From a virus, in the IMG/VR virus record IMGVR_UViG_3300034082_002287, positions 1 through 23,324 of that record: DNA of 23,324 nucleotides; one strand, written 5' to 3'. The translations under genes were made by a program, and so were the position numbers. The notes below the pieces were generated by a model. That model had not been told where the DNA came from and did not search any database. It saw only the letters and a program-made list of their open reading frames with translations. Shown here one piece after another: positions 1 through 23,324 of this stretch; within the stretch, counting starts at the first letter, position 1; every line of letters starts with the position of its first letter.

Positions 1-101
1 GCACAATACTCAACTATAGCTTCAAGATGATTGATGTTTCTTTCGGAGACGAATCTATCAATCTCCACAGAAAACGTCTTCATTTCTTCTTTAGTTGGCA
101 T
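1..101 (-). CDS. 33: gp33-like late-transcription co-activator (partial, N-terminal 33 aa)
   Basis: Only the N-terminus is in the window. The ATG at 101-99 overlaps the stop of dsbA as TAATG, which implies translational coupling. The visible residues (MPTKEEMKTFSVEIDRF..., then NHLEAIVEYC) resemble the opening of gp33-type late-promoter accessory proteins of T4-like and cyano-/pelagiphages, which link the gp55 late sigma factor on RNA polymerase to the sliding clamp. In T4 gene 33 lies next to dsbA, and the same adjacency here supports the call. The C-terminal clamp-binding part lies outside the window, so function cannot be verified. Identification is from pattern memory plus synteny. Confidence 0.6.
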   Translation of the reverse strand, partial: MPTKEEMKTFSVEIDRFVSERNINHLEAIVEYC

Positions 102-373
102 TATTTCACAATCGTTTCGTACAACTGTTCAAATTGTTCGTGCGTAGCCACTTCTTCATCATAGTTTTGCTTATGATAAACTTTGACCAAACGTTGAACG
201 ACCTGTTTGGGTAATTTCAAATCATCTGAAACTTTTTTCACTGCTTCTTTAATGAAGTCTTTTTCTCCGTCCATTCGTGTCATAGAATTTGAACACTCTT
301 GTACAGCATCCAACAATTTCTTGCGGTCTGCTTCATTAGAGATTTGATTAATGCTAAATTGTTTCACTGCCAT
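101..373 (-). CDS. dsbA: DsbA-like dsDNA-binding protein, late transcription
   Basis: 90 aa, almost the length of T4 DsbA (89 aa as I recall). The C-terminal half (DDLKLPKQVVQRLVKVYHK followed by an acidic stretch and LYETIVK) matches the T4 DsbA pattern of a deduced helix, LYHK, an acidic stretch and ELYDTV. T4 DsbA binds double-stranded DNA near late promoters and modestly stimulates late transcription. An AGGAG ribosome binding site sits about 7 nt before the ATG at 373. Its stop overlaps the start of the gp33-like gene, giving the T4-like dsbA-33 order. The protein is charged, has no membrane segment and is probably cytoplasmic on DNA. Confidence 0.75.
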   Translation of the reverse strand: MAVKQFSINQISNEADRKKLLDAVQECSNSMTRMDGEKDFIKEAVKKVSDDLKLPKQVVQRLVKVYHKQNYDEEVATHEQFEQLYETIVK

Positions 374-387
374 AATATACTCCTAAA

Positions 388-603
388 TTATTTCTTTGTT
401 GCTGCCATTGTGATGCAAACCGGATTAGCTCCAGTTTCATATGCACACTTAACAGACAATGGATCAACGCCTTTTGTAATAGCGGCTTCGATGTTTTTGG
501 CCATGTTATTACGGTCGTTTAAATTATACATGAATCCTCCAACGATTGTGGTACACAATACGATTGTTATAGAAACACATATAGTGATAAGGTCTTTGTT
601 CAT
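388..603 (-). CDS. small single-pass membrane protein, conserved in phages
   Basis: 71 aa. I chose the ATG at 603 because AGGAG lies 8 nt upstream; a longer in-frame reading from 762 would overlap the SleB-like gene extensively. Residues about 5-25 (ITICVSITIVLCTTIVGGFMY) form one hydrophobic helix. A soluble tail follows with KNIEAAITKGVDPLSVKCAYE and two cysteines. The motif of an amphipathic helix, GxDPxxVKCAY and a Cys recurs in small uncharacterised membrane proteins of T4-like and other marine phages, as I remember. It starts 2 nt after the cell-wall hydrolase stop, so it is co-transcribed with that lysis-type gene. Function unknown; an accessory lysis role is only a guess. Confidence 0.75.
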   Translation of the reverse strand: MNKDLITICVSITIVLCTTIVGGFMYNLNDRNNMAKNIEAAITKGVDPLSVKCAYETGANPVCITMAATKK

Positions 604-604
604 A

Positions 605-1165
605 TTAAATAACTCCTTTTGTTCGGTCAATTTTATCACCTTTGCTTTTGTAGAAAATATGCCTGCCAATTTTAGTCTCCTTTTGTAGTTTTGTCCAATT
701 TGGATTAACATAATCTGCATGATAATATGTCGCACCATTTGTAACATCCTCCATCCGATCAAAATTGATGTACAGGTTAGTTGCTAACTCTCTAATGTCA
801 TTATACAACTTTGTACTCTTGATTGTCAACCGTTTTGAGGTAAATAAGGAATCACAATACCAAGAAAATTGGCAAGTGTTACCGGTCTTTTGGGTTACTA
901 CATCGCAAATATTACTAGCATAGTTGCCGGTCTGTACACGATTTATAGTGACAAACGCAACAGCCATTTGGCCAGTAACGGGTTCATGTGCCGACTCAAA
1001 ATATATATTCTCAGCCAGACATGTCACGTGTTTTTGTGCCTCTTTTGATAGAGACTGATAGCTTGCCTTGATTGGCATAATGTTGTGTATATCAACATTG
1101 ATTGAAGCTACCATTAAAATAATACTTGATAAAAATGCACTTAGAAGCACAATCTTACTTTGCAT
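605..1165 (-). CDS. SleB-type cell-wall hydrolase (Hydrolase_2 family)
   Basis: 186 aa. A hydrophobic N-terminal segment (residues 4-22) is a signal peptide or signal anchor, so the product is likely exported to the periplasm. The catalytic region starts CLAENIYFESAHEP (49-62), with E52 and E58 in the conserved AxxxYxEA-like motif, then GQMAVAFVTINRV. The C-terminal block GATYYHADYVNPNW (144-157) and IGRHIFY ends the domain. This matches SleB/CwlJ-like peptidoglycan lytic enzymes. Four cysteines (C49, C87, C98, C104) may form disulfides in the periplasm. AAGGAA precedes the ATG. It is probably an endolysin or virion peptidoglycan hydrolase; which one cannot be told from sequence. Confidence 0.85.
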   Translation of the reverse strand: MQSKIVLLSAFLSSIILMVASINVDIHNIMPIKASYQSLSKEAQKHVTCLAENIYFESAHEPVTGQMAVAFVTINRVQTGNYASNICDVVTQKTGNTCQFSWYCDSLFTSKRLTIKSTKLYNDIRELATNLYINFDRMEDVTNGATYYHADYVNPNWTKLQKETKIGRHIFYKSKGDKIDRTKGVI

Positions 1166-1185
1166 TTGGTTCCTTTCTGTGTGTG

Positions 1186-1205
1186 AGATAGGCCGAAGCC
1201 TATCT
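1186..1205 (-). other. intercistronic UUCG-tetraloop hairpin
   Basis: On the minus strand AGATAGGC-TTCG-GCCTATCT forms a perfect 8-bp stem capped by a UUCG tetraloop. It lies between the stop of the upstream 90-aa gene (1211) and the ribosome binding site of the hydrolase gene (ATG 1165). No U-run follows, so it is unlikely to be an intrinsic terminator. T4 mRNAs carry similar intercistronic CUUCGG hairpins that stabilise 3' ends or set expression ratios; that role here is inferred. Confidence 0.7.
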
Positions 1206-1210
1206 TTCCC

Positions 1211-1483
1211 TTACGACTTCTTAGTAACCTTGGTAGTAGGTTCAGAAATGTTAGAAACGAAACCATTTAAAGCATGTGCCTTAGTGATGATTTCTTGTTC
1301 TGATGGGAATGATGAATATTCTGGCTGATTAGGTAACTGTTGTCCTTGAGTGCGAGCATTCTCGGAAGCTACCTGCCAGTTATTATGTGCAACTTCCCGT
1401 TTAGACATATACTCCTGTTCGAGCATGTCTTTAGAAAGTTTTAGAAGTTCGAGACGGATCTCGAATGGTGTCATGTTACTCAT
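1211..1483 (-). CDS. conserved T4-like phage protein of unknown function
   Basis: 90 aa, MSNMTPFEIRLELLKLSKDMLEQEY..., with a long N-terminal amphipathic helix likely to form a coiled coil, a Gln/Pro-rich middle and a basic tail (TKVTKKS). Proteins starting MTPFEIRLELLKMAKxML are common in T4-like phages of cyanobacteria and SAR11 as I recall, without assigned function. A strong AAGGAG lies 7 nt before the ATG. It is the first gene downstream of the tmRNA, whose coding piece ends only about 30 nt before this start, so the two probably share a primary transcript. Confidence 0.75.
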   Translation of the reverse strand: MSNMTPFEIRLELLKLSKDMLEQEYMSKREVAHNNWQVASENARTQGQQLPNQPEYSSFPSEQEIITKAHALNGFVSNISEPTTKVTKKS

Positions 1484-1561
1484 ATTTTTCTCCTTGTGTG
1501 ATGAGTGTAGTGTAGTTGGTTATTCTGTTACGAGGAAACCAACTGAAACCCTAGTCAGCGT

Positions 1562-1594
1562 TTAGGCTGCCAATGCGAACTTTTCATCGTTTGC
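1562..1594 (-). other. tmRNA tag-peptide reading frame (ANDEKFALAA)
   Basis: Codons GCA AAC GAT GAA AAG TTC GCA TTG GCA GCC TAA run from 1594 to 1562 and encode the complete degradation tag after the alanine delivered by charged tmRNA. The C-terminal LAA is the ClpX/ClpA recognition end. The E. coli tag is ANDENYALAA; the KF variant is close to ANDERFALAA tags remembered from betaproteobacteria. Confidence 0.93.
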
Positions 1595-1678
1595 AGTTAT
1601 TTTTGTTTTAGTGTTAACGTCAACTCTGACGAGTAGCCAATTTTTGTACTTGTTGCCTTGTCGAAACTAGTCAAGCCC

Positions 1679-1764
1679 ATCATAAGAATTTTGGTTTAGA
1701 TTATCTGGATGTCCGTGATCCCTTAGTCATCTTCATTATCGCACGGCGCAGACCTAAATTCTTA
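1679..1764 (-). other. tmRNA intervening segment with terminal inverted repeat
   Basis: The 86 nt between the encoded CCA and the mature 5' G are bounded by an inverted repeat. CATAAGAATTT at the start pairs with AAATTCTTATG at the end. The pairing continues the acceptor stem across a 2x2 internal loop, so precursor ends would be held in one long helix for RNase P and 3' processing. Permuted bacterial tmRNA precursors have such a removable segment. Confidence 0.8.
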
Positions 1765-1829
1765 TGGTGGACTTGGGGGGATTCGCACCCCCGTCCAAAA
1801 CACTTTTCAAAAAATCAGTTTACTACCAT

Positions 1830-2108
1830 TCATTCTGTTGTTGGTAATACAGTTTCTACTATTTCCATGATAACCAATTCAGGAATTTCAGGAATAGTGT
1901 GTTCAATACCCAATGTTTTGAGAATATCGATTTCCGGATTAATGAAAACATCATCAGCGGAAAGTTCAGTTACTTTTTCAGAAACAAATGCAATCAATTC
2001 TTGTCCTGTTAAACCATCGGGATTAGAAATGTTGGTATAATTCGTTGTTCTGTATTCCACTTTAATTGTAGAATCTTCATTTACTTTGATAAATTGAAAG
2101 TCGTTCAT
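1830..2108 (-). CDS. hypothetical acidic phage protein
   Basis: 92 aa, MNDFQFIKVNEDSTIKVEYRTTNYT..., acidic and rich in beta-prone residues, with no membrane segment. I do not recognise a domain. The start has no Shine-Dalgarno (only A-rich sequence upstream), like the structural gene before it, 23 nt away. Its stop (1832-1830) abuts the acceptor piece of the tmRNA, so the mRNA 3' end and the RNA gene overlap or touch. Position behind a virion-like gene suggests late expression or a structural or assembly role; this is contextual only. Confidence 0.65.
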   Translation of the reverse strand: MNDFQFIKVNEDSTIKVEYRTTNYTNISNPDGLTGQELIAFVSEKVTELSADDVFINPEIDILKTLGIEHTIPEIPELVIMEIVETVLPTTE

Positions 2109-2131
2109 TTTATTTTATTGTTGATAATTTG

Positions 2132-3154
2132 TTATTGATAATTTTCTAATATAGCACCAATATATGGCCGATCACTCATGTATGGACCTTCATTGGCCCA
2201 AGTTGTCCATAGGTCTGTAGAACTAGTGTTCACAGTTAACTGTGCGCCCCCACCATTATACCAGTAAGAGTCTGCAGTCATAGTGTTTGTGCCAGTTACT
2301 TGGCCACTTGTATATGTGTGAACAGGTATTGGTAATGGATATGGACTATCTCTACCACGTTCACACACAAGTACGTGGATTTTGCCAGCACCAAGAGTTC
2401 TCGCATACGATCCTCCTGGAAAACTGTACGGATCAAAATTCAGATATCCTTGGCCATCCTGAAATCTCCATTTACCGGGAATCAAATATGAGTGATTCCA
2501 CATACCAGTATTTGATGGGTTGCGTGAAGAAGTTATTGAATTACTTGTTACTGTTTTAATCTGTCCTTGATAAGTTTGTGTTATAGCCTGTAAACCAAAT
2601 CCATTACCAACAAGTGTTGGTTGGTCACCATCACCAACATATTGGAAAGGACCATATTGTTGTAATAAACTACCAGGTGATGCATAAGCTGACATTGTTG
2701 GATAATTACCAATATTGCCAACTGAAATACTAACCATAGTGAAAAAGGAACTGGTTATTGGTAACCCACTGTTTGCATATGTCCACGTGTTGGTATAGGA
2801 ACTATTATACCTACCATTAGGACGATTCTGAGTGAAGAAATCACCAGGATAATATTGCAGGCCTCCTTCATCACCGTATCTAACCAAGTTTGCACGATTG
2901 TCCCAGAAATAATTTGCCAAAGCAACAGCGTTAGGTTCAGCAGATGCACCATAGAAATTACTAATGGAAATTGGAAAACCGGGACCGGCCGAAGGAATAG
3001 AAACTGCTGAACCGTTTGGAAAACCAACTGTTCCCGAATTTACAAGTCCATACCCTGCGTAGTATTCACTCAAACTAATTGGATTAGAGCCGCCAAATTC
3101 TGCTTGAATTTCACTCAAAGATAATGAACCTTGATTGAATGATTTAATAGTCAT
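2132..3154 (-). CDS. virion-associated protein with SLSEIQ/NPISLSEYY motif
   Basis: 340 aa. The N-terminus contains SLSLSEIQAEFGGSNPISLSEYYAG (residues 9-33) and then a second unit ending PISISNFYGAS. In T4-like marine phages this pair of motifs marks tail- or neck-associated structural proteins, as I recall. The rest is rich in Gly, Ser, Asn, Tyr and Pro with few charges, typical of beta-rich fibre or decoration proteins. A weak repeat of SYTNTWTYANSG-type segments runs through the middle. No Shine-Dalgarno precedes the ATG, but a CTAAATA late-promoter-like motif lies about 30 nt upstream. The exact virion location cannot be deduced. Confidence 0.65.
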   Translation of the reverse strand: MTIKSFNQGSLSLSEIQAEFGGSNPISLSEYYAGYGLVNSGTVGFPNGSAVSIPSAGPGFPISISNFYGASAEPNAVALANYFWDNRANLVRYGDEGGLQYYPGDFFTQNRPNGRYNSSYTNTWTYANSGLPITSSFFTMVSISVGNIGNYPTMSAYASPGSLLQQYGPFQYVGDGDQPTLVGNGFGLQAITQTYQGQIKTVTSNSITSSRNPSNTGMWNHSYLIPGKWRFQDGQGYLNFDPYSFPGGSYARTLGAGKIHVLVCERGRDSPYPLPIPVHTYTSGQVTGTNTMTADSYWYNGGGAQLTVNTSSTDLWTTWANEGPYMSDRPYIGAILENYQ

Positions 3155-3181
3155 TTTGTTGTATGTTTAAATGTGATGTAC

Positions 3182-3188
3182 TATTTAG
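3182..3188 (-). promoter_or_regulatory. candidate T4-type late promoter (CTAAATA)
   Basis: The minus strand reads GACTAAATAGT about 30 nt before the ATG of the virion-like gene at 3154. T4 late promoters are TATAAATA, and cyanophage late promoters are reported as CTAAATA-like. The gp33 and DsbA homologues in the window make gp55-type late transcription plausible. A single 7-mer in AT-rich DNA is weak evidence. Confidence 0.35.
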
Positions 3189-3193
3189 TCAAA

Positions 3194-3841
3194 TCAATCC
3201 CATAGGGCTTGATAATACTTTCCAAATAATCTAAAACCATTCTTGTTTCGTTCTTCGTGTGCTCTGTATGCATCCCAATCGCATTTTCGGTCACCTAACT
3301 CTACCATTTTTTTGCAATTTTTACCACCGTATTCCGAGTCAGCATCTTGCCATTCAATTTTACTTGTACCAGTCCAATACTTCTCAGACCAATCCTCATT
3401 ATTCTTGCATTCGAATGCTTGAATCATTTCCTCAAGTACCCAATCCCAACGTTTGAAATGATTGTCATCAATATCATAATCGTTTTCTTTTGCTGGTGCT
3501 TCGGTGCTGCGTAAACCAAGGCCTTCTGGTACATCTTCATCATCAACACAAGGAGCACCATGTTTTGTTTTATGTAACTGTTTCAACATTGGCAAAATAA
3601 TCAATGCAAGGGTATGATCCATTGACCATGTATCGTACTTATCAATACGAATTTTCACTTTGCGTTTTTTATGACTTTCTACCCAAACGCAGACTTTTTG
3701 TAACCACGTATCTTTGCCATCTGGTCCAGCCAGCCACCCGCCAATTTCAAAACGTTTATCTTTTGATAACCAGAAAAATAGTTTATCTGCTATCTGATAA
3801 GGACCAATCCAATCTCTGTAAGGACCAATATATATTTTCAT
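3194..3841 (-). CDS. conserved phage protein of unknown function
   Basis: 215 aa, starting MKIYIGPYRDWIGPYQIADKLFFW and containing KVKIRIDKYDTWSMDHTLALIILPMLKQLHKTKHGAP followed by an acidic DDEDVPE segment. The IRIDxYDTWSMDxTLAxIILPMLKQL block is a signature I recall from uncharacterised proteins of T4-like cyanophages and pelagiphages. Trp content is unusually high (about 14 residues), without a membrane segment. The ATG overlaps the stop of the exonuclease gene by 4 nt, so the two are translationally coupled and may share a role in DNA metabolism. No catalytic motif is apparent. Confidence 0.75.
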   Translation of the reverse strand: MKIYIGPYRDWIGPYQIADKLFFWLSKDKRFEIGGWLAGPDGKDTWLQKVCVWVESHKKRKVKIRIDKYDTWSMDHTLALIILPMLKQLHKTKHGAPCVDDEDVPEGLGLRSTEAPAKENDYDIDDNHFKRWDWVLEEMIQAFECKNNEDWSEKYWTGTSKIEWQDADSEYGGKNCKKMVELGDRKCDWDAYRAHEERNKNGFRLFGKYYQALWD

Positions 3842-4509
3842 CTTTTATCCCAGTAATTTTGTATGTATGTATTTAAACTGTTAATATAATTCGATTTGTC
3901 TTTAATAAAAATTTGTGGTACTTCTTCTTCGGTTGCAATAGCTACCACAATCTTATTTATAGTTTTACCTGTAATTTCTTCAAACATTAGTGCATATGCG
4001 GTACATTGCATAAAGTAATTTTGAATCTTGTCTTCACTCTTTTCACGTGTAGAGGATTTGAAGTCAATAACTGATAGTTCATTATCCCACTCAGCAATTA
4101 AGTCCACACGACCTGCCATTCTTAGCTGGTGACTATATAACGCCTGTTCAAGACAATAGATATTATCCACAAACTCATCCAACTTCGGCCGCAATTGCTT
4201 AAACATCATTTTGTCTAATGGCATCATTGATGCTACTTTTTTAGGTGACAATTCACCCAATAAATAAGTTTCACATAAACTGTGCAATTTAGTACCACGA
4301 TTTGAAGCACGTGTAGCAATCTTATTTGCTTCTTCCGCACCGACACGCTGGCGCCATTCCATAATGGCCTTCTTATTGTAATCTGCCAAAACAGTAGTCA
4401 CCGATGGGTACATTTCACCACTCGGTGTATTGTATCTTCTGCCAGCATCTGTAGTAACAGCTTTTAAGTCAAAATCCAACTCAGGTAATTTTATAAATTT
4501 AAATGGCAT
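3838..4509 (-). CDS. PD-(D/E)XK exonuclease, MGME1/RecB-like
   Basis: 223 aa from the ATG at 4509, which overlaps the upstream stop as TGATG; a TTG one codon earlier is less likely. Motifs in order: YPSVTTVLADY (34-44), RGTKLHSLCETYLLGE (71-86) with the family His, GRVDLIAEW (133-141) with D136, VIDFKSS (147-153) giving the catalytic D149-x-K151, then QNYFMQCTAYAL (163-174) with conserved Gln and Tyr. This is the layout of the mitochondrial genome maintenance exonuclease 1/RecB-like nuclease domain in T4-like phages, a metal-dependent ssDNA exonuclease. It likely works in phage recombination, repair or host DNA breakdown; substrate is inferred. Confidence 0.85.
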   Translation of the reverse strand: MPFKFIKLPELDFDLKAVTTDAGRRYNTPSGEMYPSVTTVLADYNKKAIMEWRQRVGAEEANKIATRASNRGTKLHSLCETYLLGELSPKKVASMMPLDKMMFKQLRPKLDEFVDNIYCLEQALYSHQLRMAGRVDLIAEWDNELSVIDFKSSTREKSEDKIQNYFMQCTAYALMFEEITGKTINKIVVAIATEEEVPQIFIKDKSNYINSLNTYIQNYWDKR

Positions 4510-4829
4510 CAAGCTTTTATTTTCTTTGTAATTTTATCAACGTGTTTCTTAACAATTTGTTCAGTTTGCACCTGTTTAATAGACTTCTTACCATATCTTT
4601 CACCAACGGTGCTAGTAGGATGCGCTTCTGCAACCTTAGATAATACTTCTTTGAAGCCATCAGGTGTTTTCTGGTCTAATGTTCCCCCAGAATGTGATAC
4701 GATTGCCGGAGCAGTCATAACAGTTTGAAGATGTTTATTGTCATTCAAATAATCTTCACGAGCAGCAATGCTCATAAATGAATCAAATTGTTCACCAGTT
4801 TCGGTGTTTAAAAAGCTATACGTTGGCAT
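4509..4829 (-). CDS. conserved phage protein, MPTYxFxNxETGE type
   Basis: 106 aa beginning MPTYSFLNTETGEQFDSFMSIAAREDYL, followed by APAIVSHSGGTLDQKTPDGFKEVLSKVAEAHP and a Lys-rich C-terminus. Proteins with this opening and a PAIVSG block are widespread in T4-like marine phages and have no known function, to my knowledge. The opening recalls FmdB zinc ribbons, but the expected cysteine pairs are absent, so no zinc site is claimed. It overlaps its upstream neighbour by 14 nt and the exonuclease start by 1 nt, which puts all three in one coupled unit. Confidence 0.7.
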   Translation of the reverse strand: MPTYSFLNTETGEQFDSFMSIAAREDYLNDNKHLQTVMTAPAIVSHSGGTLDQKTPDGFKEVLSKVAEAHPTSTVGERYGKKSIKQVQTEQIVKKHVDKITKKIKA

Positions 4830-5364
4830 ACCACTCCGGAATATTTCGTTTTTTCCAAGACGCTAAATGTGCCTTGTTCTTTATATAGTAATTTTTATAG
4901 GATGCCAAAGAATCACCAGCAATTTTCACTTCGTCAGGCATTGCAGGTGTTGGTTCAGTAAAATTTGCAAACGCAGAAATGTTATTTGGTGGATACATCA
5001 ATTCTTCTTCAAGGCCATCACGCTCAACTTTATGTATTTTGCCATACCGATAAGTATATTCTAAACATAACGCTGTCAATAATTTAGATAACCAAACATA
5101 ATTGGAATACGACTGTCTCACCCAAATTGCTGATGGATGATTGATATGAGTAGCAGAATAAAGAGCAGATTCACGGCTATCAGGAAGTACATATGTAATA
5201 CGTTTTCGACCAGTTTTACTGACGCCAACAGATTGAGTACCATCAAGCACACGATGAGCAGTAGAAAGTAGTTGAGCATATTCGAGAATCATTTTCACAC
5301 AATGTTTATCATTATGCATCTCCGCACACTTTACAACATCATTATCGAGATAAAAAATATTCAT
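4816..5364 (-). CDS. conserved phage protein of unknown function (MNIFYLDxD family)
   Basis: 182 aa, MNIFYLDNDVVKCAEMHNDKHCVKMILEYAQLLSTAHRVLDG..., with ATHINHPSAIWVRQSYSNYVWL and EYTYRYGK in the middle. This combination of an N-terminal His-rich helix (HNDKH, K24MILE), an NHPSxxWVR block and ExxYRYGK is familiar from T4-like phages of many hosts, where it is annotated hypothetical. Conserved His, Arg and Glu residues look enzymatic, but I cannot name the reaction. No Shine-Dalgarno is evident before the ATG at 5364. It is the first gene after an intrinsic terminator, so it should have its own promoter, which I could not define. Confidence 0.75.
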   Translation of the reverse strand: MNIFYLDNDVVKCAEMHNDKHCVKMILEYAQLLSTAHRVLDGTQSVGVSKTGRKRITYVLPDSRESALYSATHINHPSAIWVRQSYSNYVWLSKLLTALCLEYTYRYGKIHKVERDGLEEELMYPPNNISAFANFTEPTPAMPDEVKIAGDSLASYKNYYIKNKAHLASWKKRNIPEWYANV

Positions 5365-5405
5365 ATAAAGCTAAAGCAATTGCATAAAGAAAAGAACCAT
5401 TGATT

Positions 5406-5433
5406 AAAACCACGGCACATACAAATGCCGTGG
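5406..5433 (-). terminator. rho-independent terminator
   Basis: On the minus strand CCACGGCA and TGCCGTGG form a perfect 8-bp GC-rich stem with an 8-nt loop, followed directly by TTTTAAT. It lies 32 nt after the stop of the winged-helix-like gene and separates that transcript from the downstream genes. Confidence 0.8.
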
Positions 5434-5465
5434 ATTGAATGTCGTTACGCAAGTCTTCTATAAAA

Positions 5466-5870
5466 TCAATCAGTCTGTTCGACAGTTTCATTTACTTCAA
5501 CTTCTTCGGCAACAGGTTCAACAATGGTTGGCATTGGTGTAGCACCAGTCTGAGCAACCAGTTTGGCTGTAGAAGGTTTTTTAACCTTTTGACCAGGAAC
5601 CCATGTTGACTCGGCAATACCAATTGTGGTCAAGTAAGCTTTAACTTCTTTGACATTAATCAACTGATAGCCAACAACTTGGCGGCCATCTTTAATCGCA
5701 CGAACTGTGCCATTGGCAATTGTCTTAATGTGCCAAATGTATGTTGACAATCGGTACATATAGATTTCAGAACCAAGTTGGGCATCAATTTCATCTTTAG
5801 TCACAGGTTCGCCTGAGACCATCAATGTCAAAAGTTTTTCGAAAGGTTTTAGTTTTACAGTTTTGGACAT
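5466..5870 (-). CDS. winged-helix-like conserved phage protein
   Basis: 134 aa. Residues 1-75 (PFEKLLTLMVSGEPVTKDEIDAQLGSEIYMYRLSTYIWHIKTIANGTVRAIKDGRQVVGYQLI) fit a winged helix-turn-helix: helix, turn, the recognition-type helix SEIYMYRLSTYIWHIK, then a beta wing. The C-terminal 45 residues are Pro/Val/Glu-rich and probably disordered. Sequences of this type occur in T4-like pelagiphages as unknowns. It sits alone between a strong sigma70 promoter and an intrinsic terminator, making a monocistronic, probably early unit, which suits a regulator. DNA binding is inferred from fold prediction by eye. Confidence 0.7.
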   Translation of the reverse strand: MSKTVKLKPFEKLLTLMVSGEPVTKDEIDAQLGSEIYMYRLSTYIWHIKTIANGTVRAIKDGRQVVGYQLINVKEVKAYLTTIGIAESTWVPGQKVKKPSTAKLVAQTGATPMPTIVEPVAEEVEVNETVEQTD

Positions 5871-5897
5871 AATATATTCCTTAGTTTCAATAGTTTA

Positions 5898-5925
5898 ATT
5901 ATACACTTTGAGGCGAATTTGTCAA
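5898..5925 (-). promoter_or_regulatory. sigma70-type promoter
   Basis: Minus strand: TTGACA (5920-5925), 16-nt spacer, TATAAT (5898-5903), both consensus. It lies about 25 nt before the ATG at 5870 with an AAGGA site between. The -35 context CCGCTTGACAA is shared with the promoter at 7782-7809. Confidence 0.85.
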
Positions 5926-5946
5926 GCGGCATCGCCATGTTTGCCG

Positions 5947-6327
5947 TTAAATTGTTGCCTTTGAGCAACAAAAATCTTTAAAGTCTTGCCATGTGCCAGA
6001 GAAAATCACTTCACCTGGATTTTGAACTACCACTTTATCCTCGAAAACGTGATACTCATATTCTTGGCAGCAATCGGTATCGGTAACAGCATGAATATAA
6101 AAACCACCAACGGTATGTTTAAAATAGGCAATCAATTGAGCTGCAAGGCAACCCATACCATTAAATTGTATTGTTTTTGTATCAGAGTAACCATTAACCA
6201 TTTTACCTGAAATCAAAAAATCAGCCAATTCTTGGCCATGACCTTCCAGATAACCATCATATTGACGGTACATATTGATAATAGGTTTGTCACCATCGTA
6301 AACAAAAGTCAAACTACGTGTTCCCAT
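5947..6327 (-). CDS. conserved phage protein, MGTRSLTFVYD family
   Basis: 126 aa from the ATG at 6327, chosen because GAGGAATATTAAA precedes it and because MGTRSLTFVYDGDKPIINMYRQYDGYLEGHGQELADFL is the conserved opening of this family. It contains GMGCLAAQLIAYFKHTVGGFYIHAVTDTDCCQEYEYHVF, a beta-rich core with adjacent cysteines. Such proteins are found in many phages and some bacteria without an assigned role. The start is 2 nt from the upstream stop, and this gene shares a nearly identical ribosome-binding leader with its neighbour at 6733. Cytoplasmic; function unknown. Confidence 0.78.
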   Translation of the reverse strand: MGTRSLTFVYDGDKPIINMYRQYDGYLEGHGQELADFLISGKMVNGYSDTKTIQFNGMGCLAAQLIAYFKHTVGGFYIHAVTDTDCCQEYEYHVFEDKVVVQNPGEVIFSGTWQDFKDFCCSKATI

Positions 6328-6328
6328 T

Positions 6329-6733
6329 TTAATATTCCTCAATAGGGTTTGTTTCAATCATAATGTGACCAAACTGAATCACACCATCCCAATCTTTTGT
6401 ACCACGGCCACCACAGGTGACAAATGGTGAATCAAAATCTTCAATACAACCAAGGTCTAGTAGATTATCATAATTATTTGCTTTGATATCACTAACCAAA
6501 ATGCAACCAATTAATCCAGCATCCACCGAATATGAATCACCATCATAATCTTGGTAAGTGCCATCACCATAAGCGGTGCCGTATGTTGCAAACCGGCGGC
6601 CATCGCTTAGTTGGAACTCACCATCTATACATTTATTGCCGTCAATGGTGATACCACAAAATTCTTCCCATTCTTCATCGGTCATTACATAACATAAATC
6701 ACCAACATAATATTTGCCAGCAGGCATTGTCAT
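6329..6733 (-). CDS. conserved phage protein, MPAGKYYVGDLCYVM family
   Basis: 134 aa from the ATG at 6733, preceded by AAGGAATATTAAA; a second ATG two codons on is also possible. Core motifs: PAGKYYVGDLCYVMTDEEWEEFC, CIDGEFQLSDGRRFATYGTAYGDGTYQD, SYSVDAGLIGCILVSDI. The same order of blocks occurs in uncharacterised proteins of large phages and their hosts. The leader is almost identical to that of the next gene (6327), so the two are probably coordinately translated. Acidic, soluble; function unknown. Confidence 0.78.
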   Translation of the reverse strand: MTMPAGKYYVGDLCYVMTDEEWEEFCGITIDGNKCIDGEFQLSDGRRFATYGTAYGDGTYQDYDGDSYSVDAGLIGCILVSDIKANNYDNLLDLGCIEDFDSPFVTCGGRGTKDWDGVIQFGHIMIETNPIEEY

Positions 6734-6744
6734 TTTAATATTCC

Positions 6745-6999
6745 TTAATAAGTATAAGCTGAAAAGTGTGTGGCGTCCTGTTTTAAACAAGTTGATTGCT
6801 TAGACGCAGCTGAACGATAACGGGCTGAAGGAGTATTAGCTCGAGGACCACGATATCTCACTTTGAAAAATTTATTTTGATTTGACATTTCACTTCTAAA
6901 AAGACCTAACAATTGAATTGGCACTCTGTGATAAAGAGCCGTTTTACCATTAATATTAAATTTATCAAACATCTTGTTTTCTTCAAAATTGATAATCAT
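6745..6999 (-). CDS. small basic phage protein (RYRGPRxxTP family)
   Basis: 84 aa if it starts at the ATG at 6999, which overlaps the stop of the Gp88 gene as TAATG; internal ATGs at 6972 or 6888 are alternatives. The C-terminal half (FFKVRYRGPRANTPSARYRSAASKQSTCLKQDATHFSAY) is the conserved part: small phage proteins with YRGPR, an Arg/Ser-rich middle and LKKDATxFxVY are familiar but uncharacterised. Basic charge suggests nucleic-acid contact; that is a guess. Confidence 0.6.
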   Translation of the reverse strand: MIINFEENKMFDKFNINGKTALYHRVPIQLLGLFRSEMSNQNKFFKVRYRGPRANTPSARYRSAASKQSTCLKQDATHFSAYTY

Positions 7000-7748
7000 T
7001 AAGCAGCTTTCAACATAATAACTGGATATTTTACAAAACCGGTTGTATCTTTTTTGGCTTTACCTTTAGCATACAAACCGATAACTGAATCTTTCGGATC
7101 TAAAAAACGCAAATCAGAATCATCACCATTAAAAACGGAACGGAACTTATAAGTTTCTGGCATCGGCGAACCTTTTTTAATACCAAAAACAACAGCAACA
7201 TTATAACCTTGTGTCATAGCTGATAATACATCATTATCATTACCATCAGCGGCAGAAAATGTCAGGTGATAATTAGGAATATTTTTTACTTTACGACCAA
7301 GTATTTTGGTATAATCATAAAATTGGATACGTTCAAACGCTTCAAAAATATTACGGTATAATTTACCATTACGGACAACCTCATACTTTTCCCAAGCAAG
7401 GTCGCTAGTACCATTTAAACGAATAACTGGAACTAAATCTTTATTGGCACTTTGCTTAATAGCCAATTCAATATCTTTAACTAACCAATTCATAAAATAC
7501 ATGCGCTCTTCGAAAAACATTTGTGTTTTGCGGATACGTGCTTTTTGAATAACGTTGGTAGTTTCGCCTTTTTTGAACATACCGCCACGGCCAGCTGTAT
7601 TCAAACAAGCAGCTGTGCAACCAGCGGTACGCTTAGCACACGTTTCATAACCTGACAAATCAGCTGGTGCCAAATGCAAAATATAGGTATTGTAACCTTC
7701 AGCCAATCCTTTAAGGATTTTGGGGTTACCAGTAGAAAGCAGTTTCAT
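6999..7748 (-). CDS. Gp88-family phage protein
   Basis: 249 aa. Features of the 'gene product 88' family: MKLLSTGNPKILKGLAEGYNTYILHLAPADLSGYETC, then a cysteine cluster C37-x6-C44-x3-C48 in CAKRTAGCTAACLNTAGRGGMF, then VIRLNGTSDLAWE, FYDYTKIL and NYHLTFSAADGND. The triple cysteine motif with a TIM-barrel-like arrangement resembles metal or Fe-S binding in distant radical-SAM-like proteins, but no activity is established to my knowledge. It begins a transcript behind a consensus sigma70 promoter 34 nt upstream, so it is likely expressed early. The stop overlaps the next start by 1 nt. Confidence 0.8.
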   Translation of the reverse strand: MKLLSTGNPKILKGLAEGYNTYILHLAPADLSGYETCAKRTAGCTAACLNTAGRGGMFKKGETTNVIQKARIRKTQMFFEERMYFMNWLVKDIELAIKQSANKDLVPVIRLNGTSDLAWEKYEVVRNGKLYRNIFEAFERIQFYDYTKILGRKVKNIPNYHLTFSAADGNDNDVLSAMTQGYNVAVVFGIKKGSPMPETYKFRSVFNGDDSDLRFLDPKDSVIGLYAKGKAKKDTTGFVKYPVIMLKAA

Positions 7749-7781
7749 AACAATGTGTCCTTTATCAACTCAACAGAATCC

Positions 7782-7809
7782 ATTATACAGGTTTCGGTAC
7801 AATTGTCAA
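7782..7809 (-). promoter_or_regulatory. sigma70-type promoter
   Basis: Minus strand: TTGACA (7804-7809), 16-nt spacer, TATAAT (7782-7787). Consensus elements drive the Gp88 gene, with an AAGGAC ribosome site in a leader of about 28 nt. Confidence 0.85.
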
Positions 7810-7841
7810 GCGGTTTTTGACTATGTTGCACAAATACAACA

Positions 7842-7970
7842 CTAGTACTTAAGTATTAATATCACCAGGAGTACTAATCCCATGATTCCGAACGTTACGG
7901 AACGACCCACCAGAGCGCCTAGGAACGCACCCAAGGCGAATATTGAAACGGTTGATAGATATATCTCCAT
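7842..7970 (-). CDS. small membrane protein (42 aa)
   Basis: 42 aa, MEIYLSTVSIFALGAFLGALVGRSVTFGIMGLVLLVILILKY. Two hydrophobic stretches (about 6-22 and 26-40) are separated by a GRS turn, so it is a probable hairpin or two-pass membrane peptide. GGAGATAAT immediately before the ATG gives a good ribosome binding site made from the end of the upstream gene, whose stop is 2 nt away. It could act in lysis or superinfection exclusion as many phage microproteins do, but nothing specific shows this. Confidence 0.65.
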   Translation of the reverse strand: MEIYLSTVSIFALGAFLGALVGRSVTFGIMGLVLLVILILKY

Positions 7971-7971
7971 A

Positions 7972-8325
7972 TTATCTCCGCATATTGGCTTGGTCGATTG
8001 CTTCTTCGGCCGAGAAAATCGGAACAGCATTACTTTTATGCAAGGTGCCAATACCTTTCATGGCCGAGCCAGTATATACTTTACCAACGACTGGTTTTGT
8101 TGCCATACCCCCACCAGTACTTAGACTAGGATAACGGACAGTTTCCCGACCAGCAGGCGGTTTTAACTCAGGTAGTACATTTGTATTCAAATTTGTTTTG
8201 AGTACTTTAGTATTACCTGATGGTGGCGGCATAGAATTGATTTTATCCAACCATGCCTGATATTCAGCCAGTTTTTTGGCTGTTGGTTTTTTACGTTTTG
8301 AACGATTGTGTACAAATAACATCAT
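7972..8325 (-). CDS. conserved small phage protein (YTGxxxxGIGTLHKSNxVP family)
   Basis: 117 aa starting at 8325 or 8322 (tandem ATGs). The N-terminus is basic (NRSKRKKPTAKKLAEYQAWLDKI). The conserved C-terminal block RYPSLSTGGGMATKPVVGKVYTGSAMKGIGTLHKSNAVPIFSAEEAIDQANMRR is common in large phages of diverse hosts and is unassigned. No Shine-Dalgarno precedes the ATGs. Instead a sigma70 promoter places the expected +1 on the first ATG, suggesting a leaderless message. Confidence 0.75.
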   Translation of the reverse strand: MMLFVHNRSKRKKPTAKKLAEYQAWLDKINSMPPPSGNTKVLKTNLNTNVLPELKPPAGRETVRYPSLSTGGGMATKPVVGKVYTGSAMKGIGTLHKSNAVPIFSAEEAIDQANMRR

Positions 8326-8331
8326 AATGCT

Positions 8332-8360
8332 ATTATAACACTACCGATATTATTAAGCAA
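8332..8360 (-). promoter_or_regulatory. sigma70-type promoter with start codon at predicted +1
   Basis: Minus strand: TTGCTT (8355-8360), 17-nt spacer, TATAAT (8332-8337). Only 6 nt separate the -10 element from the first ATG at 8325, so transcription would begin at or next to the start codon. Confidence 0.65.
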
Positions 8361-8374
8361 GCCTACTGTTGTTT

Positions 8375-8557
8375 TTACGCAACTATTTCGTCACTGTTAA
8401 ATTTGAAACACATTAAGATTTCTTCCATAATACAATTGCTGATTTCGTGAACAACTCTATATTCATCCATCTCATTATGTTCGTGACAACGTTTTAGTCC
8501 TTCAAGAGCACCACGTTCAATACAAATTTGCATCACAGCACATTCATCAATCTTCAC
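8375..8557 (-). CDS. hypothetical small protein
   Basis: 60 aa from a GTG at 8557, chosen because AAGGA lies 8 nt upstream inside the preceding gene; a TTG at 8563 and an ATG at 8533 are alternatives. The product is helical, Cys-rich for its size (C7, C13, C25, C43, C51) and acidic, with a HEHNEMDEYRVVHEISNCIMEE segment. It overlaps the AbrB-like gene by 11 nt. I recognise no family. Confidence 0.55.
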   Translation of the reverse strand: MKIDECAVMQICIERGALEGLKRCHEHNEMDEYRVVHEISNCIMEEILMCFKFNSDEIVA

Positions 8558-8996
8558 GTTCAAATCCTTCTTCTGTAAAGAAGGTTTCTATTTTCTTTTG
8601 ATTGTCCCACTTTGCACAATAATAATTATCAACATCACATAGTTTCAAAGCATCTTCTTCTGAAATAACACGATGTGACACAATTTGTTGGCCAATAAAC
8701 TCTTGTGAGAATTCTTTGGCAGCATCCATTGTAACTGTATCAAGTGCATATTCTGGATGTTCAGCAGGTACTTCAACCATGTACCGCATACGAAATGTGT
8801 GTACAGCTTCAACCATCACCCAAGACTTTTCTTCTTTTTTCTTTAATGACCAACTGCCATCACCACGGTCAGCCCATTCCAATTCATCACCAATTTTAAA
8901 ACCAGTTTCTGCCAAAATTTCATCATTCAATTCGATGAAATAATCGTCAGTGCCAGTTGTTCTATTCACTTCAAGTATCCATGATTTATTTGACAT
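8547..8996 (-). CDS. AbrB-like N-terminal domain protein
   Basis: 149 aa. Residues 5-52 (WILEVNRTTGTDDYFIELNDEILAETGFKIGDELEWADRGDGSWSLKK) have the swapped-hairpin AbrB/SpoVT pattern: beta strand, LPxDxL-like turn, GFKxGDxLEW, then GSWSL. The rest (VEAVHTFRMRYMVEVPAEHPEYALDTVTMDAAKEFSQEFIGQQIVSHRVISEEDALKLCD) is a conserved phage domain of unknown role. AbrB domains usually bind DNA as dimers, although in phages this version may be non-regulatory. The ATG is 2 nt from the stop of the small coiled-coil gene. Confidence 0.7.
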   Translation of the reverse strand: MSNKSWILEVNRTTGTDDYFIELNDEILAETGFKIGDELEWADRGDGSWSLKKKEEKSWVMVEAVHTFRMRYMVEVPAEHPEYALDTVTMDAAKEFSQEFIGQQIVSHRVISEEDALKLCDVDNYYCAKWDNQKKIETFFTEEGFERED

Positions 8997-8997
8997 A

Positions 8998-9177
8998 TTA
9001 ACCTTTTAATAAAATTTGTTGGTTCTGTTCTTCTTTCAAGTCTTCTTCAAACTCAGATAACTTAACACGTTCTAATTTGCTTTTGATTTCTTTTAATTGT
9101 TGCAAAGAATTGGTATTATCTTTCAATCTTATTTCAAGATTATCAATTTCTCTTTGTATGTCTGTTTTCAAGCTCAT
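8998..9177 (-). CDS. small coiled-coil protein (59 aa)
   Basis: 59 aa, MSLKTDIQREIDNLEIRLKDNTNSLQQLKEIKSKLERVKLSEFEEDLKEEQNQQILLKG. Heptad spacing of Leu and Ile over residues 7-50 predicts one long coiled coil. AGGAAGAAGAAT before the ATG is a strong ribosome site. The start lies inside the preceding basic-peptide gene in another frame (35-nt overlap), so the two are coupled. Function unknown; such peptides often act as oligomerisation or anti-host adaptor proteins. Confidence 0.65.
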   Translation of the reverse strand: MSLKTDIQREIDNLEIRLKDNTNSLQQLKEIKSKLERVKLSEFEEDLKEEQNQQILLKG

Positions 9178-9322
9178 ATTCTTCTTCCTGTTTTAAAAGA
9201 CGATAGGTACTCTTATCGTGGTGTTTATGTTTATTACTATACTTCTCAGATTCTGCATTTTTTCTAAACTTCGTTTTTTGAATTTTCTGAGGTTTATTTC
9301 CAGCGACCAACATTTGCATCAT
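9143..9322 (-). CDS. small basic protein (59 aa) coupled to clpP
   Basis: 59 aa, starting MMQMLVAGNKPQKIQKTKFRKNAESEKYSNKHKHHDKST, highly basic with a His/Lys-rich centre and an acidic patch (KQEEEYELE) near the end. The ATG at 9322 overlaps the ClpP-like stop as ATGA, the classic coupling overlap, with a CGGAG ribosome site. It then overlaps the coiled-coil gene by 35 nt. No family recognised. Its coupling to the peptidase makes a partner or adaptor role conceivable but unproven. Confidence 0.6.
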   Translation of the reverse strand: MMQMLVAGNKPQKIQKTKFRKNAESEKYSNKHKHHDKSTYRLLKQEEEYELENRHTKRN

Positions 9323-9921
9323 GCTCCGAAAATACGATCCGCCACGTTAAGTTCAACCAATTCTTGTGGCTGCAACCAAATGTCTGTAGCAGGCAACAAC
9401 TTCTTTTTAACTTCTCGTTCTGTAAGTTGTGTGTTTTCAACCAACAAATTTAACATGCGTTGGTTTGTGTAATCAGCTTCAATCATCTCAGACTTGATAT
9501 CGTGGAATTTACCTTGAATTTCATCGGAATATTGGTGACACATGCAAGACGTATTCTTAGCAATGTATCTATGACCTGGTTCACCTGAAGAAAAGATAAG
9601 GAATGCGGCACTCATAACAGAGCCAATTCCAATAGTTCTAATTGGCAAAGCTGAATGCTTCATCAAATCAATTAAAGCAAATGCATCAGTCAAATTGCCA
9701 CCTACTGAATTAACATATAGTGTCAACATTCTGTCTTCGTTTTGGTCTAAATTTTCATATACAATCCACTGCATAGCACGATTGATATTTTCTTCGTTAA
9801 TTTCACCCGTTAAAAAATGAATGCTGTTATCCAACAAACGTTGGTTAACTATGTCAAACCAACCTGCGCCATCCATGTTATCATCAATTAAACTCTGTTT
9901 CATTAAATTAGATGCTCTCAT
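9319..9921 (-). CDS. clpP: ClpP-like serine peptidase
   Basis: 200 aa from the ATG at 9921; a GTG at 9936 would add five residues. Aligned to E. coli ClpP, the catalytic triad is intact: S104 in GSVMSAAFLIFSSGEPG, H129 in CMCHQY, D180 in PATDIWL. The LYVNSVGGNLTDAFALIDLM block is the oligomer handle-side core, and the QPQELVELNVADRIFG end is typical. ClpP forms tetradecameric chambers that degrade substrates unfolded by ClpX/ClpA. No phage ATPase is in the window, so it would need host Clp ATPases or act alone, for example in capsid processing as ClpP-fold prohead proteases do. It overlaps galE by 14 nt. Confidence 0.88.
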   Translation of the reverse strand: MRASNLMKQSLIDDNMDGAGWFDIVNQRLLDNSIHFLTGEINEENINRAMQWIVYENLDQNEDRMLTLYVNSVGGNLTDAFALIDLMKHSALPIRTIGIGSVMSAAFLIFSSGEPGHRYIAKNTSCMCHQYSDEIQGKFHDIKSEMIEADYTNQRMLNLLVENTQLTEREVKKKLLPATDIWLQPQELVELNVADRIFGA

Positions 9922-10846
9922 TTTTATGCCATTCACTTGCTGTTGTAATAATACTCATTATATCATGTTTAGGTCGGTAATGCAAGACTTTTTCGGCAAG
10001 ACTAATATCGGCAACCAAAACGGGTGGATCACCTTGTCGTCTAGGCAATATATCATAGTCAACATATTCACCGGTAATTTCGGAAACTAATTTTATCATT
10101 TCTAATACCGAAACGCCTTGGCCTGTACCCAAATTTAAAGTTGTAGATTTCTTACCTGATTGTAAATAATTGAAAGCATCAAAATGTGCTTCAGCAACAT
10201 CACAAACGTGTACATAGTCACGGACGCACGTACCATCTGGTGTTTCATAATTATCACCATATATTTCAACGCTATTTAGATTTTGTAAGATGTTTGGAAT
10301 TAGATGTGTCTCGGGATCATGCGACTCACCCATTTCTCCATCCAAATCAGCGCCGGCAAGATTAAAATACCGAAATATTACGTGATTAATATTTGAGTAA
10401 CGAATGGCAGTCTCAGCCATGTATTTTGAAATACCATATGGATGATTCTCTGCAATTTTACCATTCTCTTTAATTGGTCTATTACTTGGTGCATAGACGC
10501 CTGCAGTAGAAGAATATATAATATTTTTCACTCTGAACATTGTCATCACATTCAACAGGTTGCAAGTGCCTGCTGTATTAACATCCATAAATTCATTTGG
10601 ATATTCCCACGATTGAGAGACTTCGATTCTTCCCGCTAGGTGAAATACTGTATCAATTTTAACACGTGAGAATAAATCCAACAAAGAACTTTTTCGGCGA
10701 ATATCACCTTCATAGAATATGTCCATGTAACGGTGTTTTGGTGGTTTACAATCATAACCAATGACATTGAAGCCTTCACGCTTCAATTTTTTACACAGGT
10801 GAGAACCGAGATAACCCGATGCACCTGTAACTAATACTGTACTCAT
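9908..10846 (-). CDS. galE: UDP-glucose 4-epimerase-like NAD-dependent sugar epimerase
   Basis: 312 aa short-chain dehydrogenase of the extended type. The NAD-binding GxxGxxG is G8-A-S-G11-Y-L-G14. The catalytic set is S112/S113-T114 in YSSTAGVY and Y137xxxK141 in YGISK. The substrate-side FRYFNLAGAD, NLGTGQGVSV and RRQGDPP blocks are those of GalE, which interconverts UDP-glucose and UDP-galactose. It forms a cluster with the glycosyltransferase (2 nt upstream) and the nucleotidyltransferase-cupin fusion, pointing to phage-encoded sugar synthesis for DNA or virion glycosylation, or modification of host surface polysaccharide. No clear Shine-Dalgarno is visible. Confidence 0.92.
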   Translation of the reverse strand: MSTVLVTGASGYLGSHLCKKLKREGFNVIGYDCKPPKHRYMDIFYEGDIRRKSSLLDLFSRVKIDTVFHLAGRIEVSQSWEYPNEFMDVNTAGTCNLLNVMTMFRVKNIIYSSTAGVYAPSNRPIKENGKIAENHPYGISKYMAETAIRYSNINHVIFRYFNLAGADLDGEMGESHDPETHLIPNILQNLNSVEIYGDNYETPDGTCVRDYVHVCDVAEAHFDAFNYLQSGKKSTTLNLGTGQGVSVLEMIKLVSEITGEYVDYDILPRRQGDPPVLVADISLAEKVLHYRPKHDIMSIITTASEWHKNESI

Positions 10847-10847
10847 A

Positions 10848-11597
10848 TTAACTAAAAATTAATGATATATTCGGACCAAGTTCTTCTTTGATAACATTTT
10901 GTTTCCACGGAAAACCTGTTGGGTATTTCTCAGCAGACACAGCATTACCTTTGTCAAAAAACTCCTGCGTTACTGAATTTGGATTTCCATCCAATCTATA
11001 ACACATGGTGTAATCATTCGAACAATCAAATTTTGGAAAATGATTCTTCAGCGCACTAAAAAACTGTCTATCGGCACCCCATTGGCCGTACCAAGCATGC
11101 CCAATCCTAACAGCAATGTCACGCCTAATAGCAAAGCTTGAGGTATCAATGTGGAATACTTCACCATTGAAATATACAGGCCATTTACCAAGCGACTCAC
11201 AGTCATCATTGCACAAAAAATTGCCGTCTTTATCATAAATTTTCCTTAACGAATATGCCCAATCATTACCTTGTTTGATTTTATCAACAAGTTTTTCCAC
11301 GTGATTTGGTTCGTACCAATTGTCTTCGTCTAGATAACAAATTACATCGGCATTAACCAAAAAAGAACAAGCTGAATAGACACGGTGTCCATACCAACCC
11401 TTACCAACATTTTCCTCAAGCACAATCTTTTTTACTTTGGTTGCACCTTCGATTTTGTCAATAACACTTAACTCACTCTGTTCACCATCAATAAAAACAT
11501 AATGTGTTAAATCACTGTATGTTTGTTTATCAACGGAATCAACACACCTTACTAGATGTTCACTTCCGATTGTCGGTGTTACTATTGCTACTTTCAT
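10848..11597 (-). CDS. GT-A fold glycosyltransferase (family 2-like)
   Basis: 249 aa. MKVAIVTPTIGSEHLVRCVDSVDKQTYSDLTHYVFIDG is a typical GT2 nucleotide-sugar-binding start. The metal-binding D90-E-D92 lies in CYLDEDNWYEPNHVEKLV. A later acidic acceptor-side segment, GQWGADRQFF, is also consistent. No membrane segment, so cytoplasmic. It would transfer a sugar from a nucleotide donor to an unknown acceptor. Its neighbours galE and the nucleotidyltransferase-cupin gene could supply the donor. Its start overlaps the upstream 68-aa gene by 38 nt, so translation is probably coupled. Confidence 0.85.
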   Translation of the reverse strand: MKVAIVTPTIGSEHLVRCVDSVDKQTYSDLTHYVFIDGEQSELSVIDKIEGATKVKKIVLEENVGKGWYGHRVYSACSFLVNADVICYLDEDNWYEPNHVEKLVDKIKQGNDWAYSLRKIYDKDGNFLCNDDCESLGKWPVYFNGEVFHIDTSSFAIRRDIAVRIGHAWYGQWGADRQFFSALKNHFPKFDCSNDYTMCYRLDGNPNSVTQEFFDKGNAVSAEKYPTGFPWKQNVIKEELGPNISLIFS

Positions 11598-11766
11598 TAT
11601 ATAATCCTAGTCTGTCAGATTCAGCTTCGAGCTGATTCATCAATTTCTTTTTTAATTCTTCCTCTTTTTGCAAATCTCTAGCAAAGATTGCGTCCCATCT
11701 ATTGTTGTATTCATCTTGTGCTACACTAAATGGTCTTGGTTTACTTCCTTTTCCACCGTCACTCAT
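11560..11766 (-). CDS. conserved small phage protein (MSDGGKGSxPRPFSV family)
   Basis: 68 aa, MSDGGKGSKPRPFSVAQDEYNNRWDAIFARDLQKEEELKKKLMNQLEAESDRLG... The opening through WDAIF is a conserved signature seen in small proteins of many large phages. The second half is a charged helix. It overlaps the fusion gene by 4 nt (ATGA) and the glycosyltransferase start by 38 nt, which makes the Asn/Ser-rich C-terminus double-coding. Function unknown. Confidence 0.7.
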   Translation of the reverse strand: MSDGGKGSKPRPFSVAQDEYNNRWDAIFARDLQKEEELKKKLMNQLEAESDRLGLYNESSNSNTDNRK

Positions 11767-12524
11767 TTTTTCCTCTCTATGTCATCTTCTTCACAATATG
11801 TTCCGTATTGTATCTCAACAATCTTACATTCACTGGCATAAGGATTAGTTAATTTATGCCATTCTTCGATACCAATATCGATGGTTTGATTTAGGCCAAG
11901 AATTTGACCTGGCAATTTATAACCACTGGCCATTTGACTTTCAACCAGACACTGGCCTTTTGTAACGTGCCAATGTTCTTTTCGGAATCTATGTCGTTGC
12001 ATACTCAATGATTTACCTGGTTCAACAACCAGTTCTTTTACTTTTGTATTAGCAGCTTCATATATTACACGATAATAACCCCAAGGCCGTTCAACCTTTG
12101 GTGCTTTCCATTCTTCTAGAATCCAACTACTCGAATTCTTTTTATCTTCACCACCAACACCAAACTTAAAAACAATATTATTGTCTTTAACATCCATCTC
12201 TGGAATATTATCAGCAGTTCTATCGCCACCATTTGCAAAGATAATCTCATCCATCGGAAACATTTTCCTAACTTGAATGATTGCATCTTTGGCAGTACCA
12301 TCATCATCATTAAATTTAATAACACGATGTACTTGATATAAATTTTCAATAATCTCTGACCTCTCAGAGAAAGGCATAAATGCTCGACCCTTCTTGCGTT
12401 CGAGCCATGCATCACTATTCACACCAATAACCAAGAGACTACCGAGTGAACGTGCTGCTTTGATGTAGGCGATATGCCCCGAATGTAGTGGATCAAATCC
12501 ACCCGTTATCAATACAATTTTCAT
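11763..12524 (-). CDS. nucleotidyltransferase-cupin fusion (sugar nucleotide metabolism)
   Basis: 253 aa with two domains. Residues 1-130 are a cytidylyltransferase-like fold: GGFDPLHSGHIAYIKAAR with the catalytic H14xxH17, VIGVNSDAW, and a GGDRTADNIPE motif where the family has its signature ISSTxxR-like segment. Residues 145-245 are a cupin like the C-terminal domain of type II mannose-6-phosphate isomerase/GDP-mannose pyrophosphorylase: ERPWGYYRV, VEPGKSLSMQRH, EHWHVTKG, then EEWHKLTNPY. Metal ligands are probably Q176, H178, E183 and H223. It likely activates and isomerises a sugar for the adjacent GalE and glycosyltransferase. The order differs from ManC, in which a GTP-mannose transferase precedes the cupin. 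Substrate unknown. Confidence 0.8.
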   Translation of the reverse strand: MKIVLITGGFDPLHSGHIAYIKAARSLGSLLVIGVNSDAWLERKKGRAFMPFSERSEIIENLYQVHRVIKFNDDDGTAKDAIIQVRKMFPMDEIIFANGGDRTADNIPEMDVKDNNIVFKFGVGGEDKKNSSSWILEEWKAPKVERPWGYYRVIYEAANTKVKELVVEPGKSLSMQRHRFRKEHWHVTKGQCLVESQMASGYKLPGQILGLNQTIDIGIEEWHKLTNPYASECKIVEIQYGTYCEEDDIERKK

Positions 12525-12525
12525 T

Positions 12526-12954
12526 TTACAATGCTAAATGTGGGTATGCTTCTTTTAATATTTTTACATCCAAAGATTTAACTTTGAATTTGCCAGAAAT
12601 AATGTCGGCTAACAATTTTGCTTCTTCAACAAACAATGATTCTAACATGATTGCTAAAATTTGTTGTTGTTTTTTTACTGTAATGCCAGCAGCTCTTTTT
12701 GGATGACCAGCAATAAGATTATACAACCGATTAACTTCGGAATGTAGGTACATGTGGTTTAGACCCGCAGGTTCTTTTGACGGACGATACTCAGGTACCG
12801 TTGCATCAAATACAATATCAGGACTAAACGCATAAAACATTAACAGTTGAAAAGACTTATCGCCGTGTTTACGTAACGCAGCGATTTTATCATCTTTTGT
12901 TTTTGCTTGTTCAAATTCGTGCAATATTTCATGCATCATTAGGTTAAAATTCAT
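12526..12954 (-). CDS. conserved T4-like phage protein (DUF6433-like)
   Basis: 142 aa from the ATG at 12954 with GGAAG upstream; a TTG at 12957 is an alternative. MHEILHEFEQAKTKDDKIAALRKHGDKSFQLLMFYAFSPDIVFDATVPEYRP... is the pattern of small T4-like proteins that sit next to rnh or DNA-repair genes: a helical start, then F-xP-x-I-x-F-xLPE and YRPxxxP. The function is unknown to me. It overlaps the rnh stop by 11 nt, and its stop is 2 nt before the next start, so it belongs to the replication-linked operon. Confidence 0.7.
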   Translation of the reverse strand: MNFNLMMHEILHEFEQAKTKDDKIAALRKHGDKSFQLLMFYAFSPDIVFDATVPEYRPSKEPAGLNHMYLHSEVNRLYNLIAGHPKRAAGITVKKQQQILAIMLESLFVEEAKLLADIISGKFKVKSLDVKILKEAYPHLAL

Positions 12955-13792
12955 CAATCACTTCCAGTAAATTTTTTAAACGATTGGTAATCATATAGTT
13001 CATAAAAACTTGACGACTGTGGCCTTTCGTGTTTTCATAGGTATCTAGGATACTTCGTTTCAAGGTTTCAGGTATTAAGTTCAAGTCTATCAACATTTCG
13101 TTACGTTTGAAATTACGCAACATTTCATCATTACAAAATTCTTCTGGTGACTGATTCATCCAATTAATAATCTTAGTTTCAGTGATTGGTTTCTGGCGAC
13201 CACCAGTTACAAAAACATCATCATTGGTCAAAATATTAGGAATGCCATCACTCTTATCACCACGAATAATCAATTGTTTAAGTTGAGCACCTGGTAATGG
13301 TTCTTTAATATACTTCTTAAGAATAGGTGAATATTGTTCAACATTAGGAAACTTTTGCAATTGAGCAAAGTCTTTATCTGACGACAAAATCATCACTTTT
13401 TCTGTTGCCGAATATTTCATTGCCAATACAGCAATAACATCATCGGCTTCAGCAGTTTCAACATCAATTACTTTATATGGAGAGTATTGTTTCAACTCAT
13501 CACGAATTTTATTCAAGCAATCAAAGATGGTGTTCCAATCGTGACCAGAAGACTCACGTGCCTTCTTACGACTGGCTTTATAGTGTTCAAAGATACCTCG
13601 GCGCCAGTAGTGTCTATTATCGCAAGCAATAATTACTTCAGGTCCGTGTGTGTTCTTAAACTTCTTCACATAGGTACGAATTGAATTCAGAATCATGTGA
13701 CGAACTAACGTTTCCTCAACTTTAGTTTTTGAGGATCCGATTTGTTCCATCAGATTCGAAATAGCAACTTGGTTAAAATCAAAAATTATCAT
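12944..13792 (-). CDS. rnh: T4-type RNase H, FEN1-family 5'-3' exonuclease
   Basis: 282 aa, close to T4 RNase H (about 305 aa). Metal-binding acidic residues of the 5'-nuclease fold are present: D5 (MIIFDFNQ), D58 (ACDNRHYWRR), E112/E115-D117-D118 (VETAEADDVIAVLA), D139 and D141 (LSSDKDFAQL), D179 and D182 (RGDKSDGIPN). RYWRR-type and KASRKKAR segments bind DNA. The enzyme removes RNA primers from Okazaki fragments at the replication fork. In T4 it lies beside dsbA-33-59-32; here it is about 12.5 kb away, so the block is rearranged. No Shine-Dalgarno precedes the ATG, which directly follows TATACT. Confidence 0.9.
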   Translation of the reverse strand: MIIFDFNQVAISNLMEQIGSSKTKVEETLVRHMILNSIRTYVKKFKNTHGPEVIIACDNRHYWRRGIFEHYKASRKKARESSGHDWNTIFDCLNKIRDELKQYSPYKVIDVETAEADDVIAVLAMKYSATEKVMILSSDKDFAQLQKFPNVEQYSPILKKYIKEPLPGAQLKQLIIRGDKSDGIPNILTNDDVFVTGGRQKPITETKIINWMNQSPEEFCNDEMLRNFKRNEMLIDLNLIPETLKRSILDTYENTKGHSRQVFMNYMITNRLKNLLEVIDEF

Positions 13793-13833
13793 AGTATAGT
13801 AAGTATAACACAGTTCCTGGTTTATTTCGGCAA

Positions 13834-14289
13834 TTATTCATCATCACGTTGTTTTATTGCAAAAATCAAATCGGTAACAAGTTTGTGGTCTAATTCAGTG
13901 GCGCCATTATCTTCAAATGGAATAACTTCAATATCATCGGTACTTTCATCATACCAAACGTAAATGCAGACTTCTTCCTTTGGCCGATGAATTAATGCCC
14001 ATGGTGTTTGTTCGTGTGGAGGAAATTCATTATCCAAAGAATCTTTATGAACAAATACGGCAAATGACATTACAGTAGTGTCAGCACCTTCTTCATAAAC
14101 GTATTCATTATTCTCATCATAAGTTTCTAAATCGGCATATCCATCAAATATAATTTTTACACCGAATGGTGCATCACCAGAATCATCACCTGGACGTAAA
14201 CGACCTTCGTCCATTGTACAGATAAACTCTCTGACCCAACCTTCAATAATTTCTGAGTAATTACGGTCATCATTCAAATATATTGTCAT
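13834..14289 (-). CDS. hypothetical acidic phage protein
   Basis: 151 aa, strongly acidic (EEGADTT, DESTDDIEVIPFEDNG), mixed alpha/beta, soluble. Sequence starts MTIYLNDDRNYSEIIEGWVREFICTMDEGRLRPGDDSGDAPFGVKIIFDGYADLETYD. I recognise no family. It overlaps the previous gene by 4 nt (ATGA), so it is co-translated. High negative charge fits a DNA mimic or inhibitor, but there is no specific evidence for that. Confidence 0.65.
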   Translation of the reverse strand: MTIYLNDDRNYSEIIEGWVREFICTMDEGRLRPGDDSGDAPFGVKIIFDGYADLETYDENNEYVYEEGADTTVMSFAVFVHKDSLDNEFPPHEQTPWALIHRPKEEVCIYVWYDESTDDIEVIPFEDNGATELDHKLVTDLIFAIKQRDDE

Positions 14290-14996
14290 TTCACTTTCCT
14301 CGCTCTAGGTTTACGATTTTTCAAACTTGCGGTTTTAATTTTTGTAGCATCATCAATTACAGAATTAATGTAACCAATAATCTTCTTCAATTGCATACGT
14401 TTAAAATTGGAGTATCCTTCTTTGAATTGTTTATCATCGGAATCCAACACTTCCTCATAATGCAGTTTTTTGATTTGATAAATTTTAATAATTTTGTTAG
14501 CGTGTACACCTTTAATTTCGTAGGTGTGCATTACGCCATAAGCAGAACCCATATCTTTAAATTCGGACATAATGTAATCATCTAATTGTCCTTCAAGTTC
14601 ACCAATACAATCATGTACCTTCTCATTAATTCGGTCCTGAATATTTGGTGCAGTTGATTCTACGACCTCTTCAACAACAGCTGGTTTTTCTTTCTTCAGT
14701 TCCGATTTAATGCGATCAATCTCTCCGTTAAACCACTCAACATCTTTGGGTGATAACTGTCCACCATTCGTGACGATTCTACAAATGAATCCAAACGTAC
14801 TAGGTTCTTTTTTTAATGTGGACTCAGCACTTAGCTTCAACTTCTTTTTAAAATAGTCGGTGGCGTATTTTAGTGCGGCCTTCTTGTCTCGATTTTGTGT
14901 GTACCAGTTTAAGGTTTGAGATAACTCTACTTTGGTTAGCTCTTTAGTAAATTTTGGTTCACCATAATTTGGATCACGGAATCTGTTATTAGTCAT
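14286..14996 (-). CDS. conserved T4-like phage protein of unknown function
   Basis: 236 aa. The N-terminus (YGEPKFTKELTKVELSQTLNWYTQNRDKKAALKYATDYFKKK) and the C-terminal KKLHYEEVLDSDDKQFKEGYSNFKRMQLKKIIGYINSVIDDA are conserved in T4-like phages as unknowns, as I recall. It is helical with high Lys content, a Glu/Pro/Val linker around 100-118 and a very basic tail (KNRKPRARKVK) suited to nucleic-acid binding. Overlaps of 8 nt upstream and 4 nt downstream place it in a tightly coupled operon. Confidence 0.72.
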   Translation of the reverse strand: MTNNRFRDPNYGEPKFTKELTKVELSQTLNWYTQNRDKKAALKYATDYFKKKLKLSAESTLKKEPSTFGFICRIVTNGGQLSPKDVEWFNGEIDRIKSELKKEKPAVVEEVVESTAPNIQDRINEKVHDCIGELEGQLDDYIMSEFKDMGSAYGVMHTYEIKGVHANKIIKIYQIKKLHYEEVLDSDDKQFKEGYSNFKRMQLKKIIGYINSVIDDATKIKTASLKNRKPRARKVK

Positions 14997-15270
14997 TTAC
15001 AACTTCATCAAATGTTTTAGTTAAAGCGTGCCGCATAACAAAAATACCATCATCAGTTTCGGGATATTTTTTAGATACGTCAACAGCTGCACGTACAGCA
15101 TCCGAATATTCAGTATAAGTTTTTTTATCTCCGAAAACTTCGTTGATAACTTTTTTATTTAACTCGTAATTCATTGACGAATCATCATAAGAGCCAATCA
15201 TGTCTTCATATCGCTTACTGTAAGCAACTCGAAAACCATCTTTCAACTTCAAAATGTAAATTCCACTCAT
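14989..15270 (-). CDS. conserved small phage protein
   Basis: 93 aa, MSGIYILKLKDGFRVAYSKRYEDMIGSYDDSSMNYELNKKVINEVFGDKKTYTEYSDAVRAAVDVSKKYPETDDGIFVM... The pattern IYILKTKDGYRVAYSxRY, DDxSMNY, then F-GxxKx(F/Y) and an alternating helix recurs in T4-like phages. No known function. A TTTAAT/TATAAT promoter candidate lies just upstream; the ribosome site is weak (AAGATAATA). Its end overlaps the next gene. Confidence 0.7.
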   Translation of the reverse strand: MSGIYILKLKDGFRVAYSKRYEDMIGSYDDSSMNYELNKKVINEVFGDKKTYTEYSDAVRAAVDVSKKYPETDDGIFVMRHALTKTFDEVVND

Positions 15271-15295
15271 ATTATTATCTTTATGTTAGCACTCT

Positions 15296-15325
15296 ATTAT
15301 ATAGAGCACTTTTTTCTAATTAAAT
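15296..15325 (-). promoter_or_regulatory. possible sigma70-type promoter
   Basis: Minus strand: TTTAAT (15320-15325), 18-nt spacer, TATAAT (15296-15301), about 25 nt before the ATG at 15270. The -10 element sits inside an imperfect hairpin (CTCTAT/ATAGAG), so it could instead be an RNA structure. Confidence 0.4.
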
Positions 15326-15334
15326 CATTATTGC

Positions 15335-15562
15335 CTAAAATTTCAAGTGTTGTATTACCCATTTTGCTTCGGGTATTGATTTACATTTTTCTTTATTTAC
15401 TGTAATATTTCTATTCGTCACAATTTTAACAGAAATATTTGGAACGTCAAGCTTTACCCAAGACGGATCTCTCGTTTTAATTACTCTTTCGCCGGTACAA
15501 AAAAACATTGTGTCTTTTAATTCATCGGATGCTAATTTTCTCAAAAAGTGTACGTTAACCAT
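15335..15562 (-). CDS. hypothetical small protein
   Basis: 75 aa from the ATG at 15562 (a GTG at 15571 is possible): MVNVHFLRKLASDELKDTMFFCTGERVIKTRDPSWVKLDVPNISVKIVTNRNITVNKEKCKSIPEAKWVIQHLKF. Basic, mostly beta with a closing helix. It overlaps the metallopeptidase gene by 8 nt. No family recognised, although coupling suggests a role with the peptidase. Confidence 0.6.
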   Translation of the reverse strand: MVNVHFLRKLASDELKDTMFFCTGERVIKTRDPSWVKLDVPNISVKIVTNRNITVNKEKCKSIPEAKWVIQHLKF

Positions 15563-15968
15563 TTTTTTCACTCAAATACATAACTGTTAAAAATGCCTCA
15601 AGGTTGTAAGCTTCTACTTCCCAAGGCTGCTCAAAATAATCTACTTCATTACAATCAATTTTTTGTCCCAACCAGCTGGACATTTGTTCGTTTAGTTCGC
15701 CGTAAACATATTGCTTTACGTGTACCATTTCGTGCGCTACGGCATTTAGAATTTCCAATTTTGATTGATTTTTATTAATCTCAATCGTAAAGGAACGTGG
15801 TTTATTCTGGTTGTTGTACTCGTCAATAATGCATAAACCACTTGGTGCATTACCGGAAACTATTTTTACATCAATATTCACAAAATTGAGCATTTGTGAG
15901 CTCAACAAAATCTCCGCAAAGTAATTTTTAGCGGAAACAAGCTCGGATTTTGACAATATTTTGCTCAT
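15555..15968 (-). CDS. SprT-like zinc metallopeptidase
   Basis: 137 aa. The zincin motif H79-E80-M-V-H83 (VAHEMVHVKQY) is complete, and the conserved downstream EQPWEVEAYNLE segment provides the third ligand, probably E117 or E119. The fold matches small SprT/WSS1-like phage metalloproteases; the zinc ribbon of full SprT is missing. Cellular SprT/Spartan proteins degrade DNA-protein crosslinks, so a repair or host-takeover protease role is possible. A consensus promoter (TTGACA-17-TACAAT) ends 10 nt before the ATG, and there is no Shine-Dalgarno, so the message may be leaderless or nearly so. Confidence 0.75.
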   Translation of the reverse strand: MSKILSKSELVSAKNYFAEILLSSQMLNFVNIDVKIVSGNAPSGLCIIDEYNNQNKPRSFTIEINKNQSKLEILNAVAHEMVHVKQYVYGELNEQMSSWLGQKIDCNEVDYFEQPWEVEAYNLEAFLTVMYLSEKNG

Positions 15969-15978
15969 ATAATGTACT

Positions 15979-16007
15979 ATTGTAACACAAAGTCAAAATA
16001 TTGTCAA
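15979..16007 (-). promoter_or_regulatory. sigma70-type promoter with near-leaderless start
   Basis: Minus strand: TTGACA (16002-16007), 17-nt spacer, TACAAT (15979-15984). The predicted +1 lies within 0-4 nt of the metallopeptidase ATG at 15968, which lacks a ribosome binding site. Confidence 0.7.
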
Positions 16008-16021
16008 TCCTAGCGTTGTTT

Positions 16022-16312
16022 TTATGCAACACCAATGTGAAATTGCACATTTTTAACGGAATCTAAGCGAAAACTGCGCCAGCCTTGATTTTCAATGTCA
16101 AAAACAGGAAGCACTTCATCACTTTTTTTACGTTCCGTGTTTTTTGGTGAAAAATCAGCAGGAATTTTATTCTCATTCAACGTGCAACGCATTTGTCGCT
16201 CAGTTCCGTCAGCTTTAGTGAAAAGAACATCAACGTATTCTTCAGATTTCAGCACTCCGATGAGCCACTCTTTGCCTTCTGGTGTTGTAAATGCAGGTTT
16301 TTCAGTATTCAT
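16022..16312 (-). CDS. WYL_2/Sm-like SH3-fold phage protein
   Basis: 96 aa. EGKEWLIGVLKSEEYVDVLFTKADGTERQMRCTLNENKIP and LPVFDIENQGWRSFRLDSVKNVQF match the WYL_2 (formerly DUF2693) pattern of small phage beta-barrels: MRCTLNxxxIP, then LPVxDxxxxxWRSFRxDSV. Related WYL domains bind ligands or nucleic acids in regulators. GGAGATTAT before the ATG is a good ribosome site. Cytoplasmic, function unknown. Confidence 0.72.
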   Translation of the reverse strand: MNTEKPAFTTPEGKEWLIGVLKSEEYVDVLFTKADGTERQMRCTLNENKIPADFSPKNTERKKSDEVLPVFDIENQGWRSFRLDSVKNVQFHIGVA

Positions 16313-16330
16313 AATATAATCTCCGTTTAA

Positions 16331-16687
16331 TTAATATAATTCAGTTATTTTTTGTTCTGTGTCTCTAATGTACTTGTCAATCCATTCTTTAGACTTCTCA
16401 GTTTTCTTTAAAAACACACCATACAAATTGCTACCAATCAGACCTTTGACATATTCAATAGGATCTAAAAAGATTGCTTCAAAATTGGAATCAAATTTAG
16501 GTTTACCTTCATCATCTTCCTTAAAAAACACCACATGAAACCAGTAGCCATTATTTGGCATTTTTGTTGATACATCATCAAGTGTTTTATTTTCTTTAGT
16601 GAAAAACACCATCTTAAGATCATCATAGTCCGCATCCTCTTCTTCAGGTGGAAGAAAATAAAAACCATCATACTCATCAATTTTCAT
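16331..16687 (-). CDS. hypothetical acidic protein
   Basis: 118 aa, MKIDEYDGFYFLPPEEEDADYDDLKMVFFTKENKTLDDVSTKMPNNGYWFHVVFFKEDDEGKP..., very acidic at the N-terminus, with a helical, Lys-rich C-terminal third (KTEKSKEWIDKYIRDTEQKITELY). AAGGAC gives its ribosome site. It starts only 12 nt after the CCA end of tRNA-Ser(GCT), so it is the first protein gene after the tRNA array and likely read from the array transcript. No family recognised. Confidence 0.65.
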   Translation of the reverse strand: MKIDEYDGFYFLPPEEEDADYDDLKMVFFTKENKTLDDVSTKMPNNGYWFHVVFFKEDDEGKPKFDSNFEAIFLDPIEYVKGLIGSNLYGVFLKKTEKSKEWIDKYIRDTEQKITELY

Positions 16688-16698
16688 ATAGTCCTTTT

Positions 16699-16788
16699 TG
16701 GTGGAGTGTCAGGGAGTCGAACCCTGTGACCTACTTTCATAAGTCTACGGATTAGCAATCCGCTGCATTACCATCCTGCCCACACTCC
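16699..16788 (-). tRNA. tRNA-Ser(GCT)
   Basis: GGAGTGT pairs with ACACTCC; anticodon loop TTGCTAA in a GCGGA/TCCGT stem; long class II variable arm; T loop TTCGACT; CCA encoded. Reads AGC/AGT serine codons. It is the last tRNA of the array in transcription order. Confidence 0.95.
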
Positions 16789-16812
16789 ATATGTTTATTA
16801 TATCACAAAAAC

Positions 16813-17013
16813 TTATGCTTGTAAATCCACCACTCTGCCCCGATTGGTGTAATTATCTTCTTTGCCGTTTTCAGCATACAAAACAACACTATATTTCATT
16901 TTGACAACATCAAGAGTTGAATTGCCAATATCATATTTGGTCTTCACATACTGTGTGACCAATCTTTCGGTATTATTCATACCATAAACTGTAGAAACTT
17001 CGGTAATTTTCAT
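16813..17013 (-). CDS. hypothetical small protein inside the tRNA array
   Basis: 66 aa, MKITEVSTVYGMNNTERLVTQYVKTKYDIGNSTLDVVKMKYSVVLYAENGKEDNYTNRGRVVDLQA. Predicted mainly beta, no membrane segment. It lies between tRNA-Ser(TGA) and tRNA-Ser(GCT), with no obvious Shine-Dalgarno (ATAGTAAT before the ATG). No family recognised. Coding character is supported only by an open frame that fills the gap between two tRNAs. Confidence 0.5.
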   Translation of the reverse strand: MKITEVSTVYGMNNTERLVTQYVKTKYDIGNSTLDVVKMKYSVVLYAENGKEDNYTNRGRVVDLQA

Positions 17014-17028
17014 ATTACTATTATTTAT

Positions 17029-17123
17029 TGGCGGGTGTCGGAGGAGTCGAACCCCATCCGCCTCTTCAGCAGAACCTGGTTTTCAAGGCCAGTCGCAGGA
17101 CCATCCCCGCTGCATCAACACCC
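17029..17123 (-). tRNA. tRNA-Ser(TGA)
   Basis: GGGTGTT/GACACCC acceptor, discriminator G, encoded CCA. Anticodon loop CTTGAAA in a CTGG/CCAG stem; variable arm of about 20 nt fits class II serine tRNAs. Reads TCA. Confidence 0.93.
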
Positions 17124-17128
17124 ATTTC

Positions 17129-17599
17129 TTAAGCAGCTAACAACATTTTCATGCGGTCAGCTGCATATGAAGCCGCAAATGCTCCTGGTTTAACCAAAGG
17201 TGTCACGTTACATGTACCTTTAATATAACCAATTGCCTGTTGTACGACACAAGAACTTCCATACATTTCGTTTGGATTAATGTCTAAGTGTACCTCAACA
17301 ATGCGGTCTTCTAATACTTCTTTAAGTCTCTGAAACAACTCAGAGACTTTATATACTTCATTCATCAAGCGCATTGAAGGCTTGTTTTTTCTTTGGTCAT
17401 AGTCTCTCTCTCTTTGAACTTCTCCAAAGATTTTGCAACCATGACAACCATCAATATGCACAACAACAGCAAGCGTATAATCTGCAAACCAAATGCCCCC
17501 AACTTTAAAACGTTCTGAGTCTGCACCAATGTAAATTTTGGTTTGTGGTGATTGAACATCTATAAATGCCTTCACTTCTGCAATGTCTATATGTTTCAT
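17129..17599 (-). CDS. YkuK-type RNase H-fold protein (DUF458-like)
   Basis: 156 aa. KIYIGADSERF (21-31) with D27, WFADYTLAVVVHIDG, a later R-L-M-N-E81 helix, VEVHLDINPN (101-110) with D106, then AIGYIKGT and the end KPGAFAASYAADRM with D148. The D-E-D-D order matches the RNase H-like fold of the YkuK/DUF458 family. That family's substrate is not established as far as I know. It is embedded between tRNA-Cys and tRNA-Ser, with ribosome site AGGAAG a few nt upstream. A role in tRNA or other RNA processing or decay is attractive given the location but is inference. Confidence 0.75.
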   Translation of the reverse strand: MKHIDIAEVKAFIDVQSPQTKIYIGADSERFKVGGIWFADYTLAVVVHIDGCHGCKIFGEVQRERDYDQRKNKPSMRLMNEVYKVSELFQRLKEVLEDRIVEVHLDINPNEMYGSSCVVQQAIGYIKGTCNVTPLVKPGAFAASYAADRMKMLLAA

Positions 17600-17614
17600 A
17601 TTAACTTCCTATAT

Positions 17615-17691
17615 TGGAGTGCATGACAGGGATCGAACCTGCATAATACGGATTTGCAATCCGCTGCCTAACCATTCAGCTACACACGCAC
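17615..17691 (-). tRNA. tRNA-Cys(GCA)
   Basis: Acceptor GTGCGTG/CATGCAC, discriminator T (U73 as in bacterial tRNA-Cys), CCA encoded. Anticodon loop TTGCAAA in GCGGA/TCCGT; T loop TTCGATC. The spacing between acceptor and D stem looks slightly irregular. Reads TGC/TGT. Confidence 0.92.
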
Positions 17692-17697
17692 ATAATT

Positions 17698-17774
17698 TGG
17701 TGCCCCAGAGGAGACTCGAACTCCTAAAATTTGGCTTCTAAGACCAACACGTATACCAATTCCGTCACCGGGGC
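17698..17774 (-). tRNA. tRNA-Leu(TAG), short variable loop
   Basis: GCCCCGG/CTGGGGC acceptor, anticodon loop CTTAGAA in a TTGGT/GCCAA stem, T arm AGGAG/CTCCT, CCA encoded. The D arm (TGACGGAATTGGTATACG) is leucine-like, but the variable loop is only ATTTT instead of the long class II arm. Confidence 0.88.
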
Positions 17775-17778
17775 AATT

Positions 17779-17853
17779 TGGTGGACATAAGTAGATTTGA
17801 ACTACTGACCTGCTCCGTATGAAGGAGATGCACTACCGCTGTGCTATATGTCC
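17779..17853 (-). tRNA. tRNA with CAT anticodon (Met or Ile2)
   Basis: GGACATA/TATGTCC acceptor, D stem GCAC/GTGC, anticodon loop TTCATAC, T arm AGTAG/CTACT, CCA encoded. The first of three CAT tRNAs from this side. Elongator Met is likely, but a lysidine-modified Ile tRNA reading ATA cannot be excluded. Confidence 0.9.
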
Positions 17854-17862
17854 GAATATTTA

Positions 17863-17937
17863 TGGTACCTTGTGACAGATTCGAACTGCCGACCTTCTCC
17901 GTGTAAAAGAGACATTCTACCACTGAAATAACAAGGC
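17863..17937 (-). tRNA. tRNA-Val(TAC)
   Basis: GCCTTGT/ACAAGGT acceptor, anticodon loop TTTACAC in TCTCT/GGAGA, T arm GGCAG/CTGTC, CCA encoded. Reads GTA and wobble GTN. Confidence 0.95.
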
Positions 17938-17939
17938 AT

Positions 17940-18014
17940 TGGTCCGGCGTAGAGGAATCGAACCTCTATTGATTGCTTAGAAGGCAACTGTATTATCCGT
18001 TATACTAACGCCAG
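17940..18014 (-). tRNA. tRNA-Arg(TCT)
   Basis: CTGGCGT/ACGCCGG acceptor, anticodon loop CTTCTAA in GTTGC/GCAAT, T arm AGAGG/CCTCT, CCA encoded. Reads AGA/AGG, which suit AT-rich phage genes. Confidence 0.95.
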
Positions 18015-18017
18015 AAT

Positions 18018-18093
18018 TGGTTGCGGGTGAAGGATTCGAACCTCCGTCCTTTAGGTTATGAGCCTAATAGTCTGACCACTGACGTAACCCGCT
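18018..18093 (-). tRNA. initiator-like tRNA-Met(CAT)
   Basis: Positions 2-7 GCGGGT pair with ACCCGC, but position 1 (A) faces A72, leaving an unpaired end as in bacterial initiator tRNA. D stem has purine G11 paired to pyrimidine C24, another initiator trait. The anticodon stem TTAGG/CCTAA around CTCATAA keeps two of the three G-C pairs of initiators. CCA encoded. Confidence 0.9.
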
Positions 18094-18098
18094 AAATT

Positions 18099-18186
18099 TG
18101 GTGCAAGTGGCCGGAATCGAACCGGCACGCCCGTTACAGGCGGCAGATTTTAAGTCTGCTGTGGCTACCGATTACACCACACTTGC
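18099..18186 (-). tRNA. tRNA-Leu(TAA)
   Basis: GCAAGTG/CACTTGC acceptor, anticodon loop CTTAAAA in GCAGA/TCTGC, proper long class II variable arm, T arm GCCGG/CCGGC, CCA encoded. Reads TTA/TTG. Confidence 0.95.
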
Positions 18187-18187
18187 T

Positions 18188-18261
18188 TGGCATCCCCCAA
18201 GAGACTCGAACTCTTACTGGCGGTTTTGGAGACCGGCGTGCTGCCATTACACTAGGGAGAA
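18188..18261 (-). tRNA. tRNA-Trp(CCA)
   Basis: Acceptor TTCTCCC with GGGGGAT, a T1-T72 mismatch at the end, discriminator G as in bacterial tRNA-Trp, CCA encoded. Anticodon loop CTCCAAA; T arm AAGAG/CTCTT. Only 1 nt separates it from tRNA-Leu(TAA). Confidence 0.92.
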
Positions 18262-18266
18262 ACATT

Positions 18267-18342
18267 TGGTACGCTTGGAGGGATTTGAACCCCCAACCAA
18301 GGGATTATGAGTCCCCTGCTCTGACCATTGAGCTACAAGCGC
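18267..18342 (-). tRNA. tRNA with CAT anticodon (Ile2-like or Met)
   Basis: GCGCTTG/CAAGCGT acceptor, D arm TAGCTCAATGGTCAGAGCA, anticodon arm GGGGA-CTCATAA-TCCCT followed by TGGTT, CCA encoded. The anticodon arm and variable loop resemble E. coli tRNA-Ile2, which needs lysidine at C34 and reads ATA. Elongator Met remains possible. Confidence 0.9.
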
Positions 18343-18344
18343 AT

Positions 18345-18419
18345 TGGTGCCGACTATCGGATTCGAACTGATGACCTATCGCTTACAAGGCGATTGCACT
18401 ACCACTGTGCTAAGTCGGC
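18345..18419 (-). tRNA. tRNA-Thr(TGT)
   Basis: GCCGACT/AGTCGGC acceptor, anticodon loop CTTGTAA in ATCGC/GCGAT, T arm ATCAG/CCGAT with one mismatch, CCA encoded. Reads ACA/ACN. Confidence 0.94.
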
Positions 18420-18423
18420 AAAT

Positions 18424-18499
18424 TGGCTCCCCTACGTGGGCTCGAACCACGGACATTTTGATTAACAGTCAAACGCTCTACCAACTGAGCTATAGGAGA
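18424..18499 (-). tRNA. tRNA-Asn(GTT)
   Basis: TCTCCTA/TAGGGGA acceptor, discriminator G, D arm TAGCTCAGTTGGTAGAGC, anticodon loop CTGTTAA in TTTGA/TCAAA, T arm CGTGG/CCACG, CCA encoded. Reads AAC/AAT. Confidence 0.95.
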
Positions 18500-18508
18500 A
18501 TAAAACTT

Positions 18509-18582
18509 TGGTCTCGGTAGGAAGAATCGAACTTCCATCTCATGGTCCCAAACCACGAATTCTGCCATTAAACTACACCGAG
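18509..18582 (-). tRNA. tRNA-Pro(TGG)
   Basis: CTCGGTG/TACCGAG acceptor, anticodon loop TTTGGGA in CGTGG/CCATG, T arm GGAAG/CTTCC, CCA encoded. Reads CCA/CCN. Confidence 0.94.
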
Positions 18583-18588
18583 AAAAAC

Positions 18589-18661
18589 TGGAGCGGGTAT
18601 GGAGAATCGAACTCCAACTGCACAGCTTGGAAGGCTGGCGACACACCTTGTGCTTACCCGC
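18589..18661 (-). tRNA. tRNA-Gly(TCC)
   Basis: GCGGGTA/TACCCGC acceptor, discriminator T as in bacterial tRNA-Gly, anticodon loop CTTCCAA in CCAGC/GCTGT, T arm TGGAG/CTCCA, CCA encoded. Reads GGA/GGG. Confidence 0.94.
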
Positions 18662-18667
18662 AAAATC

Positions 18668-18742
18668 TGGAGGGTCTTGAGAGAATCAAACTCCCACTTC
18701 AACGTTCGTAGCGTTGTGTAATATTCATTTTACTAAAGACCC
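18668..18742 (-). tRNA. tRNA-Arg(ACG)
   Basis: GGGTCTT/AAGACCC acceptor, anticodon loop CTACGAA in CAACG/CGTTG, CCA encoded. The T arm is weak (GGGAG/CTCTC, loop TTTGATT). A34 would need deamination to inosine by host TadA to read CGT/CGC/CGA. Confidence 0.92.
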
Positions 18743-18746
18743 AAAA

Positions 18747-18821
18747 TGGTGGAGGATGGGAGGATCGAACTCCCACTTCATGCTTGCAAAGCACATGTGC
18801 TCCCATTATCACTAATCCCCC
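18747..18821 (-). tRNA. tRNA-Ala(TGC)
   Basis: GGGGGAT/ATCCTCC acceptor containing the G3-U70 alanine identity wobble, anticodon loop TTTGCAA in TGTGC/GCATG, T arm GGGAG/CTCCC, CCA encoded. Reads GCA/GCN. Confidence 0.95.
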
Positions 18822-19026
18822 ATTGCTCTGCATTCCTCGGCGGTAATTATAGTACAAAAAGATATGACGCTATCATACCCCTCACACGTACCTTCCACCC
18901 GCTTCCCGACAGGAACCGTTAACGCATTGCCAGCGGCCTTTTGGTTTAAAGACTACCACCCGTAAGTTACGAACTTACTTCACTTCCTGTGGGTCACAGT
19001 AGCTAAGCGTTACCCTAGCTGGATTC
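18822..19026 (-). ncRNA. 205-nt structured segment between tRNA-Tyr and tRNA-Ala, no gene
   Basis: No open frame of note and no tRNA. On the minus strand it holds several hairpins: GCTA/TAGC near the start, GTAAGTT-CGT-AACTTAC (7 bp) nested in a GACCCAC/GTGG..GTC helix, and TATGA/TCATA near the end. It is GC-richer than its surroundings and more structured than an ordinary spacer. TATAAT occurs close to its 3' end without a good -35. It may be a small RNA processed with the tRNAs. No known RNA family recognised. Confidence 0.45.
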
Positions 19027-19111
19027 TGGTGGAGATGACAGGGATCGAACCTGTTGTGACATAAGTCGGAGGATTTACAGTCCCCTGCCATACCATTACG
19101 GCGGCATCTCC
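19027..19111 (-). tRNA. tRNA-Tyr(GTA)
   Basis: GGAGATG/CATCTCC acceptor, anticodon loop CTGTAAA in GGGGA/TCCTC, class II variable arm (CGACTTATGTCACA), T arm ACAGG/CCTGT, CCA encoded. Reads TAC/TAT. Confidence 0.95.
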
Positions 19112-19118
19112 ATTAACT

Positions 19119-19193
19119 TGGTACCGAGAAAGAGAATTGAACTCTTGGCCAATGCCTTATCAAGACACTGCTCTACCACTGAGCTACCTCGGC
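19119..19193 (-). tRNA. tRNA-Ile(GAT)
   Basis: GCCGAGG/TCTCGGT acceptor, D arm TAGCTCAGTGGTAGAGC, anticodon loop TTGATAA in GTGTC/GGCAT (two wobbles), T arm AAGAG/CTCTT, CCA encoded. Reads ATC/ATT. Confidence 0.93.
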
Positions 19194-19196
19194 ATT

Positions 19197-19272
19197 TGGC
19201 GGTCTTAGGGGGTAACGATCCCCACTCTTATGGCGTGACAAGCCATCGTGCGTCCATGAACACTTTAAGACC
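19197..19272 (-). tRNA. tRNA-Asp(GTC), unusual T loop
   Basis: GGTCTTA/TAAGACC acceptor, discriminator G as in bacterial tRNA-Asp, anticodon loop TTGTCAC in ATGGC/GCCAT, CCA encoded. The T loop reads ATCGTTA, with A54 and T58 in place of the near-universal T54 and A58. Confidence 0.9.
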
Positions 19273-19278
19273 TAAAAT

Positions 19279-19350
19279 TGGTGGGTGGGAGTGAGAGTCG
19301 AACTCACATTTCAGGGGACCTGATTCTAACCAATTGAAATATCCCAACCC
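19279..19350 (-). pseudogene. tRNA with truncated anticodon arm (pseudo-tRNA)
   Basis: A good T arm (GTGAG-TTCGACT-CTCAC), encoded CCA and a D-arm-like segment (TTTCAATTGGTTAGAAT) are present. The anticodon region is only TCAGG-TCC-CCTGA, a 3-nt loop where 7 are needed; about 8 nt are missing before the T stem. The acceptor GGGTTGG/CCCACCC has a mismatch. No anticodon can be assigned. Spacing fits the array, so the unit is probably a decayed tRNA still transcribed with the others. Confidence 0.7.
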
Positions 19351-19352
19351 AT

Positions 19353-19427
19353 TGGGCAGACGTAAGAGAATTGAACTCTTGATATCGGAATCACAACCCG
19401 AGGTTTTACCACTAAACTAACATCTGC
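19353..19427 (-). tRNA. tRNA-His(GTG)
   Basis: Acceptor CAGATGT/ACGTCTG with an extra 5' G(-1) opposite C73, the histidine identity pair. Anticodon loop TTGTGAT in TCGGG/TCCGA, T arm AAGAG/CTCTT, CCA encoded. Reads CAC/CAT. Confidence 0.94.
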
Positions 19428-19433
19428 ATAATA

Positions 19434-19525
19434 CCATATAGAAGCAATCTTGTTTGGATTCGAACCTTGTTCTAGTATTGTCTATCTGCGCTTCCCACAG
19501 TGCTGACAAGAATGCTTTTATATGG
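19434..19525 (-). other. tRNA-like element enclosed by a long imperfect stem
   Basis: Minus strand: CCATATA and AAGCATTCTTGT at the left pair with ACAAGATTGCTT and TATATGG at the right, about 18 bp with two mismatches. Inside are a T-loop motif (GGTTCGAATCC) and a D-arm-like AGCACTGTGGGAAG, but no proper anticodon arm and no CCA of its own. The left arm includes the CCA end of tRNA-Lys. It is either a decayed tRNA or a processing structure. Confidence 0.5.
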
Positions 19526-19597
19526 TAGAGGCACAGAGAATCGAACTCTGATTTACTGGTTAAAAGCCAGTTACTTTAACCGTTAAGTTATACCTCC
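19523..19597 (-). tRNA. tRNA-Lys(TTT)
   Basis: GGAGGTA/TGCCTCT acceptor, anticodon loop CTTTTAA in ACTGG/CCAGT, T arm CAGAG/CTCTG, CCA encoded. Its first 10 nt double as the last codons and stop of the 43-aa gene. Reads AAA/AAG. Confidence 0.95.
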
Positions 19598-19719
19598 ACA
19601 GGTATTTGTTTTTGTGCTTTACGCATTGCCTTATTAGACTTGCGATGAGCACCTGCTTTACGGAATAAAGCCAAACGAACGAAGCAGTTACGTTCCTTGG
19701 CGATTGATTTTCGCTTCAT
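19588..19719 (-). CDS. 43-aa basic protein overlapping tRNA-Lys
   Basis: 43 aa, MKRKSIAKERNCFVRLALFRKAGAHRKSNKAMRKAQKQIPVEV, about one third Arg+Lys. AAGGAAAG directly before the ATG at 19719 is a strong ribosome site. The pattern RNxFVxLALFRKAGxHxKxxKAxRRxxK is a small basic protein I recall in many phages, often beside tRNA genes, with no known function. The C-terminal PVEV-stop is written in the first nucleotides of tRNA-Lys, so processing of the tRNA would destroy the mRNA end. The charge suggests RNA binding. Confidence 0.75.
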   Translation of the reverse strand: MKRKSIAKERNCFVRLALFRKAGAHRKSNKAMRKAQKQIPVEV

Positions 19720-19736
19720 AACTTTCCTTAAAAAAA

Positions 19737-19814
19737 TGGCAGAGGATACTGGATTCGAACCAGTGATAACGGAGTCAAAGTCCGCTGCTTTAGGCCAGAC
19801 TAAGCTAATCCCCA
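19737..19814 (-). tRNA. tRNA-Gln(TTG)
   Basis: Acceptor TGGGGAT with ATCCTCT (weak T1-T72 end, as glutamine tRNAs favour an open first pair), discriminator G, anticodon loop CTTTGAC in GCGGA/TCCGT, T arm ACTGG/CCAGT, CCA encoded. Reads CAA/CAG. Confidence 0.93.
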
Positions 19815-19821
19815 ACAATAT

Positions 19822-20021
19822 TACCATAATAAAATTTACTGCGAACCATTCACACCTACTTTTCACAGGCTGCGATCCTGCGCTGTGTGCGGTCATTACG
19901 TACAAGCTATCCATCACCATCGTAGCGGCTATCATGAGTATACCTAAACCGGAGACCGCCGTCCCGTTATTTGGTATAGTCCCCTAATGGACTTGTCAAC
20001 GCAATAAATTTTATTATGGTA
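19822..20021 (-). ncRNA. structured RNA segment with 17-bp terminal inverted repeat
   Basis: TACCATAATAAAATTTA (reverse-complement arm at 20005-20021) and its perfect 17-bp partner at 19822-19838 enclose about 166 nt, extended by 4 further pairs after one mismatch. Inside, the minus strand has AGTCC/GGACT, TATACC/GGTATA enclosing AACGG..CCGGTT and GAC-GGCG-GTC, and CACAG/CTGTG hairpins. One arm contains the CCA of tRNA-Glu. No open frame or intact tRNA. Looks like a folded RNA co-transcribed with the tRNAs; family unknown. Confidence 0.55.
19973..19999 (-). promoter_or_regulatory. possible internal promoter in the structured segment
   Basis: TTGACAAG (-35 at 19994-19999) is followed after 15 nt by TATACC (19973-19978). 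The context resembles the phage's other promoters, but spacing is short and the -10 is imperfect. Confidence 0.3.
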
Positions 20022-20092
20022 CTCGGCACGGGAATCGAACCCGTCTTTCCAGCGTGAAAGGCTAGCGTCCTAAACCGATAGACGAGCCGAGC
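20017..20092 (-). tRNA. tRNA-Glu(TTC)
   Basis: GCTCGGC/GCCGAGT acceptor, anticodon loop CTTTCAC in CTAGC/GCTGG, T arm ACGGG/CCCGT, CCA encoded. First tRNA of the array after the boxA-like leader. Reads GAA/GAG. Confidence 0.95.
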
Positions 20093-20107
20093 AAAACCAA
20101 AATTTAC

Positions 20108-20170
20108 ATTGTTAAAGAACATACTCTACACGTAAATACGAATAGAATTTTTTTGATTGATTTCTCAATC
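20108..20170 (-). promoter_or_regulatory. rrn-like antitermination leader: boxB hairpin then boxA
   Basis: Minus strand GATTGA-GAAA-TCAATC (20155-20170) forms a 6-bp GNRA-capped hairpin. After 34 nt comes GTTCTTTAACAAT (20108-20120), matching the rrn boxA core (E. coli TGCTCTTTAACAA). The order boxB then boxA is that of bacterial rRNA leaders, where NusB/S10 load antitermination factors. It lies between the promoter and the first tRNA. Confidence 0.7.
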
Positions 20171-20179
20171 CATACATGA

Positions 20180-20207
20180 ATTGTAACACAACCACGTATT
20201 TTGGCAA
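20180..20207 (-). promoter_or_regulatory. sigma70-type promoter of the tRNA array
   Basis: Minus strand: TTGCCA (20202-20207), 16-nt spacer, TACAAT (20180-20185). It follows an intrinsic terminator and precedes the boxB/boxA leader and tRNA-Glu by about 85 nt. Confidence 0.7.
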
Positions 20208-20237
20208 CCATCAGTGTTGTATAAAAACAACACCAAA

Positions 20238-20271
20238 CAAAAAACCCCAAACTTTTTAGGTTTGGGGTTTT
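20238..20271 (-). terminator. rho-independent terminator (bidirectional)
   Basis: CCCCAAAC/GTTTGGGG, 8 bp with a 7-nt loop, extended by A/T pairs and followed by TTTTTTG on the minus strand and TTTTG on the plus strand. It ends the metallophosphoesterase transcript and isolates the tRNA array. Confidence 0.9.
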
Positions 20272-20453
20272 GTTGCGGTAAACTTTTAAATTTAAACTTT
20301 TACAAAACCCCTAGCCTATTATCCAATAATGCTGGGCGTGAGCTAATCCAGCCACATACTGTGGACTGTTCCGTATACTCGCCGTGTCTTAATGAATGTA
20401 ACATAGGTCTTTATAAAAATTTAAATGTATGTAGTATATATCCACATTGTACA
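20272..20453 (-). other. 3' untranslated region with hairpins, no gene
   Basis: 182 nt between the phosphoesterase stop and the terminator. Minus-strand hairpins in a row: CCACA-GTA-TGTGG, GCTGG/CCAGC, ATTAT-TGG-ATAAT, then an AAGTTTAAATTTAAAAG palindromic stretch. No open frame or tRNA seen. May be an mRNA 3'-end-derived small RNA; nothing identifies it. Confidence 0.4.
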
Positions 20454-21314
20454 TCAAACCTCAACAAATTGCAAACTAAATTCATCAGCACGTTGTTCAT
20501 AGTGAATATAACCACGAGGATTACAAACAATTCGGCAACCACCAATCATGTAGTCAAATCTATCATGTGTGTGTCCATGAGTCCACAATTTAATCTGTGG
20601 TCTATCTAAGATAAACTCCGACAATTCCGATGAATAAGCACCATTAATAATTTTCTCTGTCTGATACCTTGGATGTGTGGACACCTTACTCGGTGAGTGG
20701 TGTCCGCAAATTACATACGTACTATTCGGATTTTCATCAACCTGGCCACGAATAAAATGCAACATTTCTTTGTGGTCAATTACCGAAGCAATTGGTGAAA
20801 ACTGTCCGGTGCGTGTCCGATACTTGCCTTCTAAGTCCTTATAATGCACTGGTGCTCTAGAATCGGCAATCTGTTTAAAGTCATTCATCACTCCACGAAT
20901 ATGACTTAGTGTTACCGGATCTTCATCGTTCATATTAGTCCAAAGAGTACCACCGATGAATTTAATTCCACCGAGAGTAACCATTTCTTTGTCCAGAATA
21001 TGCAAGTTAACCAAATAACCAAGTTTTTCTTTTAACTCAGTAATCGTATTAGCAAAGTCACCATGATAATGTTCGTGGTTACCCATTATATAAATCACAT
21101 GAGAAAAGTTTTTGCAACATGTCTGAAAGAAATTGTGGATGTGTTTAGACCTATCGAATCGGTCGACCACAGTTTTCTCAACTTCTTTCACTCCATGTAA
21201 CTCGGCAGCCACACAGATATCGCCAGATAGTATTAGTACCTCGGCATTCTCAGTGTTCTCCAACTCAATTGGTCCGAACTCCAAGTGGATATCAGACGCT
21301 ACTGCTATTCTCAT
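20454..21314 (-). CDS. calcineurin-like metallophosphoesterase
   Basis: 286 aa from the ATG at 21314, chosen because GGAAG precedes it and MRIAVASDIHLE begins the domain; an in-frame extension to 21404 lacks a site. Five metallophosphoesterase motifs are present: D8-I-H10, G31-D32, G78-N-H-E81, GHH (near 201) and GHTH (near 246). The dinuclear metal centre hydrolyses phosphomono- or diesters; the substrate cannot be told. Such enzymes in phages may process nucleic-acid ends, cyclic nucleotides or signalling dinucleotides. The gene follows a 56-aa gene with 23 nt overlap and ends before a strong terminator. Confidence 0.88.
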   Translation of the reverse strand: MRIAVASDIHLEFGPIELENTENAEVLILSGDICVAAELHGVKEVEKTVVDRFDRSKHIHNFFQTCCKNFSHVIYIMGNHEHYHGDFANTITELKEKLGYLVNLHILDKEMVTLGGIKFIGGTLWTNMNDEDPVTLSHIRGVMNDFKQIADSRAPVHYKDLEGKYRTRTGQFSPIASVIDHKEMLHFIRGQVDENPNSTYVICGHHSPSKVSTHPRYQTEKIINGAYSSELSEFILDRPQIKLWTHGHTHDRFDYMIGGCRIVCNPRGYIHYEQRADEFSLQFVEV

Positions 21315-21462
21315 TATTTTCTTCCATATAAAATTTTCTATACAACTTAACGTAATATTCGAATGCCAAAGGGTAATGTTCTGGATCCGGCAACCGGTCT
21401 CCAAATACCTCTATCATTTGGCTTAAGATTCTATTAGCTTCCTCATCGGTCAACACCGCCAT
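21292..21462 (-). CDS. small conserved phage protein
   Basis: 56 aa from the ATG at 21462, or 41 aa from the internal ATG at 21417 (MIEVFGDRLPDPEHYPLAFEYYVKLYRKFY...). The block VFGDRLPDPEHxPxxFxYYVxLYxxY is a conserved small phage family of unknown function. The -10 TATAAT of a promoter overlaps the upstream ATG, so a transcript from it could only use the internal start or a GTG/TTG near 21456. It overlaps the phosphoesterase start by 23 nt. Confidence 0.65.
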   Translation of the reverse strand: MAVLTDEEANRILSQMIEVFGDRLPDPEHYPLAFEYYVKLYRKFYMEENNENSSSV

Positions 21463-21490
21463 TATATGGTACCTTGCATGGTCTTGTCAA
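21461..21490 (-). promoter_or_regulatory. sigma70-type promoter
   Basis: Minus strand: TTGACA (21485-21490), 18-nt spacer, TATAAT (21461-21466), with the GCTTGACAA context shared by other promoters here. It would serve the small gene's internal start and the phosphoesterase. Confidence 0.7.
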
Positions 21491-21744
21491 GCACTTTTTA
21501 ACAGAAACTTACTCAGAATTGCCGAGGCTTCCGGATACTTTCCGTGTTTTAACATGAGGCGCTCCGATTCTCGGTTATGTACCTCAAACTCCTGCTCGAG
21601 CAATTCACCACGACTCTGAACAATCAATTCAAGAGCATAAGTGATATCATCCTCTGTAGCTTGGTCAAACCATGCTTTAAAGTCATCATCAGAGCAAGAC
21701 ATAATAAAATTTAGATTATCTCTATCCCATTCGTTCATATTCAA
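21487..21744 (-). CDS. conserved small phage protein
   Basis: 85 aa, MNMNEWDRDNLNFIMSCSDDDFKAWFDQATEDDITYALELIVQSRGELLEQEFEVHNRESERL... The pattern WxRDNLxFLLxCS, then L-xxWxxQxTEDDxxYALELL and a helical tail ending AxAILxKF is common in T4-like phages as an unknown. All-helical, acidic. The ribosome site is weak. It starts 7 nt after the 29-aa membrane peptide's stop. Function unknown. Confidence 0.72.
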   Translation of the reverse strand: MNMNEWDRDNLNFIMSCSDDDFKAWFDQATEDDITYALELIVQSRGELLEQEFEVHNRESERLMLKHGKYPEASAILSKFLLKSA

Positions 21745-21750
21745 GTCTTT

Positions 21751-21840
21751 CTATTTTTCACCGTTGTGTTCATCCAATGCTATCACAATAAAGGTGATAG
21801 CTATTACTGCAATAAAGATAATTAAATCAATATCCACCAT
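21751..21840 (-). CDS. 29-aa single-helix membrane peptide
   Basis: 29 aa, one hydrophobic helix (IDLIIFIAVIAITFIVIAL, about 4-22) then a polar tail (DEHNGEK). CTGGAG lies 4 nt before the ATG. The preceding 10-codon frame ends exactly where this begins (TGA-ATG), so reinitiation is possible. Membrane topology is likely N-out/C-in or the reverse; function unknown. Confidence 0.55.
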   Translation of the reverse strand: MVDIDLIIFIAVIAITFIVIALDEHNGEK

Positions 21841-21873
21841 TCAACTCCAGAATGATAATTCTTGTTCGTTCAT
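21841..21873 (-). CDS. 10-codon frame upstream of the membrane peptide
   Basis: MNEQELSFWS-stop. The ATG overlaps the previous stop as ATGA with AAGGA upstream, and the stop abuts the next ATG. It may be a translated spacer that couples the two neighbouring genes rather than a functional peptide. Confidence 0.3.
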   Translation of the reverse strand: MNEQELSFWS

Positions 21874-22076
21874 TTAAATTCCTTATTCACATAGTATTTA
21901 ACCAATGTTCTCTGAATCATGGTAATGATATCACCTTGGTCTTCAGGTACCAGAAACCTCACAGGACAATGACCCCATGTAGATTTTTTCACGAACTCAT
22001 AATACCACAACCTATGTTGTTTTTTCTCAGGATCAAATACAACATAAGGTCTTCCAATAAGAGATAAGTGACTCAT
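21870..22076 (-). CDS. conserved small phage protein
   Basis: 68 aa, MSHLSLIGRPYVVFDPEKKQHRLWYYEFVKKSTWGHCPVRFLVPEDQGDIITMIQRTLVKYYVNKEFK. Features PxVVFDPxxKxHRxWxxEFxKxxTWGxCPVRF followed by an amphipathic helix, a recurrent signature in large phages. Compact, basic, no membrane segment. ATGA overlap with the upstream gene. Function unknown. Confidence 0.75.
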   Translation of the reverse strand: MSHLSLIGRPYVVFDPEKKQHRLWYYEFVKKSTWGHCPVRFLVPEDQGDIITMIQRTLVKYYVNKEFK

Positions 22077-22273
22077 AGGTACTCCGCTGCATCATCATAA
22101 CCATTATCTATGAGCAATTGCTTATAGTAATCGGTCAGAATTACCACAAATTTCTGAAATTCAACATCGTAGTTGGACGACCAGTCAATGTTGCCTTTAC
22201 CAGGTCCCCATTCTTCATCTTTCCAGAAAACGAATCCGGCTTCTTTGGCCATATCTTTTACAATAGTATTCAT
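22073..22273 (-). CDS. conserved small phage protein (KEAGFVFW type)
   Basis: 66 aa, MNTIVKDMAKEAGFVFWKDEEWGPGKGNIDWSSNYDVEFQKFVVILTDYYKQLLIDNGYDD... Similar in layout to the 61-aa protein encoded at 22404-22589 (short helix ending A-xAGF, then a helical FxxxIxxD segment), suggesting an old duplication or a shared module. Trp-rich. Ribosome site TAGGATAAAT. Function unknown. Confidence 0.7.
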   Translation of the reverse strand: MNTIVKDMAKEAGFVFWKDEEWGPGKGNIDWSSNYDVEFQKFVVILTDYYKQLLIDNGYDDAAEYL

Positions 22274-22276
22274 AAT

Positions 22277-22402
22277 TTATCCTAAAATTGATTGGTATAT
22301 AGCGTGAAGAAATACTCCAACACCTATAAAAAATATAAGAGGTTGTATAACAAAAAATATTAATAAACCTTCGATAAATGCGGGTTCTAAAAATCTTTTC
22401 AT
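22277..22402 (-). CDS. 41-aa membrane peptide
   Basis: 41 aa, MKRFLEPAFIEGLLIFFVIQPLIFFIGVGVFLHAIYQSILG. A basic start then one long hydrophobic segment (about 12-34) containing a Pro kink. The start is 2 nt after the previous stop (TAATATG) with weak ribosome site. Similar microproteins elsewhere in this window suggest a class of phage membrane peptides. Function unknown. Confidence 0.55.
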   Translation of the reverse strand: MKRFLEPAFIEGLLIFFVIQPLIFFIGVGVFLHAIYQSILG

Positions 22403-22403
22403 A

Positions 22404-22589
22404 TTACATTCCAAAATGTTCTTTAATCATATCACCAGTACCAGCACAATTACCAGTGGCCTCAATACATTCCCGAATAATATCTTCGGCAAACCCTTCA
22501 ATATCAAAGGCTTGGTTTCGGTCATAGATACCGAAAGGAGAGGGTCTGAATCCAGCATCCTCGGCTAATTGTTTAATTCGTTCATTCAT
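22404..22589 (-). CDS. conserved small phage protein (MNERIKxLAExAGF type)
   Basis: 61 aa, MNERIKQLAEDAGFRPSPFGIYDRNQAFDIEGFAEDIIRECIEATGNCAGTGDMIKEHFGM. The MNERI(K/R)xLAExAGF start plus (F/L)ExFAExIIREC is a very common small phage family in T4-like and other phages, role unknown. It overlaps its upstream neighbour by 8 nt. Acidic, helical. Confidence 0.75.
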   Translation of the reverse strand: MNERIKQLAEDAGFRPSPFGIYDRNQAFDIEGFAEDIIRECIEATGNCAGTGDMIKEHFGM

Positions 22590-22734
22590 TTACAGTCTCC
22601 AAATCTTTAAGCAACTCCAGACAAGAATCAACCTCGCCCCAGTAATTTGCAATCACTTCTTCCCTAGAAATATCATGCCATAGTGCCACGGCCTCAATGA
22701 CGCCTTCTACATTCTTATTAAAACTTTTTTCCAT
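22582..22734 (-). CDS. hypothetical 50-aa protein
   Basis: 50 aa, MEKSFNKNVEGVIEAVALWHDISREEVIANYWGEVDSCLELLKDLETVNE, all-helical, acidic. The start overlaps the upstream stop as TAATG, so it relies on coupling. It overlaps the next gene by 8 nt. No family recognised; the tight TAATG overlap supports it as real. Confidence 0.6.
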   Translation of the reverse strand: MEKSFNKNVEGVIEAVALWHDISREEVIANYWGEVDSCLELLKDLETVNE

Positions 22735-22925
22735 TATTTCACCATAAACCGTGCTTTGACACGTTCCGCCAGTTCATCATACTTGAGAAACCGACCTTCA
22801 TTCCGTACGACCAAAGCGCACTCCAGTACGATCAAATCAACCAAGCGTAGGAAGTTATCCTTTCGCTTCGTCATATCTGCCTCAGTAAACTCAGCTTCCA
22901 TAACCAAATCATAAATCGTTTTCAT
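22734..22925 (-). CDS. hypothetical 63-aa protein
   Basis: 63 aa from the ATG at 22925 with GAGGATGAT upstream; a 10-residue in-frame extension to 22955 has no site. MKTIYDLVMEAEFTEADMTKRKDNFLRLVDLIVLECALVVRNEGRFLKYDELAERVKARFMVK is helical with mixed charge, and its LVxxECA-like segment recalls the small protein at 22404. Coupled to the following gene by TAATG. Function unknown. Confidence 0.65.
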   Translation of the reverse strand: MKTIYDLVMEAEFTEADMTKRKDNFLRLVDLIVLECALVVRNEGRFLKYDELAERVKARFMVK

Positions 22926-22932
22926 ATCATCC

Positions 22933-23049
22933 TCATTTAGGCATTGGCACCACATAAGTCAATAGGTAGACCCATACGGATACAATAACCACTATCAACA
23001 AAATGGTGGGTAACCAATCAGTTAACCAATCACGCAACCACTTAGGCAT
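22933..23049 (-). CDS. 38-aa single-pass membrane peptide
   Basis: 38 aa, MPKWLRDWLTDWLPTILLIVVIVSVWVYLLTYVVPMPK. An amphipathic Trp-rich N-terminus precedes one transmembrane helix (about 14-33). The ATG overlaps the previous stop as TAATG. Such Trp-rich amphipathic plus TM peptides may perturb membranes, but the role is unknown. Confidence 0.55.
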   Translation of the reverse strand: MPKWLRDWLTDWLPTILLIVVIVSVWVYLLTYVVPMPK

Positions 23050-23309
23050 TATGCCACAATCCATTTCATTTCATCCATCAGAACCACAGATTCCGACCCA
23101 TCATATTCTTCAACCAAGAATTGGCTTCCGGCAGGTATCCACATTACCTCTAAATCGGATGCACCACCAGTATAAGCACCGGGGTATACTAATTCACAGT
23201 AAGCCTCTATACCTTGCAACCAGTTCTCTGGCTTATTCAGAACAAAATCCACTATGACCGAATCAAATAACAATTCGGACAACGGAGAGTCCCGACCTTC
23301 TGGATACAT
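23049..23309 (-). CDS. conserved phage protein of unknown function
   Basis: 86 aa, MYPEGRDSPLSELLFDSVIVDFVLNKPENWLQGIEAYCELVYPGAYTGGASDLEVMWIPAGSQFLVEEYDGSESVVLMDEMKWIVA. Acidic, mixed alpha/beta, with a GSQFxVxEYDGxE(S/Y)V-like C-terminus typical of small phage beta-sandwich or SH3-like proteins. The ribosome site is weak, and the upstream gene lies beyond the window. Function unknown. Confidence 0.65.
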   Translation of the reverse strand: MYPEGRDSPLSELLFDSVIVDFVLNKPENWLQGIEAYCELVYPGAYTGGASDLEVMWIPAGSQFLVEEYDGSESVVLMDEMKWIVA

Positions 23310-23324
23310 GTTCCAAGTAGACCA

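Follow-up and report, generated by a model that had tools for sequence, protein, structure and literature searches.

Comparative sequence evidence confirms that a 43-aa basic open reading frame (ORF) in a viral tRNA array is a real, conserved small-protein gene, and its stop codon lies inside the tRNA-Lys(UUU) that follows. The same arrangement was recovered in both clades of the family to which the gene belongs, with the stop inside tRNA-Lys(UUU) in 65/66 clade-1 and 17/21 clade-2 genes followed by that tRNA, and the carriers of the family are many large, mostly uncultivated viruses of bacteria. The ORF was found in the window, by which we mean the whole 23,324-nt stretch of DNA analyzed (positions 1 to 23,324 of IMG/VR record IMGVR_UViG_3300034082_002287), where the following features, all on the minus strand, are relevant:

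19588..19719, minus strand: 43-aa basic ORF of the clade-1 family, ATG at 19719-19717 and TAA at 19590-19588 (homologues, dN/dS).
19725..19729, minus strand: AAGGA, a Shine-Dalgarno (SD)-like site (read from the sequence; SD-like match in 108/119 relatives).
19523..19597, minus strand: tRNA-Lys(UUU) with encoded CCA (ARAGORN, Rfam).
Between 19598 and 19597, minus strand: inferred RNase P cut (from the 5' end of tRNA-Lys).
19588..19597, minus strand: 10-nt overlap, the stop being tRNA nucleotides U8-A9-A10 (ORF and tRNA coordinates).
19737..19814, minus strand: tRNA-Gln(UUG), directly upstream of the 43-aa ORF (ARAGORN).
19434..19525, minus strand: long-stem RNA element, its 5' arm starting with the CCA of tRNA-Lys (fold of 19427-19525, z -3.58).
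1471..1857, minus strand: phage permuted (two-piece) tmRNA with tag ANDEKFALAA, proposed partner (ARAGORN tmRNA call; RF04321 138.3 bits, RF01850 126.7 bits).

The minus strand reads MKRKSIAKERNCFVRLALFRKAGAHRKSNKAMRKAQKQIPVEV followed by a stop from 19719 to 19588, while the plus strand of 19588-19719 contains in-frame stops in the frame translated. With 14 K/R against 2 D/E, the protein has a pI of 11.7. ARAGORN and Rfam agree on 19597 as the first base of tRNA-Lys(TTT), which places the UAA stop of the ORF at nucleotides 8-10 of the tRNA. The first-pass annotation had described a basic 43-aa protein ending 10 nt inside tRNA-Lys behind a strong ribosome site; both descriptions hold, with the addition of the minus strand, which it had left unstated, and with the ribosome site located at 19729-19725, 5 nt ahead of the ATG. 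The gene sits between tRNA-Gln and tRNA-Lys(UUU), its start 17 nt past tRNA-Gln, within an array that runs along the minus strand from tRNA-Glu at 20092 to tRNA-Ser at 16699. The window thus contains a gene–tRNA-Lys overlap module (tRNA-Lys(UUU) directly downstream, stop inside it) and has the layout of tRNA punctuation, with gene and tRNAs on one strand and a tRNA overlapping the end of the coding sequence.

Other features of the array were also observed. Three inter-tRNA gaps of the window (19427-19525, 19815-20016, and 18822-19026, minus strand) hold RNA-like elements with fold z-scores of -3.58, -2.13, and -1.89, the first two having long AU-rich terminal stems, and they may represent a family of RNAs bounded by stems that occurs in phage tRNA arrays. 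The sequence right after tRNA-Lys, CCATATAAAA-C, is seen again in several relatives. At 19273-19352 (minus strand) lies a tRNA-like sequence with a T-arm that is absent from the ARAGORN and Rfam (gathering score) lists.

A tblastn search of 50,697 phage records with E up to 10 matched four, namely Acidovorax phage ACP17 (two records), Synechococcus phage BUCT-ZZ01, and Variovorax phage V45v66. A match in Pseudomonas phage Peetri from another search (E 6) falls inside a longer annotated coding sequence and was treated as chance. The BUCT-ZZ01 relative is a 48-aa annotated hypothetical protein with a 21-nt overlap with its own tRNA-Lys(UUU), and no tRNA was found within 4 kb of the gene in ACP17 and V45v66. 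Profile scans, four over viral contigs and one over genomes, gave 239 loci, which together with the window represent 119 distinct genes; the clade-1 set therefore comprises at least 119 genes, since the first scan contributed its top 80 out of 116 relatives and the third its top 80 out of 139. Across 45 sequences, the clade-1 core RN..V..A..RKAG.H.KS.KA.R has 7 invariant and 6 nearly invariant columns; the window protein carries this core, and its profile E of 2.2e-25 is a self-match. Clade 1 is, judging from the aligned genes, under purifying selection. Among the 66 genes with tRNA-Lys(UUU) next, the median pairwise dN/dS is 0.14 (1299/2145 pairs usable), and entropy at the three codon positions is 0.65/0.49/1.26 bits. 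The SD-like matches counted in 108/119 clade-1 genes are at least 4 nt long, with the start codon having been picked partly by SD score.

Searches of Pfam, PHROGs, NCBIfam (6 proteins scanned), PADLOC (3 proteins scanned), and PDB returned weak matches only, none of them convincing for the small-protein family. Among 45 members, the best Pfam match was to WDR35 TPR (E 0.0071, 4 members) and the best PHROG match likewise had an E of 0.0071 (1 member), while the PDB search to E 10 gave 0 matches. For the window protein itself, PHROG 17833 (E 0.19) and Pfam CP2 (E 0.086) were taken as chance. An AlphaFold model from a 45-row alignment predicts, at low confidence (mean pLDDT 75, pTM 0.32), two short helices at residues 12-21 and 29-38 around the conserved AG.H.KS. 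The small basic protein is probably RNA-binding.

Several loci show peculiarities of their own. In the MKKK..RNYLVKLALFRK subgroup (L057, L066, L067, L205, and similar), the 3' end of the gene enters a long inverted repeat, TTGTATCCTATT...AATAGGATACAA, just before a non-Lys tRNA, and in some loci this repeat encloses a TTGACA/TATAAT-like promoter. A GOLLD RNA (223 bits) containing a tRNA lies upstream of the family gene at L062:2271-2726. The Achromobacter anxifer contig NZ_CAHLAR010000005.1 (L085) packs 27 tRNAs into 6 kb, and its family gene crosses the whole of tRNA-Lys and reaches into tRNA-Asn.

The next same-strand tRNA after the 119 clade-1 genes is Lys(UUU) in 66, Lys(CUU) in 4, and another tRNA in 35, with none in the sequence examined for 14. 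Stops inside tRNA-Lys(UUU) fall at nucleotides 8-10 in 33 genes and after 21 nt in 10, the rest ranging from 8 to 188 nt, and the overlaps occur in all three phases. When genes were clustered at 80% DNA identity, 21/35 clusters held Lys(UUU) genes, 20 of these 21 with overlap. The conserved core, meanwhile, ends at least 12 nt ahead of the tRNA in 66/66 Lys(UUU) genes. Because overlaps of 8 to 188 nt occur in all phases and the core always lies upstream, what is conserved is the absence of any stop ahead of the tRNA rather than a particular tail, and a selected C-terminal peptide encoded by the tRNA is ruled out by the variation in overlap length, frame, and tail residues. The first-pass annotation had counted homologues that do not overlap tRNAs as evidence against its interpretation. 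Some members are of this kind: in the flanks retrieved for the Acidovorax ACP17, Variovorax V45v66, and Thiomonas-type genes, no tRNA was found. The overlap stands in all but one of the Lys(UUU)-followed clade-1 genes. Homologues without a tRNA nearby, together with the 35 genes followed by another tRNA, indicate that the protein can exist without the overlap.

Clade 2, a divergent form (MKTRKPRNHVALALMKRGGSGSH.KSHKQLR) that resembles the clade-1 profile at 22 bits and E 4e-9 (one sequence), was found through a reverse scan of tRNA-Lys sites. Its 27 loci represent 21 distinct genes, and tRNA-Lys(UUU) comes next in 21/21, with 16 stops lying 10 nt inside the tRNA, one 8 nt inside, and four ending 1 nt before it. 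The reverse scans took in 80 of 120 and 80 of 119 stretches as loci. Among the matches listed, a clade-1 gene is directly upstream of 16/76 phage-type and 3/66 bacterial-type tRNA-Lys sites, and 19/19 of these genes overlap; most listed tRNA-Lys sites are thus without a family gene, but where one is directly upstream it overlaps. At the remaining 118 listed sites, a non-family SD-ORF overlaps the tRNA in 1. The one case, L410:512-625 (minus strand), is a 38-aa ORF with AAGGAG that seems unrelated and likewise ends 10 nt inside tRNA-Lys(UUU), a hint of other small ORFs at the same tRNA-Lys site.

We tentatively propose that gene and tRNA form a coupled unit, in which translation, termination within the tRNA, and maturation by RNase P would follow one another and leave a nonstop mRNA as a substrate of tmRNA; this reading of the layout is a serious possibility, if somewhat short of probable. 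The small-protein gene and the tRNAs would be co-transcribed, and ribosomes would translate the intact precursor and terminate at a stop supplied by the 5' part of the tRNA, often U8-A9-N10. The tRNA would then fold, and the RNase P cut at its 5' end would remove the stop and leave a nonstop message. Because the core lies wholly upstream of the tRNA, 5' maturation would strip the stop from the core message; as read from the sequence, a cut at the 5' end of tRNA-Lys would deprive the window message of its stop and leave it ending on the second base of codon 41. Any ribosome newly initiating on the cut fragment would stall, and trans-translation would free it, possibly through the permuted tmRNA that the phage itself encodes. 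In this way, tRNA-Lys maturation would end the productive life of the message and tie a burst of basic protein to tRNA-Lys production.

The claim of the first-pass annotation that maturation of the tRNA truncates the mRNA without a stop codon is what the layout predicts for the 65/66 clade-1 and 17/21 clade-2 genes. Its further claim that protein and tRNA are mutually exclusive products of a transcript was overstated: a single precursor could serve translation to begin with and be processed afterwards, so exclusivity is not a consequence. The proposed order is sequential, protein and then tRNA. Overall, its interpretation is partly supported. A stronger version of the coupled unit would be a processing-gated circuit, in which the only stop lies inside tRNA-Lys(UUU), each maturation event yields a nonstop mRNA for the phage's permuted tmRNA, and the dose of protein is set by a race between ribosome and RNase P, thereby linking tRNA-Lys supply, protein, and trans-translation. 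We regard this full circuit, which is likewise read from gene order and sequence, as unlikely.

The suggested link to tmRNA has unexpected comparative support. The window itself encodes a permuted tmRNA, with a tag frame and an RF04321 score over the gathering value of 47 bits, and among records of at least 90 kb a permuted tmRNA was found in 11/11 with a clade-1 overlap compared with 4/10 with the gene but no overlap (p 0.004), the 90-kb limit having been set after the result was known and the tmRNA statistics ignoring phylogeny. Counts are based on RF04321, the general permuted model; on 20 records, RF00023 gave no match over the cut-off and RF01850 matched 11/20. RF04321 exceeded the cut-off in 24/50 long gene-carrying records, which divide, at any size, into 19/27 with overlap and 5/23 without (p 0.0008, uncorrected for phylogeny). 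Overlap was checked directly in L137, L486, and L489, and L140, whose contig ends inside the tRNA, was placed in the overlap group on the strength of its 120-nt identity with L136. Permuted tmRNAs were also present in 11/12 clade-2 records, including 9/10 with overlap; in G074, the one overlap record lacking a match over the cut-off, a weak partial tmRNA match lies at the contig end. At L426:679-1091, a permuted tmRNA with tag ANDQVYALAA lies in a tRNA array shared with a clade-2 gene.

Records with tRNA-Lys but no detectable gene carried a permuted tmRNA in 7/23 cases, and in 5/10 of the phage-type tRNA-Lys subset. Overlap records of clades 1 and 2 together (20/21; records of at least 90 kb, except that the clade-2 ones include four that are shorter) differ from the gene-less records (p 8e-6) and from the 10 phage-type ones (p 0.007), while clade 1 at all sizes (19/27) compared with phage-type gene-less records (5/10) gave no significant difference (p 0.27). 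A tmRNA was seen in the fetched flanks of 2/119 loci, a count that is uninformative because the flanks are short. In the available part of a survey of phage tmRNAs, 50/53 two-piece tmRNAs came from marine or aquatic phages (PMC9004378), and a shared aquatic origin is a possible common cause of the overlap–tmRNA association.

The strongest rival to the coupled unit is compact packing without function, in which the protein is real and the overlap neutral, an unconstrained tail taking a free stop from the tRNA, with the pair inherited or transferred together. We consider this explanation possible, though on balance doubtful. It accounts for tails whose lengths, frames, and residues vary freely, and the conserved U8-A9 of tRNAs can, with N10, act as a built-in stop codon, as the sequences suggest. 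We compared the family with predicted control ORFs (ATG plus SD, at least 70 aa; not annotated genes, and from clade-1 loci only), of which 13/76 overlap the following tRNA and 6/76, as packing would have it, stop exactly at tRNA nucleotides 8-10. When the controls were limited to ORFs whose end precedes a tRNA by at most 17 nt or overlaps it (n = 45), 13 overlapped and 32 stopped before it, compared with overlap in 41/45 family clusters (Fisher p 1.3e-9, relatedness uncorrected). Stopping before the tRNA needs few changes, yet only 5/87 family genes (L183 and four of clade 2) keep a stop just before tRNA-Lys, against the 32/45 nearby predicted ORFs.

The neighborhood of the gene bears on packing in both directions. 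Distances between genes and between tRNA-Lys sequences are correlated (Mantel r 0.38, reached in 0/999 permutations), as co-inheritance predicts, and the order Ala-gene-Lys is nearly fixed in clade 2, where Ala precedes 20/21 genes, so that synteny alone could hold the pair together. Against packing, tRNA-Lys is retained across 35 clade-1 clusters while both outer neighbors change, with 13 kinds of tRNA upstream and 13 kinds after Lys. Some clade-1 tRNA-Lys bodies also differ strongly behind similar genes, with the UUU anticodon unchanged: in 12 pairs, gene identity is at least 0.75 and tRNA-Lys identity at most 0.62 (e.g., 0.87 vs 0.62 for L158/L171). This pattern is consistent with the tRNA body having been replaced repeatedly while the anticodon stayed the same, with strong divergence as an alternative.

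A second explanation centers on the tRNA itself: the basic protein would bind or protect tRNA-Lys(UUU), a known target of anticodon nucleases such as PrrC and the PARIS effector AriB, and the overlap would be incidental. Lys(UUU) comes next in 66/105 clade-1 genes with a downstream tRNA although it makes up 6.3% of the 1073 tRNAs in the 66 Lys(UUU)-followed clade-1 loci, and the low-confidence model of a basic two-helix protein is compatible with such a role. Phage tRNA-Lys is described, in the portions of the articles at hand, as helping phages past PARIS (PMC12409363) and PrrC170 (PMC11555353). Nonetheless, homologues exist in phages without a tRNA in the fetched flanks, PADLOC, a library of defense rather than anti-defense systems, gave no match for 3 members, and 65/66 anticodon loops have the usual sequence CUUUUAA, with no change of a kind that might evade a nuclease. 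We find counter-defense by the protein decidedly unlikely. More improbable still by a wide measure is an attenuator, in which a Lys-rich ORF senses charged tRNA-Lys: scarcity would cause an upstream pause and let the tRNA fold and mature, and plenty would have terminating ribosomes cover the 5' part of the tRNA. Lys codons do make up 458/3192 in the 66 genes, with tRNA-Lys next, but such a content is expected of any basic protein, and amino-acid-level conservation and tRNA-free homologues indicate a protein with a function of its own. A chance ORF in intergenic DNA, which the short length and the commonness of chance ORFs in tRNA arrays might suggest, is rejected as virtually inconceivable given 119 distinct homologues, their conservation and ribosome sites, and the low dN/dS of the tested subset.

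What sets the family apart is that, while absent from the libraries searched, it is tied at many loci to one phage tRNA by a shared stop. Should the overlap prove functional, phage tmRNA would have a natural built-in substrate, with a bearing on why some phages carry one, and it would follow that tRNA processing can switch off a message of bacterial type. The specificity for Lys(UUU) also draws attention to the tRNA that the available text of the articles found cites most frequently as a target of anticodon nucleases. The open-licence literature searched showed no report of this family, of its association with tRNA-Lys(UUU), of the stop codon that the two have in common, or of any gene overlapping a phage tRNA.

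Its components—tRNA punctuation, phage tmRNA, and counter-defense tRNAs—each have precedent. In E. coli, the tyrT rtT RNA encodes the protamine-like peptide Tpr, which, like the window protein, is small, basic, and encoded alongside tRNA genes; the Tpr gene follows the tRNA, however, and is not known to have its stop within one. No relevant paper on Tpr appeared in the open-licence literature searched. The counter-defense cases of T5 against PARIS and SP15 against PrrC170 share with the window a tRNA-Lys(UUU) in a phage tRNA array, although there the tRNA alone was studied, with no overlapping small protein mentioned in the available portions (PMC12409363, PMC11555353). The survey accompanying methylophage Melnitz reports, in the part available, tmRNA in 402 phages, given as 2.3% of 18,146 genomes; the window encodes a two-piece tmRNA of the Melnitz type, and that part of the paper names no phage mRNA as a built-in tmRNA substrate (PMC9004378). 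A related layout is that of animal mitochondria, in which, according to the accessible text, coding messages abut tRNAs within one transcript and tRNA excision sets the mRNA end without an encoded stop and can yield nonstop mRNAs (PMC9674279). Mitochondria, however, finish the stop by polyadenylation, whereas here one small phage gene is involved, rescue by tmRNA is a proposal, and the unprocessed tRNA already contains the stop codon in full.

Follow-up and report, generated by a model that had tools for sequence, protein, structure and literature searches.

The window, by which is meant the whole stretch of 23,324 bases that was analysed, is the record of an uncultured bacterial virus of lake type, with a T4-type RNase H that has ~50% identity to those of Methylophilales phage Melnitz and the Synechococcus phages S-CAM1 and S-CAM3. 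It carries 23 tRNA genes at 16.7-20.1 kb, all of which are on the minus strand, and directly behind the first of these, tRNA-Glu (UUC), lies the element under study (Table 1). A boxA-like site ~95 nt upstream of the element is found in 40 of 68 relatives and in only 41 of 1360 random windows (3%), and from its motifs (promoter-like sequence, boxA-like site, tRNA-Glu) the head of the array appears to resemble that of rRNA operons.

Table 1. Features around the head of the tRNA array (positions in the window)
Feature	Position	Strand	Basis or remark
Terminator-like hairpin between the array and the upstream gene	20241..20271	-	
Promoter-like TTGCCA-16-TACAAT, upstream of the boxA-like site	20180..20207	-	Consensus match only
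boxA-like TTCTTTAACA, upstream of tRNA-Glu	20110..20119	-	
tRNA-Glu (UUC), encoded CCA, first tRNA of the array	20017..20092	-	
Whole element, structured RNA of the R1 family	19822..20021	-	Inverted repeat, fold z -4.5, cmsearch, absent from Rfam
Terminal stem, 5' strand; bases 20021-20017 are U72-A73-C74-C75-A76 of tRNA-Glu	20000..20021	-	
Terminal stem, 3' strand, ending ...UAUGGUA	19822..19843	-	Inverted-repeat search
Inner helix ACAAG/CUUGU (19996-19992 with 19906-19902)	within 19902..19996	-	R1 alignment, pair table
Inner helix UCCAU/AUGGA (19991-19987 with 19914-19910)	within 19902..19996	-	R1 alignment, pair table
Helix UAUACC/GGUAUA (19978-19973 with 19944-19939), at the site of the family's third helix	19939..19978	-	
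GUAAUG segment, conserved	19894..19899	-	R1 alignment
tRNA-Gln (UUG), next tRNA; starts 7 nt beyond the element stem	19737..19814	-	
tRNA-Lys (UUU), CCA within the K-type stem	19523..19597	-	
Second element, K-type; 22-bp stem, 91% complementary, starting with UACCA of tRNA-Lys	19432..19527	-	

The preliminary description of this DNA had placed a perfect 17-bp inverted repeat around the element, with the CCA of tRNA-Glu in one arm, and had stated that the enclosed sequence lacks an open frame and differs in composition from its surroundings. The repeat, TACCATAATAAAATTTA and its exact complement, is indeed present, and ~0.001 perfect 17-bp repeats with a gap of up to 300 nt would be expected in a window of such composition. 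The arms reach 22 nt, of which 21 are paired (95% complementary, one mismatch), and the CCA is within the arm as claimed; as the arm starts at U72 of tRNA-Glu and runs on through A73-C74-C75-A76, the stem includes slightly more than the CCA. A 204-nt transcript of the element is predicted to fold at -68.4 kcal/mol, compared with -50.6 +/- 3.95 for shuffled sequences (z = -4.5, 0 of 200 shuffles). The lack of an open frame has to be given up in its literal form, with mechanical ORFs crossing the element at 19588-19935 (-) and 19697-19987 (+), both of which also traverse tRNA-Gln and are without support as genes. With regard to composition, the GC content of the interior (49%) is higher than the window mean (38%), but it is about the same as that of the tRNA array (47%), and thus composition alone is no sign of foreign origin. 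Neither ARAGORN nor RF00005 gave a match to the element, so that neither a tRNA nor a degenerate tRNA was detected.

A number of further features were observed in the window. A tmRNA gene at 1471-1885 (-) has its best match to the permuted tmRNA model RF04321 (138 bits) along with a match to beta_tmRNA (RF01850), and ARAGORN gives its tag as ANDEKFALAA; aquatic phages are known to have tmRNAs in two pieces (PMC9004378). Within the tRNA array there is a probable further structured RNA at 18822-19026 (-; fold z -2.1), between tRNA-Tyr and tRNA-Ala, which is 89% identical in contig L034, where it lies between tRNA-Asn and tRNA-Ala, and 88% identical in L005; ends similar to those of this RNA (CCGCC..GG..GCAGAGCA) are found ahead of hairpins in L087, L093 and L168. 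A tRNA-like sequence at 19283-19349 (-) has good T and acceptor arms without a normal anticodon arm, was missed by ARAGORN and matches tRNA-Sec only weakly (24 bits, with a gathering threshold of 47). The array also contains a gene for an RNase H-like protein (PF04308) at 17129-17599 (-) and, between the Gln and Lys tRNAs, a basic ORF of 43 codons (MKRKSIAKERNCF..., 19588-19719, -) that has no Pfam match.

The R1 family

Several elements behind tRNA-Glu have in common an interior of 215-270 nt with ATTRGGTTNNCAA..CNAGTAGGT and GTAATGTG. This family, termed R1, has an elaborate conserved core with invariant bases. A scan that used the interior motif only found 95 stretches, equivalent to 72 distinct RNAs, and 72 of the 72 are closed by a long stem. 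tRNA-Glu is located directly 5' of 62 of them, 54 being assigned automatically and 8 after tRNA calls that were truncated or shifted had been inspected; one more is behind tRNA-Gln and the other nine open an array, with a tRNA or another element following on their 3' side. In the members that are not behind a tRNA, CUA often takes the place of CCA and the partner is altered to match (C-G to U-A, 5 of 44).

An alignment of 44 relatives, from which the window was left out, supports 57 pairs in 8 helices, with 96.1% of cells paired. Double-sided changes were found in 409 cells compared with 119 in shuffles (0.485 against 0.189), none of 500 shuffles matched the alignment on any measure and slid controls dropped to 21-68. 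The terminal stem of R1 has 69 G.U pairs against 3 A.C pairs (p = 3e-17), so that it is the RNA of the tRNA strand that is under selection. The near relatives L004-L006 are 98-100% identical to the window over the whole region and, being too similar, are uninformative on covariation.

Having proposed that the element may be an unknown phage small RNA, the preliminary description named covariation among homologues and recovery by a covariance model made from relatives as ways of checking this. Both checks came out in its favour: covariation among the 44 relatives is very strong, and a model (R1) built from those relatives without the window recovers the held-out element at 19823-20020 (-) over its full length (model 1-230) with 75 bits and an E-value of 2.1e-21, whilst sisters that have only the arms in common and carry other interiors score ~30 bits. 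An unknown structured phage RNA is therefore supported. At the pair 19987-19914 a compensatory change has given the window U-A in place of the G-C of all 44 training sequences, and on our reading of the alignment there are double changes at two pairs invariant in the training set, from G-C to C-G beside the terminal stem and from G-C to U-A in helix 3.

Searches of Rfam 15 returned no match for the window element, either at the gathering threshold or up to E = 10, and none for a relative, and a DNA-similarity search of the element in cultured phages gave nothing meaningful. A match of R1 to Salmonella phage Melville (L297 6864-6967) has 15.9 bits and was discarded as too weak to count. By the comparative evidence the window element is thus a member of a previously undescribed, evolutionarily conserved family of structured RNAs, with no expression shown for any member. 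All counts of families and elements given here are from environmental contigs that have common ancestry.

Stems that take in the CCA

The association of such stems with particular tRNAs was analysed in 80 viral loci that were fetched via the neighbouring metallophosphoesterase, with the element itself not used, and 3 of the 80 carry the window element (98-100% identity). At each tRNA 3' end these loci were scanned for the reverse complement of N73-CCA plus 11 nt. The result is bimodal, with 20 tRNAs having at most 2 mismatches in 15, none having 3 and the rest having 4 or more as in the shuffled control, and all 20 of the low-mismatch tRNAs are tRNA-Glu, -Lys or -Gln. When a fixed pairing threshold is applied to these element-blind loci a stem is found at 14 of 24 tRNAs with a UUN anticodon and at 0 of 138 others (Fisher p = 3.6e-14), a value that overstates the certainty as related phages are not independent. 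The same bias is apparent in two further sets that were fetched differently (112/235 UUN tRNAs against 49/1506 others, and 83/162 against 15/945), and about half of UUN tRNAs have no element. A weak 1-72 pair (U72) was considered as the cause of the bias and rejected, with stems at 5 of 483 non-UUN tRNAs that have U72 and at 23 of 40 UUN tRNAs that have C72. Matches to tRNA-Lys(CUU) in the first scan proved to be artefacts in which the pairing spanned the next tRNA-Lys(UUU), and were left out of the set of elements described below. Five cultured phages with tRNA arrays had no CCA-anchored stem at their UUN tRNAs.

In total 264 tRNA-anchored elements were found in the fetched contigs, with interiors that fall into 121 clusters. 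Their stem is mostly 19-22 bp when counted from tRNA position 72, and the fraction of elements paired is 0.78 at position 73, 0.68 at 72 and 0.31 at 71, so that the pairing has a sharp end within the acceptor stem. What the elements share is thus an RNA stem of two turns in which the 3' end of the tRNA is included, and the interiors are exchangeable under this common stem. Elements that are 5' of a tRNA, or in tandem, hold no CCA. Hairpin elements in direct tandem were seen in L086, L122, L135 and L194, and in L086, L129, L132 and L193 a small RNA ending ..GAGGACCGGGATTCC..CAGCAACACTG(N)CCA, which is not a recognised tRNA, carries CCA-anchored elements.

A distinct group, the K-type elements, is represented in the window by the element behind tRNA-Lys, which encloses ~52 nt with a T-arm-like GGUUCGAAUCC and ends just ahead of tRNA-His; the preliminary description of the tRNA-Glu element makes no mention of it. 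The pattern of the commonest arm occurs in at least 120 stretches in viral contigs, and in 97 distinct matches listed the CCA belongs to a tRNA, with Lys(UUU) (60) and Gln (14) the most frequent. The arm sequence CCATATAAAAACACATT..AGTGTGTTTCTATATGG is conserved, within a consensus of CCAUAUAAAAACACAUU...AGUGUGUUUCUAUAUGG that has a conserved A.C mismatch at pair 8 and, at pair 16, a U.G that alternates with U-A and C-G; the GG of the 3' arm often serves also as bases 1 and 2 of the tRNA that follows. The K-arm pattern had only two matches in 84,980 bacterial and archaeal genomes (L204 and L205, both Lachnospiraceae), which is near chance, and a query of 50,697 phage records with the K-type consensus gave no two-armed match, only chance matches to a single arm.

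Identical or near-identical K-type interiors are found behind different tRNAs and in unrelated flanks (L117/L184/L145/L203, L010/L192, L166/L193 and L097/L134), which is evidence that K-type elements move between sites, and the outer arms around identical interiors differ yet stay complementary. The suggestion in the preliminary description that the window element may be an inserted one therefore holds in part for its K-type sisters, but not for the R1 family, which is nearly always beside tRNA-Glu.

Possible functions of the elements

The comparisons above show a conserved RNA structure on the tRNA strand, with a stem of ~20-22 bp that includes the tRNA 3' end, and its concentration at UUN tRNAs, those for Glu, Lys and Gln. 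What this structure does for the phage can only be inferred, and the reading we favour, with a probability just short of even, is an RNase III-gated 3' maturation of UUN tRNAs combined with release of the enclosed RNA, in which expression, cleavage and function are all inferences. It corresponds to the processing scaffold that was among the options of the preliminary description. A structured RNA of ~200 nt would be transcribed within a tRNA operon that has an rrn-like head, and the closed stem, about two turns of dsRNA with U72-A73-CCA as the outermost pairs, may keep the CCA out of reach of trimming and charging. The stem would then be opened by a dsRNA-specific cut, for which host RNase III is the most likely enzyme by analogy with the stems that bracket 16S and 23S rRNA, and the cut would free the enclosed RNA, after which exonucleases could finish the tRNA. 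The element would thereby gate maturation of UUN tRNAs and yield, as a separate product, a stable RNA of unknown role. A role for RNase III is inferred from this analogy and from stem length alone, without cleavage data: stems processed by RNase III have about two turns or more of dsRNA, which the 22 bp of the window element meet. The search of 18 long records revealed no phage-encoded RNase III or dsRNA-binding domain, which would leave the cut to an enzyme of the host. Taken alone, maturation gated by RNase III explains neither the choice of UUN tRNAs nor the UUN tRNAs that have no element; if it is right, the mechanism would be of a known kind in a new setting.

It is possible, if on balance unlikely, that the elements are a maturation lock or a counter-defence made of RNA, with exchangeable 3' modules, more than 100 of them on one stem, that control or shield the UUN tRNAs by locking their CCA, these being the tRNAs most exposed to anticodon nucleases specific for U. 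A further and rather improbable proposal is that they guard, hold in reserve or mimic tRNAs that are cut by U-specific host defences. The tRNAs marked by elements, and with them the UUN enrichment, coincide with targets of Cas13a, RloC and PrrC: LshCas13a cleaves tRNAs Lys UUU, Glu UUC, Gln UUG and Thr UGU (PMC11042736), RloC has tRNA-Glu as its preferred target, ahead of Lys and further tRNAs, and PrrC cuts Lys (PMC2610378). However, the interiors show no enrichment of mimics of an anticodon loop (21, where 29.8 are expected), it is unclear how pairing of the CCA would protect an anticodon, and 18 records had no match to T4 RNA ligase 1, albeit in a search without a positive control.

The exchange of K-type interiors between unrelated flanks, together with the conserved K-type arm, also allows for a mobile DNA palindrome, MITE- or attC-like, with tRNA 3' ends as its target, in which case RNA structure would be incidental. 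We consider this unlikely: the excess of G.U over A.C in the R1 stem shows selection at the level of RNA, R1 keeps overwhelmingly to one tRNA, and arms that differ around identical K-type interiors remain complementary. Furthermore, no tyrosine recombinase was detected in 18 long element-bearing records in which positive controls were detected, with the caveat that the window record is only 23 kb.

The elaborate core of R1 with its invariant bases, and a location immediately 3' of tRNAs, which theta ribozymes share (PMC10879173), raise the question of whether the conserved interior acts as a ribozyme, cleaving either its own stem or the 3' end of the tRNA, an activity that has been proposed for those ribozymes. 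We regard this as doubtful, given that no Rfam ribozyme matched even at E 10 and that the topology is a closed long hairpin and not an HDV-like nested pseudoknot. Moreover, the same stem is found around more than 100 unrelated interiors, and a common catalytic core therefore cannot be the shared feature.

UUN tRNAs carry a 5-substituted 2-thiouridine as their wobble base. The specificity of the stems coincides with these tRNAs, and the pairing of CCA with UGG resembles the NCCA-UGGN contact of a T-box, so that a checkpoint could be imagined in which the clamp delays charging until U34 is modified, or a regulatory RNA that senses tRNA-Glu. There is little to recommend it, as no regulated gene is apparent downstream in the sequence and no T-box model in Rfam matches. 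A chance hairpin or drifting spacer, for which the near-identity of L004-L006 alone would prove nothing either way, is to be dismissed, being already refuted by the covariation in 44 relatives and at odds also with the fold z, the held-out match of R1, the UUN enrichment and the expected frequency of the repeat. Among the mechanisms set out here the sequence itself decides for none.

To our knowledge phage tRNAs have been known for more than 50 years without their function being agreed on. That a large set of freshwater phages ties structured RNA to the CCA end almost only at Glu, Lys and Gln tRNAs raises the question of why these three differ, be it through anticodon-nuclease defence, modification of U34 or a timed maturation.

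Comparison with known systems

The theta ribozymes described by Kienbeck et al. (2024) in gut phages have an HDV fold and cleave at the tRNA 3' end (PMC10879173). Like the elements reported here they are structured RNAs directly 3' of phage tRNAs, number in the hundreds in metagenomic phages and have a proposed role in 3' processing (PMC10879173). Only 4.5% of theta-associated tRNAs encode the CCA (PMC10879173), whereas in the present elements the CCA is encoded and is paired in a 20-22-bp stem, the phages are of freshwater type, the tRNAs are UUN tRNAs and there are many unrelated interiors; no match to the HDV models of Rfam was found up to E 10.

The RNase III stems of rRNA operons, and the intervening sequences of 23S rRNA, are alike in having a long stem that brackets structured RNA in a boxA-led stable-RNA transcript, and in conserving stem length around variable interiors. 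They differ in that the element is without rRNA, its stem incorporates the CCA of a tRNA and its cleavage by RNase III is only inferred. GOLLD and ROOL (RF02032; PMC12286853) are likewise large structured phage RNAs in or near tRNA islands, but they are 400-800 nt with other folds, and the element has no Rfam match to either. A GOLLD RNA (RF02032, 198 bits) was observed in a related tRNA array, at 4094-4554 of L010, overlapping a tRNA-Thr call.

With integron attC sites and other palindromic mobile elements only the K-type can be compared, in its folded inverted repeats, conserved ends, variable centres and exchange of context; the differences are that no recombinase was found in the 18 long records, that there is covariation at the level of RNA and that an attC core is missing. 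In contrast to a T-box, the element is followed by tRNA-Gln and not by a regulated gene, and has no match in Rfam. The stable RNAs C and D of T4 are non-tRNA RNAs within the tRNA array of T4-like phages. The element is similarly a non-tRNA RNA inside a tRNA array. In the T4-like array of HMD-9 (L295), none of the tRNAs has a CCA-anchored stem, and R1 gave no match. In the open-access literature, to which this comparison is restricted, none of theta ribozymes, GOLLD/ROOL, rRNA stems or T4 RNAs C and D has a stem built with the CCA or a UUN bias, and as far as that literature allows it to be tested the RNA family, the embedding of the CCA and the bias towards UUN tRNAs are new.
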